Assembly (NCBI GenBank): GCA_947259095.1
Contig: CAMYLA010000002.1
Location: forward strand, 1-64,000
DNA length: 64,000 nt
Reading direction: 5' to 3'
DNA from: an uncultured Acidimicrobiaceae bacterium
Lineage (GTDB): Bacteria; Actinomycetota; Acidimicrobiia; Acidimicrobiales; SZUA-35
Under the pieces are notes generated by a model, which was given only the letters and a program-made list of their open reading frames with translations, had not been told where the DNA came from and searched no databases. How positions within the stretch are numbered: the first letter of the stretch is position 1; every line of letters begins with the position of its first letter. Below are positions 1-64,000 of this stretch, piece by piece. The translations under genes and the position numbers were made by a program.

Positions 1-446
1 GACAGTATCGATGCCTGATACTGCGGAAAACCAACAGGCTTATCCGCAACCTCCGCAACAGAAGCCGGGTGTTGGCTTTCCCTTGACGCACCGGTCGTGA
101 TCACCTCGGTCAACTCGGAAGAAGCAGTTTCCGGCTCAGGAGGGGTTTGGAACAACGGATCATGCCGCAACTCCTGAGCATCGTTGCCATCAAAATAACC
201 ACCCAGGATTTGGTGGACGCGCTGGGTGAGAATCCGTTCCGTCGTGTGAGTCACGAAGCGTTGGGATCTCGGGTCGGGCAGTCGCTGTGCCGCCCCATGA
301 AGCACGCCCAACTTGCGATCGAGTTGCCCCACGGCCAACAATCCTGCATCACTGACGACGGATCCGCCGCAGAAATCAACCGTCACCCTTTGCTTGCCGA
401 CGTCCCAAAATGTAAGCTGCTCGTTGCCCCACTGCGTCTCGGACAT
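1..446 (-). mobile_element. IS1380-family transposase, N-terminal part, runs off left edge
   Basis: An open frame without a stop runs from an ATG at 446 (reverse strand) to the window edge, giving about 148 residues. A GGAGG lies five bases before the ATG. The protein carries the IS1380-type N-terminal pattern: FCGGSVVSDAGLL, GQLDRKLGVL, a TERILTQRVHQILGGY stretch and GNDAQELRHDPLF. That region precedes the main DDE catalytic core, which lies outside the window. The terminal inverted repeat should lie between 447 and about 610, but I could not identify it. Whether the full element is intact cannot be judged here. Its neighbour is a broken gene, which fits a locally plastic segment. Confidence 0.85.
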
Positions 447-613
447 CTTGGCCTCCTGCATTCGAGTAAGTCGTATCCTTCAAACACTTAATCGTTGCAA
501 GAGGCCGTTTTCATTCCACCACGGTGCGCAAAATGGGCTAGAAAAACCGGCGTTTGAGACGGTAAACAGTTACAGTTGGACATCTCTGAAAGAAGTGGGC
601 ACCTCTTGGCGAA

Positions 614-1920
614 TCACGACCGCAGATCCGTATCCGCTTCCAAGCGACCGCTGTCAACTTCTTCAACGAAAGCCTCCTGGTCGCGCTCGTTCTGGTCTGC
701 GTAATGCTCAGCGAAGTCCGTCAGAGCTTGATCAAAGGTATCGCTCGAGCCGAGGTAACCAGCGATGGCAATCGGGTCGCCGGAACGAGCATGGGCTCGG
801 GCCAGGGTCCAGCCACATAGCCGTGCGTAGCGATTCAAATCTGCGGCCCGCATGCTCTCAATATCGGCCGAGCCCTTCCAGTCCCGGAGCTGCCGCCAGT
901 AGAAATCGTTTCCGGTCTCGGGAGTGCGAGTCCAGCCAAGAAAGACATCACTCACCACCTGCATCAGACGTTGACCTTCCACGACGCGGCGCCCCTGATT
1001 CTCGTAGGGGCTTGGGCCCAGATGCTCGGCGAGCACTGAGCGGGTTGCCTCCTTCATCTGCAGGAACAACGGATCATACCGATCCCGGCCCTCCAGCAGC
1101 AGGATCCAGCACCGCGTTCCGACACTTCCCACGCCGACCACCTTCAGGGCAAAGTGATCACTTGTTCGGTCACCTGCCCCAGCTTCCGGCCTATCTCCCG
1201 CAGTGGCAATAGCAACGGCGGCTCGCTTTTGAGCCGATACTCGCCATCGACCTCCTCAGCGAGCCTGTGCAGCGCTTGCCGGTGATGCTTAGTTTTCGCT
1301 TTCGTGCTGACGTTGGCGATGCGCTTCGCGCCGCGGTGGCTGTTTGCCCACGCCTCGATCTCTTCGGCCTTCAGCAGGGCATACCAGATGTCGATTGGGC
1401 GCCAGCCCGCGAAGTCGTTCATCGCTTTGCGATAACTCCCAATGGCCTGCCTGGTGGCCTTGCGGATTTCGTCGCGGTCCAGCTCGTTATCGCGTCCGGC
1501 GATCGTGAAGCTGGCCGCGAGGCGTTTGAGGTCCCATTCCCAAGGGCCTTCCAGGGTCTCGTCGAAGTCGTTGAGGTCAAAAACCAGAGCCCGCTCGGGA
1601 GATGCAAACAACCCGAAGTTGGCCAGGTGCGCGTCGCCGCAGAGCTGTACCGTGAGGCCCGTGGAAGGCGTCGTTTGCAGGTCAGCCGCCATGATCCGAG
1701 CCGCCCCACGATAGAATGCGAACGGCGACGCCGTCATGCGAGCACGCCGGATCGGCACGAGCCCTTCCAGCCGCGTCTGGTTTTGCTCTTCGAGCAACCG
1801 GACTGGATCAGGCCGCGAAGATGATGTCGACCATTCGCCGTGGCTTGCGCGGGGAACACGTTGGCGTGCCGATTTCCCCTGCTGTCGGCGTTCCTCGACA
1901 ATGTGACGTGACGACTGCAT
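614..1920 (-). pseudogene. Broken DUF2252 family gene (frameshift plus internal deletion)
   Basis: Two reverse-strand frames together make one DUF2252 protein. Residues from 1920 to 1144 give the N-terminal half (LVPIRRARM, FAFYRGAA, QLCGDAHLANFGLF, FDLNDFDET, WEWDLKRLAAS). The frame from about 1150 to 614 gives the C-terminal half (KVVGVGSVGTR, QMKEATRSVL, GQRLMQ, CGWTLARAHARSGD). Comparison with the intact copy at 22563-23966 shows that the join near 1145 lacks about 20 residues and also changes frame. The N-terminal frame ends in TGA just after the deletion. DUF2252 proteins have a kinase-like fold but no settled function. The lesion could be a sequencing error only if the deletion were also an error, which is unlikely. 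Confidence 0.85.
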
Positions 1921-1949
1921 GGCGATGGTCCTTGCTCTTATCGGTTGGG

Positions 1950-2216
1950 TTAGCGCTTCGTGGACGGCCCGGGACCACCATCATCCTTTCCTGATTTTCC
2001 TTCGGCCAGAACGCTCTTCGCACGTCCGAACAGGATGATCAGCGTGCCGAGAATCAGCGAGGCGAACATCACGACCGGCACCAGCCGGGAGGATGGGCGA
2101 TCGACTTTGACCGGGGTTCGACCCACCCCGCTGGCGCCCACAGTATCGGCGCTCGGCGTGGAGGTCGTGCCCTTCGGGGTCACGCGGCCTGGCTTTGACT
2201 TGTCTTGGCGAACCAC
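1950..2216 (-). CDS. crgA: Small membrane protein, CrgA-like
   Basis: This 88-residue protein has a basic, Thr/Pro-rich N-terminus. One clear membrane segment (about residues 46-64) is preceded by RPSSRLVPVVM, which resembles the PSPRW-V/L-P motif before the first helix of the actinobacterial division protein CrgA. CrgA normally has two helices; here the tail after the first is hydrophilic (Lys, Asp, Gly, Pro rich), so the protein would be a one-helix variant or only a positional analogue. The position supports the call: in Mycobacterium crgA sits beside trpG and the pknB operon, as here. CrgA helps recruit late septal proteins. The start codon is ATG at 2216. Confidence 0.55.
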   Translation of the reverse strand: MVRQDKSKPGRVTPKGTTSTPSADTVGASGVGRTPVKVDRPSSRLVPVVMFASLILGTLIILFGRAKSVLAEGKSGKDDGGPGPSTKR

Positions 2217-2324
2217 GCCAACAGCCTACTGGGGTTCTCCGGTTGCCCGGGCCCCGGATTCGGCTTGGCGCATGAGCTCGGAATCCGACGGTCGCCTCCA
2301 CGGCGATCCTGTACCCTCGGGGCG

Positions 2325-2918
2325 GTGAGCCAACGTGTCCTGGTCATCGACAACTTCGATTCGTTCGTCTACATCCTGGTGCAGTACCTCGGTGAGCTTG
2401 GAACCGAACCGATCGTTGTGCGCAACGACGCCGCCACCATCGAAGACCTCGAAGCGCTCGAGCCCGACGCCATCCTCATCTCCCCCGGGCCCGGACGGCC
2501 AGAAGCAGCGGGCATCTCGAACGACGTCATCAGCCATTTCGCCGGCTCCCGCCCGATCCTGGGGGTCTGCCTCGGCCACCAGTGCATCGGCGAGGTCTAT
2601 GGCGGATCGGTGATCCGGGCCCCGGAGCTGATGCACGGCAAGACGTCGATCCTGCGACACACCGGGATCGGGGTCTTCACCGACCTCCCGTCGCCGCTGG
2701 AGGCAACCCGCTACCACTCCTTGATCGTCGAGCGGGAGACCCTCCCGGCCGAGCTGGAGATCACCGCCGAAACCGATCGGGGGCTCATCATGGGTCTCCG
2801 ACATCGGCAACTCGACGTCGAGGGTGTGCAGTTCCACCCCGAATCGATCCTCACCGTTGGCGGCAAGCAACTGTTGACCAACTGGCTGGCCGGCCGGGCC
2901 GCAACCACCCGGAGCTGA
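2325..2918 (+). CDS. trpG: Glutamine amidotransferase, anthranilate/aminodeoxychorismate synthase component II
   Basis: The 197-residue protein is a class I glutamine amidotransferase that supplies ammonia to TrpE or PabB. It begins SQRVLVIDNFDSF and shows the nucleophile elbow GVCLGHQC, the HSLIV strand and the closing triad element GVQFHPES. The GTG at 2325 is chosen because family members start directly before the VLVIDNFDSF strand; a longer in-frame extension to 2205 has no family similarity. No synthase large subunit is adjacent, so use in tryptophan or in folate synthesis cannot be separated. It is transcribed towards the kinase operon, the arrangement known from Mycobacterium. Confidence 0.9.
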   Translation: MSQRVLVIDNFDSFVYILVQYLGELGTEPIVVRNDAATIEDLEALEPDAILISPGPGRPEAAGISNDVISHFAGSRPILGVCLGHQCIGEVYGGSVIRAPELMHGKTSILRHTGIGVFTDLPSPLEATRYHSLIVERETLPAELEITAETDRGLIMGLRHRQLDVEGVQFHPESILTVGGKQLLTNWLAGRAATTRS

Positions 2919-2919
2919 T

Positions 2920-2935
2920 CGCCGGCCCGCCGGCG
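2920..2935. terminator. GC-rich hairpin between convergent genes
   Basis: CGCCGG, a CCCG loop and CCGGCG form a perfect six-pair stem in the 55-bp gap between the trpG and kinase stop codons. No T-run follows on either strand, so this is only a weak bidirectional terminator candidate. Confidence 0.35.
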
Positions 2936-2973
2936 CTCGGTACCGCGACCACAAACGGGGCCGACCGGCGCTG

Positions 2974-5133
2974 CTACTGGTCTGCGGTGGTGGGGGTCAC
3001 CTCGGTGCTTGGCGGCTCGGTTGGCGGTGGTGCGGTGGTGGTGGTCTCCGGGGCCTGGACCCCGACCCCGACCTGCACCGTCGAACCCTGGGGCACGGTG
3101 GCACCGATGCCGGGGTTGGTATTGACCACCAGCCCGATCCGGCCGTCGCCTGCGCCAAGCGGCACCTCGAAGAACTCGGGGACCAACTGGAGTGACTCGT
3201 CGGTGAGGGCTGCGGTTGCCGCCTCAGGCGAGAGGTTCTGGATCTGCGGCACCTGAACCTGCCCTGGGCCGCTGGACACCACGATCACCACGGCGCTGTC
3301 GATCGATTCCTCCTGCCCGGCCGGAGGCTCGGAACGGATGACCTGGCCGCCGGGAACAGTGCCGGAACTCTGGTTGATGAACGAGAAGTTGATGAAGCCG
3401 GCCTCGCTCATCAGGCGGCTGGCGGTTGCCGCATCGGCACCGGCCAGGTTGGGGATCGCCACCTGATCGGGGCCGTTGGAGATGAACAGGATCACCTGGT
3501 CACCTTTGTTGACCTCGGCGTTCTCCGGCGGTTCGGTGCGAAACACCAGACCTTCCTCGAACTGATCGTTGAACTCCCGCTGGATGTCGTTGGTGAGGCC
3601 GAGTTCGGTCAGGCGCTGCTGGGCCTGGTCCTCGGTCAACCCTTCGAGCCGGGGCACCCGTTCGGTCTCGGCCGCCTTGCTGACGAAGATGATCACCGTC
3701 GACCCGGCCTCGACCTCCTCATCTGGGCCCGGCTGCTGATCGAAGACCACGTTTGGTTCGAAATCTTCGTTCTCCTCGAGCCTCCGCTCGACGACGAACC
3801 CGGCGAGACGCAGATCGACCTCGGCATCGGTCACCGGGAGGTTGACGACATCGGGCACGAGCACCATTTCCACCAGGGGGACGTCCTCGTCGTCCTGGTT
3901 GGACTGGATCGTGCTCGAAATGTAGAGGATCAGGCCCACCAGGGCCGCCAGCAACACCGCCAGCATGATCACGAAGACGCCGGTCCGGCTTGGGGGCTCG
4001 TAGTACTCCTCGACCGGTTCCTCCTGGCTCACCGCGGCCGACGCCGGTACCGCCCTCGATGTGTCGATCACGGCCCGGGACGAGCCGGTATCGGGGCCCC
4101 GGGTGGCCATGGCGGCCGTTGCCGAGCCGACCGGCATGGACAGGGTGGCGTCGGCGGTTTCGGCTGCGGCGGCGGCGATCCCGGTGGCCGCAGCCACCCC
4201 GGCAGCAGCCGCAGCGGCGGTGGCGGTGGCGGTGGCGGCAGAGTTGTTGGCGGGAGCGGCCTGCGACACGCCGACCAGTGGCTGACCCTCCCGGAAGCGA
4301 CGAAGATCGGCTCGGACCTCCTCGGCGGCCGGATAGCGCTCGACCGGATCCTTGCGCAGCAGACGCTCGACCACCGCATCCAGCGGGGCCGGAACGGCCG
4401 GGTTCAGGGAGGTGACCCGGGGGGCCGGCTCCTGGACCTGCTTGTAGGCGATGGCGACCTGGGACTTGCCGGTGAACGGTGGCTCACCGACCAGCATCTC
4501 GAACAGGACGACGCCGAGGGAGTAGAGGTCGCTGCGGGGGTCGACCGCCTTGCCCTGCGCCTGCTCCGGCGAGAAGTAACTGGCGGTTCCCATGACCGAG
4601 CCGGTCTGGGTCAGCTCGTCGTCGCCGCCGCCGAAGGCTCTGGCAATGCCGAAATCGGCAACCTTCACCTGGCCACCGCTGTTGATCATGATGTTGCCGG
4701 GTTTCACGTCGCGGTGGACGGTGCCGTTGCGGTGGGCGAACCCCAGGGCGGCGGCGACGTCGATCACGATCTGGGCCGCACGATCGGGGGTGAGGTGGCC
4801 CTCACTGGCGATGAGCTCGGCCAGGGTCTGGCCTTCGACGTACTCCATGACGATGAAGTAGGTGTCTTCGTGCTCGCCCCAGTCGTAGACGGCAACGATG
4901 CTCGGATGGTTGAGGTTGGCCGCAGCCTGGGCTTCGCGACGGAACCGGGCGACGAAGCTCGGCTCGGCGGCGAACTGCGGGAACAGCACCTTGACCGCCA
5001 CCGGCCGGTCCAGCAGCTGATCCTTGGCCAGGAAGACGTCGGCCATACCGCCTCGGGCGATTCGCCGATGCAGCTCATACCGTCCGTTGAGAACGGGGCG
5101 GGCAGTTGATGCGTTGGTCACAGTGGCTTTCAT
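2974..5133 (-). CDS. pknB: Transmembrane Ser/Thr protein kinase with four PASTA domains
   Basis: The 719-residue protein has an N-terminal kinase domain (about 18-285). Visible motifs are the glycine loop IARGGMADV, K48 in AVKVL, the catalytic HRDVKPGN at 140-147, DFG at 160-162, a Thr-rich activation loop and SPE at 188-190. An Ala/Thr linker and one membrane helix (VFVIMLAVLLAALVGLILY) follow, then four PASTA repeats outside the cell and a Thr/Pro tail. Kinases of this class sense muropeptides or lipid II and control wall growth and division. It is the last gene of a reverse-strand operon with the PBP, RodA, phosphatase and FHA proteins. Mycobacteria have two kinases here (PknA and PknB); this locus has one. 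Confidence 0.96.
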   Translation of the reverse strand: MKATVTNASTARPVLNGRYELHRRIARGGMADVFLAKDQLLDRPVAVKVLFPQFAAEPSFVARFRREAQAAANLNHPSIVAVYDWGEHEDTYFIVMEYVEGQTLAELIASEGHLTPDRAAQIVIDVAAALGFAHRNGTVHRDVKPGNIMINSGGQVKVADFGIARAFGGGDDELTQTGSVMGTASYFSPEQAQGKAVDPRSDLYSLGVVLFEMLVGEPPFTGKSQVAIAYKQVQEPAPRVTSLNPAVPAPLDAVVERLLRKDPVERYPAAEEVRADLRRFREGQPLVGVSQAAPANNSAATATATAAAAAAGVAAATGIAAAAAETADATLSMPVGSATAAMATRGPDTGSSRAVIDTSRAVPASAAVSQEEPVEEYYEPPSRTGVFVIMLAVLLAALVGLILYISSTIQSNQDDEDVPLVEMVLVPDVVNLPVTDAEVDLRLAGFVVERRLEENEDFEPNVVFDQQPGPDEEVEAGSTVIIFVSKAAETERVPRLEGLTEDQAQQRLTELGLTNDIQREFNDQFEEGLVFRTEPPENAEVNKGDQVILFISNGPDQVAIPNLAGADAATASRLMSEAGFINFSFINQSSGTVPGGQVIRSEPPAGQEESIDSAVVIVVSSGPGQVQVPQIQNLSPEAATAALTDESLQLVPEFFEVPLGAGDGRIGLVVNTNPGIGATVPQGSTVQVGVGVQAPETTTTAPPPTEPPSTEVTPTTADQ

Positions 5134-5172
5134 GTTACTGAAACAGCCGACCCAAGCGGCGGCGCGGTTTGT

Positions 5173-6699
5173 TTACAGGAAGAATCGCTCAAAAATCCCC
5201 CGTGCGATCGGTGCCGCCGCCCCTCCACCGGTTTGATCGACCGAGCCCTCGACCCCCTCAACCAGGACGGCAACGGCAAGTTGGGCCCGCTCGTTCGGCC
5301 GGCCGCCGAAGGCGATGATCCAGGCGTGGGAGGCCGGCGGGTCGGTGCCCAGCTGGGCGGTGCCGGTCTTGGCTCCGATCACCAGGCCGTCGATGGCCAT
5401 GCCCCGGCCGGTTCCCCGCTCGACCACCTGCACCATGGCGTCTGTCAGATCGGCTGCGGTGTCGGGGGACATGGCCCGCAACCAGGTGTCGTTGCGGAAC
5501 GAGCTGGTCTGACGGGAGGTTTCGGCGTCCTCCACCGCTGACATCACATGAGGCACCGGGACCTGGCCGGCATTGGCCACCGCCGCGGCCACCAGCGCCA
5601 TCTGCAACGGCGTTGCCGACACGTTGTTCTGACCGATGGACGACTGGGCCAGGGCCGGGGTGTCCTCGAACACGCCGGCCGGGATCTCCTCGGTGGGGCT
5701 CTGGACCCGGGAACCGAAGTCGGTGGGGAACTCGCTCTCCACCGGCAGCGGCAGGTCCAGTGGTGGGGTCTGGTTGAACCCGAACTGCCGGGCGACGTCC
5801 ACCATCGCCAACGGGCCGACCAGCTCGGCCCCCATCTTGGCGAAGACGCTGTTGCACGACACCACCAGCGCCTCCACCAGATTGCCACCGCAGCTGGCGC
5901 CGCCGAAGTTGGCGATTGGCCGTTCGGTCAATGGCGGCAGGTAACTGTCGGTGACCTCGAATTCGGGACTGGTGGTGGTTGCGGCACCGGCCTCGAGGGC
6001 GGCGGCCGCGGTCACCACCTTGAACGTCGATCCTGGGAAGTAGATGTCCCGGTACGGCTTTGCCCGCAGCGGGTTCCCATCGGCTTCCACCAGTTCGGTC
6101 CAGGCCGAACTGGCCGGGCCGTTGTCGTTGGTTGCGATCAGGTTCGGGTCGAACGACGGATAGCTCCAGAGGGCGAAGATCTCGCCGGTGACCGGGTCGA
6201 GGGCCACCACCGAACCCTTCCGCTCGCCCAGTCCGGCCTTGGCCTGACGCTGCAAATCGTGACGCATCGAGAGTCGGACGTCGCCGATGGGATTGGTGCC
6301 ACCGAGAATGTCGGTCAGCCCGGAGAGCTCCTGGGCCGCAGTTCGGCCGATCAGGGCGTCGTTGTAGGACCGCTCGACACCCTCGGCCCCGAAGGTGAAC
6401 GAGGTGTAGCCGACGGAATGGGCGTAGAGATCGCCCTCGGGGTAGATCCGCTGCTCGTTGAAGAACTCGCCCGATCGAGGCTCGGACCGGGCCACCACCA
6501 CATTGTCGCTGGTGATGATGCGGCCTCGGGGGCGGTTGAAGTCCCGTTGGATGGTCCGGGTGTTGGCCGGGTGATCGACAAGCTCCTCGGCGCCGTAGAC
6601 CTGGACCCGGTTGAGCTGGACGAACAGGATCGTGAAACAGCCGAGCAGCACCGCCACCACATGCCTGATCGGCCGGTTCAAACCGAAACGGCCTTCCAC
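5173..6699 (-). CDS. pbpA: Class B penicillin-binding protein (PbpA type transpeptidase)
   Basis: The 508-residue protein has an N-terminal membrane anchor (about 11-28), a dimerisation region and a transpeptidase domain. The three active-site motifs are present: S224-TF-K227, S281-C-N283 and K444-T-G. It cross-links peptidoglycan stem peptides outside the membrane, probably with the adjacent RodA/FtsW polymerase. The ATG at 6699 overlaps the end of rodA by 22 bases, which implies coupled translation. Length and motif order match actinobacterial PbpA. Confidence 0.94.
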   Translation of the reverse strand: MEGRFGLNRPIRHVVAVLLGCFTILFVQLNRVQVYGAEELVDHPANTRTIQRDFNRPRGRIITSDNVVVARSEPRSGEFFNEQRIYPEGDLYAHSVGYTSFTFGAEGVERSYNDALIGRTAAQELSGLTDILGGTNPIGDVRLSMRHDLQRQAKAGLGERKGSVVALDPVTGEIFALWSYPSFDPNLIATNDNGPASSAWTELVEADGNPLRAKPYRDIYFPGSTFKVVTAAAALEAGAATTTSPEFEVTDSYLPPLTERPIANFGGASCGGNLVEALVVSCNSVFAKMGAELVGPLAMVDVARQFGFNQTPPLDLPLPVESEFPTDFGSRVQSPTEEIPAGVFEDTPALAQSSIGQNNVSATPLQMALVAAAVANAGQVPVPHVMSAVEDAETSRQTSSFRNDTWLRAMSPDTAADLTDAMVQVVERGTGRGMAIDGLVIGAKTGTAQLGTDPPASHAWIIAFGGRPNERAQLAVAVLVEGVEGSVDQTGGGAAAPIARGIFERFFL

Positions 6700-8060
6700 T
6701 TGGCCCGGGTGGAGGCGCCGACACCGACCCGGTCGTCGCCGCTGCGGCTGAGCTCCTCCAGCTCCTCGGCGGCCTGGACCGTCGAGTTGTGGGAGATCCG
6801 AACCAGGATGGCGAGGATGATGTAGTTCGAGATCAACGACGAGCCGCCGTAGGACACGAACGGCAACGTCACCCCGGTCAGTGGCAGCACCCGCAGGATG
6901 CCGCCGATGATGATGAAGGCCTGGAAGCCGAGGAGGGCGGTGAATCCGGTGGCCAGGAGGGTCTCGAACGGCGAACGGGCATTGGTGGCGACCCTGAGCC
7001 CGGCCCCGACGAAGAACAGGAAGGCGGCCAGGATGGCGGTGGCCCCCAGCAGGCCCATCTCCTCACCGAAGGCGGCGAAGATCATGTCGGTTTCGGCGAA
7101 GGGGATCTTCTTCGGGGTGCCCTGACCGAGGCCGGTACCGGTCAGTCCGCCGTCGGCCATGGCGAAGGCGGCCTCGGCGATCTGGAAGCCGGCGCCCTTG
7201 GCATCGGCGAAGGGGTCGATCCAGATGTCGACCCTGTTCTGGACGTGGGAGAACAGCCGCCACGACACGTAGGCCCCGGCCGAGAACATGGCCAGGCCGG
7301 TCAGCACGTAGGCGACCCGGGCGGTGGCGACGTAGAACATGGCCACGAAGAGGGTGAACAGCAGCAGCGACGAGCCGAGATCCCGTTGGGCGGTCATCAC
7401 CATCAGCGCCATGCCCCACGCCGCCAGCAGAGGCCCGAAGTGTTTTGCGTCCGGGATGTTGAGGGGACCGAGCCTGCGGGTCGACATCGTCAACAGCTCC
7501 CGTTTGTCGGCCAGGTAGCCGGCCAGGAACCCGGCCAACACGATCTTGGCGAACTCGCCGGGCTGGATGGAGAACGGGCCGACCCTGAGCCAGATCTGGG
7601 CCCCGTTGATCCTCACACCGAGCCCCGGGACCAGGGGCAGCAGCAACAGCCCGACGCCGATCAGCGCCAGCGTGTAGCGGTAGGGGGCCAGCCGCTTTGG
7701 GTCTCGCACGACCAGAAGGGTGAGGCTGAAGGCGCCGAGGCCGATGAACGTCCAGGCCGACTGGCTGGCGGCCAGACCGTCGTTGAGCCTGGAGATCATC
7801 ACGTAGCCCAGGCCGTTGAGCAGCGCCGCCACCGGGAGCAGCAGCGGGTCTGCGAACGGGGCCAGCAGCCGGACCACCACATGGGTCGCCAGCAACAGCA
7901 CGATGACCACGGCCATGAAGGCGCCGACTTCGCCCTGCACGTCGAGGTTGATATCGCTGGCGGCGTCACCCTGCTTCGACAGGACCACAAAACCGTAGCC
8001 GACGCAGGTGATCAGCGTGGCCAGGATGAGGAGCCCCAGCTCCACCGTCCGCGCTCGCAC
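6678..8060 (-). CDS. rodA: SEDS-family peptidoglycan polymerase RodA/FtsW
   Basis: The 460-residue polytopic protein has about ten or more membrane helices. It carries the SEDS signatures IWLRVGPFSIQPGEFAKI and, near the end, PLTGVTLPFVSYGGSS. It polymerises lipid II glycan strands as partner of the class B PBP encoded downstream. I start it at GTG 8060, eight bases after the phosphatase stop, because the first helix (VELGLLILATLITCVGYGFVV) follows directly. Extending to 8222 would add an Arg/Pro-rich stretch that is a shadow of the phosphatase gene. Confidence 0.93.
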   Translation of the reverse strand: MRARTVELGLLILATLITCVGYGFVVLSKQGDAASDINLDVQGEVGAFMAVVIVLLLATHVVVRLLAPFADPLLLPVAALLNGLGYVMISRLNDGLAASQSAWTFIGLGAFSLTLLVVRDPKRLAPYRYTLALIGVGLLLLPLVPGLGVRINGAQIWLRVGPFSIQPGEFAKIVLAGFLAGYLADKRELLTMSTRRLGPLNIPDAKHFGPLLAAWGMALMVMTAQRDLGSSLLLFTLFVAMFYVATARVAYVLTGLAMFSAGAYVSWRLFSHVQNRVDIWIDPFADAKGAGFQIAEAAFAMADGGLTGTGLGQGTPKKIPFAETDMIFAAFGEEMGLLGATAILAAFLFFVGAGLRVATNARSPFETLLATGFTALLGFQAFIIIGGILRVLPLTGVTLPFVSYGGSSLISNYIILAILVRISHNSTVQAAEELEELSRSGDDRVGVGASTRAKWKAVSV

Positions 8061-8067
8061 CGTCAGC

Positions 8068-9585
8068 TCAGCCTTCGGACGAGGAGGATGACCCGCCGGT
8101 GCTTGAGCCCCCGACCGAGGTCGATGACCGGTCCGACTGCGAATTGCCGGCCTCGGAGGTATCGGTGCTCTGCGACGAACCCTCACCCTCGTCCAGCAAT
8201 GCCTGGGCGGTGGCCTCGGCATGGCGCATCTCGATCTTCTCCATCACGGCCTCGGCCTCGGCCCGGGACGAGAACTCCTCGGCGATCAGGGCGATCTCCG
8301 TTTCGTCGAGGGCATCGATCGGCAATTCGCTGGCGGCAACATCAACCGGCTCGAATACCAGGAAACCGCCTCGGCGTCCCTCGTAGATGGCCAGGGTGCC
8401 GGCTGAGGTCTCGTCGATGAAGTAGCCGGAGGAGGCGTAGGCTCTGGCCCCGAAGAACCCGGCGACCACCAGCCCGGCCACGATCAACAGCGCCCCGATG
8501 CCCAACACCCGCCTGCTCCGGGGCCGCACCGACATCGGTTCGACCTCGTCGACGATCTCCAGCTCGGCTGTGTCCAGATAGAGCTCGGGATCGTCGAGCC
8601 CATCGCCATGGCCGTCGCCCCCGGCATCGTCGGCCACCAACAGTGTGCCGGAGCTCGCCTGGGTTGCCGGCCCGGAGCCGTTCGACCGGCCGGGGCCGGC
8701 CTCGGAGGACCGGCTCTCGGCCTCATCCCCCGGGCTGTCACCGTTGGAGACGCCGTCGGGCGGTGGGTCGTGGAGGACCGATTTCGACACCACGGGAACC
8801 GGGGCGGTGATGAGATTGTCGGAACCCTCAGACCCCCCGGCCTGTGCTTCGTCTCGCTGGCCGTCCAGACGAGGATCGTCATCGGCGACCACCTCGACCA
8901 CCGCCACGGTCACGTTGTCCCGGCACGGGGTCTGCAGGGTGGCCTCGATCAGGGCCGCTGCGGTGTCGGCCGGGTCACCGGCCTCCAGGAGGATCTCCAG
9001 GATGTCGTCCTCGGTGAGCTCGTTGAACAGCCCGTCGCTGCACAGCAGGAACCGGTCGCCGATCTCCGGCTCGGGGATGGGGAACCGATCGACTTCGACC
9101 TCGGCTCCGATCCCGACCGCCCTGGTGAGGATGTTCCGCTGGGGGTGGATCGCCGCCTCCTGGGGGGTGAGGCGACCTTGGCGGACCAGGTCCTCGACGA
9201 AGCTGTGGTCCTCGGTGACCTGGCCCATGTAGTCGCCCCGGAGCCAGTAGGCCCGGCTGTCGCCGACGTTGGCGACGGTGATCGTGTTGTCTTCGTGGAG
9301 GGTCATGGCCACAACCGTTGTGCCCATCCCCGGCAGTCCGTTGTCGGCGGCGTGGCCGTGAACCTGGCGGTTGGCCTGCAGCACGACCTCGACCAGATCT
9401 CGCTCCGACAGATCCTGACCGGCCTCACGGAACTCGGTGATGGCGAGCTCGGCCGCACGCTCACCACCCTGGTGGCCCCCCATGCCATCGGCCAGCGCTG
9501 CCACCAGGCCGCGGAAGTACACCCGATCCTGGTTGGCTTCGCGCACGTTACCGACGTCGGAGCCGGTGGCGCCGAGCAGCTTCAC
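8068..9585 (-). CDS. pstP: PP2C-family Ser/Thr phosphatase with membrane anchor
   Basis: The 505-residue protein has a PP2C domain at residues 1-240. Metal-binding signatures are visible: EANQDRV with D20, LADGMGGH with D33, GMGTTVV, ANVGDSRAYW, LLCSDGLFNEL and CRDNVTV. An acidic, Ser-rich linker, one membrane helix (VLGIGALLIVAGLVVAGFFGA), an external region and a Ser/Gly tail follow. It should dephosphorylate the kinase of the same operon and its substrates. Its ATG overlaps the stop of the FHA gene upstream by four bases (ATGA). Confidence 0.94.
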   Translation of the reverse strand: MKLLGATGSDVGNVREANQDRVYFRGLVAALADGMGGHQGGERAAELAITEFREAGQDLSERDLVEVVLQANRQVHGHAADNGLPGMGTTVVAMTLHEDNTITVANVGDSRAYWLRGDYMGQVTEDHSFVEDLVRQGRLTPQEAAIHPQRNILTRAVGIGAEVEVDRFPIPEPEIGDRFLLCSDGLFNELTEDDILEILLEAGDPADTAAALIEATLQTPCRDNVTVAVVEVVADDDPRLDGQRDEAQAGGSEGSDNLITAPVPVVSKSVLHDPPPDGVSNGDSPGDEAESRSSEAGPGRSNGSGPATQASSGTLLVADDAGGDGHGDGLDDPELYLDTAELEIVDEVEPMSVRPRSRRVLGIGALLIVAGLVVAGFFGARAYASSGYFIDETSAGTLAIYEGRRGGFLVFEPVDVAASELPIDALDETEIALIAEEFSSRAEAEAVMEKIEMRHAEATAQALLDEGEGSSQSTDTSEAGNSQSDRSSTSVGGSSTGGSSSSSEG

Positions 9586-10085
9586 TGGCGAAGCTCCATC
9601 ACGATGCCGCCGACCTGGATCTGATCGCCGGGGGCGCCGAGCACCGGTGTTGTCACCCGCTGCCGGTTCAGGTACGTGCCGTTCGTGGATCCGAGGTCTT
9701 CGATGACGACGCCGGCCTCCTCGTTGGAGACCTTGGCGTGGAGTTGGGAAATGTAGGTGTCATCCAATGTGATCTGACACCCTGCGGCCCGTCCTATCGT
9801 CATCTCACCCATCACGTCGAAGTGCCTACCCGATTCGGCAGGTGGTTCGAGAATAACCAGACTAATGGGTGCAACCGAAGGGCCCTGCCCCCCTTTGCCT
9901 TTTCCACCTCCGGACCTGACCCCGGCGCGGGCCCGGACCTTACCCTTCGGCGTGGAAGCCGTGACCCGCTTGACCGCCACATTGGTGGTCGAACCGAACC
10001 ACGTCGCCTGCAGGACGCGGAAGAAGAAGAGGTACACCAGGCCGAGGAGGCACCACTTGAGAATGGTGAGCAGAGCGTCAGACAC
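9582..10085 (-). CDS. fhaB: Membrane-anchored FHA-domain protein (FhaB/FipA type)
   Basis: The 167-residue protein has an N-terminal membrane segment (ILKWCLLGLVYLFFFRVLQ), a basic linker and a C-terminal FHA domain from about residue 80. The phosphothreonine-binding FHA signatures are clear: IGRAAGCQI, SQLHAKV and DLGSTNGTYLN. In Mycobacterium the equivalent protein is a kinase substrate that links FtsZ and FtsQ. The gene sits directly upstream of the phosphatase with a four-base overlap. Confidence 0.92.
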   Translation of the reverse strand: MSDALLTILKWCLLGLVYLFFFRVLQATWFGSTTNVAVKRVTASTPKGKVRARAGVRSGGGKGKGGQGPSVAPISLVILEPPAESGRHFDVMGEMTIGRAAGCQITLDDTYISQLHAKVSNEEAGVVIEDLGSTNGTYLNRQRVTTPVLGAPGDQIQVGGIVMELRQ

Positions 10086-10153
10086 TGGCTCGAAGACTAC
10101 AGATGTTCTGCATCATCGTCACGGGGCAACAAAACGGGCGGGCTCAGGCGCCC

Positions 10154-10816
10154 TCATGGCCTGCGGTAGCGGAGCCGGATCGGACCGAGGACGATCTCGT
10201 CACCATCGACCAGGACATGGCGATCGATTCGGAGACCGTTCACCTTGCAGCCGTTTGTCGAGCCCAGATCGATCAGCTGGTGGGAGTCGCCCATGGGGTG
10301 GAGCTCGGCATGTTGACGGGAGACGTTCTGGTCATCGATCACGATGTCGGAGGTGGAAAGACGGCCGATCGTCATCACCCCGTCCTTCAGCTTGTAGTGG
10401 GCTCCGCTGGGATCCTCCAACCAGCTGTCGGCGTCGGAGCCGGGAATGCGCTCGTCGTAGGAGGGGTGGAGGCGGAACACCCCGACCCGCAGTTCCGGAT
10501 CGGCCTGGAACTCGATGGACACCCGACCGAGAAAGCTCAGGTTCTCCTGTGCCGCATAGCCCCGCACCGTGGCCGTCAGCTCGGCCAGCAACGATTCCTG
10601 GACCTGGGAGAAGCGCTGGAAGTCCTCGACCGCCACCCGGATGACAAAACGGTTCGGGGCCAGAGGGCGGCCGGACACATCTATGGTGCGGCTCGATTCC
10701 ATTTCCCTCACGAGGCGGCGACCGACCTCGACCGGCTGAAGACCGCTCTTGAACGCCCGTGAGAAAACCCCCTCGACCAGCCGTTCCAGACGGTCCTCGA
10801 AACTCTTCAGAACCAT
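10154..10816 (-). CDS. fhaA: FHA-domain protein FhaA with DUF3662 N-terminus
   Basis: The 220-residue protein opens with the DUF3662 region typical of FhaA (KSFEDRLERLVEGVFSRAF, RLVREME) and ends with an FHA domain (TIGRLSTSDIVIDD, SRQHAEL, LGSTNGCKVNG). Mycobacterial FhaA is longer, with a Pro-rich linker between these parts; here the linker is almost absent. It is known to bind phosphorylated MviN and to regulate peptidoglycan synthesis. The ATG at 10816 is chosen because MVLKSFEDRLE matches the family start; an upstream ATG at 10840 is possible. It is the promoter-proximal gene of the operon. Confidence 0.92.
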   Translation of the reverse strand: MVLKSFEDRLERLVEGVFSRAFKSGLQPVEVGRRLVREMESSRTIDVSGRPLAPNRFVIRVAVEDFQRFSQVQESLLAELTATVRGYAAQENLSFLGRVSIEFQADPELRVGVFRLHPSYDERIPGSDADSWLEDPSGAHYKLKDGVMTIGRLSTSDIVIDDQNVSRQHAELHPMGDSHQLIDLGSTNGCKVNGLRIDRHVLVDGDEIVLGPIRLRYRRP

Positions 10817-10900
10817 GGCTATATACGGTACTCGCCCCACGACCGGATTGGCTTGGCGCGCCGGTCGGTTGTGAGCGAGGTAGCATGTTCGACGTCACTC

Positions 10901-10984
<84 letters not shown>

Positions 10985-11011
10985 CAACCGTGATGTCCAA
11001 ACGACGTCGCC

Positions 11012-11042
11012 GAGGCCCGGGCCCCCGAGGGGTTCGGGCCTC
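11012..11042. terminator. Hairpin after tRNA-Leu
   Basis: GAGGCCCG at 11012-11019 pairs perfectly with CGGGCCTC at 11035-11042. The hairpin lies between the tRNA and a convergent gene, which fits a shared terminator, but no strong T-run follows. Confidence 0.45.
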
Positions 11043-11060
11043 TCCGGTTCTCGGCCGCCC

Positions 11061-11861
11061 CTACTGGAGGGTCAGCGGTCGCTTGCAGCCTCGGATCCGC
11101 ACCCCGAGGGTGTCCTCGTCCACATCCAGCGGCAGGGGACCGGCTGCGGAGTCCTCGACGTCGGCCAGAACGGCCCCCCGGAATCCCACCACCTTCTCCC
11201 ACATGCACCCGGCGGGAACCGACCAGGTACCCCGGGCCAGGTCCCCGATCCAGTAGTCGCCGTTGCCGGCAACGGTGAGCGGTTCGACCAGTGGCGACCA
11301 GGTCGCCCACTCGCCGCACTGGGCCGCTGACACGAACGCGTCCGGCTCGATCTCGTTCAGGGAGACCAGCATCCGGCCCCTGGCCAGGCGGTCCGCACCG
11401 ATCACCCGCTCCACCCTGTCGGTGGAGACCCGGCGGAGCTCGTAGCTGCAGTCGGCGACACCGAATGTGGTGGCGTAGAGGGCCGGGGCCAGCCGGCCGA
11501 TATCGGCCAACGTGTGGTGGGGCACCAGGTCGGTCTCCACCGGATAGTCGTCGTCGGCGGGGGCGGCGATGACATCGCGGTCCGAGCTCCCGGCCAGATC
11601 GGCCACCCGGTATCGACCGGATCGCACCCCGTCGGTGAAGCTCAGGTACCGGGGAGGCTTCGAATCCCGGTCGAGGGCGGACGCCGGGCCGAATGGCATC
11701 GCCGCTCCTGCCGAGCGACCCCCCGCCGATTCGGCGGCCAGCTGATCCCGATCGGTCGGCTCGACGACGATCGCCGAGAGCGTGCGCTGGAAGAACCCGA
11801 TCGAGACGATGGCGACCCCCACCACCAGCGCAATTCCGATCGGTCGTGCGAGCCGTTCCAT
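11061..11861 (-). CDS. Membrane-anchored extracytoplasmic protein of unknown function
   Basis: The 266-residue protein begins with a membrane anchor or signal (IGIALVVGVAIVSIGFFQ) and continues as a soluble exported region. That region has four spaced cysteines (VADCSYE, AAQCGEW, AGCMWEK, RGCKRP) which could form disulfides. The pattern of ADCSYEL and AAQCGEWATW is loosely like septum-formation or DUF4190-tail proteins of actinobacteria, but I do not recognise the family with confidence. It is a single gene, convergent with the tRNA and divergent from the deacylase. Confidence 0.75.
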   Translation of the reverse strand: MERLARPIGIALVVGVAIVSIGFFQRTLSAIVVEPTDRDQLAAESAGGRSAGAAMPFGPASALDRDSKPPRYLSFTDGVRSGRYRVADLAGSSDRDVIAAPADDDYPVETDLVPHHTLADIGRLAPALYATTFGVADCSYELRRVSTDRVERVIGADRLARGRMLVSLNEIEPDAFVSAAQCGEWATWSPLVEPLTVAGNGDYWIGDLARGTWSVPAGCMWEKVVGFRGAVLADVEDSAAGPLPLDVDEDTLGVRIRGCKRPLTLQ

Positions 11862-11956
11862 CGTCTACTCATCGGCCGCCCGGGCCGGCCGTTGAGCCGA
11901 CTACAGTCCTGTCGGTGGGTCCCGACCGGTCACCGTCAGATGAATCGCCGGCCAAG

Positions 11957-12472
11957 ATGGCCGAGGCCCCGGCCGACCTCCATCGGTCTGCCGAGCGGGT
12001 GGCGGCGTGGGCCGCCGAGCGCTCGCTCGTCTTGGAGATCCGGGAGTACGCCGAGGGAGGAGCCCGAACGGCCGAGGATGCGGCCAATGCGGTCGGCTGC
12101 CAGGTCGACCAGATCGTCAAGTCGATGATCTTCGAGCTGTCGAGCGCCGAAAGCGCCGAAAGCGACGAACTGGTGCTGGCGCTGACCGCAGGATCGAACC
12201 GGGTCGATCCCGATGCGCTGGCTGCGTTGGCCGGAGCGGACCGGTGCGGTCGGGCCGACCCGGAGCGGGTCCGGTCGGTCACCGGCTACGCCATCGGCGG
12301 CGTCCCGCCGTTCGGCCATACCAACACACTGCGGACCTGGATCGACCCCCATCTGAGCAGCTTCGAGGTGGTCTGGGCCGCGGCGGGGACACCCCGCCAC
12401 GTGTTTCCCATTGCCCCGGCCACGCTGCTGGACCTGACCGGGGCCATCGAGGCCCGGTTCACCACCGGCTGA
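11957..12472 (+). CDS. YbaK/ProX-like aminoacyl-tRNA deacylase domain protein
   Basis: The 171-residue protein has a YbaK/EbsC fold. Characteristic elements are the GCQVDQIVKSMIF strand with the conserved Lys, a GYAIGGVPPFGH motif and the final WAAAGTPRHVFPI segment. Members hydrolyse mischarged tRNA such as Cys- or Ala-tRNA(Pro). I start at ATG 11957; an in-frame GTG at 11915 would add 14 residues. Its TGA overlaps the next ATG by one base, so the two genes are probably translated together. Confidence 0.85.
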   Translation: MAEAPADLHRSAERVAAWAAERSLVLEIREYAEGGARTAEDAANAVGCQVDQIVKSMIFELSSAESAESDELVLALTAGSNRVDPDALAALAGADRCGRADPERVRSVTGYAIGGVPPFGHTNTLRTWIDPHLSSFEVVWAAAGTPRHVFPIAPATLLDLTGAIEARFTTG

Positions 12473-13143
12473 TGCCCGAAGGCCCGGACCGGGAGATCGG
12501 CTACCGGCGGCCGGAATCCGGCCGAGACGACAACCCGCGGATCGGCGTCGGCCCCCACCCCGAACCGTGGCCGGACGATGAGCGGCTCGACCCCGGACTC
12601 CTCGCCGATGGCGACCGGCGCAACGTGGTCGACCGCTACCGGTACTGGTCGGTGGAGGCCATCGTCGCCGACCTCGACACCCGGCGCCACCGTTTCCACG
12701 TCGCCATCGAGAACTGGCAACACGACCTGAACATCGGCACCGTGGTCCGGACCGCCAACGCCTTCCTGGCGGCCGAAATCCATATCGTCGGCCGCAGGCG
12801 CTGGAACCGCCGGGGGGCGATGGTCACCGACCGCTACCAGCACATCCGCCACCATCCCGAGCCCGCCGATCTGGCGGCCTGGGCCGAGGCCCACCACCTT
12901 CCGCTGATCGGTATCGACAACCTCCCCGGCTCGACGCCGCTCAACGGTTCGCCGTTGCCCGGGGGCTGTGTGCTGGTGTTCGGTCAGGAGGGGCCGGGGC
13001 TGTCAGCGGCGATGCGGCCCTTCCTCGGGGAGTGCCGGTCCATCCCCCAGTTCGGCTCGACCCGATCGATCAACGCCGGCGTGGCGGCCGGGATCGCCAT
13101 GCACAGCTGGATCGCCCAACACGCCGACGATGACAACCCGTAG
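12472..13143 (+). CDS. SpoU/TrmH-family RNA 2'-O-methyltransferase
   Basis: The 223-residue protein carries the three SPOUT (SpoU) motifs: NIGTVVRTANAF near residue 86, VFGQEGPGL, and IPQFGSTRSINAGVAAGIAMH near the end. These build the knotted S-adenosylmethionine site of tRNA/rRNA ribose methylases. The exact nucleotide target cannot be told from sequence. The N-terminal 60 residues are polar and lineage-specific. Confidence 0.9.
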   Translation: MPEGPDREIGYRRPESGRDDNPRIGVGPHPEPWPDDERLDPGLLADGDRRNVVDRYRYWSVEAIVADLDTRRHRFHVAIENWQHDLNIGTVVRTANAFLAAEIHIVGRRRWNRRGAMVTDRYQHIRHHPEPADLAAWAEAHHLPLIGIDNLPGSTPLNGSPLPGGCVLVFGQEGPGLSAAMRPFLGECRSIPQFGSTRSINAGVAAGIAMHSWIAQHADDDNP

Positions 13144-13163
13144 CGTTGTGTGGGCGGACCCGA

Positions 13164-14309
13164 TCAGTTGGTTATCCGGAACTCGATCCGCCGGTTGGCC
13201 CGCTGGGCCTCGGCGTCGTTGTCGTCCGGGGCGACCTTGAGCCGCCGCTCCCCGAACCCGACCGCGGTCATCTCGTTGGTGACGTTCCGGGCCTGCAACG
13301 CAGCCAGGACGGTTTCGGCCCTGGCCTGGCTCAAGGTCTGGTTCGATTCCTCGCCACCCACCGAATCGGTGTGGCCGCCGATCTCCAACGCCACATCGGG
13401 ATCGGCGTTCAGCAACTCGGCCGCCTCGTCGAGGACACCCTCGGAGGCCGGCTCGATCAGTGCGCTCCCGGAGGCGAACTCGATCGGCTCCAAGGCGTTC
13501 AGCGACGACTCCACCTCGTTCGACTCTTCGAGGACGATCGTGGCCTCGCCGATCTCCACCCCGTCGATCCCCTCGAACGCGGTGGAGATCTGCCCGTACA
13601 GCACCGGATCGGTCATGGAGCCGGCCACCGTCACCACCACCGGCGGCTGGGCCCCGGCATCGACCACCAGTTGGTTGTCGACCTGGGCCTCGGAGTAGAC
13701 CACGATCGACCGCTCCACCAGCGCCTGCTCTGTGGCCTCGTCCGGCACCGTGCCCTCCAGCACGATCGACACCTGGGCTGCGGTGGCGGTAACCCCGGCA
13801 ACGGCGTCGCTCGGCGCCTCGACCGTCAGTCCATCGACGACGCTCGCCACCCCGGGCTGGTCAACCAGATAGTCCACCACCTGGGTTCTGGTGGCCTCGT
13901 CCGGCACCGTACCCTCGGCGGTGACCACCGCTCCCTCGGCGTTGAGCGAGATCCCGGTGATACCGAGACCGGCCAGTTCGGACTCGAACAGGGCCAGGTC
14001 GAGCTCGGCACCGTCCTCCGGCTGCTCGCCCTCCTCCTCGTTCTCGGCTTCCTCGCCTTCTTCGGCCGCTGCTTGGGCCTCATCGCCCTCGGCCGCAGCA
14101 ACGGTTTCGCTGCCGGTGCCGAGCGCGGCCTCGTTTTGATCTCGAATTGCCGGCCAGACGATGGCGATCGCCAGGATGGCAACGCCGACCGCAATGGCCA
14201 GCAGCGCCGGAAGCTCATCGGGAGTCTCGTCGGCCAAGGCCACACCCCGATACCGGGGATTCTCGGCGGCCGCCCTGCGCTCGATGTCGTCTGTGTTCGC
14301 CTCTGCCAT
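13164..14309 (-). CDS. Envelope protein with BON-like repeats and OmpA peptidoglycan-binding domain
   Basis: The 381-residue protein has a short cytoplasmic N-terminus and one membrane helix (LLAIAVGVAILAIAIVWP). A Glu/Ala-rich linker leads to two or more BON-like modules (GTVPDEATRTQVVDYL and GTVPDEATEQALVE repeat one another). A C-terminal OmpA-like domain follows (IEFASGSALI, LEIGGHTDSVGG, LSQARAETVLAAL, GFGERRLKV, ANRRIEFRI). The layout recalls mycobacterial ArfA/OmpATb. The OmpA domain should bind peptidoglycan diaminopimelate; no outer-membrane barrel is present. Confidence 0.88.
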   Translation of the reverse strand: MAEANTDDIERRAAAENPRYRGVALADETPDELPALLAIAVGVAILAIAIVWPAIRDQNEAALGTGSETVAAAEGDEAQAAAEEGEEAENEEEGEQPEDGAELDLALFESELAGLGITGISLNAEGAVVTAEGTVPDEATRTQVVDYLVDQPGVASVVDGLTVEAPSDAVAGVTATAAQVSIVLEGTVPDEATEQALVERSIVVYSEAQVDNQLVVDAGAQPPVVVTVAGSMTDPVLYGQISTAFEGIDGVEIGEATIVLEESNEVESSLNALEPIEFASGSALIEPASEGVLDEAAELLNADPDVALEIGGHTDSVGGEESNQTLSQARAETVLAALQARNVTNEMTAVGFGERRLKVAPDDNDAEAQRANRRIEFRITN

Positions 14310-14363
14310 GGCCAGCAGTCTGCCAGGAAACCGGCCGGTTCAAACCGCCGATCCGCGGTCGTT

Positions 14364-15008
14364 TCAGCCGGTGGCCGATGCGGTGTCCGACTTCCTCAAT
14401 CTGGTGACGCCCTGCTCGATGGCGACGACCACACCGATGACCAGGGCCATCAACACCAGGGCTCGCATGAGCTGGTTGACGATGGGCGGGGTGCCGGCCT
14501 CGCTGGTGGTGCCCAGTTCGGTGGCAAAGGCCTCGACGGCCCGAGCCGGTTCGCTGAACTCCCGCGCCGCCTCCGTGGCCCTGATCCTGGTGGTCGACAG
14601 ATCCTCGATGACGTAGGTCTGGGGTTCGCCCTCCGGGGGGAAGACGATGGCCGCATCGGCCTCGGTCTGCTCCTGGATCCGCCTGGCGTAGGCCGCCGCT
14701 GTCGGCTGCGGATCGTCGGGGGCGACCACCACCAACCGGAGGCCGTCGAACCTGGCATCCTCCACCGCCGCGATCAACGACAACTCGTCGATCTCATCCC
14801 GCCCGACACCGACGAACACCCCGTCGTCGAAGAGCTCCTCGGCGACCGCAGACGGCGATTCGGCGCCGGCCGGGGCGGCCACGAGCAGGGCCAGCGCCAG
14901 CACCAGCACGGCGATGGACGTTGCGGCTGCGATGGCCGACCTGGCGGCAGCCGACGCCGACCGGGCCGAGCCGGGCCGGGAGGAAGGTGTTGAACCGTTC
15001 ACACCCAC
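14364..15008 (-). CDS. Exported membrane protein, TPM/DUF6676-like
   Basis: The 214-residue protein has a signal-anchor (IAVLVLALALLVAAPAGAES), an extracytoplasmic alpha/beta domain of about 120 residues (LRLVVVAPDDP, AAIVFPPEGEPQTYVI) and a C-terminal helix (LMRALVLMALVIGVVVAI) with a basic tail. This arrangement resembles actinobacterial TPM-fold proteins such as the Rv1476 type. It lies 55 bp downstream of the OmpA-like gene on the same strand order, so the two may share a role in the envelope. The family call is tentative. Confidence 0.7.
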   Translation of the reverse strand: MGVNGSTPSSRPGSARSASAAARSAIAAATSIAVLVLALALLVAAPAGAESPSAVAEELFDDGVFVGVGRDEIDELSLIAAVEDARFDGLRLVVVAPDDPQPTAAAYARRIQEQTEADAAIVFPPEGEPQTYVIEDLSTTRIRATEAAREFSEPARAVEAFATELGTTSEAGTPPIVNQLMRALVLMALVIGVVVAIEQGVTRLRKSDTASATG

Positions 15009-15069
15009 AGTGTCTCATGGTTCGGGGCGAATCGGTCGCGCCCGGAGCAACCCACGGGGCTTGCCTGGC

Positions 15070-15396
15070 TCAATCCAGGAGAAAACCCCGTACTTTGTCG
15101 AGGTGGGGATCGTTGACCCCGAAGAACGCATCGAAGGCGGCCCCCGACTCGTCCTCGTCGTCGAACACGTACAGGTTTTCCTGACCGTCGATGTCACCGT
15201 CGGCCAGTTCCAGCGCCCGAGCCCGGGCCGTGGCATACCCGACCGCCCGCTCCAGCATCCCTCGATGGACGCGCTCGTCCTCCAGCCGGGCCGACAGCTC
15301 CCGAACCTGGTGACGGAGCCGTTCGATCTCCGCTTCGAGCTCTCGATGGCGGTCTTTGGGGGCGGGCTGCGGTTTGCTCTTCGTCCTGGCGATCAC
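15070..15396 (-). CDS. Small coiled-coil protein, unknown function
   Basis: The 108-residue protein has a basic N-terminus (ARTKSKPQPAPKDRH) followed by a strong heptad pattern (ELEAEIERLRHQVRELSARLEDE). It ends in an acidic segment (VFDDEDESGAAFDAFF). No catalytic motif is visible. It could be a DNA-associated or scaffold protein. GC and codon use match its neighbours, so it is likely a real gene. Confidence 0.65.
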   Translation of the reverse strand: MIARTKSKPQPAPKDRHRELEAEIERLRHQVRELSARLEDERVHRGMLERAVGYATARARALELADGDIDGQENLYVFDDEDESGAAFDAFFGVNDPHLDKVRGFLLD

Positions 15397-15434
15397 AAGG
15401 ACCCTTCGGCCCTCCGGTCAGGGAGTTGAGGTGC

Positions 15435-16148
15435 TCACTGACCGAACATCATCAACCACTGCTCCACCGACTTCGGCTTGAACACCACGTTCAGATCCCT
15501 CGTCTCGCCCATCGATCTTGAGGGCTCGGGCGAGTAGAGATGACCGGGAAACAACACGGCGTCGTCCGGCACCTTGGACAGCCGGTCGGTCAGGGAGTGA
15601 TACAGCGCCTCGGGGTCGCCGCCGGGCAGATCGGTCCGACCGCACCCGTCGAGGAACAGGGTGTCCCCGGCCACCAGGCGGTTCTCCACCAGGAAACACT
15701 GACTTCCCGGGGTGTGGCCAGGGGTGTGGATCAGTTCGATCTCGATCTGGCCAACGCCCAGGGTGTCGCCGGAGGCGTGGCCGACCAGTTGCCCCGGCCC
15801 CAGACCGGTGGTCTTGGTCACGAACTCCAGCTCCGGCGTCTGGACGTGAACCGGCACATCGGTGTGCTCCAGCAGTCCGGCGATGCCGTCGATGTCGTAG
15901 CCCATCATGTTCCCGCCGATGTGGTCTGCGTGGTAGTGGGTACCGAGTACGCCCACCACCTGCATGCCGTCGGCCTCGAGGATCGAGACCAGGCCCGCAA
16001 CGTCATAGGCCGGATCGACGATGACCGCCTCTTTGGTCTCGTTGTCGCCGATCAGGTAGGCGAAGTTCACCATCTGCCTGGCGATCATGTCGCTGGTTGC
16101 GAAGTCGCGCCCGCTGAGCAGCTGCTTGAAGTAGAGACGATCATCCAT
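15435..16148 (-). CDS. MBL-fold hydrolase, glyoxalase II / persulfide dioxygenase-like
   Basis: The 237-residue metallo-beta-lactamase fold protein shows THYHADHIGG (metal ligands His-x-His-x-Asp-His), HTPGHTPGS, the Asp ligand in LVAGDTLFLDGCGRTDL and the last His in LFPGHLY. The DGCGRTDLPGGD segment is typical of the ETHE1/glyoxalase II branch. Substrates in that branch are thioesters or persulfides; choosing between them needs more than the motifs. The gene is divergent from pheA. Confidence 0.86.
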   Translation of the reverse strand: MDDRLYFKQLLSGRDFATSDMIARQMVNFAYLIGDNETKEAVIVDPAYDVAGLVSILEADGMQVVGVLGTHYHADHIGGNMMGYDIDGIAGLLEHTDVPVHVQTPELEFVTKTTGLGPGQLVGHASGDTLGVGQIEIELIHTPGHTPGSQCFLVENRLVAGDTLFLDGCGRTDLPGGDPEALYHSLTDRLSKVPDDAVLFPGHLYSPEPSRSMGETRDLNVVFKPKSVEQWLMMFGQ

Positions 16149-16266
16149 ACCGGTGAACCATAGTGGCGAGGGGTGTGATGGCCGCCAGCGGCCGGCGGCG
16201 AAACCACGTGACGACGGCGGGGAAAACCGGCGAAGGGCCGCAGGCAGACGGCGTTAGGATCGTGAG

Positions 16267-17193
16267 GTGAGCAACCAAACCCTCCGCATCGCCTACCTCG
16301 GGCCGGCCGGTACCTTCACCGAGCAGGCCCTGATGAGCCAGCCCGACCTGACCGGCTGCGAGTTGGTCCCCATGGCCAAGTTCGTCGATGTCCTGGATGC
16401 GGCGTCGGCCGGCGAGGTCGACCTCGGCTTCGTGGCCATCGAGAACGCCATCGAGGGCACGGTCAACGTCACCCTCGATGCACTGGTCTTCGATCACGAC
16501 CTGCTCATTCAGCGGGAGGTCGTGCTCGACATCGAGTTGAACCTGATGGCCGCCCCCGGCGTTGAATTGGCCGACATCACCGACGTCTACTCCCACCCGG
16601 TTGCCAACGCCCAGTGTCGGGAGTTCCTCCACAAGGAGCTGCCGGACGTGGCGGTCAAAGCGGCCAACTCAACCTCCGAGGCTGCGGTCATGGCCGCCGA
16701 GCAGCCGGGGCTGGCCGCAGTCGGCCCGGCCCTGGCGGCCGAGAAGCAGGGCCTCGACATCCTGGCCGCCGACATCGCCGACCACCCCGGCAACCAGACC
16801 CGGTTCGTGCTGGTCGGGCCCACCGGGGTTCCCGTTGCCACCGGCCACGACAAGACAACCGCGGTGTTGACCCAGCGAGAGGACAAGCCGGGCTCCCTGG
16901 TCGCCATTCTGGAGGAGTTCGCGGCCCGGAGCATCAATCTGTCGAGGTTGTCTTCCCGCCCGGTCAAGACCGCGCTCGGCAACTACTGCTTCATCGTCGA
17001 TCTCGACGGCCACATCGCAGACGAGTTGATCGCCGACTGCCTGCGAAGCGTGCGGGCCAAACACGCTGACGTCAAGTTCCTCGGCAGCTATCCGGCGGCC
17101 GGCAACGGCTCCACCGAGACCCGCCGAGAGGTCACGACGGCCTGGACCGAGGCCGACCGGTGGATGCAGTCGCTGCGGGCCCAGATCGGCTGA
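16267..17193 (+). CDS. pheA: Prephenate dehydratase
   Basis: The 308-residue single-function enzyme converts prephenate to phenylpyruvate in phenylalanine synthesis. It starts SNQTLRIAYLGPAGTFTEQAL, contains VAIENAIEGTVN and NSTSEAAVMAA, and carries a C-terminal ACT domain (PGSLVAILEEFAARSINLSRL, SRPVKTALGNYCFIVDL) that normally gives feedback control by phenylalanine. The GTG at 16267 places the start directly before the first strand. No chorismate mutase domain is fused. Confidence 0.95.
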   Translation: MSNQTLRIAYLGPAGTFTEQALMSQPDLTGCELVPMAKFVDVLDAASAGEVDLGFVAIENAIEGTVNVTLDALVFDHDLLIQREVVLDIELNLMAAPGVELADITDVYSHPVANAQCREFLHKELPDVAVKAANSTSEAAVMAAEQPGLAAVGPALAAEKQGLDILAADIADHPGNQTRFVLVGPTGVPVATGHDKTTAVLTQREDKPGSLVAILEEFAARSINLSRLSSRPVKTALGNYCFIVDLDGHIADELIADCLRSVRAKHADVKFLGSYPAAGNGSTETRREVTTAWTEADRWMQSLRAQIG

Positions 17194-17212
17194 TCAACCC
17201 GCTCGGCGGGGG

Positions 17213-17250
17213 TGACGCGGTGTCAGTCGCCGCTGACGCGGTGTCAGTCG
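17213..17250. repeat. 17-bp direct repeat pair
   Basis: TGACGCGGTGTCAGTCG occurs at 17213-17229 and again at 17234-17250, period 21, followed by a third degenerate copy (CGATGCGGTGTGAGG). The array overlaps the last codons of the convergent gene. It probably arose by slippage. Confidence 0.8.
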
Positions 17251-17876
17251 ATGGCGATGCGGTGTGAGGTCCACCAGGTGGCGGTGGCGAAGAGCAGGCT
17301 GATGAAGATCAGCACCACCGCCGGATCGTCGATGGCCTGGTCCGGCGTTGGCGTGGTGACGAACGGCAGCATGAACAGTGTGGTGATGCCGGCGGCGATC
17401 GCCACCCCCTTGGCCAGGCGACGGCTGGTCGACAGCGACACCGTGCCCTCCATTCGCCACAGCACCACGACCAGGGCGATCACCAGGTAGAAGGCCGAAG
17501 GATTGACCACCCCGGCCAACATGAACTGCAGGTTGAGGAAGGTGCCGATGGCGATGGCGATCAGGGGTCTGATGTTCAGCCCCAGCATGATCCCGACCAG
17601 CAGCTCGAGCACCACCACCACCAGGGCGGTCATCGCCGGCAATTGCCGGACGACGTTGAGCAGGAACGGTTCGTACATCTCGATGGCGGCCGAGGTGTCC
17701 CGGTCGACGAAGGTGAGGACCTCCTCACCGGACCACCAGCTGCCGTCGATCCCGTGGGCCACCGCGGCCCGGAGCCAGCCGAACGCCAGGAACAGCTGCG
17801 GCAGCAGCACGGCGGCCGGTATCCCCCGATATCTGTCACCGAAGAGGCGCGCACAAATACGTGGTAGTTCCGCCAA
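17244..17876 (-). CDS. DoxX-like polytopic membrane protein
   Basis: The 210-residue protein has about five membrane helices (LLPQLFLAFGWLRAAVAHG, MTALVVVVLELLVGIMLGL, LIAIAIGTFLNLQFMLAGV, FYLVIALVVVLW, AGITTLFMLPF). The LNLQFMLAG element with an early RAAVAH helix fits the DoxX/TQO-small-subunit group. The function is unknown. The 3' end, including the stop, is built from the direct repeat at 17213-17250, so the terminal residues may be recent additions. Confidence 0.7.
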   Translation of the reverse strand: MAELPRICARLFGDRYRGIPAAVLLPQLFLAFGWLRAAVAHGIDGSWWSGEEVLTFVDRDTSAAIEMYEPFLLNVVRQLPAMTALVVVVLELLVGIMLGLNIRPLIAIAIGTFLNLQFMLAGVVNPSAFYLVIALVVVLWRMEGTVSLSTSRRLAKGVAIAAGITTLFMLPFVTTPTPDQAIDDPAVVLIFISLLFATATWWTSHRIAID

Positions 17877-17987
17877 CTCGAATCATTCCTCTACAAGGAG
17901 TCGCCCGCCGGCAACGAAATCGTAACAGCAAGACGCAGCGACAAGCGATAGGTCCCCGAACATTAATTCGTTACCGAACGAAGGACT

Positions 17988-19124
17988 TCAGGACGGCTCG
18001 GCGTTGGAGAACACCACGCAGCCACTGGCGCCGAACATGCCACCGACGCCGAGGCAGACCGACACCTCCGCCCCCTCGACCTGGGCCGGTGCGGTTCCCC
18101 GTAACTGGCGCACGCTCTCCTGCAGTGCGTACATGCCGTACATCCCCGAGTGCATGTAGGAGAGCCCGCCGCCGTTGGTGTTGAGCGGCAACGAGCCGCC
18201 GGGGCGGGTGTTGCCGTCCTCGATGAAGCCCGCCGCCTCCCCCGGTTTGCAGAAACCCAGGTCCTCGAGGCCGTACAGCGGGAGGTGGGCGAAGGCGTCG
18301 TACACCATCAGATGATCGACCTCTTCGTGGGTGATGCCGGAGCTCTCGAAGGCGTCGGCGCCGGCAACCCGGAAGGCCCGCGACGACGTGAAGTCGGCCA
18401 TCTGCGACACCATCGGCGTCTCGACACTCTCGCCGTGGCCCAGCACGTAGACCGGCCGCTTCGGAAAGTCCTTGGCCCGGTCGGCGGCGGCGACGATCAG
18501 GGCCCCTCCCCCGTCGGTCACCAGGCAGCACTCCAAGAGGTGGAACGGATAGGCGATCATCTTGGAGGCCAACACATCCTCGACGGTGATCGGCTCGCGG
18601 AACGAGGCTCGGGGGTTCATCCCGGCCCACTCCCGCTGCACCACCGCCACCATCGCCAGCTGCTCATGGGAGACGCCCCGCTCCTTCATGTAGCGGAGCA
18701 CCGGAATGGTGAACATGGTCGGCGGGCCGGCCACCCCGTAGGGGGCCTCGAACTGGGCGCCCAGTCCGCTCGCCTGTTGCCTGCCACCGACCCCGACTCT
18801 GGAACGACCGCTCTCGGCATGGGTGATCAACACCGTGGTGCACAACCCGGCCTCGATGGCCGCCGCCGCATGGCGGACGTGGAGCATGAACGAGCAACCG
18901 CCGACCGACGTGCCGTCGACCCAGTGCGGGGTCAGCCCCAGATAGTGGGCGACATCGGTCGGCCGTTCGCCGGCGGTGGCGAACCCGTCGATGTCGGCCA
19001 TGGTCAGCCCGGCATCGTCGAGGGCGTTGAGGGCGGCATCGGCGTGGAGCTGGAGCTGGCTGATACCCGGCAGCCGGCCGAGCTCGGTGGTCTCGGCCGC
19101 ACCGACCACGGCGACCCCGTTCAT
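17988..19124 (-). CDS. Thiolase-like (SCP-x type) acetyl-CoA acyltransferase
   Basis: The 378-residue protein is a thiolase-superfamily enzyme of the lipid-transfer/SCP-x group. It has the N-terminal VAVVGAAETTELG, the nucleophile Cys in TSVGGCSFM, a YDAFAHLPLYGLEDLG segment, and GGSLPLNTNGGGLSYMHSGMYGM near the end with the active-site HSG. Its partner DUF35 protein overlaps upstream by ATGA, a pairing typical of actinobacterial sterol and fatty-acid side-chain thiolases. The ATG at 19124 is the natural start; a longer frame is a shadow of the DUF35 gene. Confidence 0.88.
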   Translation of the reverse strand: MNGVAVVGAAETTELGRLPGISQLQLHADAALNALDDAGLTMADIDGFATAGERPTDVAHYLGLTPHWVDGTSVGGCSFMLHVRHAAAAIEAGLCTTVLITHAESGRSRVGVGGRQQASGLGAQFEAPYGVAGPPTMFTIPVLRYMKERGVSHEQLAMVAVVQREWAGMNPRASFREPITVEDVLASKMIAYPFHLLECCLVTDGGGALIVAAADRAKDFPKRPVYVLGHGESVETPMVSQMADFTSSRAFRVAGADAFESSGITHEEVDHLMVYDAFAHLPLYGLEDLGFCKPGEAAGFIEDGNTRPGGSLPLNTNGGGLSYMHSGMYGMYALQESVRQLRGTAPAQVEGAEVSVCLGVGGMFGASGCVVFSNAEPS

Positions 19125-19549
19125 GACCCGCCCCCGTCGGCGGCCACGGGCCGGAACAGGGGCAGCGTGATGTCGTCGGTGATCGGCTCGAAGGTGACCT
19201 CGACCGCCATGTCGAGCTCGAGAGCCTCCGGGGTCTGGGGGCAGCCGACGATGTTGGTCATCATCCTCGGCCCCTCGTCGAGCGCCACCACGGCGATCGA
19301 GTACGGCCCGTCGAACGCCGGGTGGGGCCGGTGGTTGATCACGTAGCTGTGCAGGGATCCCCGGCCCGAGGCCTGTTCGACCACCACCTCGCGGCTGGAG
19401 CACCGCGGGCAGAACGGTCGGGGTGGGAAGTAGGCCTCATCGCAGCCGGGGCAGCGCTGCAGCAGCAGCCTGCCGGCTTTTGTGCCGTTCCAGAAGTGTT
19501 CGGTCTCCGGTGTCGGGATCGGCACCGGCCGGTTGGTCGTCTCGCTCAT
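19121..19549 (-). CDS. DUF35 OB-fold protein with zinc ribbon, thiolase partner
   Basis: The 142-residue protein has an N-terminal rubredoxin-like zinc ribbon (CPGCDEAYFPPRPFCPRC) followed by an OB-fold (GSLHSYVINHRP, YSIAVVALDEGPRM, VGCPQ). In studied thiolase and aldolase complexes DUF35 proteins are obligate partners that bind acyl-CoA. The overlap with the thiolase gene supports a complex here. Confidence 0.88.
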   Translation of the reverse strand: MSETTNRPVPIPTPETEHFWNGTKAGRLLLQRCPGCDEAYFPPRPFCPRCSSREVVVEQASGRGSLHSYVINHRPHPAFDGPYSIAVVALDEGPRMMTNIVGCPQTPEALELDMAVEVTFEPITDDITLPLFRPVAADGGGS

Positions 19550-19671
19550 CGCCCCATCTTGGTGGCGCCCGGCCCTTGGCACCAACTGCCGCAAAGGGCG
19601 CCCCGAACGCAGGCGACAACGGCCACGACGTTGCGATGGAGGTCGCGGCGACGCCGCACTATGGTGCCCCC

Positions 19672-19896
19672 ATGACCGAGAGCGTCTACAACGTCGTCGA
19701 ACTGATCGGTACCAGCGCCGAGTCGTGGGAGAAGGCAACGGCAAACGCGGTGGCCGAGGCGGCCAAGACACTGAACGACCTCCGGGTCGCCAGGGTGATC
19801 GAGCAGGACGTCATCATCGACGAGGGCCAGGTGTCGCTGTTTCGATCCAAGGTCCGGCTGTCGTTCAAGCACGACGCAGACGCAGACGCCGACTAA
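19672..19896 (+). CDS. Dodecin-family protein
   Basis: The 74-residue protein shows the dodecin fold pattern: VYNVVELIGTSAESWEKATANAVAEAAKTL, then two strands around VIIDEGQV and RSKVRLSF. Dodecins form hollow dodecamers that store flavin or CoA. The Trp that normally stacks on flavin (WFEV in classical members) is absent; the equivalent segment reads RVARVIEQ. Ligand binding may therefore differ. An acidic Asp/Ala tail ends the protein. The next gene starts two bases after the stop. Confidence 0.88.
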   Translation: MTESVYNVVELIGTSAESWEKATANAVAEAAKTLNDLRVARVIEQDVIIDEGQVSLFRSKVRLSFKHDADADAD

Positions 19897-19898
19897 CG

Positions 19899-20669
19899 AT
19901 GACCGACAGCACCGGCCCGACCGGGCCCACCGATCACCTCGACGGCGCCGTGCAGGAGCCGGTGTTCCGGGTCGTCCGGCTGGTGTCGACCTCGTCGGTT
20001 TCGTGGGAGGATGCCGCTCAGCGAGGGGTGATCGAGGCGGCGAAGACCAACCCCCGGCTTCACAACGCCAGAGTCAGCGAGATGGACACGATGGTCGTCG
20101 ATGGCAGCATCGTCCGCTACCGCCTGAAGCTGGAGTTGGCGGTCCAGGTCGATCGTGAGCGACCGAACCCGGTGCCGGGCGAGGCGCCGGTGGTGGTCAA
20201 GCGGTACCTGATCGTGGCCAATCAGACGCTGGCCGGCGACATCGTCCCCAGGTTGGTGGCGGCACGGGCCGAGGCCGGACCATCGGAGTTCCACCTCCTG
20301 GTACCGGCCACCCGGTCCAGGGAGACCCAGCGGCTGATGACCGGCGTTGCTGATCCGATGTCCGGTTACACGGTGGTTGCCCCGGAGGATCTGGCGGTGG
20401 CCCGAGCCCGGGATCGTGCCCAAGCCGAGGAACGGCTTTCCGGTTTCCTGGTCCGGCTGGCCGGCCATCGCAACGTGTTGACAAGCGAGGTGGCGGGTCA
20501 CGACCCGTTCGCCGCCATCGCCAGGGTCATGGAGCGGTCGAGCTTCGACGAGATCATCATCTCCACCCTTCCCAACTCGGTCTCCCGTTGGCTGAAGATG
20601 GACCTGCCCAGTCGGGTCGAGCGGGCGTTCTCGATCCCGGTCGTGGTGATCAACCCGCCGAACCAGTAG
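19899..20669 (+). CDS. Dodecin-like domain fused to UspA-like domain
   Basis: The 256-residue protein has two parts. Residues about 22-85 repeat the dodecin pattern of the gene just upstream (FRVVRLVSTSSVSWEDAAQRGVIEAAKT, NARVSEMD, VDGSIVRYRLKLEL). After a short link, residues about 100-256 form an alpha/beta domain beginning KRYLIVANQTLAGD and ending FDEIIISTLPNSVSRWLKMDLPSR plus IPVVVINPP, the pattern of universal-stress-like nucleotide-binding proteins. The start ATG is two bases after the upstream stop, so the pair is surely co-translated. The function is unknown. The free dodecin may co-assemble with the fused one. Confidence 0.8.
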   Translation: MTDSTGPTGPTDHLDGAVQEPVFRVVRLVSTSSVSWEDAAQRGVIEAAKTNPRLHNARVSEMDTMVVDGSIVRYRLKLELAVQVDRERPNPVPGEAPVVVKRYLIVANQTLAGDIVPRLVAARAEAGPSEFHLLVPATRSRETQRLMTGVADPMSGYTVVAPEDLAVARARDRAQAEERLSGFLVRLAGHRNVLTSEVAGHDPFAAIARVMERSSFDEIIISTLPNSVSRWLKMDLPSRVERAFSIPVVVINPPNQ

Positions 20670-20698
20670 GCCCGGTTCGCCAGGGGCCCGCCTGGCGG

Positions 20699-22348
20699 TC
20701 AGGCGTCTTCGACGTCCAGCTCGACCTTCTTGAACAGCGGGGTCGGCTTTTTGATCGGCCGACCGACCTCCAGGGGAGCCCGCCGCCATCCGTCGACCGG
20801 CCCCAACACCTCGTCGAGGACTGCGGAGGAGAACGGCAGGTAGGGGGCCAACATCACCCGGCAGCCGTTGATTGCGCTGAGGGCGGCGAACAGCACCGTC
20901 CTACCTCGCTCGGGATCGCTCTTTGCCAACTTCCACGGCTCGGTGGCGGTGAGGTACTGGTTCACCGATTGGGCCGCCTCCATCGCGGTCCGCAGGGCGG
21001 CTCGGAGCTCCGCGGCATCGAACTGCTCGGCCGACCGTTCGAGGTGACGATCGATGCCGGCCAGCAACTCCTCATCCTCGAGCTGGAACGACTGGGGCTC
21101 GGGGATCGCCCCGTCGCAGTTCTTGTGGACCATCGAGAGCACCCGGTTCACCAGGTTGCCCCAGTTGGCCACCAGCTCCTCGTTGATCCTGGCCCCGATC
21201 TGTTCGACCGAGATCTCGGTGTCTGCCTGTTCTGGGAACGCCGCGGCCAGCGCGTACCGCAGGGCATCGGGCTCGAACAGGGCCAGGCCCTCGTCGATCG
21301 TCAGACCGATACCACGGCTGGCCGATGCCTTGCCGCCCTTGAAGGTGACGTACTGGTTGGCCGGGATGTCATCGGGCAGCCGCAGCTCCCCACCTTCGAG
21401 ACGATCGCCGACGCCGAGCAACTGCGCAGGCCAGAACAGGGCATGGAACGGGATGTTGTCCTTGCCGATGAAGTACACGTGGCGGGCATCGCCGTTGTGC
21501 CACCAGTGTTTCCATCGCTCGGGGTCACCCGATGATGTGGCCCACTCCTTGGACGCCGACAGGTAGCCGATCACCGCGTCGTACCACACGTAGATCCGTT
21601 TGCCGGGGCCGAGATCGTCGACCGGGAGCTCGATGCCCCATTCGATGTCGCGGCTGATGGCCCGATCGAGCAGGCCTTCGTCAAGCCAGCCCTTGGCGAA
21701 GTTGAGCACATGGGGCCGCCAGCCCTGCCGGGACTCCAGGTAGACCCGGAGCCGGTCCTCGAAATCGGAGTAGCGGTAATAGAAGTGCTCGGTCTCCCGG
21801 AGCACCGGGGTGGCCCCCGACAGCTTCGAACGCGGGTTGACCAGGTCGGTCGGGTCGAGGGTTCGGCCGCAGTTGTCGCACTGGTCGCCCCTGGCGTCCG
21901 GGTAGTCGCAATAGGGGCAGGTTCCCTCGACGAAGCGGTCCGGCAGGAACCGCTCCTTTTCCGGGTCGAACAGTTGCTCGCTGACCCGCCGATCGATGTA
22001 GCCGTTCGCCAGTTGGGCCAGGAACATCTCCTGGGTGGTGGTGGCGTGGTTCTTGGTGCCGGTGGTGGTGTAGAGATCCCAGCTCATCCCAAGCTCGTCC
22101 CACTGGCGGCAGAACTCGCCGTGGTACCGATCGACGATGTCGGTCGGCGAGACACCCTCGGCCTCGGCCCGGACGGTGATCGGGGTGCCGTGGACGTCGG
22201 AGCCGCTGACCATCAACACCTCGTTGCCGATGGCCCGCTGGTGGCGGGCGAAGATATCGGCCGGCAGGTAGGCCCCGGCCAGGTGGCCGAGGTGACGTGG
22301 GCCGGAGGCGTACGGCCAGGCGACGGCGACGAGAACGGGAGTGCTCAT
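20699..22348 (-). CDS. metG: Methionyl-tRNA synthetase
   Basis: The 549-residue protein has the class I HIGH-type motif in YASGPRHLGHLAGAY and a zinc-knuckle insertion with CPYCDYP and CDNCGRTLDP. The KMSKS loop reads KASASRG, and the anticodon-binding helical domain contains NWGNLVNRVLSMVHKN. The second lysine of KMSKS is replaced by Ala; actinobacterial MetRS of this branch often reads KxSSSR, so this is a lineage variant rather than a lesion. No C-terminal dimerisation domain is present. Confidence 0.95.
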   Translation of the reverse strand: MSTPVLVAVAWPYASGPRHLGHLAGAYLPADIFARHQRAIGNEVLMVSGSDVHGTPITVRAEAEGVSPTDIVDRYHGEFCRQWDELGMSWDLYTTTGTKNHATTTQEMFLAQLANGYIDRRVSEQLFDPEKERFLPDRFVEGTCPYCDYPDARGDQCDNCGRTLDPTDLVNPRSKLSGATPVLRETEHFYYRYSDFEDRLRVYLESRQGWRPHVLNFAKGWLDEGLLDRAISRDIEWGIELPVDDLGPGKRIYVWYDAVIGYLSASKEWATSSGDPERWKHWWHNGDARHVYFIGKDNIPFHALFWPAQLLGVGDRLEGGELRLPDDIPANQYVTFKGGKASASRGIGLTIDEGLALFEPDALRYALAAAFPEQADTEISVEQIGARINEELVANWGNLVNRVLSMVHKNCDGAIPEPQSFQLEDEELLAGIDRHLERSAEQFDAAELRAALRTAMEAAQSVNQYLTATEPWKLAKSDPERGRTVLFAALSAINGCRVMLAPYLPFSSAVLDEVLGPVDGWRRAPLEVGRPIKKPTPLFKKVELDVEDA

Positions 22349-22562
22349 GACGAGCCAGAGTACCCCCGTCGATCTGGTTGCTGGCTGCCAAGAGCGGAAT
22401 CCGGTGGACCGGGGCCGGTTTCCAACCCATGCGCGGTCGTCGGGTTCTCTCGCTTCTCATGGGCCTGGCGTTGGGGGCGACCGCCTGCGATCACCGGTCG
22501 ACTCATCGAGGCCGCGCCGGTCGTTCGTCTCGGTCCGGTTCGGCCTGACGAGGCTCCGGCGA

Positions 22563-23966
22563 CTAGACGTCGCGTTCCGCGAGGACGTTTCCGCTGGCGA
22601 TCGCGGCGAGGTGGGCGGCATAGTCGAGTTCGTTGAGATCGGCGTACGCCCATGAGAACTCGGCGATCGCGTGGTCGAAGGTGTCATCGTCGCCAACGTA
22701 ACCGGCGATCAACGACGCGTCACCGGCGCGGGCATGGGCGAGCGCCAGGACTGCACCGCAGATCCTGGAGTACCGGCGCAGGCCCTTCCCGTTCATCTGG
22801 TCGACCTCGAGCGACCCCTTTCCGTCCCAGAGCTGGCGGAAGTAGAAGTACGAGGTGTTCCCCGAGTCCGGGAACGAGAAGTTCGACCAACCGAGGAGGA
22901 TGTCGCCTGCGGTCTGCATCAGCCGTTGTCCGAGGACGACACGTTGGCCCGGCTCGTACTCACTGGCGGCGAGATGGTCTTCGAGCACCGAGGTCGTTGC
23001 TTCTTTGAGCTGGAGGAACAGCGGCTCACCATCCCCGCTCTCCAACAGCACGATCAGGCACCGTGTGCCGACGCTGCCAACGCCGACCACCTTGCGCGCG
23101 ACGTCCACGACCACATATCGATCGAGCAGCCGACGGCGATATGGGGGAATCGTGTCGAGATACCGGTCGAAGAAGTCGATGACGAGCGGGAGCTGCTCAT
23201 CGAGCCGCTCGTCGACGCGGGTGATCAGCGGTGGATCGGGCACGATCACGCGCCGTCCCTCGACGACAGCGGTCAACTTGTCGAGGGCTCGCAGAGAGTT
23301 CTTGCCCGACGCCTTCTTCGATGCCTTCTCGACACGATGCAGCTGCTTGTTGCTGTCGATCATGTCCGTGATGCGGTCGAGCTCGACCCGGCGGTAGTGC
23401 ACGGCGAGCGGCCCGACGCGGGAGAGCTCCGCGATCGCCGTGCGGTACCCCTCGACCGACGCACGGACCGCCCGCTCGATCTTCCCCGCCGACAGCTCGC
23501 TGTTGCGGCCCGCGACGGCAACGCTCGCGGCGAGCCGTTTCAGGTCCCACTCGAACGGGCCCGGATGCGTCTCGTCGAAGTCGTTCACATCGAACACGAG
23601 GCGGCGATCAGGGCCGTTGAAGAGCCCGAAGTTCGACAGATGGGCGTCACCGCACAACTGAACCTGAATATCCGTCGTCGGCATCTGAGCAAGGTCGGCC
23701 GCCATGATCGCCGCTCCACCGCGATAGAACGTGAATGGCGTCGCGCTCATCCGGCCGTGGCGGATCGGGACGAGTTCGGCGAGCCGCTGCTCGTCCTGCG
23801 TCGTCAGGATCCCGACCGTGTCACCCCGATCGGCGGCGTCGGGCACCTCGGCGTGCGACTCCAACGGCACCTCCTCGCGCTGCTCCCGTCCAACCTGACG
23901 ACGCTCCTTGCGGGTCAAGGGGTGGGGTCGATCGAAAAGACCCGTTCGTTCGCTCATTTTGATCAT
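22563..23966 (-). CDS. DUF2252 family protein (intact copy)
   Basis: The 467-residue protein carries the DUF2252 landmarks LVPIRHGRMSATPFTFYRG, QVQLCGDAHLSNFGLF, DVNDFDETHPGPFEWDLKRLA, KVVGVGSVGTR, LQLKEATTSVL and ICGAVLALAHARAGD. The fold is related to aminoglycoside phosphotransferase-type kinases (the LCGDAHLSNFG and DVNDFDE segments look like catalytic and metal loops), but no reaction is established. The ATG at 23966 overlaps the stop of the truncated sulfatase gene (ATGA). The paralogue at 614-1920 is broken, so this may be the only working copy nearby. Confidence 0.9.
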   Translation of the reverse strand: MIKMSERTGLFDRPHPLTRKERRQVGREQREEVPLESHAEVPDAADRGDTVGILTTQDEQRLAELVPIRHGRMSATPFTFYRGGAAIMAADLAQMPTTDIQVQLCGDAHLSNFGLFNGPDRRLVFDVNDFDETHPGPFEWDLKRLAASVAVAGRNSELSAGKIERAVRASVEGYRTAIAELSRVGPLAVHYRRVELDRITDMIDSNKQLHRVEKASKKASGKNSLRALDKLTAVVEGRRVIVPDPPLITRVDERLDEQLPLVIDFFDRYLDTIPPYRRRLLDRYVVVDVARKVVGVGSVGTRCLIVLLESGDGEPLFLQLKEATTSVLEDHLAASEYEPGQRVVLGQRLMQTAGDILLGWSNFSFPDSGNTSYFYFRQLWDGKGSLEVDQMNGKGLRRYSRICGAVLALAHARAGDASLIAGYVGDDDTFDHAIAEFSWAYADLNELDYAAHLAAIASGNVLAERDV

Positions 23967-24595
23967 GCTCCAACGGCTGCATTTCGAAGCGCCGGGACGA
24001 GCCGTTTGGCGTCCCGTTCGACATCCAACAGCTCACGCATGTCGGCGAGCGCATCGCTGCGTTCGTTGGCCGCGTTGCTGCGTTCCTCGGGGTCGGTCGT
24101 CATGTTGTGCAACTCCCAGAACGGTTCGGCGGCCGGGGAAGCGGCTGCCGGCACGCCGTGTTCGGCGGCCCACTCGTCGAGCCGCTCGTAATAGTGGTTG
24201 AGCTTCCAGAGCTCGGCGGCGCCGTCCGGGCCGGTCGGGAGGGTTGCGATCACCGACTCGACCCGTGACGGCGTGCCTACCGCGTCGTACGGTTTCCCGG
24301 TGAAGAGGTTGGTCTGGGTCGAGCCCCGCGAGACGTCGTCGTCGGTCATGAAGTAGATCGGCGCCCGCACGGCCTCGGGGTCGACCGCACCGCTGACGAA
24401 GATCAGATTGACGGTGCGGATCTGACCGGCATCGACGCGCCGGCTGCGGTCAGGCGGGATCTCGCCGTTGAGTTCGCTGTCGCGGAACCCGGTGATCACG
24501 TACTCGGGTGGGCCGGCGCTCATGCGGAACTCCATTCGTTGGCTCAGTCCGTTTTGGGCGGTCTGGTATCCGCCTGACCTGCCGGAGCCGACCAC
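23963..24595 (-). pseudogene. C-terminal fragment of a sulfatase
   Basis: About 190 residues match the C-terminal part of actinobacterial sulfatases: FVSGAVDPEAVRAPIYFMTDDDVSRG, IATLPTG, ELWKLNHYYE and the closing ELHNMTTDPEERSNAA. The catalytic N-terminal half with the formylglycine motif (C-x-P-S-R) is missing. Similarity begins around 24520; the frame above that, back to 24595, looks unrelated. The stop overlaps the DUF2252 start (ATGA), showing that the two genes once formed an operon. A re-purposed short protein is possible but less likely. Confidence 0.65.
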
Positions 24596-24932
24596 TGCCT
24601 GTGTACGCTAGATCGGTTGTTGGGGCATCGTCCACTTCGGGCGGTCCTGCGCGAACCGACGTCGTTGTGGCCCCCTGGAGGGCCCAGCTCCGGGATCTTC
24701 CCTGCACGTAGTCTACGACGCCCGACTGTTCCAACCCGACGAGCTGGACATCCCACCAACCGAGGGGCTCGACGTCAGGTCACGCCGATGGACGCGAACG
24801 GCGTCGTCGATCACCGTCGGGTGATCGGCCGAGTGACCGATCGACTGGCAGGCACCGTTTCACCTTGTTGCGACAACCGGGCCGGTTGCGGCGACCGGCG
24901 ACAGCCACCGGCGATCGGTCTACGCTCCGGTC
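24596..24932. other. Gene-free stretch beside the sulfatase fragment
   Basis: About 340 bases hold no frame with recognisable similarity or good codon use on either strand. A short plus-strand frame around 24690-24830 contains LHVVYDARLFQPDELD but lacks a start and I cannot assign it. This is where the lost 5' half of the sulfatase would have been, so the stretch is probably deletion scar plus the promoter of the gene at 24933. Confidence 0.5.
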
Positions 24933-25316
24933 ATGCCGATCGCCAGCTTCAGCCTCGCCGCCATCGACTGCCCCGATCCGCAGGCCCTGTGCCGGTTCTA
25001 CCAGGGCATCGTTGGCGGTGAGATCGAGTTCGATCCCCGGGACGAGGACTGGGTCCGGCTGCAGGTACCCGGCGGGAGCGACCTCGGCTTCCAGCGGGTT
25101 GCCGGCCACCGGCCACCGGGCTGGCCCGACGGCGATCCGCCCCAGCAGCTCCACCTCGACTTCGACGTCGACGATCTCGATACCGGCGAGCAACAGGTGT
25201 TGGCGCTCGGTGCCCACAAGGCCGAGGTCCAGCCCGAGCCGAGCTCGTGGCTGGTGTTCCTCGACCCCGCAGGTCATCCGTTCTGTCTGGTCAGGAGCTC
25301 GTCAACGAGCCCGTGA
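24933..25316 (+). CDS. VOC-family (glyoxalase-like) protein
   Basis: The 127-residue single-domain protein has the paired beta-alpha-beta-beta-beta pattern of the vicinal oxygen chelate fold: SLAAIDCPDPQALCRFYQGIVG, HLDFDVDDLDTGEQQVLALGA and VFLDPAGHPFCLV. Many actinobacterial homologues are glyoxalase-like or antibiotic-binding proteins without proven activity. Confidence 0.82.
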   Translation: MPIASFSLAAIDCPDPQALCRFYQGIVGGEIEFDPRDEDWVRLQVPGGSDLGFQRVAGHRPPGWPDGDPPQQLHLDFDVDDLDTGEQQVLALGAHKAEVQPEPSSWLVFLDPAGHPFCLVRSSSTSP

Positions 25317-25325
25317 CGCCCGGAC

Positions 25326-27869
25326 TCATTCGGTGGCGATGGCGTCCAGGATGTTGAGCCGGCTGGCCCGGATCGACGGGACGATCGAGGACAGCAGGCC
25401 GACGAGGGCCGCCAGCACCACCACAACGATCAGCGAGACGATCGGAATGTCGAAGCTCGACACACCCTGGTCTCGCAGGGCGTAGATGATCGCGTAGCCG
25501 AAGAACAGCCCGAGGATCACCCCGAGCACCGCACCGAACAGGGCGGTGATGACCGCCTCCCAACGGATGGTCGACTGCACCTGGCCCCTGGTCATCCCCA
25601 CCGCCCGCAGCAGACCGATCTCCCTGGTCCGCTCGATGGTGGACAGCCGGAGGGTGTTGGCGATGCCGAAGGCGGCAACGATGATGGCCAACCCCAGCAG
25701 GCCGTAGATCAGACCGAGGAGCTGGTCGAGGCTGGCCGACTGGTTGTCGATGTACTCCTGGCGGTCCTGGACCGTCACATTGGGATAGGCGGCGGCGACA
25801 TCGTCGATGACGACCCGGGCGTCTTCGATGGCCACGCCTTCGTTCAGCAACACGTAGCTGGCGAAGTCGAGCTGCTCGACGCCGGTCGACTCGTACAGAC
25901 CGGTGCTGACCGACTGGTTGCCGGCCAGGGCCGGCTCCGAGTAGAGCCCCCCGACGGTGAGGTCCCGCGCCAGCCCGTCTGGGAAACGGACCGACACCTG
26001 ATCGCCCACCCCGACCCCCAGCTTCTCGGCCCGGTCATCGAGCAGGAAGATGGCATCGTCGGTGAGGTCGGCCGGGCCCCCCTCGAACAGCCCGATGTCG
26101 AACAGCTCGAAGGCGGTCTCGGGATCGACGACGGAGATGAAGTCGCCGTCGCCCTCGATCTCGGCGATCCCCAGCCGGATGCCGGTGGCCGCCTTGACCT
26201 CGGGGAGAGCCTGGAGCTCAGCGGTCAGTGCGGGGCTGAAGCCGGCACCGGGGCCGCCCGCCCCCCCGGCATCGACGGCGAAGTCACCGGTGAACTGCTC
26301 GGCGATGGTGTCCTCGATCGAGGCAGCCAGCGAGGAGGCCAGCACCGTGACACCGGCCACCAGCGCCACCCCGATGGTCAGCGCGGCGGCGGTCCGGGCG
26401 GTGCGCTTCGGATTTCGCATGGAGTTGTCCCGAGCCAGCCTGCCGGTGGCGCCACGGAAACCGGCGATCGGTGCCCCCAGCACGCTGGCAACCGGTCGAG
26501 CGATGGACGGGCCGAGAACGAACACCCCGATGAACATCACCCCGGCGCCCAGGCCGGCGAAGAGGATCTCCGGGGCCAGCAGGCCGTAGAGGATGGCCGC
26601 ACCACCGAGGGCCAGGACCACCAGGCCGATGGCGAACCGCACGTTGTTGCGGTGCCAGGTCTCCGCCGCCGATTCCCGCAGCGCCTCGATCGGCGCGATC
26701 TGCGACGCTCGGATGGCGGGGAACAGGGCCGCCGCCACGGTGACGAGCATGCCGACGATGAGGCTGAGGATGATGGTCCGGGGCTGCAGCACCAGGCCGC
26801 CGGACGGGAGCTCGAGGCCGAAACCGTTCAGGAGCGCCCGCAGCCCGTAGGACAGGGCGATGCCGAGGCCGACACCGAGGATCGAGCCGGCCAGCCCCAC
26901 GATGACGGCCTCGAAGAAGACCGAGCCCAGGATCTGTCCCCGGGCCGCCCCCAACGCTCGGAACAGGGCGAACTCCCGGGTCCGTTGGGCGATCAGGATG
27001 GAGAAGGTGTTCCAGATCACGAACACCGAAACGAACAGGGCGATCACCGCGAAGGCGATGAGGAAGATGTTGAAGAATCCGAGCGCATCGGCGATGGCGC
27101 TCTGGGTCTCCTCGGTGGCCTGGGTCCCGGTGATCACCTCGACGTCGCTGTTGAGCACTGCGGCCACCCGGTCGACCACGTCCTGCTCGCTGAGGCCCTC
27201 CTCGGCCCGAACCGCAATGCCGTCGAGGCGATCCTCGGCCCCGAGCAGCCGCTGGGCCTCGTCGAGCTGGAACATGGCGGTGGTGGCCCCGGCCAGTGAG
27301 CCGGAGGTCCCGAATCGGGCCACACCGACCAGCTCGAAGCTCTCGGAACCGGTGGTGGTGAGAATCTGCACCTGGTCGCCGACCAGAAGGTTGCCGCTGC
27401 CGGCCGTGGTCTCGTCGAGGGCGACCTCGCCCGGCCCGGCCGGGGCACGACCGGTGGAGAGCGTGAACTGGTTGAGCTGGTCGTCGTCGGTCCAGGAGAA
27501 GCCGAGCGTCGGCGGCCCGTTGCTGGGGTTGCCGATCGGTTCGCCGTCGGCACCGATGACCGTTGCGCTGCCCTGGACGAAGGGGTCGATGGCGGCGACG
27601 CCGTCGACGGCCATGACCGCGTCGGCAACGGAGTCGTCGATCCGGGACCGTAGCTCGATCCCGAATCCGGCGTCGATGGTCTCGGTGGAGCGGACCTGGG
27701 CATCGGTCGTCTCGAAGACGGTCGAGAAGAGATCGTCGAAGGCCCGCTGGACCGAATCGGTGAAGATCAGGGTGCCGGCCAGGAAGGAGATGCCGAGGAT
27801 CACCGCCGCCGCGGTTGCCACGGTGCGGCCGAAGTGGCCGCGAATCGATTTGAGTGTCGCTTTGAACAT
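25326..27869 (-). CDS. ABC transporter permease with two FtsX domains
   Basis: The 847-residue protein has an N-terminal membrane helix and a large periplasmic-type (MacB-PCD) domain. A first FtsX block of three helices lies near residues 260-400 (NTFSILIAQRTREFALFRALGA). A central helix pair, a second external domain and a terminal FtsX block (NTLRLSTIERTREIGLLRAVGMTRGQV) follow. This is the usual build of actinobacterial exporters of lipoproteins or peptides. Its ATPase is encoded just upstream with a 4-bp gap. Confidence 0.92.
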   Translation of the reverse strand: MFKATLKSIRGHFGRTVATAAAVILGISFLAGTLIFTDSVQRAFDDLFSTVFETTDAQVRSTETIDAGFGIELRSRIDDSVADAVMAVDGVAAIDPFVQGSATVIGADGEPIGNPSNGPPTLGFSWTDDDQLNQFTLSTGRAPAGPGEVALDETTAGSGNLLVGDQVQILTTTGSESFELVGVARFGTSGSLAGATTAMFQLDEAQRLLGAEDRLDGIAVRAEEGLSEQDVVDRVAAVLNSDVEVITGTQATEETQSAIADALGFFNIFLIAFAVIALFVSVFVIWNTFSILIAQRTREFALFRALGAARGQILGSVFFEAVIVGLAGSILGVGLGIALSYGLRALLNGFGLELPSGGLVLQPRTIILSLIVGMLVTVAAALFPAIRASQIAPIEALRESAAETWHRNNVRFAIGLVVLALGGAAILYGLLAPEILFAGLGAGVMFIGVFVLGPSIARPVASVLGAPIAGFRGATGRLARDNSMRNPKRTARTAAALTIGVALVAGVTVLASSLAASIEDTIAEQFTGDFAVDAGGAGGPGAGFSPALTAELQALPEVKAATGIRLGIAEIEGDGDFISVVDPETAFELFDIGLFEGGPADLTDDAIFLLDDRAEKLGVGVGDQVSVRFPDGLARDLTVGGLYSEPALAGNQSVSTGLYESTGVEQLDFASYVLLNEGVAIEDARVVIDDVAAAYPNVTVQDRQEYIDNQSASLDQLLGLIYGLLGLAIIVAAFGIANTLRLSTIERTREIGLLRAVGMTRGQVQSTIRWEAVITALFGAVLGVILGLFFGYAIIYALRDQGVSSFDIPIVSLIVVVVLAALVGLLSSIVPSIRASRLNILDAIATE

Positions 27870-27873
27870 GGTG

Positions 27874-28662
27874 TCAGTCCCCCAGGCTGCGCATCGTGTC
27901 GTAGACGGTGTCGGCGGTTGGCTCGAGGATCTCGTGCACGATCCGACCGTCGGTCAGGAACAGCACCCGATCGCTGTAGGCCGCCGATACCGGGTCATGG
28001 GTCACCATCACCACCGTCTGGGAGAGCTGATCGACGGCCCGGCGCAGGAAGTCGAGGATCTCGGCCCCGTTCTTCGAGTCGAGGTTGCCGGTCGGTTCGT
28101 CGCCGAAGATGATGTCGGGGCGGGTGGCCAGCGCCCGAGCGACCGCCACCCGCTGTTGCTGGCCGCCTGACATCTCGTTCGGGCGGTGGTGGGCGCGGTC
28201 GGCCAACCCCAGGGTGCCGATGACCTCGTCGATCCAGGCCCCGTCGCCCTTTGACCCCGCCAGGTCGAGCGGCAGGGTGATGTTCTCCCTGGCGGTGAGG
28301 GTGGGGATCAGGTTGTAGGCCTGGAAGACGAATCCGATGTGCTCCCTGCGGAGTGTGGTCAGCGCCTTGTCGCTCAGCGTCGAGAGTGCCTGGGAGCCGA
28401 TGTAGGCCTCGCCCGAGGTGAGCCGGTCCAACCCGGCCATGCACTGCATCAGCGTGGACTTGCCGGAACCGGACGGGCCCATGATGGCGGTGAACCGGCC
28501 GGTTTCGAACGAAACACTGACGTTTCGCAATGCGTGAACCTCGGTGTCGCCCATGCCATAGACCTTCGAGGCGTCGACGGCGCTGGCGGCGGCCGACGGA
28601 CCGGGCGGCGAAGCGGCCCCGTCACTGCGCTGGCCCGTCGGCTGGCGGCTTGTCTCAGTCAT
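27874..28662 (-). CDS. ABC transporter ATP-binding protein (MacB/LolD type)
   Basis: The 262-residue ATPase has Walker A GPSGSGKST, a Q-loop in FVFQAYNLIPTLTARENI, the signature MSGGQQQRVAVARAL, Walker B DIIFGDEPTGNLD and the H-loop VMVTHDP. It powers the FtsX-type permease encoded directly downstream. A GGGAG lies seven bases before the ATG. The N-terminal 25 residues are Ala/Ser/Pro-rich and not conserved. Confidence 0.93.
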   Translation of the reverse strand: MTETSRQPTGQRSDGAASPPGPSAAASAVDASKVYGMGDTEVHALRNVSVSFETGRFTAIMGPSGSGKSTLMQCMAGLDRLTSGEAYIGSQALSTLSDKALTTLRREHIGFVFQAYNLIPTLTARENITLPLDLAGSKGDGAWIDEVIGTLGLADRAHHRPNEMSGGQQQRVAVARALATRPDIIFGDEPTGNLDSKNGAEILDFLRRAVDQLSQTVVMVTHDPVSAAYSDRVLFLTDGRIVHEILEPTADTVYDTMRSLGD

Positions 28663-28975
28663 TGGAATGCTCCCTCACAGAATCAGCAATTCGAACCCGT
28701 GCCCGTCTCGCACGGACGGCCATCGGCCGTTGTGACGAATTCGACCCTCCTCGAGGGGGATGTCCCCGGTGGTTGGAGGAGGCGATCCCGTCACCTGCAA
28801 CGATAGTGACCGCGGGCCCGTTCCCGCCGGGAGATTCGGGCTTGGCAAGGCGCCAGGGTCACCTATGGTGGCGATCGGGCTCCCGGGGACGAAGACGATG
28901 TCGCAGCCGTGAACGAGTGGTGAAATCGACCGCTGCGATAGCGGGAACCCACCATCGCCCTGCCAGACTTCGCAG
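28663..28975. other. Structured intergenic region between divergent genes
   Basis: This 313-bp stretch separates the ABC operon from the selenoprotein candidate. It holds three strong inverted repeats: CCGTGC/GCACGG near 28698-28716, ACGGCC-ATC-GGCCGT near 28716-28730, and CCTCCTC (28746-28752) pairing with GAGGAGG (28776-28782) around an inner GGGG-ATGT-CCCC. No coding frame is convincing. I tried to fold parts as a tRNA, including tRNA-Sec, and failed because the T-arm did not pair. It may carry a terminator-like or regulatory leader. Confidence 0.5.
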
Positions 28976-29527
28976 ATGAGCCGTTCCCCGGTCGTCGCCG
29001 TTGCCGCCATCGCCGTCGGACTGTCGCTTTTTGGCGCAGCCTGCGGGGGAACCGACGCCACCGACGATGCCGCCGGCCAGGCCGGCGCCGCCCAGTCCGG
29101 CACGGTGCTGGACGCCTCGGTCCTCCAGGGCCAGGCCACCACCGCCACCGGTGAGTCGTTCGATCTCGGCGGGCTGGCCGACAAGGACCTGGTGGTCTGG
29201 TTCTGGGCCCCGTGGTGAACCTCCTGCGTCGCCGAGGGCCCTGCGGTCGCAGCGGTCGAAGCACAATACGGTGACCAGGTCGAGTTCGTCGGTATCGGCG
29301 GCCAGGCCCAACCCGGATCGGACTACACCAGTTTCATCGAGGGCACCGGCACCACCGAATTCACCCAGCTGATCGACGATTCCGGCGAGCTGTGGGAACG
29401 GTTCGGGACCGGCGGGCGGTCGACGTTCATGTTCGTCAACCAGGACGGCTCCTTCCGCCTGACCTCCTACGGCGTGGTTGACCAGAACGAACTGGTTGAC
29501 CAGGTCGAACAGCTGCTTGACGCCTGA
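28976..29527 (+). CDS. Probable selenoprotein: exported DsbE/TlpA-like thioredoxin-fold protein, TGA read as Sec81
   Basis: Read through TGA at 29216-29218, the gene gives 183 residues. A signal or lipoprotein leader (VVAVAAIAVGLSLFGAAC, Cys23) and a linker are followed by a thioredoxin fold: DLVVWFWAPW-U81-T-S-C84, then VAEGPAVAAVE, QVEFVGIGGQAQ, LIDDSGELWERFG, STFMFVNQDGSF and DELV-type ending. W-C-x-x-C is invariant in this family (mycobacterial DsbE/DsbF), and the TGA sits exactly on the first Cys. The downstream 102 codons stay open and keep strong third-position GC. A stem-loop follows the TGA. The usual cis-Pro before the STFMF strand appears to be Ser. A single Cys-to-stop mutation (TGC to TGA) is the alternative. 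Confidence 0.72.
29224..29252 (+). promoter_or_regulatory. Candidate bacterial SECIS stem-loop
   Basis: Starting six bases after the TGA, CTGCG (29224-29228) pairs with CGCAG (29248-29252). After a small asymmetric internal loop, CCG (29232-29234) pairs with CGG (29244-29246). The nine-base apical loop is AGGGCCCTG, beginning 17 bases after the TGA, with G at its second position. Spacing and a loop G near the start agree with the loose bacterial SECIS rules. The upper stem is short, and GC-rich DNA folds easily, so this is support, not proof. Confidence 0.45.
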
Positions 29528-29667
29528 TCGCCGGTCGATCCAGCCCCACGAACATTGCTGAACATCGTTGGCGATTATGCCAGGACGGAGGACTTGGCCT
29601 CCGATGGACATAACGTGGCTATCAGGACAGGCCAGAACGGTCCGCCCAAAGCGAAAAGGTTATTCAT

Positions 29668-29865
29668 ATGCAAGGAACAGTAAAGTTTTTCAACAGCGAA
29701 AAAGGCTTCGGCTTCATCTCCCGTGAGGGTGGCGACGACGTGTTCGTTCACTACTCCAACATCGCGGGCGACGGCTACAAGTCGCTCGACGAGGGTCAGA
29801 CAGTCGAGTTCGATGTCGCTCCCGGTCGCAAGGGCGAGGAAGCTCAGAACGTTCGGGCCATCTGA
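29668..29865 (+). CDS. cspA: Cold-shock protein CspA family
   Basis: The 65-residue single cold-shock domain has RNP1 KGFGFIS and RNP2 VFVHYSN, starting [13 protein letters not shown]. It binds single-stranded RNA or DNA as a chaperone. The ATG is preceded by AAAAGG. The 140-bp untranslated stretch upstream and the strong terminator downstream suggest an independent, highly expressed unit. Codon use is more biased than in neighbours. Confidence 0.96.
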
Positions 29866-29883
29866 GCCGTCACATCAAACGTC

Positions 29884-29927
29884 GAGAGGAGCTGTCGGCC
29901 TTCGGGTCGGCGGCTCCTCTCCGTTTT
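29884..29927 (+). terminator. Rho-independent terminator of cspA
   Basis: GAGAGGAGC (29884-29892) pairs perfectly with GCTCCTCTC (29913-29921), followed by CGTTTT. The reading direction matches cspA, and the element ends just before the stop of the convergent gene. Confidence 0.85.
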
Positions 29928-29929
29928 GC

Positions 29930-30766
29930 TCACAGTTGGGCGTACCAGTCGTAGCCTCGCTCGTACCAGTAGTCGGTGGGCTGCTCGTCTGTGAACCGGA
30001 TCGTCCCGATGCGCTTGATGCACTTGATGCCGTACTTGTTCGGGGTCGCCAGCCGCAGCGGGGCGCCGTGGTCCGAGGTCAGCGGCTCCCCCTGCAATTC
30101 GTAGGCCAGCAGCATCTGGGAGTTCATCATCGACGCCATGTCGAGTCCGACGTAGTACCGGCCGTCCGGTGTCTCCAGGCTGACGAACCCTGCGGCGTTG
30201 TCGCCGGTCACCCCGAGATGGAGGGCGGCGAAGTCGCTGAACCGGGCGCCGCCCCAGGTCACGATGTGGCTCCACCCCTCGACACACTTGTGTTCCACGG
30301 TCAACTCGTTTTTCGGCAGCGCCTTGATGTCGTCCATGGTGTTGCGACCGATCGGCTCACCGTCGAGGCCGAGCACGCTCAGTTCCCAGGTGGCAACGTC
30401 GATCTCGTCGTCGAGCCCGTGGCGGCCGTTGACCCGCATCATCGACGACCGGCTTCGGTCGAAGGTCGGTGCCGTGGCCTGCTGGCGGCTCAGCCCCCGC
30501 CACAGTGCCTCATTGAACTCGTGGCCCTTGCGCAACACGTCGATGGCCCGGTTGTCCTCCGGGCGGTTGCCAAGCCATCGCCAGCCCGCCAACCCGGCAA
30601 CCGCCGCTGCCCCGCCGGTCAGGAACGAGCGACGGGTTCGCCGCCGATACTCCTCGGCGTCGATGGTCGGCGCCTCGGCCTCCAGCGCAGCGTAGCGCCG
30701 GGCTCGCTCCTCATCGGTTTCGACCAGCCGCTCCGAGCGCTTCGGACCCTTCGATGACTCAGCCAT
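29930..30766 (-). CDS. Molybdopterin-dependent oxidoreductase (sulfite-oxidase/MsrP-like), Tat-exported
   Basis: The 278-residue protein has a twin-arginine leader (RRTRRSFLTGGAAAVAGLAG) and an oxidoreductase molybdopterin domain with the molybdenum-ligand Cys in EHKCVEGWSH. Further family segments are DHGAPLRLATPNKYGIK and CIKRIGTI. The cytochrome b encoded immediately upstream (8-bp overlap) should pass electrons to it, as in YedYZ-like pairs. The substrate is not evident; sulfoxide or sulfite are guesses. Confidence 0.9.
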   Translation of the reverse strand: MAESSKGPKRSERLVETDEERARRYAALEAEAPTIDAEEYRRRTRRSFLTGGAAAVAGLAGWRWLGNRPEDNRAIDVLRKGHEFNEALWRGLSRQQATAPTFDRSRSSMMRVNGRHGLDDEIDVATWELSVLGLDGEPIGRNTMDDIKALPKNELTVEHKCVEGWSHIVTWGGARFSDFAALHLGVTGDNAAGFVSLETPDGRYYVGLDMASMMNSQMLLAYELQGEPLTSDHGAPLRLATPNKYGIKCIKRIGTIRFTDEQPTDYWYERGYDWYAQL

Positions 30767-31559
30767 CGGCTCGCACCTCCTCGGCCTCGGCCGGTCCCGG
30801 CCCTGGCCGCTGCAACCGGTAGCCGCCGACCATCGAGGCGAAGTTGCCCCAGCCGGCCCGAATCACCTGCAGGATGTGGAGCCCGAAGAACGCCAGGAAG
30901 CCGATCGTCACCACGAAGTGGATGGTCCTGGCCGATTCGTAGCCGCCGAACGCGGTGGTCAGCGGGTTCAACTGCGTCGGCTTGTAGATCGCCAGCCCGG
31001 TCAGCACCGCCAGCGCCCCCATGGCGACGATCAAGGTGTAGGACCACCGCTGGGCGCCGTTGTAGCGACCCTGGGGAGGCAGCGGTTGGTTCCGGATGAA
31101 CAGGTCGTGCTTCACCACGGTCAGGGCGTCCCTGGCCGAGTAGCGGTCCGGGAGGAGGTGACGCCATTCGCCGGTGCGCCAGGTGTAGAGCCCGTAGGCC
31201 ACGCCGTTGATGGCGAACAACCAGCCGAAGGTGAAGTGGAACGCCATGCCCCTGGCCAGTTTCCGCTCCAGCCCCAACGATTCGTTGACGACATCGGGAA
31301 GGAAGTCGAACCAGTGCCAGCCGACGAGGCCGACCCCGAACCCGTAGGGGTCGCGGAGGTCGGCCCAGTAGATTCGCAGGCCACTCCAGATCATGATGGT
31401 GAGCAGGGGGAAGTTGATCCAGTGCATCCACCGCGACCCCCGCCGGTGCTTGAGCACCGCCACCGGCGCCGGAGGCGATTGCCCGGCGTCGGTCGGCCCG
31501 GTGGCCCCCTCGCCGGTTCCGGTCGCTTCGGTATCGATCCTGTCGGTGCCCTGAACCAT
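30759..31559 (-). CDS. Cytochrome b561-type membrane subunit
   Basis: The 266-residue protein has four to five membrane helices with candidate haem histidines: RWMHWINFPLLTIMIWSGL, MAFHFTFGWLFAING, and IHFVVTIGFLAFFGLHILQVI. It belongs to the thiosulfate reductase/formate dehydrogenase cytochrome b group. It overlaps the molybdoenzyme gene by eight bases and most likely anchors and reduces that enzyme. Confidence 0.9.
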   Translation of the reverse strand: MVQGTDRIDTEATGTGEGATGPTDAGQSPPAPVAVLKHRRGSRWMHWINFPLLTIMIWSGLRIYWADLRDPYGFGVGLVGWHWFDFLPDVVNESLGLERKLARGMAFHFTFGWLFAINGVAYGLYTWRTGEWRHLLPDRYSARDALTVVKHDLFIRNQPLPPQGRYNGAQRWSYTLIVAMGALAVLTGLAIYKPTQLNPLTTAFGGYESARTIHFVVTIGFLAFFGLHILQVIRAGWGNFASMVGGYRLQRPGPGPAEAEEVRADG

Positions 31560-31727
31560 GACCAGTCAAACCTTCCCGGACAAACCGATCATTCACGACT
31601 CGGCATTGTTTCCCGGTTGTTCACCACCGGGAAGACATCGAAGCGGACGGCTCGAGACTAATGGGGATCGACACCGAGGACGGGCGATGAACCCCGGAGC
31701 CGGATGCCACGGCTATGGTTCGGGTCG

Positions 31728-33242
31728 ATGGCTGCACCGGCGGACCGAACCGCGACCGCCCCCGCATCGACCGCGGCACCGGAGGCCGACGCCCTGACCT
31801 ACGCCCGGTTCGGCGCCTGGTACGACAGCCACCGCCGATCGGTGCTCGAACCGGCCCTGGAAGCCGGGCTGGAAGCGCTGGGGGCCACCATCGACGACGG
31901 CATGTCCGATCGCGACCGGTCCCGGATCCGCAACCTGGCCGGGCGGGTGAAATCCAAGCGGCGAACCTGGCGCAAGATCAGACAATCCCAGTACGCCGAA
32001 ACGATCCGCACCACCGACGACATCCCGGCCCAGATCAACGACCTGGTTGGACTTCGTATCACCTGCACCAACCTGCGTGACATCGAAACCGTCCAGGCGA
32101 TGCTCGACGCCCTGCCCGATGGCAGGGGCCGGGCCGCGGGCCTGTGGGTGGAGATGACTGCGGAGCGGGACTATGTCCGGGCGCCGAAGGAGTCGGGGTA
32201 CCGGGGCTGGCACGTGCCGCTGGGGATCGAGATCAACCGGGGCGGGCGCCGGGTGCCGGTGATCTGCGAACTGCAGGTTCGGACCCTGCTCCAGGACTCC
32301 TGGGGCGAGCTCACCCACGAGGACACCTACAGCAAGGACGGTGAGCTCCCGCCGCTGGTCGAGGTGTTGAGCAAGCGGATCGCCGACCTGTTCGCCACCC
32401 TGGACGACATCGCCGAGGACCTTCGCACCGAGCTGGACCGGCTCGACGAGGCGGCCGTCGCCGAGGTGGACGAGGCGGCACCGGTGGCAGCCCCGGTCGA
32501 CGGCGGCGGCCAGGCCGCCGATGCGGCGTCGATGCTGCTGGATCGGTGGCACCGGATGGACCGCCCGATCGATCTGGCCTCGCTGGCCTGGGCCCTTCAG
32601 ACCGAGTTCGGGGCCGAGGTGAGCGACGACTGGTTCGGCCATCGAAGCTTCAAACGATTCCTCACCGCGGCGGTGCCGGGCGGCGAGATCAGCACCGGCG
32701 ACCAGGCCTACCTGCTGCCCCCGCAGGCCCCGACCGACCCCGGCCCGGAGACAGCGACCGCCGGCACGGGCCAATCGCCAGCGGCCGGCGTTGGTGCCGA
32801 CACCGGGGTCGGGACCGGGGCCGGGACGGCGGCCAACGGGAGGCCGGGACGGCGGCGGATCCCCGACGAGGCCGGTCGACTCCGGGCCATCGACCGGGCC
32901 TTCCCCATGCTGGAGACCGACGGCTGGCTGTCGATCTACGACGGTCTGGCCGAGGCGTGGCGCCGGGTCGGGCCGGTCGCCGTCACCCCCCAGGTGTTGA
33001 ACCGGCTGACCAGGTCGGCCCGGGACCGGGCCGAGGCCGCCGGATCGAGCCTGTCGCGCCGTCACCTCGACTATGTGGCAAAGGCAGTGATGCCCAACCA
33101 CCGGGCGGGCCCGCTCGATCCGGCGGAGATCGCCTCCCGGTTCGGTGCCCTGACCGTGCAACGCATGGTCGACTTCCGGATCATCGAGGAGGACGACCGG
33201 ACAACCAGGACCGGAATCCTCCGGTGGCTCGGCGCACGCTGA
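31728..33242 (+). CDS. RelA/SpoT-domain protein with LOTUS-like (OST-HTH) domain
   Basis: The 504-residue protein has an N-terminal (p)ppGpp-synthetase-type domain (about 15-220). It shows RVKSKRRTWRKI, DLVGLRITC, SGYRGWHVPL and CELQVRTLLQDSWGELTHEDTY. No HD hydrolase, TGS or ACT domain is present. Residues about 255-325 (IDLASLAWALQTEFG, FGHRSFKRFLTAAV, AYLLPP) look like a LOTUS/OST-HTH winged helix, normally an RNA-binding module. A Thr/Gly/Pro linker and a second helical domain follow. I start at ATG 31728; 31704 is possible. The role could be an unusual alarmone enzyme or an RNA-linked relative. Confidence 0.82.
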   Translation: MAAPADRTATAPASTAAPEADALTYARFGAWYDSHRRSVLEPALEAGLEALGATIDDGMSDRDRSRIRNLAGRVKSKRRTWRKIRQSQYAETIRTTDDIPAQINDLVGLRITCTNLRDIETVQAMLDALPDGRGRAAGLWVEMTAERDYVRAPKESGYRGWHVPLGIEINRGGRRVPVICELQVRTLLQDSWGELTHEDTYSKDGELPPLVEVLSKRIADLFATLDDIAEDLRTELDRLDEAAVAEVDEAAPVAAPVDGGGQAADAASMLLDRWHRMDRPIDLASLAWALQTEFGAEVSDDWFGHRSFKRFLTAAVPGGEISTGDQAYLLPPQAPTDPGPETATAGTGQSPAAGVGADTGVGTGAGTAANGRPGRRRIPDEAGRLRAIDRAFPMLETDGWLSIYDGLAEAWRRVGPVAVTPQVLNRLTRSARDRAEAAGSSLSRRHLDYVAKAVMPNHRAGPLDPAEIASRFGALTVQRMVDFRIIEEDDRTTRTGILRWLGAR

Positions 33243-33280
33243 GATCCCGAGCGGCCCGCCCGACCCGTCCGGCGACGGCC

Positions 33281-34471
33281 ATGGCGGGGGCCCGGCCCAG
33301 GACGCCGGCGACGGTGGTCCTGGTGGTCGCCTCGGTCCTGGCGGTGGCTTCGGCCGCCTGCTCCGGTGGGGACGGCGCCGAGCGGCCGGCCGAGAGCCCG
33401 GCTTCGACCGCCACCACGGCTTCCGGCCAGGACGCCACCGCACCGGACACGACCACCGCCGCCCCAACGGCGACCCCCGACTCCGGAGCCGGTTCGCCGA
33501 CGAACGACGACCGGCCGGACCCAGGGGCGGGCGAAACGCCGGCCGGGAGCGACGCCGGCTTCGCTTGCCGGCCCCTCGAAGAGACCTCGCCGGGCCGGGT
33601 CGAGGACCCGGCCCTGGTCGAAGCCTCGGGGATCGTGGCCAGCAGGCGCCACCAGGATGTGCTCTGGGCCCACAACGACTCCGGCCTTGCCGGCGGCGTC
33701 CACGGCTTGAACCTGGCAGGCGAACGCCTTGGCTTCTGGGCCCTGGGAACGGCCGACGATACGGTTGCGGCGATCGACATCGAGGACATCGCCCTGTTCG
33801 AGGACAGGATCCACCTGGCCGACATCGGCGACAACACCCGCAGCCGATCGTCGGTGGCGATTCACGTCTTCGACGAGCCGACGCCCGGTGGCGACGGGAA
33901 CATCACCGAGGTGACCACCATCGAGGCCCGCTACCCCGACGGTCCGACCGATGCCGAGGCGCTGCTGGTCGATCCGCTGACCGGCGAGCTGCTGATCATG
34001 AGCAAGGACCTCGACGACCGGCGGGCGCTCACCCGACTCTACGCCATCCCACCCCGGTCGCCGGCCGCCGATGCAACGGGCGAGCCGGTGACCATGGAAC
34101 CGGTCGGCTCCCTCGATGTGGCGGCGTTGAGCAGTCGCTCGTCGGCCTTCTCGATCGGCGGGATGTTGTATCCCGGGTCGGTCACCGGAGCCGATATCTC
34201 GGCCGACGGTTCGGTGATTGCGGTGCGAACCTACGGGTCGGTCTGGCTGTTCGCCCGCCAACCGGACCAGACCATGGCCGAAGCGCTGGCGTCCGATCCC
34301 TGTGAAGGCGGCGCCGCGGCCGAGACCCAGGGCGAGTCGGTCGGCTTGCTCACCGACCGAGGCGATGGGGCCGCCGGCGAACCGAGGTTGGTTCGCTACG
34401 TGACGGTCAGCGAGGGGACCAACCCGCCGGTCAATCTGGTGACGGTCGAGGTCGGCGCCGTCTCCAACTGA
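33281..34471 (+). CDS. Secreted lipoprotein, propeller-like, unknown function
   Basis: The 396-residue protein has a lipoprotein signal (VVLVVASVLAVASAAC) followed by a long Thr/Ala/Pro linker. A domain of about 290 residues contains LWAHNDSG, LADIGDNTRSR, DAEALLVDPLTGELLIMSKD and GADISADGSVIAVRTYGSVWLF. The spaced D-P-x-T-G-E-L and A-D-G-S-x-I strands suggest a beta-propeller. Related proteins are annotated only as hypothetical or esterase-like phytase-like. The start at 33281 is the ATG directly before the basic signal-peptide n-region. Confidence 0.78.
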   Translation: MAGARPRTPATVVLVVASVLAVASAACSGGDGAERPAESPASTATTASGQDATAPDTTTAAPTATPDSGAGSPTNDDRPDPGAGETPAGSDAGFACRPLEETSPGRVEDPALVEASGIVASRRHQDVLWAHNDSGLAGGVHGLNLAGERLGFWALGTADDTVAAIDIEDIALFEDRIHLADIGDNTRSRSSVAIHVFDEPTPGGDGNITEVTTIEARYPDGPTDAEALLVDPLTGELLIMSKDLDDRRALTRLYAIPPRSPAADATGEPVTMEPVGSLDVAALSSRSSAFSIGGMLYPGSVTGADISADGSVIAVRTYGSVWLFARQPDQTMAEALASDPCEGGAAAETQGESVGLLTDRGDGAAGEPRLVRYVTVSEGTNPPVNLVTVEVGAVSN

Positions 34472-34522
34472 ACCGGTGAACCGAGGAGGGACATCGGCGT
34501 CGGTCCGTCTAGGGTCGGGTCG

Positions 34523-35503
34523 ATGCCCAAGGTCTACCTCGACGAGATCGAAACCGCTACCGCGCAGGCCCTGGTTCGACATGGCGCCCGGGACGAGGTG
34601 GCCCGGCTGGTGGCCCATGCGGTCCGAACCGCGGAGGCAAACGGCAACAACATCTGCGGTTTGTCCTATGTCGAGAGTTATTGCCGCCAGCTGACAACCG
34701 GGCGGATCGACGGCACCGTCGAACCGGCGGTGACCGCCGAACGGCCGGGGGCCATCCACGTCGACGGCAGGCTCGGGTTCGCCCAGCCGGCCTTTGCCGC
34801 CGGGTTCGACACCGCGGTCGAGGCCGCCCGGTCGAACGGTGTCTGCGGGTATGCGGTGGCCCACACCCACACCTCGACCTCGCTCGGCTACTTCACCGAG
34901 CAGTTCACCGAGGCAGGGCTCCTGGCCATCGGTACCGCCAACGCCAGCCGTCGGCTGGCCCCTCCCGGCGGCTCGGTCCCGGTGCTGGGGGCAAACCCCA
35001 TCGCCATGGCGGTGCCGGACGGTCGAGGCGGTGTCGCCTTCCAGTTCGATTTCAGTACCAGCGTCGTGGCGGTGGAACGGATTTTCCTGGCCGAGGCGGC
35101 CGGCGAGTCGATCCCCCTCGGCTGGGCCGTCGACCGGGACGGCGAGCCGACCACCGACCCGGCGGCGGCGCTGGCCGGGTCGCTGCTGTGGGCCGGCGAC
35201 CACAAGGGCTACGGGCTCGGCCTGCTGGTGGAATTGCTGGCCTCGGCGCTGACCGGGTCGCGGCGCAGCGCCCGGGTGCCGCCGCTCAAATCCCCATACG
35301 GGCCGCCTCACGATCTCGGCCAGTTCTATCTGGTGATCGACCCCTCGGCGTTCAGCGGCCGGCTGTTCTACAGCCACCTGGAAGAACTGGCGGCGTCGAT
35401 AGCCGACCAGGAGGGGGCCAGGCTGCCGGGGACCGGCCGGGTGAACCCCTATTTCGTGAAGGTCGACGACGACCTCTGGGCCACCGTGCTCGACCTGGCC
35501 TGA
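34523..35503 (+). CDS. Ldh-family NAD(P)-dependent malate/L-lactate/sulfolactate dehydrogenase
   Basis: The 326-residue protein belongs to the MDH2/LDH2 family, distinct from the classical Rossmann-fold enzymes. Visible are HTHTSTSLGYFTEQFTEAG, GANPIAMAVPD, FSTSVVAVERIFLA, GWAVDRDGEPTTDPAAAL and DHKGYGLGLLVELL. It reversibly oxidises 2-hydroxyacids; the precise substrate cannot be fixed. It stands alone between a lipoprotein and a convergent hydratase gene. Confidence 0.88.
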   Translation: MPKVYLDEIETATAQALVRHGARDEVARLVAHAVRTAEANGNNICGLSYVESYCRQLTTGRIDGTVEPAVTAERPGAIHVDGRLGFAQPAFAAGFDTAVEAARSNGVCGYAVAHTHTSTSLGYFTEQFTEAGLLAIGTANASRRLAPPGGSVPVLGANPIAMAVPDGRGGVAFQFDFSTSVVAVERIFLAEAAGESIPLGWAVDRDGEPTTDPAAALAGSLLWAGDHKGYGLGLLVELLASALTGSRRSARVPPLKSPYGPPHDLGQFYLVIDPSAFSGRLFYSHLEELAASIADQEGARLPGTGRVNPYFVKVDDDLWATVLDLA

Positions 35504-35611
35504 CCCCGAACCCTGATCCTGGCCTGGCCCGTGATCCTGAATCCCGGCCCATGCATCGGGGCGGGGGCGGCCGACCGGGTAACCCTCGCCGGCCGGGCGA
35601 TGACGGGGCCG

Positions 35612-36391
35612 CTACCTGGCCTGCCAGACCGGTGTCTCACCGGCGGCGGCCGCGGTCCGGAAGGCCTTGGCGTCCTCGGTGACGGCCGCCACCTTGCGCA
35701 TGGTCTCCCCGAATCGGATCGCCTCGACGAACCCCATCTCCTGGCCCCGCCTGGCGATCTCCTTGGTGGCCCGAACCGCCAGCGGCGCCGACTTCTCGAT
35801 CAGTCGGGTGGCCAGCGCCCGGGCCTCGTCCATCAGGTCCTCGTGGAGCACCACCTCCATCACCAGCCCCATCTCCTTGGCCCGGTCGGCGTTGATCCGA
35901 TCGCCGAACAACAGCAGCTCCATGGCGTTCTGCCAGCCGATCATCTTCGGCATCCGCACCGCTCCCTGCACCGTCGGCACCCCCAGTTGGACCTCGGGAA
36001 AGCCGAACTCGGCCCGTTCACTGGCGATGACGATGTCGCAGGCGGCCACCATCGTGAGCCCGAACCCGATGGCGTAGCCGTTGACCGCGGCGATGACCGG
36101 CTTCCAGATCTCCTTGCCGCTCTCCAGCGAGGTGAACGACGGCACCTCCCAGAACGAGTGGTCGTCGTTGCCGACCGCGGAGCCCGGATCCTTCAGATCA
36201 GCCCCGGCACAGAATGCTCGCCCGGCACCGGTCACGATGGCCACCCAGGCCTCGTCGTCGGTCCGGAGCTGCTCCCAGGCCGCGTTGAGATCCCGGCGGA
36301 GCTCGCCATTCACCGCATTGAGGGCGTCGGGGCGGTTGTAGGTGATGGTTGCGATGTGGCCGTCGCGTTCGTAGGTCACGGTGTTTGTCAT
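35612..36391 (-). CDS. Enoyl-CoA hydratase/isomerase family protein
   Basis: The 259-residue crotonase-fold protein has ATITYNRPDALNAVN, the oxyanion-hole segment GAGRAFCAGADLKD, VNGYAIGFGLTMVAACDIVIAS and FGFPEVQLGVPT with the acidic residue of hydratases. The ending (AALV-type helix, REMGF) fits mitochondrial-type family members. The likely role is fatty-acid or side-chain beta-oxidation; the substrate is unknown. Confidence 0.9.
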   Translation of the reverse strand: MTNTVTYERDGHIATITYNRPDALNAVNGELRRDLNAAWEQLRTDDEAWVAIVTGAGRAFCAGADLKDPGSAVGNDDHSFWEVPSFTSLESGKEIWKPVIAAVNGYAIGFGLTMVAACDIVIASERAEFGFPEVQLGVPTVQGAVRMPKMIGWQNAMELLLFGDRINADRAKEMGLVMEVVLHEDLMDEARALATRLIEKSAPLAVRATKEIARRGQEMGFVEAIRFGETMRKVAAVTEDAKAFRTAAAAGETPVWQAR

Positions 36392-36462
36392 GGCCAGAAG
36401 TCAATCATGGCCGCCGGGGCGGGACCCAGTCCGTTGTGACCCTTGGTCATGGCCCATGGTGG

Positions 36463-36480
36463 TAGGTATGCTTTACTTTC
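36463..36480 (+). promoter_or_regulatory. Candidate DtxR-type operator upstream of regulator
   Basis: TAGGTATGCTTTACTTTC lies about 75 bp before the regulator start. It shares TAGG and TGCTTTAC at the same spacing with the site at 38435. The TAGGT half resembles one arm of the DtxR/IdeR box; the other arm is poor. Confidence 0.45.
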
Positions 36481-36553
36481 GCCCTCAACCGCCGTGAGCA
36501 CCCGTTCACGGACGCCCGACACCAGCAGGGGTCGGGATGAAGGAGGCCCTCGC

Positions 36554-37243
36554 ATGACCTATGAACCGAGCGAACACCACCCGGCGTTCGAGGAGTACAG
36601 CGAGACCATCTTCGAACTCGAGGAGGACGGCATCGAGGTGATCCAGGCCCGCATCGCCGAACGTCTCGACGTTTCCCGCCCCGCGGTGTCGGAGATGATC
36701 AAGCGGATGACCGGCGAAGGTCTGGTGGAGATCGACGAGAACGCCAACGTCCGGCTGACCACCCAGGGCCGGTCCCTGGCCAGGACGGTGGTCCGCCGCC
36801 ACCGCATCGCCGAGCGGTTCATGACCGACATCCTCAAGCTCGGCTGGGCCGAGGCCCACCACGAGGCCGGAAAATGGGAACACATCATCTCGCCGCTGGT
36901 CGAGGATGCCATGATGCGGCTGCTGGACGATCCCACCACCTGCCCCCACGGCAACCCGATCCCCGGCACCGATTACGCCAGGCCGGCATCGGCCCGGCCC
37001 CTCAGCGATCTATCGGCTCAGGACGACTTCGTCGTCGAGCGCATCCCCGAGGAGCTGGAGTTCCAGGAAGGCCAGTTGACCTACCTCGAGCAGGCCGGCC
37101 TGCTGCCCGGTCGGAGCGGCCAGGTACTGTCGGTGGCCCCCGATGGCACCACCACGGTCTCGATCGACGGCAACCCGGTCGGCATCAGCAGCTTCGCCTC
37201 GCTCCGCATCGTCGTGCGGGATGCGGCAACCGCGTCGGCATAG
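36554..37243 (+). CDS. DtxR-family metal-dependent transcriptional regulator
   Basis: The 229-residue protein has an N-terminal winged helix (EYSETIFELEEDG, IAERLDVSRPAVSEMIKRMTGEGLV) and a metal-binding dimerisation domain (RRHRIAERFMTDIL, AHHEAGKWEHIIS, CPHGNPIPG). A C-terminal SH3/FeoA-like domain follows. The Glu-Cys-His layout (CPHGNPIPGT) fits metal sensing. The AAGGAGG before the ATG at 36554 is the best ribosome site in the window. It precedes an iron-type ABC system, so iron is the likely ligand, though manganese is not excluded. Confidence 0.93.
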   Translation: MTYEPSEHHPAFEEYSETIFELEEDGIEVIQARIAERLDVSRPAVSEMIKRMTGEGLVEIDENANVRLTTQGRSLARTVVRRHRIAERFMTDILKLGWAEAHHEAGKWEHIISPLVEDAMMRLLDDPTTCPHGNPIPGTDYARPASARPLSDLSAQDDFVVERIPEELEFQEGQLTYLEQAGLLPGRSGQVLSVAPDGTTTVSIDGNPVGISSFASLRIVVRDAATASA

Positions 37244-37259
37244 TGGGCCGGTGCCAGCG

Positions 37260-38375
37260 ATGAACACCGCCCAGTCGGTCGATGCCGGCACCGACCACCA
37301 CCGCGACCCCAACCCCAGCAGCGGGCCCGGCACCGGGTCCGGCGTCGGTGAGGTCCGGGTGGCCAATCTGTATCACCGCTACCCGTCCGGCAAGAATCCC
37401 GGCGAGGAGGTGCTGCTCGACGTGTCGCTCGACATCGCAGCCGGCAGCTCGCTGGCCCTGCTCGGCCCGTCCGGCTGCGGCAAGACCACCCTGCTCCGCT
37501 CGATCGCCGGCCTTGAGCGGCCCGGCTCCGGCACCATCACCATCGACGGTGACGTGGTGGCCGGCCCCTCGGTCTGGGTGCCGGCAGAGCGGCGGCGGGT
37601 CGGCATGGTGTTCCAGGATTGGGCGCTGTTTCCTCATCTCTCGGTGGCCAAGAACGTGGCCTACGGTCTGGAACGAACCGGTCGGGAAGACCGGGTGGCG
37701 GCCGGCCTGGCCCTGGTTGGCCTGGCCGACCTCGGCGACCGGATGCCGGCCACCCTGTCCGGCGGCCAGCAGCAGCGGGTGGCTCTGGCCAGGGCCCTCG
37801 CTCCCCGGCCAAGGGTTCTGCTGCTCGACGAGCCCTTCTCCAACCTCGACACCGGCCTCCGGGCCGAGGTTCGGGCCGAGGTTCATCGGCTGCTGCTCGA
37901 CGTCGGTATCACCGCGGTGTTCGTGACCCATGACCAGGAGGAGGCGTTCGTCCTCGGAGATCGGGTGGCGGTGATGAACCAGGGCCGCATCGTCCAGGTC
38001 GACACCCCCCACAACCTCTATGCCGCCCCGTCGAGCCGCTGGGTTGCCGAGTTCGTCGGCGAGGCATCGCTGTTCGCCTGCTCCGCCACCGGCGACAAGG
38101 CGTCCACCCCGTTCGGCCAACTCGAATTGGAGCAACCCCACAACGGCCCGGTCGACGTTTTGCTGCGGCCGGAGCAGCTGGCGTTGACCGCCGGTGACAG
38201 CGCCACCGTCGAGCTTGTCGAGTTCTACGGCCACGACGCCATGGTCTATCTGAGCGTCGACGGTCAGTCGGTCCGGGTTCGGACCGGTCCCAACCCCGGC
38301 GTTCGGCGGGGCGATCGGGTGGCCATGGCCTTCACCGGCGACCCGGTCCGGGCCTTCCCCCGCGACGTCGGCTGA
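37260..38375 (+). CDS. Iron(III)-type ABC transporter ATP-binding protein
   Basis: The 371-residue ATPase has Walker A GPSGCGKTT, Q-loop MVFQDWALFPHLSV, the signature LSGGQQQRVALARAL, Walker B VLLLDEPFSNLD and H-loop VFVTHDQEEAF. A C-terminal TOBE domain (DVLLRPEQLAL) follows. It is of the FbpC/PotA class and lies 16 bp after the regulator gene. Together with the receptor and permease genes downstream it forms a complete importer. Confidence 0.93.
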   Translation: MNTAQSVDAGTDHHRDPNPSSGPGTGSGVGEVRVANLYHRYPSGKNPGEEVLLDVSLDIAAGSSLALLGPSGCGKTTLLRSIAGLERPGSGTITIDGDVVAGPSVWVPAERRRVGMVFQDWALFPHLSVAKNVAYGLERTGREDRVAAGLALVGLADLGDRMPATLSGGQQQRVALARALAPRPRVLLLDEPFSNLDTGLRAEVRAEVHRLLLDVGITAVFVTHDQEEAFVLGDRVAVMNQGRIVQVDTPHNLYAAPSSRWVAEFVGEASLFACSATGDKASTPFGQLELEQPHNGPVDVLLRPEQLALTAGDSATVELVEFYGHDAMVYLSVDGQSVRVRTGPNPGVRRGDRVAMAFTGDPVRAFPRDVG

Positions 38376-38434
38376 TCGACTGCGGCCATCGGAGGCCCTT
38401 CGATGCAAAGTTCATCCAGCGCACCGCCGTTGGT

Positions 38435-38452
38435 TAGGGTTGCTTTACAAAT
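38435..38452 (+). promoter_or_regulatory. Second candidate DtxR-type operator, upstream of receptor gene
   Basis: TAGGGTTGCTTTACAAAT lies 30 bp before the receptor start and matches the site at 36463 in most positions (TAGG, TGCTTTAC). It sits where a promoter for the receptor-permease pair would be, so metal repression of that pair is plausible. Confidence 0.45.
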
Positions 38453-38481
38453 CACGGAAAACGCCGATACCCTCACCCCCC

Positions 38482-39549
38482 ATGGCCAGACAACCATTCC
38501 TCGTCATCGCTGCGTTGATCATGGCCGCAACGGCCTGTGGCGGCGATGCCGATCCCACCATCAGCGGCCCTGCGGCCGAGATCTACGACGGCGAGTGCGC
38601 CGACGCCACCGGCGGGTCGGTCACCATCTATTCCGGCCGGACCGAGAACCTGATCCAGCCGGTGCTCGACGCCTTCGCCTGCGAAACCGGCGTCGAGGTT
38701 GCGGTCCGGTGGGGCTCGTCGACCGACCTGGCGCTGCTCCTGGCCGAGGAGGGCGAGCGCACCGAGGCCGACGTGTTCCTGTCCCGCTCCCCCGGCCCGG
38801 TCGGCTTCCTCCAGAGCGAGCAGCTGCTTGGCACGATCGACCAGTCGGTGCTGGAGCTGGTGGCCGAGGAGAACCGTTCGGCCGACGGCACCTGGGTCGG
38901 TTTCTCGGGCCGGAAACGGGTCCTGGTCTACAACATCGATGCCGTCTCGCCAGACCAGCTGCCGACGTCGGTGTTCGAGCTGACCGACGAGCAGTACCGC
39001 GGCCAGGTCGCCATCCCCGCCACCAACGGGTCCTTCGTCGACTGGTTCACCGTGTTCCGCGACCAGTTCGGAACCGACGTCGCCACCGAGTGGCTGGACG
39101 ACATGGTGGCCAACGATGCCCGGTTCTATCCCAACAACCGGGCCATCGTGGAAGCCGTCGGTCGAGGTGAGATCCAGATGGGTCTGGTCAACCACTACTA
39201 CAACTACCAGGAGCAGGCCGCCCTCGGCGACGAGCATCGGGCCGCCAATCACGATCTGGCCGACGATGACATCGGCTCGTTGTTGATCATCACCGCGGCC
39301 TCGATCGTCGCCTCGACCGAAAACCCAGAGGAGGCCAACCAGCTGCTTGGCTACCTGCTGACCGCCCCGGTCCAGGAATACTTCAGCATCGAGACGTTCG
39401 AGTACCCGCTGGCCGCCGGGGTCGAACCGGCCGACATCCTCCCGCCCCTGTCGGCCCTGGAGGTGGGAACCGTCGACTTCGACGCCCTCGGCGGCGGCTT
39501 CGAGCAGACGACGGTCATCATCGAGGCCAGCGGCATCCTGAACCAGTGA
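38482..39549 (+). CDS. Iron ABC transporter substrate-binding lipoprotein
   Basis: The 355-residue protein has a lipoprotein signal (FLVIAALIMAATAC) and the FutA/FbpA-type receptor fold. Seen are SVTIYSGRTENLIQPVLDAF, VRWGSSTDLALLL, DVFLSRSPGPVGFL, GRKRVLVYN, and the Tyr-rich metal-ligand segment MGLVNHYYNYQEQ, where consecutive Tyr residues bind ferric iron in relatives. The GTG of the permease overlaps its stop (GTGA). Confidence 0.92.
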   Translation: MARQPFLVIAALIMAATACGGDADPTISGPAAEIYDGECADATGGSVTIYSGRTENLIQPVLDAFACETGVEVAVRWGSSTDLALLLAEEGERTEADVFLSRSPGPVGFLQSEQLLGTIDQSVLELVAEENRSADGTWVGFSGRKRVLVYNIDAVSPDQLPTSVFELTDEQYRGQVAIPATNGSFVDWFTVFRDQFGTDVATEWLDDMVANDARFYPNNRAIVEAVGRGEIQMGLVNHYYNYQEQAALGDEHRAANHDLADDDIGSLLIITAASIVASTENPEEANQLLGYLLTAPVQEYFSIETFEYPLAAGVEPADILPPLSALEVGTVDFDALGGGFEQTTVIIEASGILNQ

Positions 39550-41201
39550 CGGTGACGCTCGAACCCCAGGCCGCCGCAGCCCGGCCGGGCGCCGAGTCGA
39601 GTGCGGCGTCGGGTCGACCGGCTGCACCATGGTGGCTCCGGGTCACCGGCCTGGTGCTGGCCGGGGCGTTCGCCTTCCCCGGCGCCTACCTGGTGTGGCG
39701 CAACTTCACCGAGGGGGCCGACCCGGCCGGGCTGCTGTTGTCCCGGCGGACCATGGAGCCCCTCGCCCGCACCCTACGGTTGGCGGTGGCGGTGTCGGTG
39801 TCGGCATCGCTGGTGGGCACCGCCCTGGCCTGGTTCACCACCAGAACCGATGTTCCCCTGGCCCGGCTGTGGCGGGTCCTGCTGCCCCTGCCGCTGGTGT
39901 TCCCCACCTTCATCGGGGCTGCGGCGCTGATCAGAACCTTCAACCCCGGTGGCCTGGCAAACGACCTGCTGAACAACGTCGGCATCGACCGCACCCCGGA
40001 GCTTCGGGGCTTCGTCGGGGCCTGGTATGTGCTGACGCTGTTCACCTACCCCTACGTGTATCTCCCGGTTGCGGCCGGTTTCCGCCAGCTCTCGGGGTCG
40101 TTGGAGGACAGCGCCCGGGTGCTCGGCGACGGCCCGTGGCGGATCTTCCGCAGGGTCTGCCTGCCGCAGGTCTCATCGGCCATCGGGGCCGGCACGCTGC
40201 TGGTCTTCCTCTACTCGGTCAGCGATTTCGGGGCGGTCGAGCTGCTCCGCTACGACACGCTGACCCGGGCCATCAACACCAACTACCTGGCAAACCCCCC
40301 GGTGGCCTTGGCCCTCAGTTTCATCCTGCTGGTCCTGGCCGCGGTGGTGGTCATCATGGAGCGGATCGTCTCTCGCCGACTACCCCAGGCAGGTCGTCAT
40401 CGGACCTCGCAACCGGTGATCTACCCGCTCGGCCGTTGGCGACTCCCCACCACCCTGCTCCTGGTGACAGCGGTTGCCTCAGCCGTCGGCGGACCGATGG
40501 TGGCCCTGATCGACTGGTCGGCCGAGGGGCTGACCCGATCCCGACGCGGGGGGCGGAGCCTGACCATCGATCGGTCCGACGTGATCAGCTCCACCATCGG
40601 CACGCTGGAGGTGAGCGTGATCGCCGCGGTGGTTGCGGTGCTGGCGGTGCTGCCCATCGCCTACCTGGTTGGGCGATACCGATCCCGGGCCGGCAACTTC
40701 GCCAACGCCGTGGTGATCAGCACCTTCGCCATACCGGGGTTGGTGATCGCCCTGTCCATACGATTCTGGACCCTGCGATCGGGCTCGGCCCTCGAGCTGA
40801 TCGACGGCACCCTGGCCCTGCTGATCTTCGCCTACGTTGTCCGCTTCGGCTCACTGGCCATGGGCATCTCCCTGGTGGCGGTCCGGGCGGTGCCGGAACG
40901 ACTGCTCGATGCGGCGGCAACGCTGGGGGCCGGCCGGGTGCGTCGGCTGCTGACCATCGATCTGCCGATCATGGCCCCCGGCCTGGCCGCGGCCGGAGGC
41001 CTGGTGCTGCTGTCGGTGATGAAGGAACTGCCCATCACGCTGCTGCTGTCACCGTTGGGCTTCTCCAGCCTCTCGACCCGGATGTTCCTCTCGTTTCAGG
41101 ACGCGTTCGTGGCCGAGGCGGGCATCCTCGCCGTGGTGCTGGTCGCTCTCTCGTTCGTGCTGTCATGGTTCCTGGTCATCCGACGAGCCGACCATCTCTG
41201 A
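39546..41201 (+). CDS. Iron-type ABC transporter permease, fused double domain
   Basis: The 551-residue protein has about twelve helices in two homologous halves, as in FbpB/SfuB. Each half has an EAA-type loop (GSLEDSARVLGDGPWRIFRRVCLPQ and PERLLDAAATLGAGRVRRLLTIDLP). It forms the channel for the receptor and ATPase encoded upstream. Translation is coupled to the receptor gene by a four-base overlap. Confidence 0.92.
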   Translation: MTVTLEPQAAAARPGAESSAASGRPAAPWWLRVTGLVLAGAFAFPGAYLVWRNFTEGADPAGLLLSRRTMEPLARTLRLAVAVSVSASLVGTALAWFTTRTDVPLARLWRVLLPLPLVFPTFIGAAALIRTFNPGGLANDLLNNVGIDRTPELRGFVGAWYVLTLFTYPYVYLPVAAGFRQLSGSLEDSARVLGDGPWRIFRRVCLPQVSSAIGAGTLLVFLYSVSDFGAVELLRYDTLTRAINTNYLANPPVALALSFILLVLAAVVVIMERIVSRRLPQAGRHRTSQPVIYPLGRWRLPTTLLLVTAVASAVGGPMVALIDWSAEGLTRSRRGGRSLTIDRSDVISSTIGTLEVSVIAAVVAVLAVLPIAYLVGRYRSRAGNFANAVVISTFAIPGLVIALSIRFWTLRSGSALELIDGTLALLIFAYVVRFGSLAMGISLVAVRAVPERLLDAAATLGAGRVRRLLTIDLPIMAPGLAAAGGLVLLSVMKELPITLLLSPLGFSSLSTRMFLSFQDAFVAEAGILAVVLVALSFVLSWFLVIRRADHL

Positions 41202-41276
41202 CCGCCGTCGTACTGCCGCCCCCGGAGCCACACCGGCCGGTTGGCGGACCGCCGCATGATCTGATCGACTGAGGGC

Positions 41277-42224
41277 ATGCCACTGCATCCTCAGATCGTT
41301 GCCCTCGTCGCCGCCATGGACCGCCCCGATCGGCCCAAGATCCAGGAGCTCCCGATCGATGACGCTCGCAAGGTCTACGGCGCCATGGCCAGCTTCATGG
41401 GTGATCTCGGGTTTGCGGTGCCGACCGAGGACCGCTCGATCCCCGGACCGGACGGTGAGATTCCGATTCGCATCTACACCCCCGATGGTGACGGCACCCG
41501 ACCGATCACGGTCTTCTATCATGGTGGCGGGTTCTGCATCGGCGACCTCGACACCCACGATCGGGAGTGCCATGCCATCAGCCAGCAGTCCGGCTCGGTG
41601 GTCGTTGCGGTCGACTATCGTCTGGGTCCCGAGCACGCCTATACCGCCTCGCTCGACCAACCGCCATGGATCGCCGACGCCTGGGCCGCCCTGCAGTGGG
41701 TTCGCCACCATGCCACCGACCTGGGTGGGACACCGGAGCGGTTGGCGGTGTGTGGCGACTCGGCCGGGGCCAACATCTCGGCGGTCATGGCCCAGATGTG
41801 TCGAGACGCCGGGTTGGACCTGGCGCTCCAGGTGCTGGTGTACCCGGCCACCGACGTCAGGGATGAGGCGTACGATCTCTACCCGTCCTACGCCGAACAC
41901 GCCGAGGCGCCGATCCTGGAGCGGCCGGTGCTCGACTATTTCCGGGACCAGTCAAGACCCGACGGCGACCCCACTGCACCATCGATGTCGCCGGGCTTGC
42001 GGGACGACCTCTCGGGGCTGGCGCCGGCGTTCATCATCACCGCCGAATACGATCCGCTCCGCGACGACGGTGAGGCCTACGCCGCCAAGTTGGCTGAGGC
42101 CGGGGTCGAGGTCACGCTGAAACGATATGACGGGATGCCCCACGGCTTCTTCAATCTCGGCCCCCACGTCGACGCCGCAGCCGAAGCGGTTCGAGAGGTC
42201 GGCGAGGTCATCGCCAAGATCTGA
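41277..42224 (+). CDS. Alpha/beta hydrolase of the hormone-sensitive lipase group
   Basis: The 315-residue esterase-type protein shows the oxyanion motif HGGGFCIGD, the nucleophile elbow GDSAGAN, the acid in EYDPLRDDG and the His in GMPHGF. It hydrolyses carboxyl esters or lactones; the substrate is unknown. It is a single gene, convergent with an OmpA-domain lipoprotein gene. Confidence 0.92.
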   Translation: MPLHPQIVALVAAMDRPDRPKIQELPIDDARKVYGAMASFMGDLGFAVPTEDRSIPGPDGEIPIRIYTPDGDGTRPITVFYHGGGFCIGDLDTHDRECHAISQQSGSVVVAVDYRLGPEHAYTASLDQPPWIADAWAALQWVRHHATDLGGTPERLAVCGDSAGANISAVMAQMCRDAGLDLALQVLVYPATDVRDEAYDLYPSYAEHAEAPILERPVLDYFRDQSRPDGDPTAPSMSPGLRDDLSGLAPAFIITAEYDPLRDDGEAYAAKLAEAGVEVTLKRYDGMPHGFFNLGPHVDAAAEAVREVGEVIAKI

Positions 42225-42227
42225 TCA

Positions 42228-43475
42228 TCACCTCGGTTGGGGGCAATCGGCGAACGACACGTCGACCCGGCGGGAGTTGGGGTCGGCCAGCTCGTCGCCC
42301 GGGGCGAAGGCTTCGCCGTAGCCGACGGGGAGAAGCTGGTTGCCAACGCCGTAGCCGGCCAGTACCTCGGCCACCGCTTCGGCTCTGGCCTTCGACAACG
42401 ACAGGTTGTATGCCTCGTCGCCGACCGAGTCGGCGTACCCGGCCACGCAGATGGCAGACGTCGGATCGAACGACAGGATCTCCCGGCTCGCCTTGAACAG
42501 GATGTCGAGCGCCTGGGTGGACGGTTCGGCCGAGTCGGTCTCGAAGCCGATGTCGGCGTCGAGTTGGCCCCGCAGCGCCCCATCCGGCTCCAGTTGGAAG
42601 AACGTCGGCTGGTTGCGGCCCAGCGGGGTCTCCACCGTGATCTCCGACTGGGGGGCACCGTCGGCGTCGAGCCGGACGAAGACCTGGTTCAGCACCGCGC
42701 TGGGATCGGCGTCTCCCCTGGGAAAGGTGTAGACGACGTTGGCCGTCGCTCCGGGGGCGATCTCGACCTCGTCGCCGACGCCGTCGGCCACCCCAGCCTG
42801 ACGGGAACCGCTGGCCTCGACCAGCGTTGAGCGCTCGAGCGCCGAGCTCACGGTTGCGTCCGAGCCATTGCGCACCGAGACGACCACCACCCGGTTGACC
42901 CCGAACGACGTGAAGGAGAAGCCGTCGAGGATCTCCACGCCCGAGGAGTGCTCGATCGGCCGGGAAAGCACGGCGACGATGGCGCTCAGTGGTCGGCCGT
43001 CCATGGCGAGGTCCGAGATGCCGAGCTCCGACATCTCGAACCGGTCGTAGCTGACGTCCTGGAGACCTCCGCCTTGGATGAGGACGAATCCGTCGCCGGT
43101 GAGGGCCGACACGTCGCCGGTCAAGGCGCCCGTGATGTCGGCCATCTCGAAGAGATAGGCGAGATAGGTGGCGGCCGGGGAGCCGGCGATGGCCGCGTCC
43201 GACCGGGTCGAGGTGGCGACGGCGTCGGCGTAGCGGCCGACGAGGGTGTCCTGGAGTGGGTCGGCGGTTGTGGCGGCTCGATCCTGTTGCCGGGCCGTGT
43301 CGACCGGATCGGTCGAGTCGTCGAGCACCGTGTCGACCGGGCCGTTCGCCGATGTCGAACTCGGATCGGCTTGATCCTCGGCTGCCGAGGTGCAGCCGGC
43401 AAGCCACAGCACGGCCCCGGCCAAGATGAGGGCCAGGATCAGGGACGCCGTTGTCGATCGTTGCTTGGTTCCCAT
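42228..43475 (-). CDS. OmpA-domain lipoprotein
   Basis: The 415-residue protein has a lipoprotein signal ending LWLAGC and an acidic Ser/Thr linker. A central region of about 220 residues of beta type (DITGALTGDVSAL, SGVEILDGFSF, GATANVVYTFPRGDADP) leads to a C-terminal OmpA-like domain (DADIGFETDSAEPS, SAICVAGYADSVGDEAYNLSLSKARAEAVAEVL, VGYGEAFAPG, RRVDVSF). The Asp and Arg that bind peptidoglycan are kept. It is probably an outer-face wall-binding protein. It is a second, unrelated OmpA-domain protein in the window. Confidence 0.87.
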   Translation of the reverse strand: MGTKQRSTTASLILALILAGAVLWLAGCTSAAEDQADPSSTSANGPVDTVLDDSTDPVDTARQQDRAATTADPLQDTLVGRYADAVATSTRSDAAIAGSPAATYLAYLFEMADITGALTGDVSALTGDGFVLIQGGGLQDVSYDRFEMSELGISDLAMDGRPLSAIVAVLSRPIEHSSGVEILDGFSFTSFGVNRVVVVSVRNGSDATVSSALERSTLVEASGSRQAGVADGVGDEVEIAPGATANVVYTFPRGDADPSAVLNQVFVRLDADGAPQSEITVETPLGRNQPTFFQLEPDGALRGQLDADIGFETDSAEPSTQALDILFKASREILSFDPTSAICVAGYADSVGDEAYNLSLSKARAEAVAEVLAGYGVGNQLLPVGYGEAFAPGDELADPNSRRVDVSFADCPQPR

Positions 43476-43494
43476 CCGTCCGCCCGGCCGGGGG

Positions 43495-43899
43495 TCACTC
43501 CCGGTTGGTGCCGATGAGGGCGTCGAGCAGATCGTAGGTGGTGAGCACCCCGACGGGCTCGAGGCCGTCGGTGACCACCAGGTGGTGGACCAACCGCGTT
43601 TTCATCAACTCCGCGGCCTCAGCGAGACCGGCCCGTATGTCGATGGTGAGCACTGCGCCGCTCATCACGTTTTGCAGGGGCTCGTTCGCCGGCCAGTCGT
43701 CGACGAGATCGTGGGAGGTGACGATGCCGAGGAGCCCGCTGTCGTCATCGATGATGGGGATCCCGTGGATGCCGAATGCGAGCATCAGGTCTCGAGCCCG
43801 GTCCACCGACTCGGACGGCTTGAGACTCAACGGCTCGTAGGTCATCAGATCTTCGACCTTGGACGGCCGGTCGTTGCTGTTCCTCGTGCTCTCCATCAT
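43495..43899 (-). CDS. Two-CBS-domain protein
   Basis: The 134-residue protein is made of two CBS domains (VEDLMTYEPLSLKPSESVDRA, HGIPIIDDDSGLLGIVTSHDLV, NVMSGAVLTIDIRAGLAEAAELM, HHLVVTDGLEPVGVLTTYDLL). Such stand-alone pairs bind adenine nucleotides or act as metabolic sensors. Two ATG codons in a row (43899 and 43896) are possible starts. Upstream residues of the longer frame are not conserved-looking. Confidence 0.88.
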   Translation of the reverse strand: MMESTRNSNDRPSKVEDLMTYEPLSLKPSESVDRARDLMLAFGIHGIPIIDDDSGLLGIVTSHDLVDDWPANEPLQNVMSGAVLTIDIRAGLAEAAELMKTRLVHHLVVTDGLEPVGVLTTYDLLDALIGTNRE

Positions 43900-43954
43900 A
43901 GCGACAGTGGACCACACGACCGCCGCCTCGACCAGGGCCGTACGTCGGTTCCGG

Positions 43955-44782
43955 TCAACCTGTGCGCAGGAACCGGGCCACGGCATCGTTGAACTCCGCC
44001 GGACGCTCCTGGTTTGCCAGATGCCCGGCCGAGGCGATGGTCACCAGCTCGGCGCCGGGGATCCCGTCGGCCAGTCTCGCCGCAGCGGCCGGGCCGGTGA
44101 CCACGTCCTCGTCTCCGACGACCACCAGCGTCGGGCAGGTGATCGACGGGAGGTCGGACCGATGATCGGCCTCGGCCATCGAGTTGGCGGCCCACTGGTA
44201 GCTGGGCATCCGGACCGAGTCGCTCATCAGCTCGGCCACGTCGGCCAACAGCTCGGGGGACGCAGCGGCGTTCACCAGCTTCGGTGCCCGGTCGACCGAG
44301 AACGCCTCGATCCCCATCGTGGCCATGTCGGCGCCCCTGGCCCGCATGGCCGCCGCCTGTTCTGGGCTGGTGCCGGCGCCCACCGACGAGTCGGCCAGGA
44401 TCAGCGATCGGACCAGCGCCGGGTACCGGATGGCCAGCCTGGTGGCGGTGACGCCACCCCAGGAGACGCCGAGCACGTCGGCCTCGGAGCAGCCAAGCCG
44501 GGCGATCAGCCGGGCTGCGGCGTCGACCCAACCGTCGAGGCCCGGCTCCCGGTCCGGGTCCGGTGAATGCCGGTAGCCGGGGGCGTCCCACGCCACCAGC
44601 CGCCGGCCGCAACGTTCGGCCAACGGCTGTTGGGCCAAAAACGCGTCGGCACAGGAACCGATGCCGTGCAGGCACAGCAGGAGTGGGGCGTCGGCTGGAC
44701 CGTGTTCCCAGTGGAACGGTTGGTCGGCCGCTGTCGACTCGAACGGTGCTGGCGTCACGGCGCCGAGTGTAGTTCGGGCCAA
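43955..44782 (-). CDS. Alpha/beta hydrolase
   Basis: The 275-residue protein has the HGIGSCADAF oxyanion segment, the nucleophile elbow GVSWGG, VVVGDEDVVTGP with the acid, and SAGHLANQERP with the His. This set fits the 3-oxoadipate enol-lactonase-like group, though no pathway partners are nearby. The start is uncertain: an in-frame GTG just before TPAPFE (about 44755) would remove the first nine residues. Confidence 0.88.
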   Translation of the reverse strand: MARTTLGAVTPAPFESTAADQPFHWEHGPADAPLLLCLHGIGSCADAFLAQQPLAERCGRRLVAWDAPGYRHSPDPDREPGLDGWVDAAARLIARLGCSEADVLGVSWGGVTATRLAIRYPALVRSLILADSSVGAGTSPEQAAAMRARGADMATMGIEAFSVDRAPKLVNAAASPELLADVAELMSDSVRMPSYQWAANSMAEADHRSDLPSITCPTLVVVGDEDVVTGPAAAARLADGIPGAELVTIASAGHLANQERPAEFNDAVARFLRTG

Positions 44783-44832
44783 GTCACCGGTTCGAGGTCA
44801 CCGGTTCGAGGTCACCGGTTCGAGGTGACCGG
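44783..44832. repeat. 14-bp tandem repeat, three copies plus partial
   Basis: GTCACCGGTTCGAG repeats exactly at 44783-44796, 44797-44810 and 44811-44824, then continues as GTGACCGG. It lies in the gap between the hydrolase and malQ genes. Each unit contains the palindrome ACCGGT. It may be a slippage product or a binding array. Confidence 0.85.
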
Positions 44833-44861
44833 GCGTCGCCGGGTGAACCGGGGGACCCGGC

Positions 44862-46736
44862 TCACGACCCTGCTGGTGTGCCGTCCGGTTCGACGGTCCG
44901 CTCCTGGTCGGTCGCCCCCGCGCCGAGCACCAGGGCCATCCGGGGTTCATCGACCAGCGCCTCGACCGGCACCGGCAGGCGGTGGGACCAGTTGCTGTCG
45001 GCCACGATGCCCGGCACGTTGTGGGGCGCCGTGCCCTCCAGCACGTCATCGATGTCGACCACCACCTCGTAGGCATCGCTGCGACGGAGTCGGGTCATCA
45101 TCGAGACCGCGAGCTCCCCTGCGGTCGGGACGTCGTCACGACCGATCGACGCCGCCAGGGCCAGGCGATAGCCGGCGGTGTCGAGGGCGTCGATCATCGT
45201 GGCCAACGGCGCCATGTCGTGGGTTCGGATGCCGGCCCAACTCCGCTCGACCACCGGTGGCAGTGCGGCCGGGGCGTCGGGGCCGTCCGCCACCACGCCA
45301 TGGAGCACGAAGCCCTCCTCGTGCATGCCGACCATGCCCCAGTCATCGAGCAGGCGCCGCACCTCTGGCGGGACCGTGCCGAGGTCCTCACCGACCATGA
45401 TGGTTCCGGTGGCTTCGGCCACCACCGCCGCCACCGCCAGGAGTTCCTCGGCCGGGTAGCGAACGTAGACGCCGTCGTCGGCGCTGTTGCCGGCCGGGAC
45501 CCACCACAGCCGGAACACCTGCATCACATGGTCGATCCGGAGCACCCGGGCGTAGCGGCAGGCCTGCATCAGCAGGTCGTACCACACCCGGTGGCCGCTG
45601 CGCCTCGACGCCGCCGGGTTGAGCGGGGGCAGGCCCCAGTTCTGGCCATCGGCAAAGAAGGTGTCCGGCGGGGCACCGATCGAGGCCCCGGCGGCGAAGA
45701 GCTCCGGCCATTCGGCCGTCTCCCAGCTGTCGATCCGCGCCCCCACCGGCAGGTCGAGGGCCAGCCTCTGACCCCGGCCGTCCAGTCGGGCCGACACCTC
45801 GGCCAACGACTCCTCGGCCAACAACTGGCCAAGCTCGTGACGGCGGACCGAGGCCGGGTCGCCACCGCCGGCCCACCGGGCGAAGGAGACGACATCGGGT
45901 CTGGCGGTGAGAAAACCCTCCAACGATGCCCGCCGGCTGTGGTCGAGGTCGGAGACGGCGGCGTCCAGCCGTTGCCTGGAGACCCGCTCCACGGTGACCC
46001 AGTCCATCGCCTCCGAGGGCGTGAGCAATTGGTCGGCCCGGTCGTGGGGGCCGTTGTCGCCACCGCTGCCCTGCAGCCGTCGAGCGGGGATCAGCAGCTC
46101 GTTCCAGTGGAAGCGGCTGATCGGCGAGTACGGACTCCGGTCGAACCGGGGGCCGAAACCGGGCGAATACAGCGGCAGGGTGGCGATGGTGGCGACGCCA
46201 AGACCGGCCACCACCCGACCCAACCGATCGAGGCCGTCGTAGGAGGGGAACAGGTCGTCGTCGGACCAGATGGCGTAGGCCGGCGTGAAGACCGCCAGTC
46301 CCGGTCGCCGGCGGCGCTCGACCGGAAATCGAGTCGGGGCGGCGATCAGGGTCGATCGGCGGGGTGGCCCCCCGGCCTCCCAGTGCAGGGTGTGGATTCC
46401 CCGGGGGAGTTCACCGGCCGGTAGGCGTTGTTGCAGGTCGGCCAGGCCGGTCACGGCCGGCACCGAGATGGTCGAGCCGTCTTCGAACACAACGGTGAGG
46501 TTGGTTGTTGTCTCGAACGTCGATTCGACGCCGCGATGCCAGCGGCTTCCCCTGACCAGCACAACCTCGTCGAGAGGTCCGACGTCGGCCGGGCCTGCGG
46601 TGCCGCCTTCGGTCAGGATCTCGACCGCCGCCTCCAGTGCACCGGTGGACGCCTGCCGACGATTGTCGTCGACATCGATATAGGAGGTGAGGATTCCCAG
46701 TCGCTCGGCCAGGGACTGCAGCTCCTGGGGGTTCAC
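44862..46736 (-). CDS. malQ: 4-alpha-glucanotransferase (amylomaltase)
   Basis: The 624-residue glycoside hydrolase family 77 protein transfers maltodextrin chains in glycogen or maltose use. It shows an N-terminal region LAERLGILTSYIDVDDNRRQAS, the nucleophile loop LRIDHVMQVFRLWWVP, GEDLGTVPPEVRRLL with the acid/base Glu, and the later THDM segment (GIRTHDMAPLAT). The GTG at 46736 is chosen because NPQELQSLAERLG matches the family start; the upstream extension is Arg/Pro-rich and unlikely. Confidence 0.93.
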   Translation of the reverse strand: MNPQELQSLAERLGILTSYIDVDDNRRQASTGALEAAVEILTEGGTAGPADVGPLDEVVLVRGSRWHRGVESTFETTTNLTVVFEDGSTISVPAVTGLADLQQRLPAGELPRGIHTLHWEAGGPPRRSTLIAAPTRFPVERRRRPGLAVFTPAYAIWSDDDLFPSYDGLDRLGRVVAGLGVATIATLPLYSPGFGPRFDRSPYSPISRFHWNELLIPARRLQGSGGDNGPHDRADQLLTPSEAMDWVTVERVSRQRLDAAVSDLDHSRRASLEGFLTARPDVVSFARWAGGGDPASVRRHELGQLLAEESLAEVSARLDGRGQRLALDLPVGARIDSWETAEWPELFAAGASIGAPPDTFFADGQNWGLPPLNPAASRRSGHRVWYDLLMQACRYARVLRIDHVMQVFRLWWVPAGNSADDGVYVRYPAEELLAVAAVVAEATGTIMVGEDLGTVPPEVRRLLDDWGMVGMHEEGFVLHGVVADGPDAPAALPPVVERSWAGIRTHDMAPLATMIDALDTAGYRLALAASIGRDDVPTAGELAVSMMTRLRRSDAYEVVVDIDDVLEGTAPHNVPGIVADSNWSHRLPVPVEALVDEPRMALVLGAGATDQERTVEPDGTPAGS

Positions 46737-46920
46737 GGCGCCGTCACCGCCGGCGGCCGAGCCGGCGAGCTGCGGTGGGGGTTGCCGAACGAGTCGGCGT
46801 GGAGGTCGCGGTGCGTTTCGATGGGCCGAGTATCGTGGCTCCGGCCGAGGAAGACAATCACCTCTCGCCGGTGCCACCGTCGGGAATCCCCACGGCGTGG
46901 CGGTTGGGCCATGGTCGGGG

Positions 46921-47757
46921 CTATTGGTGGCGCCGGGAGCGGGGGTGGGCGGCCACCATCTGCCAATCGGCCGGTGGCTGCTCGAGGCCCAGTTCGGCCA
47001 ACAGCTGATGGCTGTAGGCGATGCGGCCGGTGAGGTCGCCGGCGACCAGCGCCAGGGCGGCCCGGGCCATCATCGAGTCGTCCTCCACCCACTGCTCCCG
47101 CTCGGGGGTGATCAGCTGATGGTGGACGACGCCGGGGGTGGCCACCACCGACGTTGGCGACAGCGCATTGACGGTGACGCCATCGGCCGCCAGCTCCGCC
47201 GCCAGGCCGGTGGAGAACCGTTCCAGGGCCGCCTTGACCATCCCGTACACGGTCCCCCCGACCCCGGCCGCAGTGTCCGGCCCGGGGTCGGGGTGGAGCG
47301 CGGCCTTGGACGAGATGTTCAGGATGGAGCCCGAACCCCGTTCCTTCATCGATGGGATGACCATCTGGGCCAGATCGAAAGGTGCCCGGACCTGGACCTC
47401 GAACATGAGCCGCCAGTGCTTCTCCGAGAAGTCGACCACCGGCTCGAAGAAGGTGACCGCCCCATTGTTGACCACGATGTCGATCGGCCCCAGTTCGGCC
47501 ACCGTCTCGTCGACCAGGCGAATCCGGTCTGCCGGTCGGGACAGGTCTGCGGCAATCGGGTGGGCGATGCGACCGGCTGATCGGATCCGCTCCACCGTGG
47601 TGCTCAACGAACCCTCGAAGCGGCTGTCACCCTCGTCGACCGTGCGGGCCGTTGCGGCAACCGCAGCACCCTCGGCGGCGTACAGTTCGGCGATGGCCGA
47701 GCCGATCCCCCGACTGGCTCCGGTGACCAATGCGATCCGACCATCCAGCTGACCCAT
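46921..47757 (-). CDS. Short-chain dehydrogenase/reductase
   Basis: The 278-residue Rossmann protein has the cofactor motif TGASRGIGSA, NNGAVTFF, the catalytic Ser in ILNISSKAAL, and the YGMVKAALERF motif with Tyr-x-x-x-Lys. The C-terminal 30 residues (SHQLLAELGLE) fit the usual tail. The substrate is unknown. It is divergent from the DUF1876 gene. Confidence 0.9.
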   Translation of the reverse strand: MGQLDGRIALVTGASRGIGSAIAELYAAEGAAVAATARTVDEGDSRFEGSLSTTVERIRSAGRIAHPIAADLSRPADRIRLVDETVAELGPIDIVVNNGAVTFFEPVVDFSEKHWRLMFEVQVRAPFDLAQMVIPSMKERGSGSILNISSKAALHPDPGPDTAAGVGGTVYGMVKAALERFSTGLAAELAADGVTVNALSPTSVVATPGVVHHQLITPEREQWVEDDSMMARAALALVAGDLTGRIAYSHQLLAELGLEQPPADWQMVAAHPRSRRHQ

Positions 47758-47881
47758 GGCCCCACTTCAGCACAGCGCCTCGCCCATCGGCCAGCCAATC
47801 ACCACCCGGCCCTCCCGGGGTTCTGCACAACGGGACCTTCGGCTCTGCACCCGGTTTGGTTTGGCCCCGACAATTGCAGAC

Positions 47882-48142
47882 GTGGAAGAACTCATCGCAC
47901 ATCGCTGGAAGCTCAGTTTCGAGATGCGGGAGGACGAGGACCACTGCGAGATGGTGGTTCACCTCGACGCCGGTGACCGATCGCTGGCCGGTCGTGGGCA
48001 GTCCCGCCGCAACCCCACCGACCCGTCGGTTCCCCAGGTCGGCGAGGAGCTGGCTGCGGCCAGAGCCCTGCACGACCTCGCCAATCACCTGACCGAGGAT
48101 GCCTGGCGGACCATCGAGTCGTTCTCGAACGGCGACGGCTGA
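47882..48142 (+). CDS. DUF1876 family small protein
   Basis: The 86-residue protein matches the actinobacterial DUF1876 pattern: WKLSFEMREDEDHCEMVVHLDAGD, a central GRGQSRRNPTDPSVPQVGEELAAARALHDLA and a helical end. The family fold resembles a small alpha/beta dsRBD-like domain with no known role. The GTG at 47882 is the start; the longer frame overlaps the divergent gene and lacks similarity. Confidence 0.85.
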   Translation: MEELIAHRWKLSFEMREDEDHCEMVVHLDAGDRSLAGRGQSRRNPTDPSVPQVGEELAAARALHDLANHLTEDAWRTIESFSNGDG

Positions 48143-48148
48143 CCGACC

Positions 48149-49171
48149 TCAGCCGTCGGCTGCGACCCGGGAGGCCAGGTCGAACAGATCCTCCCAGGCC
48201 GCAGCCCCGGCCGGCTCACCGAGCTGACCCAGCCGCATCAGAATGATCTCGTCGGCCAGCCCCTCGTAGTCGGCGACCCGGGCCGCGCACTGGGCCGGGG
48301 TCCCGGTGATCGTCATGGTGTCGACGACCTCGTCCGGCACCAGTTCCATGGCCTCCCGGGTCCGGCCCTCCGGCATGAGTCGAGCCGCGGCATCGGCGAA
48401 GTCGCCGAACCCGAGCTGGCGCAGCTGGGAGTCGTAGTAGGGGTGGGGCACGGGGTGGAACAACCCGCAGATCGATGCCCTGGCCGCCCGCCGGGCCAGC
48501 TCTTCGTCTGCGTTGACGCTCAGTTGCGCCCCCATGGGAAACGCCAGCGCCTCGGGGTTGCGGCCGGCCTGCTCGGCCGCCTCCTTGGCCGCGGGCCGGA
48601 CGATCCGACGCAGGAAGTCGGTCGACGACATGACCCCGACCGCCACCCCATCGGCCTCCTGGCCGGCAAGCCGGACCATGTTGGGGCCGGACGCCGACAG
48701 GTGGACGGGGATCGCGGGTTGGGCCGGTTCCCATGAGGCCCGCCACCGGATCCGGTGGATCTCGCCTTCGTAGCGGACCGCCTCGCCTGCGCCGGCTGCG
48801 ACGACCTGGCGGACGATGCGAAGGTAGTCCCGCATCTTGGCCACCGGGCGGGACGAGTCGATGCCCATGTACCAGTCGTTGAAATGAGGGTTCCCGGTGC
48901 CGAGGCCGAGCACGAACCGGCCACCGCTGAGCTCGCCGAGATCGCGTGCGGCGATCCCGGTCAGCCACGGCTCCCGGGCATAGGCGTTCATGATGTAGGT
49001 CCCGACCGTTGCCCGCTCGGTGGCGGCGATCACCGCTGCGGCGGTGACGAACGCACTGCGCCCCGCTTCGACGGTGTACAACGAATCGAACCCTGCGGCC
49101 TCGCCCTCCCTGGCCAGGGTGGAGACGGTGGCCAACGAGTCCTCGAAGCCGAGGAGGAGTCCGAGTCGCAT
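48149..49171 (-). CDS. LLM-class (F420/FMN-dependent) oxidoreductase
   Basis: The 340-residue TIM-barrel protein has GEAAGFDSLYTVEAG, ATERATVGTYIMNAYAREP, ARDLGELSGGRFVLGLGTG, IPVHLSASGPNMVRLAGQEADG and a tail that gives ITGTPAQCAARVADY. These mark the luciferase-like monooxygenase/F420-dependent dehydrogenase group typical of actinobacteria. Cofactor choice is inferred only from the family. The ATG at 49171 follows the canonical RLGLLLG start. Confidence 0.9.
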   Translation of the reverse strand: MRLGLLLGFEDSLATVSTLAREGEAAGFDSLYTVEAGRSAFVTAAAVIAATERATVGTYIMNAYAREPWLTGIAARDLGELSGGRFVLGLGTGNPHFNDWYMGIDSSRPVAKMRDYLRIVRQVVAAGAGEAVRYEGEIHRIRWRASWEPAQPAIPVHLSASGPNMVRLAGQEADGVAVGVMSSTDFLRRIVRPAAKEAAEQAGRNPEALAFPMGAQLSVNADEELARRAARASICGLFHPVPHPYYDSQLRQLGFGDFADAAARLMPEGRTREAMELVPDEVVDTMTITGTPAQCAARVADYEGLADEIILMRLGQLGEPAGAAAWEDLFDLASRVAADG

Positions 49172-49262
49172 CGTCAGACCGTAGGCGCCGGGCCGGAGGG
49201 CCGGCAAGGGCCGGGAACGGCCCGGCGTGACCGGAAGGCCCCGGTCAACTAGAACGGCAGCC

Positions 49263-50138
49263 ATGGACATCACCATCATCGCCACCGGGCTGGCCTTCCC
49301 CGAGGGTCCGGCCGTCGACCCCCAGGGCCGACTCCACTGGACCGAGATCGCCGGCCAGCGCATCGCCAGATTCGAGCCGGACGGGTCGGTGGCCACCTTC
49401 GCCGATACCGGCGGCGGACCAAACGGCTGCGCCTTCGCCCCCGACGGCAACCTCTACGTCTGCAACAACGGAGGATCGTGGCCACAGGTCCCCTCCACCG
49501 CAGAACGGGGGACCGGCCCGAACGGCCAGGGGTCGATCCAGCGGATCTCGCCCGACGGCACCGTCGAGATCGTGCTGACCGAGATCGATGGACAGCCGCT
49601 GATCGGTCCGAACGACTGCTGCTTCGACGCCGACGGCGGGCTCTACTTCACCGACCCCGACTGGGCCGGCAGCCCGGCATCGGTCTGCTACCTGGCCCCC
49701 GACGGGGCGGCGTCGAGGGTCCACACCGGCATACGATTCCCCAACGGGCTGGGGGTGACCGACGACAACCGGTTCCTGGTCGTTGCCGAGTCGATGACCG
49801 GCAGCCTGCTCGGGTTCAAGATCGAAGGCCCCGGGGTGCTGAGCCCCGAACCCAAGAGCAACGGCTCGATCGGTCGGCGGTCGATCCCGGACGGGTTCTG
49901 CTTCGACAGCGCGGGACGGATGATCGTGGCCGGCCACGAGACCGACAACCTTTTTGTGCTCGACGCGGCGGACGGCCGGCCCCGTTTCGTGGTGCAACTG
50001 CCCGAAGCGGGACCGACGAACTGCTGCTTCGGCGGCGACGACTTCACCACCCTGTACGTGACCTCGTCGGATCAGGGCAACCTGCTGGCTTTCGACTGGG
50101 ACGTGCCCGGGATGAAGCTCCACCCGGACCGGGCCTGA
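49263..50138 (+). CDS. SMP-30/gluconolactonase-family protein
   Basis: The 291-residue beta-propeller protein shows TGLAFPEGPAVDPQGRLHWTEI, CAFAPDGNLYVCNNGG, GPNDCCFDADGGLYFTDPDW, RFPNGLGVTDDNRFLVVAE and PDGFCFDSAGRMIVAGHE. These repeat blades carry the calcium-ligand Glu, Asn and Asp of SMP-30 lactonases. It precedes an epoxide-hydrolase-like gene by 26 bp, so the two may work on one substrate that contains a lactone or epoxide. Confidence 0.9.
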   Translation: MDITIIATGLAFPEGPAVDPQGRLHWTEIAGQRIARFEPDGSVATFADTGGGPNGCAFAPDGNLYVCNNGGSWPQVPSTAERGTGPNGQGSIQRISPDGTVEIVLTEIDGQPLIGPNDCCFDADGGLYFTDPDWAGSPASVCYLAPDGAASRVHTGIRFPNGLGVTDDNRFLVVAESMTGSLLGFKIEGPGVLSPEPKSNGSIGRRSIPDGFCFDSAGRMIVAGHETDNLFVLDAADGRPRFVVQLPEAGPTNCCFGGDDFTTLYVTSSDQGNLLAFDWDVPGMKLHPDRA

Positions 50139-50164
50139 TCCACCCGCCGAGCGCCGGAGACCCG

Positions 50165-51217
50165 ATGAGCACCGACATCACGGAGTACACACTGCGGACC
50201 GACCGCCACACCACCGGCTACCTCGCAGCCGGCCCCGACGACGGCCCGCTGATCATCTTCGTCCACGGTTGGCCGGAGCTTTCGATCAGCTGGCGCCACC
50301 AGCTCCCGGTCCTGGCCGGGCTCGGGTTCCGGGCCGTCGCCCCCGACATGCGGGGCTATGGCCGCTCGGCCACCTACGGGACCTCTGACGCCTTCGCCCA
50401 GGAGCTGATCGTGGCCGACATGATCGAACTGCTCGATCACCTCGGAGCCGAGCGGGCGGTGTGGGTCGGCCACGACTGGGGCAGTCCCGTGGTGTGGAAC
50501 CTGGCATCCCACCACCCCGACCGTTGCCGGGCGGTGGCCAACCTGTGTGTGCCGTACCGCACGATCGAGGCCGGCTGGGACGGCCTGATCGAGCTGGTCG
50601 ACCGAGACGTCTACCCCAGCGACCGGTATCCGGTCGGCCAGTGGGATTACCAGCTGTTCTACCAGGAGAACCTACCCCGGGCGGTCGAGGTGTTCGAGGC
50701 CGACACCTACCGGGTGGTCAAGGCCCTGTTCCGCAAGGGCAACCCGGCCAATGCCGCCAAGCCGTCCGCCACCGCCTCGATCCGGGCCGGCGGGGGCTGG
50801 TTCGGTGGCGCCGACGTGGCCCCCGACCTGCCCCGGGACGACGACGTGGTGACCGAGAACGACCTGCGAACCTACGCCGCGGCCCTCGACCGCAATGGCT
50901 TCTTCGGGCCGGACAGCTGGTACCTCAACCACGAGGCCAACCAGCGCTACGCCGCCACCGCGGTCAACGACGGGCTACTGGCGTTGCCGGTACTGTTCCT
51001 GGCCGCCCGCTACGACTACACCTGTGAGTGCACGGTCAACGCCCGCATGACCGAACCGATGCGCCGCCACTGCCGGGACCTCACCGAACACACCCTCGAC
51101 ACCGGGCACTGGATGGCCCAGGAGCAACCGGCCGAGGTCAACGCCGCGTTGGTGGCCTGGCTACGGGACAGGGTGGCCGATCACTGGCCGACCTCCCGAG
51201 TAGCCGATCGACCGTAG
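50165..51217 (+). CDS. Epoxide-hydrolase-like alpha/beta hydrolase
   Basis: The 350-residue protein has the oxyanion HGWPELSISWRHQLP, DMRGYGRS and the nucleophile Asp in GHDWGSPVVW (Asp rather than Ser, as in epoxide hydrolases and haloalkane dehalogenases). Cap-domain tyrosines and the final His in DTGHWMAQEQP are present. The ATG at 50165 follows the SMP-30 gene closely. The 3' end overlaps the convergent DUF4386 gene by 37 bases. Confidence 0.92.
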   Translation: MSTDITEYTLRTDRHTTGYLAAGPDDGPLIIFVHGWPELSISWRHQLPVLAGLGFRAVAPDMRGYGRSATYGTSDAFAQELIVADMIELLDHLGAERAVWVGHDWGSPVVWNLASHHPDRCRAVANLCVPYRTIEAGWDGLIELVDRDVYPSDRYPVGQWDYQLFYQENLPRAVEVFEADTYRVVKALFRKGNPANAAKPSATASIRAGGGWFGGADVAPDLPRDDDVVTENDLRTYAAALDRNGFFGPDSWYLNHEANQRYAATAVNDGLLALPVLFLAARYDYTCECTVNARMTEPMRRHCRDLTEHTLDTGHWMAQEQPAEVNAALVAWLRDRVADHWPTSRVADRP

Positions 51218-51903
51218 AGGGCCAGCCACAGCCCGGCGCCGAGCTCGAAGGGGAGGTTCGGCAGGAACAGCAGGAGGGGAACGTCGACGCCGACCACGAC
51301 CAGAACCTGGCTCACCAGGGCGAGGGGGGCGGCGATCAGGCCCAACACCATCAGAGGTCGGGGCAATATCCTGGCCCGGGCGAACAGGACATAGAAGATG
51401 GTGGCGCCGGCGGCGAAGACCAGGGTGTGCAAGGAGTAGGCGAACGCCTGTGACTCGTAGAGGGCGGCTCCCCTGGTGACCAGCGTGTCGGCCCCTCCCT
51501 CGGTGGCCGCTTGATCGCTGGTCCACCACAGCTCGAAGACAAGCACCTCTCGGAAGGCAAGCAAGGCTGCCTCGACCAGGTAGAGCCCAAGGGCGACCGC
51601 GGCCACATTCTGACCATGACGCCGTAGGACCGTGTACAGCATCACACCGAGGGCGATGATGCCCCCGGCGGTCACCATCTCACCGAGGATGCTGGCCCGG
51701 AGCTGCCATTCGTTGGCTGCGATGTCGGCCATCGTGGCCGCCATGTCATCCGGTGCGGCGTTGGCCAGCAGATCAACCGGGGCGAGCAGCAGACCGCTCA
51801 CGGCCGAGCCGATGGCCTGCAGCAGGAAGGCCGCTCCCAGCAGCCGTAGGTTGCGCGAAACGGGCGGCGAGTACGTTGTCGTATCGGTCATGCATTCCCC
51901 CAT
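51181..51903 (-). CDS. DUF4386 family membrane protein
   Basis: The 240-residue protein has about six helices (LLGAAFLLQAIGSAVSGLLL, MVTAGGIIALGVMLYTVL, ALGLYLVEAALLAFREVLVF, LHTLVFAAGATIFYVLF, LMVLGLIAAPLALVSQVLVVV, FELGAGLWLALYG). This is the DUF4386 pattern, of unknown role. The C-terminal half resembles part of the decayed gene at 52983-53521. It lies in a block with an oxidoreductase in the same direction. Confidence 0.82.
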   Translation of the reverse strand: MGECMTDTTTYSPPVSRNLRLLGAAFLLQAIGSAVSGLLLAPVDLLANAAPDDMAATMADIAANEWQLRASILGEMVTAGGIIALGVMLYTVLRRHGQNVAAVALGLYLVEAALLAFREVLVFELWWTSDQAATEGGADTLVTRGAALYESQAFAYSLHTLVFAAGATIFYVLFARARILPRPLMVLGLIAAPLALVSQVLVVVGVDVPLLLFLPNLPFELGAGLWLALYGRSATREVGQ

Positions 51904-51958
51904 GGTGTTGAGACCGCCGCAACCGGATCACCGATCGTGACAGCCGACGGAGTACGCA

Positions 51959-52942
51959 TCAGGCAGCCTGCTCCATCGTGAGAACGATCTTGCCCGGCCC
52001 GTGACCGTGACCGAAGCGGTGGATGGCCTCGGCCGCTTCGCTCAGTGGGTAGGTGGCGTCGATCACCGGTCTCAGCTCGCCGTTCTCGATCAGCTCGGTC
52101 AGGGCCTGGAGGTTTTTGGTGCCGGCCTTGGCCACGTAGACCCGGATCTTCTGCCTCACGAACGGCGACATGACCATGGCGGCGGCGATGCGGCCGATCG
52201 GCCCCAGCACCCGGCCACCACCGTCGCCGCTGCACAGCACCAGCCTGCCTGCCGGCTCCAGGGCCCGGCGGCAGGCCCAAGCCGACGCGTCACCGGCGAT
52301 CTGGAAGATCACGTCGTAGCGCTCGCTGCGTTCTGTGAAGTCGTCCTTGGTGTAGTCGAGCACGTGATCGGCTCCGAGGGAGCGGACGAGCTCGGCTGAG
52401 TCGGGACCGCAGACCCCCGTCACCTCGGCCCCCATCGCCTTGGCGATCTGCACCGCAAAGGTCCCAACACCGCCGGCCGCGCCCACGATCAGCACGGTCT
52501 CCCCCGGCTGCAGTGCAGCCTCGTCCCGGAGGCCGAGGAGCGCGGTTGCGCCGGCGATCGGGACCGCAGCGGCTTCGGCGACACTCAGACCGGTTGGGGC
52601 CGGAGCCAGGTCGTCTTCGGTGGCCAAGGTGTACTCGGCGAAGGTCTCGCCGCACTCGCCGTACACCGCGTCGCCGGGCTTGAAGCGGGAGACGCCTGCC
52701 CCCACGGCCACGACCTCGCCGGCCATGTCGAGTCCCAACACCGGGTTCTTCGGCTTGCGAAGGCTCCTGGCGAAAAGCCGCATCACGAACGGATCGCCCC
52801 GCATGTCGTGCCAATCCCACGCCCCGACCGAGGCGGCGCCCACCCGCACCAGCAGCTCATCATCAGCAGGTGTCGGGCGGACGATGTCGGTGAACCGCAG
52901 CACCTCTGCCGAGCCGTATTCGTCTTGCACGATCGCTTTCAT
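51959..52942 (-). CDS. MDR-superfamily NAD(P)H quinone/alcohol oxidoreductase
   Basis: The 327-residue zinc-independent MDR protein starts KAIVQDEYGSAEVLRF. It has GLDMAGEVVAVGAGVSRFKPGDAVYG, a Rossmann motif GAAGGVGTFAVQIAKAMGAEVTGV, and SLGADHVLDYTKDDF. It lacks the structural-zinc Cys cluster, like quinone oxidoreductases. It is a close paralogue of the gene at 54479-55474. Confidence 0.9.
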   Translation of the reverse strand: MKAIVQDEYGSAEVLRFTDIVRPTPADDELLVRVGAASVGAWDWHDMRGDPFVMRLFARSLRKPKNPVLGLDMAGEVVAVGAGVSRFKPGDAVYGECGETFAEYTLATEDDLAPAPTGLSVAEAAAVPIAGATALLGLRDEAALQPGETVLIVGAAGGVGTFAVQIAKAMGAEVTGVCGPDSAELVRSLGADHVLDYTKDDFTERSERYDVIFQIAGDASAWACRRALEPAGRLVLCSGDGGGRVLGPIGRIAAAMVMSPFVRQKIRVYVAKAGTKNLQALTELIENGELRPVIDATYPLSEAAEAIHRFGHGHGPGKIVLTMEQAA

Positions 52943-52982
52943 CCCGCTCCTTTGGTCGGTGGGGGTGTCGGTACCGCTCCGG

Positions 52983-53521
52983 TCACGCCGTGATCGGGTT
53001 GAAACCTTTGACGATCAGCCAGACCGCCAGCACCATCTCGTTGATCGCCAGGGGTACGGCCAGGGCCACCAGGGTGGTTGAGAACGGGTCGCTCCCGAAC
53101 AGTCCCAGGAGGCCTGCGGTCAGCATCAGCGGTGCACCGAGGAGGCCCCGGGATCGGTGCTGACGAGGTCGACAATGGTTCCCGAGGCCACGTTCAGGAT
53201 CATCCCACTGGCCAGCAGCAGGCCTGCCCAGATGAAGGCGAACACCGTGCCCGTTGCCGCCAGGGTTGGCTCGCCCGGCTTCAACCGCTCGTGGAGAGCG
53301 AGGGCGAACGGGACCAGCGCAACGCTGAACCCGACCAGGGTGATCAAATTCCAGACGAAGATGGTGGCCTCGTTGTCGGCGAGAAAGGCCACCGATTCGC
53401 CGGGAGTGGGGTCGCCGGTGGAGTAGTCGGTCAGAAGGGTGGCGAACATGCCGAGACCGATCACGACTGTCGCCGCGGCCACGAATCCGGCAACCCCGCC
53501 GATTTTCTGTAGCTCTTTCAC
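52983..53521 (-). pseudogene. Chimeric, frameshifted membrane-protein gene
   Basis: From a GTG at 53521 a frame gives 131 residues with three helices (GFVAAATVVIGLGMFATLL, FVWNLITLVGFSVALVPF, TVFAFIWAGLLLASGMIL) and stops at 53126. In a second frame, from about 53150 to 52983, the DUF4386-like end follows (MLTAGLLGLFG, LAINEMVLAVWLIVKGF). The switch occurs in a CCCGGGG run. The first part ends at VSTDPG, a point where relatives continue for about 80 residues, so a deletion probably fused two different genes. The product is unlikely to be functional. Confidence 0.55.
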
Positions 53522-53531
53522 CCCTGGCCCC

Positions 53532-53824
53532 CTCTCGGGTCGAGCTCCTCGGCCCCCATTGTCTTTCGATCGGCGGCGGGCTCCCAGGGCCGGAGGTCCT
53601 CTGCTCGGTGTACCAGAACGGCACCGATGCGGCCAGGGCCAGCAGGAAACCCCAGCGGTGACCCAGCAGCATGCCGATGCTCCCGGCGATCTGCAGTGGG
53701 GCCAGGAAGAACGGGTCGGCCCAGGCCGAGCCCTGATTGAATGCGAAGTAGGCGATCGGAGGCTGCCCCAACACAGCAGCGACAAGGCGACCACGACGAC
53801 ACCCCAGACGATCTGAACGCTCAC
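53532..53824 (-). pseudogene. Remnant of a small membrane-protein gene
   Basis: A GTG at 53824 opens VQIVWGVVVVALSLLCWG, which then shifts frame near 53770. The rest continues as QPPIAYFAFNQGSAWADPFFLAPLQIAG, LLGHRWGFLLALAASVPFWY in another frame and runs without a proper end into the next remnant. The two pieces join well as one protein of about 90 residues. I cannot name the family. A base error in the run TGGGGCAGCC could explain the shift. Confidence 0.5.
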
Positions 53825-53849
53825 CCCATCGATCCCCTCAGCGGCGTGT

Positions 53850-54365
53850 CTAGCCGGCCCGGGCGCCCCGACCGGCGCCTCCCCGCACCAGTTCCCAAAG
53901 CGTCCGGTCATACCACCGCAGCAGCAGCACGCCTTGCACCACGGCGAGGCCAATATTCGTCAGCAGGTAGGGCCAGGCCAGGAACGGCAGCACCGCCAGC
54001 ACCCAGACCACGGAGGCGATCACCCCGACGTCGACCTGGCTCCGGCGGGCCAGGATGAGCAGTCCGACCACAACCTCGAAGATGATCACCAGACTCATGA
54101 ACACCTCGCCGTTCGGCATGAAGACATCGTCCATGAAGGTCTCGAGGAACCCGAACCACGCCCCGTCGGCGTAGCCGTCCAGCTCGTCGCTCCTCGGCAG
54201 GGTGTAGATGGCATTGAAGACCGCGGCCGCCAGATAGGCCAACCCGATGAAGGCCCGCCACAGGTTCCACCCCGTGCCACCGACCGGTCTCGACCCGGGG
54301 CGACCCCCGACCAGGTTCGAACCCTGCCTCGTCGGCGCTGCCTCGGTGGTCGTGAACTGGTTCAT
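53850..54365 (-). CDS. DoxX-like membrane protein
   Basis: The 171-residue protein has a polar N-terminus and four helices (NLWRAFIGLAYLAAAVFNAIYTL, VFMSLVIIFEVVVGLLIL, VGVIASVVWVLAVLPFLAWPYL, IGLAVVQGVLLLRWY). The first helix with FNAIYTLP and the later Glu resemble DoxX/SURF4-like proteins. The ATG at 54365 is favoured because the 23 residues before it look like shadow sequence. Function unknown. Confidence 0.72.
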   Translation of the reverse strand: MNQFTTTEAAPTRQGSNLVGGRPGSRPVGGTGWNLWRAFIGLAYLAAAVFNAIYTLPRSDELDGYADGAWFGFLETFMDDVFMPNGEVFMSLVIIFEVVVGLLILARRSQVDVGVIASVVWVLAVLPFLAWPYLLTNIGLAVVQGVLLLRWYDRTLWELVRGGAGRGARAG

Positions 54366-54478
54366 CTGCCTCGTCCAATCCCCCCAGGGCACGTCGACCG
54401 AGCACTGTCGGCCACACCCATCAGTCGAGCCCACAACCCGAGGTCGGGGCCAGGGTCTGAGGTCCCTGAAGCCATCGG

Positions 54479-55474
54479 TCAGCCAGACCGGTCGGGGAAC
54501 TCGATCACGGCCCTCCCCCGGCCATGGCCTTCGACCAGTCCGGCGATGGCCTGGGGCGCGTCACTCAGCGGAGAGATTGCGGTCACGGTCGGGGTGAGGT
54601 CTCCGGCTTCGACGCCGGCCTCGAGTGCGAGGAGATCCTCGTGGCCTCTCGACGGGATCAAGGCCACCAGCCGCTGGTCGATGAACAACGACCAGACCGT
54701 GGCCCGGAGCCACCGACCGAGCGCCTTGGACCAGCTCTGTTGAGACGCCGGGATGGCCGACTGACCGACCATCACGAGGGTGCCGCCTGGCCGCAACGCG
54801 CCACGCAGCTCCGACAGCGACCGGTTCCCCGCCATGTCGACGATGACGTCAAAGCGTGCACCGCCTTCGACGAAATCGGCCCGGGTGTAGTCGATGGTCT
54901 GATCGGCTCCCAGGGACCGCACCAGTTCCACATTGTCGGTGCTGCACACCCCGGTCACGTTGGCCCCCTTGGCCTTTGCCAACTGAACGGCGTACGAGCC
55001 AACCCCGCCCGAGGCGCCGACGATCAAGACATCGTGGCCGTCGGTGACCCGTCCTTTTCGCAAGGCCTGCAACGCAGCGAAACCGGCGATGGCGATGGTG
55101 GCCGCCTCGGCAAACGACACCTTTGCCGGTTTCGGCGCCAATGCATCCTCGCCGACGGCAACGTATTGGGCCAGCGCCCCGGTCGACCAGCCGAACACCG
55201 CGTCACCGGGTTGGAATCGGGTGACGTTCTCGCCAACCACCTCGACCTCACCGGCGAAGTCCAGACCGGCGATGTGGGCTTTCGGTTCACGGGCCCCAGC
55301 GACCAGCCGCCCGATCGACCGCATCGGGGCCGGCAGATCCCATCGGTACACCTGCGCCGACGCGGCCCGAACCCGGACCAACGCCTCGTCGTCCCCGACA
55401 TCGGGCGCCCTGACGTCTTCGATGCGCACGGCGCCGTCCGCCGAGACGTACCGATCCTGAACGATGGCCTTCAT
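54479..55474 (-). CDS. MDR-superfamily NAD(P)-dependent oxidoreductase (second copy)
   Basis: The 331-residue protein is a paralogue of the gene at 51959. It has KAIVQDRYVSADG, GLDFAGEVEVVGENVTRFQPGDAVFG, GASGGVGSYAVQLAKAKGANVTGV and SLGADQTIDYTRADF. The two copies flank the decayed region between 52.98 and 53.83 kb, which suggests a former duplication that included the intervening genes. The substrate is unknown. Confidence 0.9.
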   Translation of the reverse strand: MKAIVQDRYVSADGAVRIEDVRAPDVGDDEALVRVRAASAQVYRWDLPAPMRSIGRLVAGAREPKAHIAGLDFAGEVEVVGENVTRFQPGDAVFGWSTGALAQYVAVGEDALAPKPAKVSFAEAATIAIAGFAALQALRKGRVTDGHDVLIVGASGGVGSYAVQLAKAKGANVTGVCSTDNVELVRSLGADQTIDYTRADFVEGGARFDVIVDMAGNRSLSELRGALRPGGTLVMVGQSAIPASQQSWSKALGRWLRATVWSLFIDQRLVALIPSRGHEDLLALEAGVEAGDLTPTVTAISPLSDAPQAIAGLVEGHGRGRAVIEFPDRSG

Positions 55475-55704
55475 CGTGTCGAACCCTCAACTCCCCCGCC
55501 TGCGATCACGCAGTTCCAGCATCGACCGGACCCGGGATCGTGCCATAGAGCCCAACGTCCCCATCCCGATCTCGACCACCGCTCGCTCGCCAAGCGCCAC
55601 CTGGCGCCGCCGGTCCGGCCCAGATCACCGCCGCCCGGTGTCCCGGCCGGGACGCTGGGGCCTTCGGCCCTAGCGAGGTTTCGTCCGGCGGGCGAAGGTG
55701 GAGT

Positions 55705-56844
55705 ATGGAAGAGCGGACCGGAACCGTCCGGCTGGCCCGGTTCGGGTCCGTGGAAGTCTTCATCCATTGGTCGTGGATGATCATCGCCACGCTGCTGACC
55801 CTGGGATTCTGGGGCCAGTTGACGACGGCGAACGAGGATCTCGGTGAGGCTCGAGCCTGGCTCTTGGCCGTGACCGGGAGCGTGGTGTTCTTCGCCTCGG
55901 TGCTCATCCACGAGTTGGCCCACGCCTTCATGGCCATCGCCCGCGGCATCGAGGTCAAGGGCATCACCCTCTACCTGTTCGGCGGCGCCACCGAGGCCGA
56001 TGCCTCGAGCCGGACTGCGGGTGACGAGTTTGTCATCGCCATCGTCGGGCCGCTCACCAGCCTCGCCATCGCCGCCGTCCTGGGGGGAGCGTGGGCTCTG
56101 CTGGAGTCGAGCGATGCTGCGCTGGCCGGCCTCGTCGGCTACCTGGCCTTTGTGAACGTCATTCTGGCCGTGTTCAACCTGGTCCCCGGTCTGCCTCTCG
56201 ACGGTGGGCGGGTGATGCGGGCCACGATCTGGGCCGTCACCGGCGACTTCGCCAAGGCCACTCGCGTGGCCGGCTCGGCCGGGGTGGCGGTCGGCTATCT
56301 GCTGATCGGGGCCGGCCTGGTGGAGCTGTGGACGGGCAACGTCGGCGGCCTCTGGTTCGCGGCGATCGGGTGGATGATCTCGTCGGCCGCTCGCCGGACC
56401 GTCGAGCAGGAACAGCTGCGCGATGCCTTCGCAGGGCAGACCGCGGCCGACGTCATGACCTCCCCCCTGCTGACCGTCCCGGCCGACGAACCGCTGACGG
56501 TCACCGTGCGGGAGCGTTTCGCCCGCCAGTCCCCCACCGTGTTCCCGGTGGTCGACGGGGACCGTCTGATCGGCACCATCGGCGTTGCGGCGGTCCAGGG
56601 CATGGACCCCGACCAGGTCGCGACCCTGACCGCAGGAGAGCTGGCCAGATCCGTCGACCCCGAGCTGCTGGTCGAGCCCGACCGGCCGATGAACGAGGTG
56701 GTGGCCCTGCTGGCAGGGTCCGGTGGTGGGACCAGGGTCCTGGTGGTCGAGGGAGGGCGGCCGATCGGGATCATCTCACCCCGTGACATCGTTCGCCGCA
56801 GCCTCCTGGCCGAACTGTTGGATCCGCCACTGCAATCGGGCTGA
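55705..56844 (+). CDS. Site-2 protease (M50) with two CBS domains
   Basis: The 379-residue membrane metalloprotease has the zinc motif HELAHAFMA in an early helix and the second motif LVPGLPLDGGRVMRA in a later one. A cytosolic CBS pair occupies residues about 245-370 (AADVMTSPLLTVPADEPLTV and MNEVVALLAGSGG, GIISPRDIV). Members cut membrane-embedded substrates such as anti-sigma factors; CBS may tune this by nucleotide binding. The actual substrate is unknown. Confidence 0.92.
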   Translation: MEERTGTVRLARFGSVEVFIHWSWMIIATLLTLGFWGQLTTANEDLGEARAWLLAVTGSVVFFASVLIHELAHAFMAIARGIEVKGITLYLFGGATEADASSRTAGDEFVIAIVGPLTSLAIAAVLGGAWALLESSDAALAGLVGYLAFVNVILAVFNLVPGLPLDGGRVMRATIWAVTGDFAKATRVAGSAGVAVGYLLIGAGLVELWTGNVGGLWFAAIGWMISSAARRTVEQEQLRDAFAGQTAADVMTSPLLTVPADEPLTVTVRERFARQSPTVFPVVDGDRLIGTIGVAAVQGMDPDQVATLTAGELARSVDPELLVEPDRPMNEVVALLAGSGGGTRVLVVEGGRPIGIISPRDIVRRSLLAELLDPPLQSG

Positions 56845-56862
56845 GCTCAACCCATGGCGGCG

Positions 56863-57540
56863 CTAGGACGGAACGTCGGTCCTGCTGCCGCCTCCAACCA
56901 AGACCTGCAACACACGGTTGGTCCCTGTCAGGTGCCGACGGAGCTCGTCGGCGGCGCCGTCCGCCTGGCCGGATATGGCCAGCTCCTTCAGTGTTCGGTG
57001 CCTCTCTGCGGTGTTGTAGTCGTCAGGTCTCGACGGCACGCCGATGCTGATCATCAGCCCGGCCCGGTCGGCCAGCATCGTTGCCATCCGCTGCAGCCAG
57101 TTGGAATCACAGTTCGAGATCAGCGCACGGTGGAACGCGGCGTGGTCGCTGGGCGGAGCGACACGCTCGACCCGCAGCGCCTGCCACGCCGCCTCGACCC
57201 GCTCGCGGTAGGCGTCATCGGCGTTCTGCACCGCTCGTTCCAACGCAACCGGTTCCAACATCAATCGCAGCTCGTAGATCTCGTTCGCCTCGTGCAGGTC
57301 GACTTCGGCCACCCGGGCCTTGCCGTGCGACTGCAGCACCACCAGCCCGTCCGAGGCAAGATTGCGCAGCGCCTCCCGGAGCGGTGTGGCCGACAGCCCC
57401 AGCTGCTCGGCCAGGGTTGAGATGACCAGCGGATCGCCGGGGCCGAACTCGCCGGCCAGGATGGCTTCACGAAGTCGCTGATCGGCCCACTCGGTCAGGG
57501 TGGGCGGCTGATCGCCTCGGAGCGACGGGGTGTTGGTCAT
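56863..57540 (-). CDS. GntR-family regulator with FCD domain
   Basis: The 225-residue protein has an N-terminal winged helix (ADQRLREAILAGEFGPGDPL, STLAEQLGLSATPLREALRNLASDGLV) and an all-helical FCD ligand domain (LHEANEIYELRLMLEPVALERA, HRALISNCDSNWLQRM with metal-binding His and Asp/Asn). The ATG at 57540 is chosen over 57573 because the extra residues are not conserved-looking. It faces the catabolic cluster across a palindrome, which suggests that it represses the cluster until a carboxylate metabolite binds. Confidence 0.92.
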   Translation of the reverse strand: MTNTPSLRGDQPPTLTEWADQRLREAILAGEFGPGDPLVISTLAEQLGLSATPLREALRNLASDGLVVLQSHGKARVAEVDLHEANEIYELRLMLEPVALERAVQNADDAYRERVEAAWQALRVERVAPPSDHAAFHRALISNCDSNWLQRMATMLADRAGLMISIGVPSRPDDYNTAERHRTLKELAISGQADGAADELRRHLTGTNRVLQVLVGGGSRTDVPS

Positions 57541-57579
57541 GGGGCCAGTGTGGCAGCGATCGGGCTTTGACATGTACTA

Positions 57580-57597
57580 TAGATCATATATGATCTA
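57580..57597. promoter_or_regulatory. Perfect 18-bp palindrome, candidate GntR operator
   Basis: TAGATCATATATGATCTA is a perfect inverted repeat 40 bp upstream of the regulator gene, in AT-rich DNA that stands out from the GC-rich surroundings. Palindromic sites in the shared intergenic region are typical of FCD-type regulators. Confidence 0.7.
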
Positions 57598-57609
57598 CAC
57601 CTAGCGAGG

Positions 57610-57700
57610 ATATTCGGTCGAGACATTTTGTCGAGATATTCGGTCGAGATACGTGGTCGAGATATTCGGTCGAGATATCTAGTCGAGGCCGCTCATCGAG
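57610..57700. repeat. Seven-unit 13-bp tandem array
   Basis: Seven 13-bp units follow without gap, each ending in TCGAG. Three are identical (ATATTCGGTCGAG at 57610, 57636 and 57662). They alternate with the variants ACATTTTGTCGAG, ATACGTGGTCGAG and ATATCTAGTCGAG, and a last degenerate unit is GCCGCTCATCGAG. The array lies between the palindrome and the start of the dioxygenase gene, where its promoter should be. Confidence 0.85.
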
Positions 57701-57725
57701 ACCCCAGTGAGAAAGTGAGTGCCCC

Positions 57726-58679
57726 ATGGCTCTGAACGGACTGCTCGACATCGAGCTCGGTGTCCCCAACCCGGACGACCTCATGGACTTCTGGGAGCGA
57801 CAAGGCATGATCCGCACCGCCGATGGGGTGCTCGGCACCGCAGATCGTGACGTGCAACTGCGGGTGACCGAAGCCGGCTACCGACACATGTCGGAGCTCC
57901 ACATGAGCTGCGAATCCGAACAGGACCTGACCGACATCGCCGGCCGGATCGCCGACCTGGGTGTCGAGTCGCAGGTTGTCGACACCCGGCTCACCTGTGT
58001 CGATCCTGTCTTCCACCATCGAGTGGTGATCGACGTGACCGCACCACATCCGCTCACCCCGAGCCAGCACCGGGCCTGGAACCACGCCGGTGAACAGACA
58101 CGGACGAACGCACGGGCCGATGCGGTGACCGAGGAGGCACCACGACCCCCACGGCGACTGGGCCACGTCGTGCTCGGCACACCGGATCCGGCAAAGGCCT
58201 ACGCCTTTTTCTTCGACGGACTCGGCTTCAAGGTTTCCGACCAGATCCTCAAGGGGATCGCCACCTTCGGCCGGATCGAACAGGACCATCACAACCTGCT
58301 GATCCATCCCGGCCCGACCTCGTACATCAATCACTATGCGATGGAGATGGATGACATCGACGCCGTCGGCAAGGCCGGCCAGGCGGTGGTTGGCGAGCGT
58401 GAGGATGCCAGCGTTGTCGGCGTCGGCCGCCATTACCTCGGCTCGAACGTCTTCTGGTATCTCACCGATCCGTCTGGGACGATGTTCGAGTTCTTCTCCG
58501 ACATCGACCAGATCATCGACGACGACGCCTGGGAGCGCGATCACTGCCGACGGGACTGGGGCGGCGCCGACGGGCCGGCACCGCTCGGTGTGTGGGGGCC
58601 GCCGGAGCCCGAGGTCTTCTTCAACCCGGTGGACCTGCCCGAGATCGGGGCGGCCAGGGAAGCGCTGGGACTGGACTGA
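57726..58679 (+). CDS. Two-domain VOC (extradiol dioxygenase-like) protein
   Basis: The 317-residue protein has two VOC modules. The N-terminal one is LDIELGVPNPDDLMDFWERQGM; the C-terminal one carries the likely metal ligands LGHVVLGTPD (His), YINHYAMEM (His) and GTMFEFFSD (Glu). This is the pattern of type I extradiol ring-cleaving dioxygenases such as BphC, although the typical catalytic His/Tyr set cannot be fully confirmed. It is the first gene of the cluster. Confidence 0.85.
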   Translation: MALNGLLDIELGVPNPDDLMDFWERQGMIRTADGVLGTADRDVQLRVTEAGYRHMSELHMSCESEQDLTDIAGRIADLGVESQVVDTRLTCVDPVFHHRVVIDVTAPHPLTPSQHRAWNHAGEQTRTNARADAVTEEAPRPPRRLGHVVLGTPDPAKAYAFFFDGLGFKVSDQILKGIATFGRIEQDHHNLLIHPGPTSYINHYAMEMDDIDAVGKAGQAVVGEREDASVVGVGRHYLGSNVFWYLTDPSGTMFEFFSDIDQIIDDDAWERDHCRRDWGGADGPAPLGVWGPPEPEVFFNPVDLPEIGAAREALGLD

Positions 58680-58686
58680 CCAGGAC

Positions 58687-59466
58687 ATGGACCTTGGTCT
58701 CAGCGGACGCTCGGCAATCCTGATGGCATCGAGCCGCGGCCTCGGCCGGGCCTGTGCCGAGAGCCTGGCCCGGGAAGGTGTGCATGTGGTCATCAACGGC
58801 CGCACCGATGCCGACGTGAACCAGGCCTGCGACGAACTCGCCGGCTCCCACGGCGTCAACGCAACCCCGGTCGTCGGTGACGCCACGACGAGCGCGGTGC
58901 ACGATGCACTGCTCGAGGCTTGCCAACGACCAGACATCGTCCTGCTCAACGGTGGAGGCCCGCCGCCGACCGCCTTCGATGACATCGATGCTGCGATGTG
59001 GAAGGACACGTTGCAGGCCACGATGGTGTCGCCGTTGCTTTTTGTGCAGCGGGTCATCGGTGGCATGCAGGAGCGGCGGTTCGGCAGGATCGTGGCGATC
59101 TCGTCGGCCATGGTCAAGTCGCCGAGCCCGATCATGAGCATGTCGCACGGGCCGCGACTGGGCCTGACCGGTGTGCTCAAGGGGTTGTCGAAATCGGCGG
59201 TTGCCCACAACGTCACCATCAACACCATGTTGCCGGAGCGGTTCGACACCGGCCGCCAGGAACAGATGGCCCACGTCGTCATGAAAGCCCGTGGCGTGAC
59301 CTACGAGGAGGCAAGAGCCCAGCAGGTTGCGAGCATCAACGCCGGCCGACTGGGGAGGCCGTCGGAGTTCGGCGACACCTTCGCCTTCCTGTGCTCGGCT
59401 CAAGCCGGCTACATGAGCGGCCAGGCGATCCAGCTCGACGGCGGCAGCTACGTTGGTCTCTTCTAG
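58687..59466 (+). CDS. SDR-family oxidoreductase lacking canonical Tyr
   Basis: The 259-residue Rossmann protein has ASSRGLGRACAESLA, LLNGGGPPP and IVAISSAMVKSPSP, but SHGPRLGLTGVLKGLSK stands where YxxxK is expected. This is the variant seen in a branch of FabG-like proteins that read SNAxRxxLxG, in which activity is uncertain. The end is the usual QAIQLDGG. The stop overlaps the next gene's GTG by one base. Confidence 0.88.
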   Translation: MDLGLSGRSAILMASSRGLGRACAESLAREGVHVVINGRTDADVNQACDELAGSHGVNATPVVGDATTSAVHDALLEACQRPDIVLLNGGGPPPTAFDDIDAAMWKDTLQATMVSPLLFVQRVIGGMQERRFGRIVAISSAMVKSPSPIMSMSHGPRLGLTGVLKGLSKSAVAHNVTINTMLPERFDTGRQEQMAHVVMKARGVTYEEARAQQVASINAGRLGRPSEFGDTFAFLCSAQAGYMSGQAIQLDGGSYVGLF

Positions 59467-61118
59467 TGAGCGAGTCGGTTGACGTCGTCATCGCCGGGGC
59501 CGGACCAACCGGACTGACGGCCGCCCATCTGTGCCACCGGTTGGGCCTGTCGGCGATCGTGGTCGAGCGCCGGGAAGGTCCCCGGCGGGCGCCGGCGGCA
59601 CATGCGGTCAATGCCAGAACCTTCGAGATCTGGCGTCAGGCCGGCGTCGACATGGGCCCCATCCTCGACGCCGCTCTGCCACCTGACGAGGCCGACATGG
59701 TCCGCTGGGTGACAAAGCTGGGCGGCGACGTCATCGGGAGTTTGCCATACGAACGCCAGGGCGACGAGATGCTGGCCATCACACCGACGCCGCTGCGCAA
59801 CCTCAGCCAGCACCGGCTCGAACCGTTGCTGCTGGCGGCCGAGTTCGACGTTCGATACGGCCACGTTTGGGTCGGGGCGGTCGAAACCGACAACGGCGTC
59901 GAGATCGAGGTCGAGGGCCCGGAGGGGCCATACCGGCTTGGCGCCAAGTACCTGTTGGGAGCGGACGGGGCCGCCAGCGCGGTTCGCCGTTGGGCCGGCA
60001 TCGACATGATCGGGCCCCGTACGTTGCAGTCGAGCGTCATGGTCCACATCGGTGCCGACTTCCGAGCCGTCGTCGACAAACACGCCGGCGTGCTCCACTG
60101 GGTGGTCGACCCCGCCGCCGGCGGCACGTTCATTTCCCATGGCGCCGATCGGGAGTGGGTCTACAACCACCCGTGGGATCCCGAGACCCAACCGATCGAG
60201 ACATTCGACGACGAGTCCTGCTCGGCCCTCGTCCGTGCGGCGCTTGCCGATCCCGACGTCGACTTCGACATTCTCGGCGCCTCCACCTGGCACATGAGCG
60301 CCCAGATCGCCGAGCGATACCGACACGGTCGGACCTTCCTGATCGGTGACGCAGCCCATCGATTCCCGCCGACCGGCGGGTTGGGTCTCAATACCGGGGC
60401 GGCCGACGTGCACAACCTGGTGTGGAAGTTGGCCGGCGTCGAAGCCGGGTGGCTGGCGCCGGAGATGCTCGACACCTACGAGACCGAGCGCAAGCCGGTT
60501 GCCAGGTTCAACTGCGACCAGTCGATGCTCAACGCCATGAAGATGACCGAGATCCCCGCCGCCTTCGGCTTCGTCGACGATGTCGCCCTGTCCACCGAGG
60601 CAATGCAGGCCACACTTGCCGATCCGCAACGTCGAGCAGCGGTCCAGGCCGCCATCGCCAATCAGGCCACCCACTTCGATCTGCTGGGCCTACAGCTCGG
60701 TCACAGCTACGACGGGCCGCTCGTCATCCCCGACGGGAGCGAACCCATCGTGCTCGACGAGCCGGCCCGCGACTACGAACCATCGACTCGTCCCGGTGGC
60801 CGCCTGCCCCACGGCTGGATCGGCGACGGCCGTTCGACGCTCGACCTGATCGACCCCGAGATCCCGACCATCCTGGTTCGAGAAGGCCACGAGGTCCAGG
60901 CCGCCGAACCGGGCTCACCAGTGCCGTTCGCCGCCGTCGCATGTCCGGCCCGTGTGTGGGACGAGACCTTCGGGCTCGGCCCCGGCACCTGCTTGATCGT
61001 GCGGCCAGACCAACACGTGGCGTACCGAGGCCCCGCCGGCGACGCCCTCACGGCACTGCAACAGTGCTTTGCCCCCATCCCTCCGGTAAGTCCGGGCGAG
61101 CCACGGTCTCGATGTTGA
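59466..61118 (+). CDS. FAD-dependent aromatic hydroxylase (phenol/3-HPP hydroxylase-like)
   Basis: The 550-residue flavoprotein monooxygenase has the dinucleotide motif VVIAGAGPTGLTAAH, the DG motif LLGADGAASAVRR and the GD motif FLIGDAAHRFPPTGGLGLNTG. A C-terminal thioredoxin-like domain follows (TILVREGHE, LIVRPDQHVAYRG). Such enzymes put hydroxyl groups on aromatic rings before extradiol cleavage, which suits the dioxygenase gene two positions upstream. The GTG at 59466 overlaps the SDR stop. Confidence 0.92.
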   Translation: MSESVDVVIAGAGPTGLTAAHLCHRLGLSAIVVERREGPRRAPAAHAVNARTFEIWRQAGVDMGPILDAALPPDEADMVRWVTKLGGDVIGSLPYERQGDEMLAITPTPLRNLSQHRLEPLLLAAEFDVRYGHVWVGAVETDNGVEIEVEGPEGPYRLGAKYLLGADGAASAVRRWAGIDMIGPRTLQSSVMVHIGADFRAVVDKHAGVLHWVVDPAAGGTFISHGADREWVYNHPWDPETQPIETFDDESCSALVRAALADPDVDFDILGASTWHMSAQIAERYRHGRTFLIGDAAHRFPPTGGLGLNTGAADVHNLVWKLAGVEAGWLAPEMLDTYETERKPVARFNCDQSMLNAMKMTEIPAAFGFVDDVALSTEAMQATLADPQRRAAVQAAIANQATHFDLLGLQLGHSYDGPLVIPDGSEPIVLDEPARDYEPSTRPGGRLPHGWIGDGRSTLDLIDPEIPTILVREGHEVQAAEPGSPVPFAAVACPARVWDETFGLGPGTCLIVRPDQHVAYRGPAGDALTALQQCFAPIPPVSPGEPRSRC

Positions 61119-61139
61119 GTTGACCGGCCATCATGGCGG

Positions 61140-62417
61140 TCAGACCGATCCGTCGGCGATCACGCCGTCGTCGACCAGCGCTGCGGTCTCGTCGTCATCG
61201 ATACCGATCTCGCCCATCACCGCCAGGGTGTGCTGGCCGAACCGTGGGCTCGGACCGGGGACCGCAGCCGTCGACCTCTCGAACCGCATCGGCATGCCAC
61301 TGGCGGTGTAGCGACCGAAGGTCGGGTGGTCCAGCTCGACCATATAGTCGTTGGCCAACACCTGGGGGTCGTCAAGCGCCTCGTGCGGCAGGTTGTATGG
61401 ACCGCACGGGTAGCCGCCGGCCTGGAGCGTTTCGAGCCAGTCGGCGGTGGTCCTGGTGGCGAAGAGGGCCTCGGCATCCTGCACCAGCTGTCGGAAGCCG
61501 GCATCGTTTACGTCGCGCACCTCCGGTGCCGGGAGGCCGGTGATCCGGTGGAACTTGGCGAACAGCCCCGGTGCCATGCCCGCCACCGAGATGAGCCCAT
61601 CGGCGGTCTGGTAGTGGCGGAAGTACAGCTGGAAGGCACCGCCGGCCGGCTCGACCCGGCGATCGTAGTGGGCCCGCTGGTCATCGAACCCGACGCCGGC
61701 CAGCCGCAACGCCGCCAGCTCCTCGTCCAGCTCGTCGAGGCCGTCGGCGTCACCGGGGAACCGGGTCACGATCGGTGTGGCCAAGCTCATGGCCGTGCCC
61801 AACAACGAGGTGTCGACCCGCTGCCCTTCGCCGGTCTGGTCCCGGTGGCGAAGGGCGGCCAGCACCGCGAAGGCGGCGACGAATCCGGTGCTGAAATCGT
61901 TGACCGCGGGGCGGGTCGGCTGCGGGGCCGACCCGCCGGAGCGGTTCATGACCCAGCCGAGGCCGCTGCGGCCCTGGACCAGGGCGTCGTAGCCCGGATG
62001 ATCGGCGTCCGGACCTTCCGGTCCCAGTGCGGTCTGGGTGAGGTGGATGAGGCGGGGGTTGACGGTCCGGGCGTGGTCCCAGTCGATCCCGTATCGGGCC
62101 AGATCGTTGGGCTTGAGGGCGACCAGGGCGACATCGGCCCAGGCGAAGAGCGCATCGATCACCGGTCGGGCCTCGGGCCTGCGGAGGTCGACCACGATCC
62201 CCCGCTTCCCGGGGTTGATGACGGCGTAGGCCCGGCTCTCCATCTCGGTGATGGAGGCGACGTGGCGCATGGCGTCGCCTTCTGGCGGCTCCACCTTGAC
62301 CACGTCGGCGCCGAGACCGGCCAACAGCCTCCCGCAGTGTGGGATGGCTGCGTTCTGGGCCAGTTCGACGATGCGGATGTCGGCCAGGATGCCGGACGAC
62401 GACCCCTCGGTGGTCAC
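61140..62417 (-). CDS. Class III CoA-transferase (CaiB/BaiF family)
   Basis: The 425-residue protein begins ILADIRIVELAQNAAIPHCGRLLAGLGADVVKVEPPEGD. It has NPGKRGIVVDLRRPEARPV, the likely nucleophile Asp in VNDFSTGFVAAFAVL, and RDQTGEGQRVDTSLLG. Family III enzymes move CoA between carboxylates. The GTG at 62417 overlaps the stop of a 26-codon frame (GTGA). The gene converges with the monooxygenase gene and may act on a carboxylate from the same pathway. Confidence 0.9.
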   Translation of the reverse strand: MTTEGSSSGILADIRIVELAQNAAIPHCGRLLAGLGADVVKVEPPEGDAMRHVASITEMESRAYAVINPGKRGIVVDLRRPEARPVIDALFAWADVALVALKPNDLARYGIDWDHARTVNPRLIHLTQTALGPEGPDADHPGYDALVQGRSGLGWVMNRSGGSAPQPTRPAVNDFSTGFVAAFAVLAALRHRDQTGEGQRVDTSLLGTAMSLATPIVTRFPGDADGLDELDEELAALRLAGVGFDDQRAHYDRRVEPAGGAFQLYFRHYQTADGLISVAGMAPGLFAKFHRITGLPAPEVRDVNDAGFRQLVQDAEALFATRTTADWLETLQAGGYPCGPYNLPHEALDDPQVLANDYMVELDHPTFGRYTASGMPMRFERSTAAVPGPSPRFGQHTLAVMGEIGIDDDETAALVDDGVIADGSV

Positions 62418-62494
62418 CGGTCGTGTCCGATGAAATCGACCAGGACCTGGGCCAGGTCGGCGAAGCGCTTGTCCGGGGTGCGGACGGTGTCCAT
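62414..62494 (-). pseudogene. 26-codon miniature frame, possible hydrolase remnant
   Basis: The frame reads MDTVRTPDKRFADLAQVLVD then FIGHDR and stops inside the GTG of the CoA-transferase gene. RTPDxRFADL is a common start of haloalkane-dehalogenase-like hydrolases, and the end looks like a C-terminal helix of such proteins. It may be the scar of a deleted gene that still couples translation. No good ribosome site is visible. Confidence 0.35.
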
Positions 62495-62507
62495 GAGGTC
62501 TCGTTTC

Positions 62508-63050
62508 TCAGTTTCTCGGCCGGAGGGTCGGCACGTCGTCGGGGTCGGTCTGGGAGGGGGCGAGGTGTTCGAGTCGGGCGGTGAAACCGAGGTACTCCCA
62601 GATCAGGTGCTCGCCGTCCCGCCGGCGCCGAACCTCGATCGGCTCGGCGTCGGGACCGAGATCGAGGCCCTGGGGTCGGAGCACGTGCACCCCGTCCTCG
62701 TAGTCGGCGATCACATGGATCTCGGTGCTGCGATCGAACTCGGCCACGTCGTGCACCCCGTGCTCCAGGGTTCCGTCGCAGCGCATGTCGTGGATGATGG
62801 CGCCACCGGTCACCACCACCCGATCACCCCGCTGCTCGATGCGCTGGACGTGCCCGAGCGCCGGGTGGCCTGCCACGACCTCACCATCGACCGTGACCTC
62901 GATCGTTCGCCAGAACCCGTCCAGGTCGGGGGCGTGGTCTGGTCGGGGTTCGGTGCAGCCGGCCAGGATCGGGGCCGGCCATTCGGTCCAGCCTCCTGGC
63001 GGCGTGGTGGCCACCGGAACGGTGTCGATGGTCGGTGTCACGCAAGACAT
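62508..63050 (-). CDS. Hypothetical protein, lipocalin-like beta protein
   Basis: The 180-residue protein has no recognised family. Alternating beta strands (GFWRTIEVTVDGEVV, RVVVTGGAIIHDM, TEIHVIADYEDGVHVLRP, EPIEVRRRRDGEHLIWEYLGF) suggest a small beta-barrel. Its ATG overlaps the stop of the MBL hydrolase by one base, so it is in an operon with it and probably with the CoA-transferase. Confidence 0.7.
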   Translation of the reverse strand: MSCVTPTIDTVPVATTPPGGWTEWPAPILAGCTEPRPDHAPDLDGFWRTIEVTVDGEVVAGHPALGHVQRIEQRGDRVVVTGGAIIHDMRCDGTLEHGVHDVAEFDRSTEIHVIADYEDGVHVLRPQGLDLGPDAEPIEVRRRRDGEHLIWEYLGFTARLEHLAPSQTDPDDVPTLRPRN

Positions 63051-63871
63051 CAGATCGTGATCGTGGTGAGATCGTCGCCGATGATGATCTCACCGTCGAA
63101 GTGCTCGGCCGCCCGGGCCACCCAGTCCGGATACTGGTCGGGCACCGGGGCCGGGACCAGGTGGGTCAGGACCAGCCGTTTTGCCCCGACCCGGGCTGCG
63201 GTCTGCGCCGCCTCGATCACCCCGGAGTGGTAGTCGAGGATGTCCTGGAACATCTCGTTCGGTACCAGCTCCACCAGATCACGGCGGATGACGGTCTGCA
63301 CGTAGGCGTCGGCCTCGGCCGCCAGCTGATCGACCCCGGCGCAGGGGATCGTGTCGCCGACCAGGGCCGCCACCGAACCATCGTGCTCCAGCCGGTAGCC
63401 GATCGTCGGCTTGACCGGGGCATGGACGGTGGCCGCGGTCAGGATCTGGACCCCGCCGACCTCGAACGACCGGCCGGGATCGACTTCGGTGACCGCCACC
63501 TTCGGACCCTCGGTCAGGACATCGTGGTGCTCGATGCGGTAGCCGATGTCCGGTTCCAGGGCCTGCAGCTGGCGCTCGACGAACCGGGCCGTTCCCGGCG
63601 GCCCGTGGATCGGCAGGGTGCCGTTGCCCTGGGTCATGATCCAGTGGGTGGTGATCACATCGTTCAGGGCACAGATGTGGTCGCTGTGCAGGTGGGTGAC
63701 CAGGACCGCGGCCAACAGACCCGGGAGCGAGCCGGCACCGGCCATCCGCATCACCGTGCCCCGGCCGGCGTCGACCAGGATGTGGGTGTCGCCGGCCTTG
63801 ACCAGCGTGGATGGGCCGGCCCGGTTGGCATCGGGCAGTGGCGAGCCGGTGCCGGTCAGGATGATGTCCAT
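63050..63871 (-). CDS. MBL-fold hydrolase, ribonuclease Z/arylsulfatase-like
   Basis: The 273-residue protein shows ILTGTGSPLPDANRAGPSTLV, ILVDAGRGTVMRM, the metal site VLVTHLHSDHICAL, a later VGDTI Asp, and a terminal LVLTHLVP His. GTGSPxP at the start is characteristic of the RNase Z-like branch, but the absence of an exosite and the operon context point to a small-molecule esterase. The ATG at 63871 precedes the first strand; 63955 would add a basic, poorly supported extension. Confidence 0.88.
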   Translation of the reverse strand: MDIILTGTGSPLPDANRAGPSTLVKAGDTHILVDAGRGTVMRMAGAGSLPGLLAAVLVTHLHSDHICALNDVITTHWIMTQGNGTLPIHGPPGTARFVERQLQALEPDIGYRIEHHDVLTEGPKVAVTEVDPGRSFEVGGVQILTAATVHAPVKPTIGYRLEHDGSVAALVGDTIPCAGVDQLAAEADAYVQTVIRRDLVELVPNEMFQDILDYHSGVIEAAQTAARVGAKRLVLTHLVPAPVPDQYPDWVARAAEHFDGEIIIGDDLTTITI

Positions 63872-64000
63872 CAGGCGTTCCCTACGTCTGCCATGGCCGT
63901 GAGGCCAGTGCCCTGACCAGGCCCTTCTCCAGTATTGTGCCAGTTTAACCCGCATATTCTGCCGCCCATGCTCCCGGACGGTCTGCCACTCGTTCTCGCC

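What the first reader, a model, noticed from the sequence alone, without database searches (positions are those of the whole stretch)
28976..29527. Probable selenoprotein: DsbE/TlpA-like protein with U-x-x-C active site
A conventional reading gives an 80-residue stub ending FWAPW and then TGA. Reading through gives a complete thioredoxin-fold protein with TSC immediately after, so the TGA replaces exactly the first Cys of the W-C-x-x-C motif. The downstream 102 codons are free of stops and keep family landmarks. Sec at this position is chemically sensible because it would raise redox reactivity. An exported actinobacterial Dsb-like selenoprotein would be unusual, and standard gene callers would miss it. 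Nonsense mutation remains possible, since only one base separates TGC from TGA.
Basis: partly seen in the sequence, partly recalled or inferred. Interest (0 to 1): 0.93.

Follow-up and report, generated by a model that had tools for sequence, protein, structure and literature searches.

The report
Exported selenium-containing thioredoxin-like protein
This bacterial gene looks cut short by a stop codon, but that codon is almost certainly read as the rare amino acid selenocysteine, and the same selenium-using redox protein turns up in many members of a little-studied group of actinobacteria.

Summary
ATG 28976 opens an 80-codon frame ending FWAPW; TGA follows at 29216-29218, then 102 open codons to a terminal TGA. 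The inner TGA is very probably selenocysteine.

(1) The genome has tRNA-Sec, adjacent selA-selB, and selD. (3) Selection is purifying and similar before and after the TGA. (4) A GGUC-loop hairpin 26 nt after the UGA covaries, constrains codons and fits the published bacterial SECIS rule.

Mechanism: Sec81-x-x-Cys84 in a thioredoxin fold closest to M. tuberculosis DsbF and MPT53, probably an exported lipoprotein; its redox role is inferred only.

Less expected: the window's branch lacks the conserved cis-proline, and a UxxU branch mostly has Arg there, as peroxiredoxins do.

The parts
28976..29527 (+). Selenoprotein gene: 183-residue UxxC thioredoxin-fold protein plus terminal TGA
28976..29044 (+). 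Putative signal peptide ending at a lipobox-like Cys23 (LFGAAC-GG); 26 of 30 aligned rows have Cys in this column
   Evidence: Sequence and alignment A1; no signal-peptide program was run
29216..29218 (+). In-frame TGA read as selenocysteine (U81), at the first Cys position of W-C-x-x-C
29225..29227 (+). Cys84, second residue of the U-x-x-C redox pair
29238..29256 (+). bSECIS hairpin: inner stem 29241-29244 (CUGC) with 29249-29252 (GCAG), outer stem with one bulge; loop begins 26 nt after the UGA
29245..29248 (+). Apical loop GGUC (present in 95 of 101 representative Sec genes)
29420..29422 (+). Ser149 at the place of the thioredoxin-fold cis-proline
29525..29527 (+). Terminal TGA, used as a real stop

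Best explanation
The gene encodes a selenoprotein. While the ribosome translates the mRNA, SelB (carrying the Sec-tRNA that SelA makes with SelD's selenophosphate) recognises the GGUC hairpin 26 nt downstream and inserts selenocysteine at the UGA in place of termination. The full 183-residue product is exported, probably lipid-anchored at Cys23 on the outer face of the membrane. There Sec81 and Cys84 form a selenol-thiol pair that exchanges electrons with extracytoplasmic disulfides. Shown here by sequence: the machinery, the TGA/Cys equivalence, purifying selection after the TGA, the covarying hairpin, and a predicted Trx fold closest to DsbF/MPT53. Inferred: actual Sec insertion, export and lipidation, and the redox role. 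I lean to a disulfide reductase or exchanger rather than an oxidase, because no VKOR was found in the genome and a CcdA-like gene lies beside its Cys-form paralogue; that lean is weak.
For: Machinery: tRNA-Sec 64.8 bits, anticodon tca. SelA 404 and SelB 295 bits, both over their cut-offs, adjacent on one contig. Two SelD genes, each with an in-frame TGA. Over the cut-off in the 14 control genomes: tRNA-Sec 5, SelB 2, SelD 2, SelA 1. SelB's best relatives are congeners at 79 and 76% identity and the selAB and tRNA-Sec contigs match the window in composition.

Relatives: of the 30 best loci fetched by protein similarity, 25 have TGA and 5 have Cys at this codon. 112 of 116 named stretches continue as the same protein. 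In the order, 71 of 397 genomes carry the exact motif with TGA; 65 of the 71 have a tRNA-Sec, and the 6 without are 79-89% complete.

Selection: window versus L146 dN 0.206 and dS 0.572 after the TGA, 0.223 and 0.695 before.

SECIS: all four inner pairs form in 86 of 101 representatives, shuffled mean 35%, maximum 46% of 2000 shuffles. A rule-fitting GGUC hairpin at spacing 26 is the best one in 81 of 101, against 2.3% (maximum 7.9%) in 20 synonymous-codon controls. Codons under the hairpin: Ala GCG 92 of 93 (219 of 868 further along the same genes), Val GTC 121 of 123 (482 of 894), next Ala GCA 83 of 101 (95 of 868).

Fold: mean pLDDT 88.3; 1lu4 Z 22.1, 3ios Z 21.8.
Against: No protein or selenium evidence exists. 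Folded alone, the 45 nt after the TGA are no more stable than shuffles (z 0.21), and their minimum-energy fold is not the SECIS hairpin. RNAalifold on the ungapped set gave only a 3-bp consensus at -1.25 kcal/mol. In 15 of 101 representatives the four-pair stem is incomplete, and a rule-fitting hairpin of some kind arises in 33% of synonymous-codon controls and in 3 of 17 Cys genes. Six TGA-carrying genomes show no tRNA-Sec and 171 genomes with tRNA-Sec lack the exact motif. The genome bin has 7.1% estimated contamination. The CcdA link is with Cys forms (4 of 5 with enough flank); only 3 of 124 Sec genes, whose fetched flanks differ in length, had a CcdA-like gene nearby.
Confidence: 0.93

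Rival explanations
1. Nonsense mutation, sequencing error or young pseudogene: a TGC codon became TGA in this one genome and the product is a dead stub.
For: One base separates TGC from TGA; an open frame of 102 codons is not rare at this GC (about 0.10).
Against: The TGA sits at the same codon in 124 distinct gene sequences, among them 25 of the 30 best homologues picked without regard to that codon, with purifying selection on both sides.
Confidence: 0.01
2. UGA is reassigned in this genome (for example to Trp or Gly), or is read through non-specifically, so no selenium is involved.
For: The frame continues across the TGA.
Against: TGA ends this gene itself and the downstream cold-shock gene. 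Dedicated Sec machinery is present. In the 30 best homologues the other residue at that codon is Cys, and a SECIS-like hairpin covaries.
Confidence: 0.02
3. Regulated product: a mixture of the 80-residue truncated lipoprotein and the full selenoprotein, or Cys in place of Sec when selenium is scarce, with the short form having its own use.
For: UGA decoding is incomplete in E. coli (30-40%; abstract and passages of PMC4513850).
Against: I did not look for, and did not see, any conserved feature of a functional stub; the stub lacks the second half of the predicted fold.
Confidence: 0.1
4. The protein is a peroxidase rather than a disulfide exchanger: the lost cis-proline and nearby Arg148 tune Sec81 towards peroxides, as Arg does in peroxiredoxins.
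For: The best Pfam hit is Redoxin. Ser149 replaces the cis-Pro, and in the UxxU branch Arg holds that place in 13 of 16. [quoted passage not shown]
Against: The motif is UxxC, not the peroxiredoxin TxxC (recalled as the Prx motif; TxxU is listed for Sec-Prx). The nearest solved folds are MPT53 and DsbF (Z about 22), then ResA (18-19), ahead of PrxQ (15.8). Only a neighbouring residue is Arg in the window protein.
Confidence: 0.2

Closest known systems
Redoxin family selenoprotein, PF08534, UxxC (2026 catalogue PMC13188914, example HEU0032618.1, which cites the 2008 ocean survey PMC2398784; there 'Prx-like 3', pfam08534, UxxC)
   Same: Same Pfam family above its cut-off (35 against 26.6 bits), same UxxC motif.
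   Different: The catalogued sequence could not be fetched, so identity is untested. The passages seen name no taxon for it and do not mention a lost cis-proline.
Trx-like 1 selenoproteins (COG0526, UxxC) and Prx-like thiol:disulfide oxidoreductases (PF00578, UxxC/UxxU)
   Same: Sec-for-Cys swap in a thioredoxin-like redox protein; both UxxC and UxxU occur.
   Different: Here UxxC and UxxU forms lie in one actinobacterial family, with the UxxU rows as one group in the tree.
M. tuberculosis DsbF (3ios) and MPT53/DsbE (1lu4)
   Same: Closest solved sequences (E 2.3e-19 and 1.6e-18) and folds (Z 21.8 and 22.1, 35-36% identity).
   Different: They use Cys, not Sec, and have Pro at the cis-proline place (alignment).
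ResA / TlpA / CcmG disulfide reductases
   Same: Fold (Z about 15-19), W-C-x-x-C place.
   Different: 16-19% identity; far below the NCBIfam cut-offs for ResA, TlpA and DsbE.

Membership tests
Bacterial selenoprotein | In-frame UGA aligned with a catalytic Cys in homologues, with conserved coding sequence after it | tested here: met
Bacterial selenoprotein | bSECIS hairpin: 3-9 nt loop, 4-16 bp stem, G in first two loop positions, 16-37 nt from UGA, energy -7.5 kcal/mol or lower (rule in PMC13188914) | tested here: met
   Window: loop GGUC, spacing 26, -10.3 kcal/mol; covariation
Bacterial selenoprotein | tRNA-Sec, SelA, SelB and SelD in the same genome | tested here: met
Bacterial selenoprotein | Selenium incorporated in the protein | not testable with these tools
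   Needs 75Se labelling or mass spectrometry
Catalogued Redoxin-family UxxC selenoprotein | PF08534 match with UxxC | tested here: met
Catalogued Redoxin-family UxxC selenoprotein | Sequence kinship to the catalogue example HEU0032618.1 | not testable with these tools
   I had no way to fetch that protein record by accession
[quoted passage not shown]
Thioredoxin fold, TlpA/DsbF-like | cis-proline opposite the redox pair | tested here: not met
   Ser149 at that place; Pro in 98 of 107 UxxC rows
DsbE (TIGR00385) | Curated score cut-off 123.15 bits | tested here: not met
   23.1 bits
Peroxiredoxin | TxxC/TxxU peroxidatic motif | tested here: not met
   UxxC in its place; motif and recall
Exported lipoprotein | Signal peptide with lipobox Cys | tested here: inconclusive
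   Cys23 column holds Cys in 26 of 30 rows; no predictor was run

The most novel reading that the evidence does not exclude
Within a large actinobacterial family of exported Sec thioredoxins, two branches have given up the cis-proline that guards the thioredoxin active site: the window's branch (Arg-Ser-Thr) and a branch with two selenocysteines (UxxU, mostly Arg at the proline place as in peroxiredoxins). These would be selenium-based, peroxiredoxin-like enzymes that arose from a disulfide carrier, with one SECIS hairpin serving two UGA codons (26 and 17 nt away) in the UxxU branch.
Probability: 0.17. Interest if true: 0.72.

Novelty: new member of a known kind. Interest (0 to 1): 0.5.

Why it matters
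A gene class that reads as a stub under the standard code is a recurrent, often multi-copy part of genomes in this order: 71 of 397 genomes sampled have the exact motif with TGA, up to five copies in one (G277), and 236 of 397 have a tRNA-Sec. Selenium use in this order is therefore not rare. The family also offers a natural series (CxxC, UxxC, UxxU; with and without cis-proline; with a SECIS element locked into the coding sequence) for testing what selenocysteine adds to a thioredoxin-fold active site.

Tried and rejected
Rejected: mutation or pseudogene; code reassignment; contamination as the source of the Sec machinery (see rivals). A plain energy test of the downstream RNA was uninformative, as was RNAalifold on the ungapped set. 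A gene-neighbourhood clustering of 101 Sec loci gave clusters mixed with antisense frames, and I drew nothing firm from it. The window's divergent ABC-transporter neighbour is kept next to the gene in L146; in L117 the ABC match lies about 4.5 kb away.

Rows dropped before counts. One search dropped 5 of 117 rows (4 chance hits and the cut L084) and then repeats, leaving 107. One search kept only genes fitting a motif with C or U at both redox places and at least 50 codons after it, so its 124 Sec and 17 Cys genes cannot show whether other residues occur there; of the 20 regions taken, 12 gave Cys genes, 1 (L193) a Sec gene, and 7 did not fit the motif. One search reduced 124 to 101 below 85% identity. 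One search used 140 of 141 genes (one too short).

Errors of mine: the first CcdA search found nothing because of a slicing error; one search repeats it correctly. One search stopped with an error after its first counts; one search repeats it. Alignment A2 held one out-of-frame row (L105) and was replaced by A3.

Literature: 'selenoprotein + Acidimicrobi + selenocysteine' and 'selenoprotein + redoxin family protein + Actinobacteria' gave no paper; five terms with Actinobacteria and thioredoxin-like gave one paper on parasites; four terms with actinobacter and SelB gave 16, of which I read passages in three (PMC1794560, PMC5029168, PMC5330540); 'selenoprotein + TlpA' gave 5, of which I read passages of one (PMC13188914). 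A two-of-three-term search with Acidimicrobiales held 1,007 papers, of which 8 were listed, none with that word. PMC12013277 held none of my six terms. Subscription papers are mostly not held, so absence from print is not shown.

Full report
WHAT IS THERE. The frame at 28976-29527 reads as described: 80 codons to FWAPW, TGA at 29216-29218, then TSC within 102 open codons to a terminal TGA. The open frame alone would arise by chance about one time in ten at this composition. With TGA read as U, the protein matches Pfam Redoxin, Thioredoxin and AhpC-TSA above their cut-offs, and its closest solved relatives by sequence are M. tuberculosis DsbF and MPT53.

THE GENOME CAN MAKE SELENOCYSTEINE. The window's own assembly (6.39 Mb, 96.5% complete, 7.1% contamination) has one tRNA-Sec above the Rfam cut-off (64.8 bits against 47), which ARAGORN reads with anticodon tca. 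SelA and SelB lie side by side on contig C168. There are two SelD genes, each with its own in-frame TGA. Of 14 control genomes, 5 pass the tRNA-Sec cut-off, 2 SelB, 2 SelD and 1 SelA. To check for contamination I compared tetranucleotide composition with the window: 0.96 for the selAB contig and 0.974 for the tRNA-Sec contig piece, against 0.89-0.955 for the window's own 5-kb pieces and 0.74-0.91 for five loci of other organisms; the pieces differ in length, and the second SelD piece (C83) gave 0.923. SelB's best relatives among 41 genomes are two congeners at 79 and 76% identity.

RELATIVES KEEP THE TGA. Of 397 genomes of the same order, 339 have a homologue at E 1e-5 or better. In the 30 loci fetched from the best of these, picked by protein similarity, 25 have TGA at this codon (followed by xxC or xxU) and 5 have Cys (L027, L044-L047). 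Of these, 112 read on as the same protein and 4 are chance hits; 96 of the 112 records are titled Acidimicrobi- or Microthrix-, and 16 carry other titles, among them Egibacteraceae (L060), Euzebyaceae (L061), Nitriliruptorales (L077), broader actinobacterial names and one 'Acidobacteria' (L076).

TGA AND MACHINERY GO TOGETHER. The exact motif with TGA occurs in 71 of the 397 genomes, and tRNA-Sec at E 1e-9 in 236 of 397. Both occur in 65, TGA alone in 6, tRNA-Sec alone in 171, neither in 155 (one-sided Fisher p 6e-11, not corrected for kinship). The six exceptions (G070, G131, G170, G286, G372, G392) are 79-89% complete, and one of them, G372, has a SelB match in two pieces.

SELECTION. Between the window and its nearest relative L146 (72% identity after the TGA), dN and dS are 0.223 and 0.695 in the 40 codons before the TGA and 0.206 and 0.572 in the 101 after. 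The other four window pairs and eight pairs of relatives show dN below dS on both sides; dS is uncertain at this distance.

THE SECIS ELEMENT. I aligned the bases after the TGA without gaps. In 101 representatives below 85% identity, the loop at bases 29-32 (counting the T of TGA as 0) is GGTC in 95. All four flanking pairs form in 86 of 101, against a mean of 35% and a maximum of 46% in 2000 re-dealings of the 3' letters; slid versions reach at most 17%. The stem exists as CTGC/GCAG (45), CCAC/GTGG (11), GTGC/GCAC (8), GTGC/GCAT (8), CGGC/GCCG (4), CCTC/GAGG (3), CTAC/GTAG (2) and others, which is compensatory change. Codons under the hairpin are extreme: Ala GCG 92 of 93, Val GTC 121 of 123, Ala GCA 83 of 101, Pro CCT 62 of 84, against 219 of 868, 482 of 894, 95 of 868 and 45 of 361 further along the same genes. 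With the published rule (PMC13188914, section 5 read in full), 90 of 101 have a fitting hairpin, and in 81 the best one is GGUC at spacing 26. Synonymous-codon controls (20 rounds) give 33% and 2.3% (maxima 41% and 7.9%), and Cys-form genes 3 of 17. The window's hairpin is 29238-29256, -10.3 kcal/mol in the rule test and -8.3 for the 19-nt core. Against: the 45-nt stretch alone is not unusually stable and its minimum-energy fold differs. From memory, the E. coli fdhF SECIS also has GGUC in its loop; no call tested this.

THE PROTEIN. AlphaFold2 on a 50-row alignment gives mean pLDDT 88.3, with 128 of 183 residues at 90 or more. The best folds are 1lu4 (Z 22.1, 1.4 A over 132) and 3ios (Z 21.8), then ResA at 18-19. 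The Cys23 column holds Cys in 26 of 30 aligned rows, which suggests a lipoprotein; no predictor was run. The cis-proline place holds Ser149. Proline is kept in 98 of 107 UxxC and 16 of 17 CxxC rows but in 0 of 16 UxxU rows, of which 13 have Arg. In a 140-row tree the UxxU rows form one group (SH-aLRT 99) and the window sits in a six-row UxxC group (98) joined next by the Cys form L027 (93); 49 of 137 inner branches are left open. A review of the thioredoxin fold (PMC2757866, passages only) says that this proline is more conserved than CxxC, may prevent metal binding, and is replaced by Arg in peroxiredoxins.

HOW IT LIKELY WORKS. Sec81 would be the attacking selenolate and Cys84 the resolving thiol (established thioredoxin chemistry, recalled). 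No VKOR (a disulfide generator in many actinobacteria; recalled) was found in the genome; the control search found it in 3 of 14 genomes. A CcdA-like membrane protein, the usual electron source for such reductases (recalled), lies beside the genome's Cys-form paralogue and beside 4 of 5 Cys-form genes with enough flank, but near only 3 of 124 Sec genes. The L047 copy scores 21.3 bits against a Pfam DsbD_TM cut-off of 27.1, and the same Pfam model finds in this genome only one sub-threshold match on another contig. I therefore lean only weakly to a reductase or exchanger.

WHAT IS KNOWN. The 2008 ocean survey (PMC2398784, passages) lists Trx-like 1 COG0526 UxxC (321 sequences), Prx-like 3 PF08534 UxxC (68) and some UxxU in a Prx-like 2 family. 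The 2026 catalogue (PMC13188914, passages) lists 'Redoxin family protein, PF08534, UxxC' and 'Prx-like thiol:disulfide oxidoreductase, UxxC, UxxU'. None of the 13 NCBIfam models listed for this protein reaches its cut-off. So the kind is known; the spread in Acidimicrobiales, the near-constant GGUC element and the cis-proline loss were not met in the passages read.

VERDICT. A real selenoprotein with high confidence, a new member of a known kind, of moderate interest; the cis-proline-less branches are the part worth a bench test.

Noticed in passing
L170 (G000:C53:28789-29340, minus): A second Sec paralogue in the same genome, FWAPH-U-PAC, with a different downstream hairpin about 34 nt after the UGA.
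   Followed up: partly
L171/L199 (G000:C68:10202-10612, minus): A Cys-form paralogue in the same genome with a CcdA-like gene beside it.
   Followed up: partly
L017 and L018 (G000:C27 and C83): Two SelD genes, both with an in-frame TGA and a hairpin after it; paralogues or a trace of bin contamination.
   Followed up: partly
L024, L031, L032, L034, L038, L042, L068, L113, L126, L129, L143, L147, L156, L166: Fourteen representative UxxU genes: a GGUC-loop hairpin (all four pairs in 13 of 14) lies 26 nt from the first UGA and 17 nt from the second, so one element could serve both.
   Followed up: partly
G277 and other genomes: Up to five exact WFWAPW-TGA copies in one genome.
   Followed up: no
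L054, L060, L061, L077, L115, L136: A separate small branch (titles include Egibacteraceae, Euzebyaceae, Nitriliruptorales) lacks the four-pair GGUC stem and has another inverted repeat (CGGGAGGCUCCCG-like) after the TGA.
   Followed up: no
window 29930-31559: Molybdopterin oxidoreductase and cytochrome b561 genes next to each other beside this locus, perhaps another extracytoplasmic redox system.
   Followed up: partly
window 25326-28662 and L146: Divergent MacB/FtsX-type ABC transporter beside the selenoprotein gene, conserved in the nearest relative L146.
   Followed up: partly
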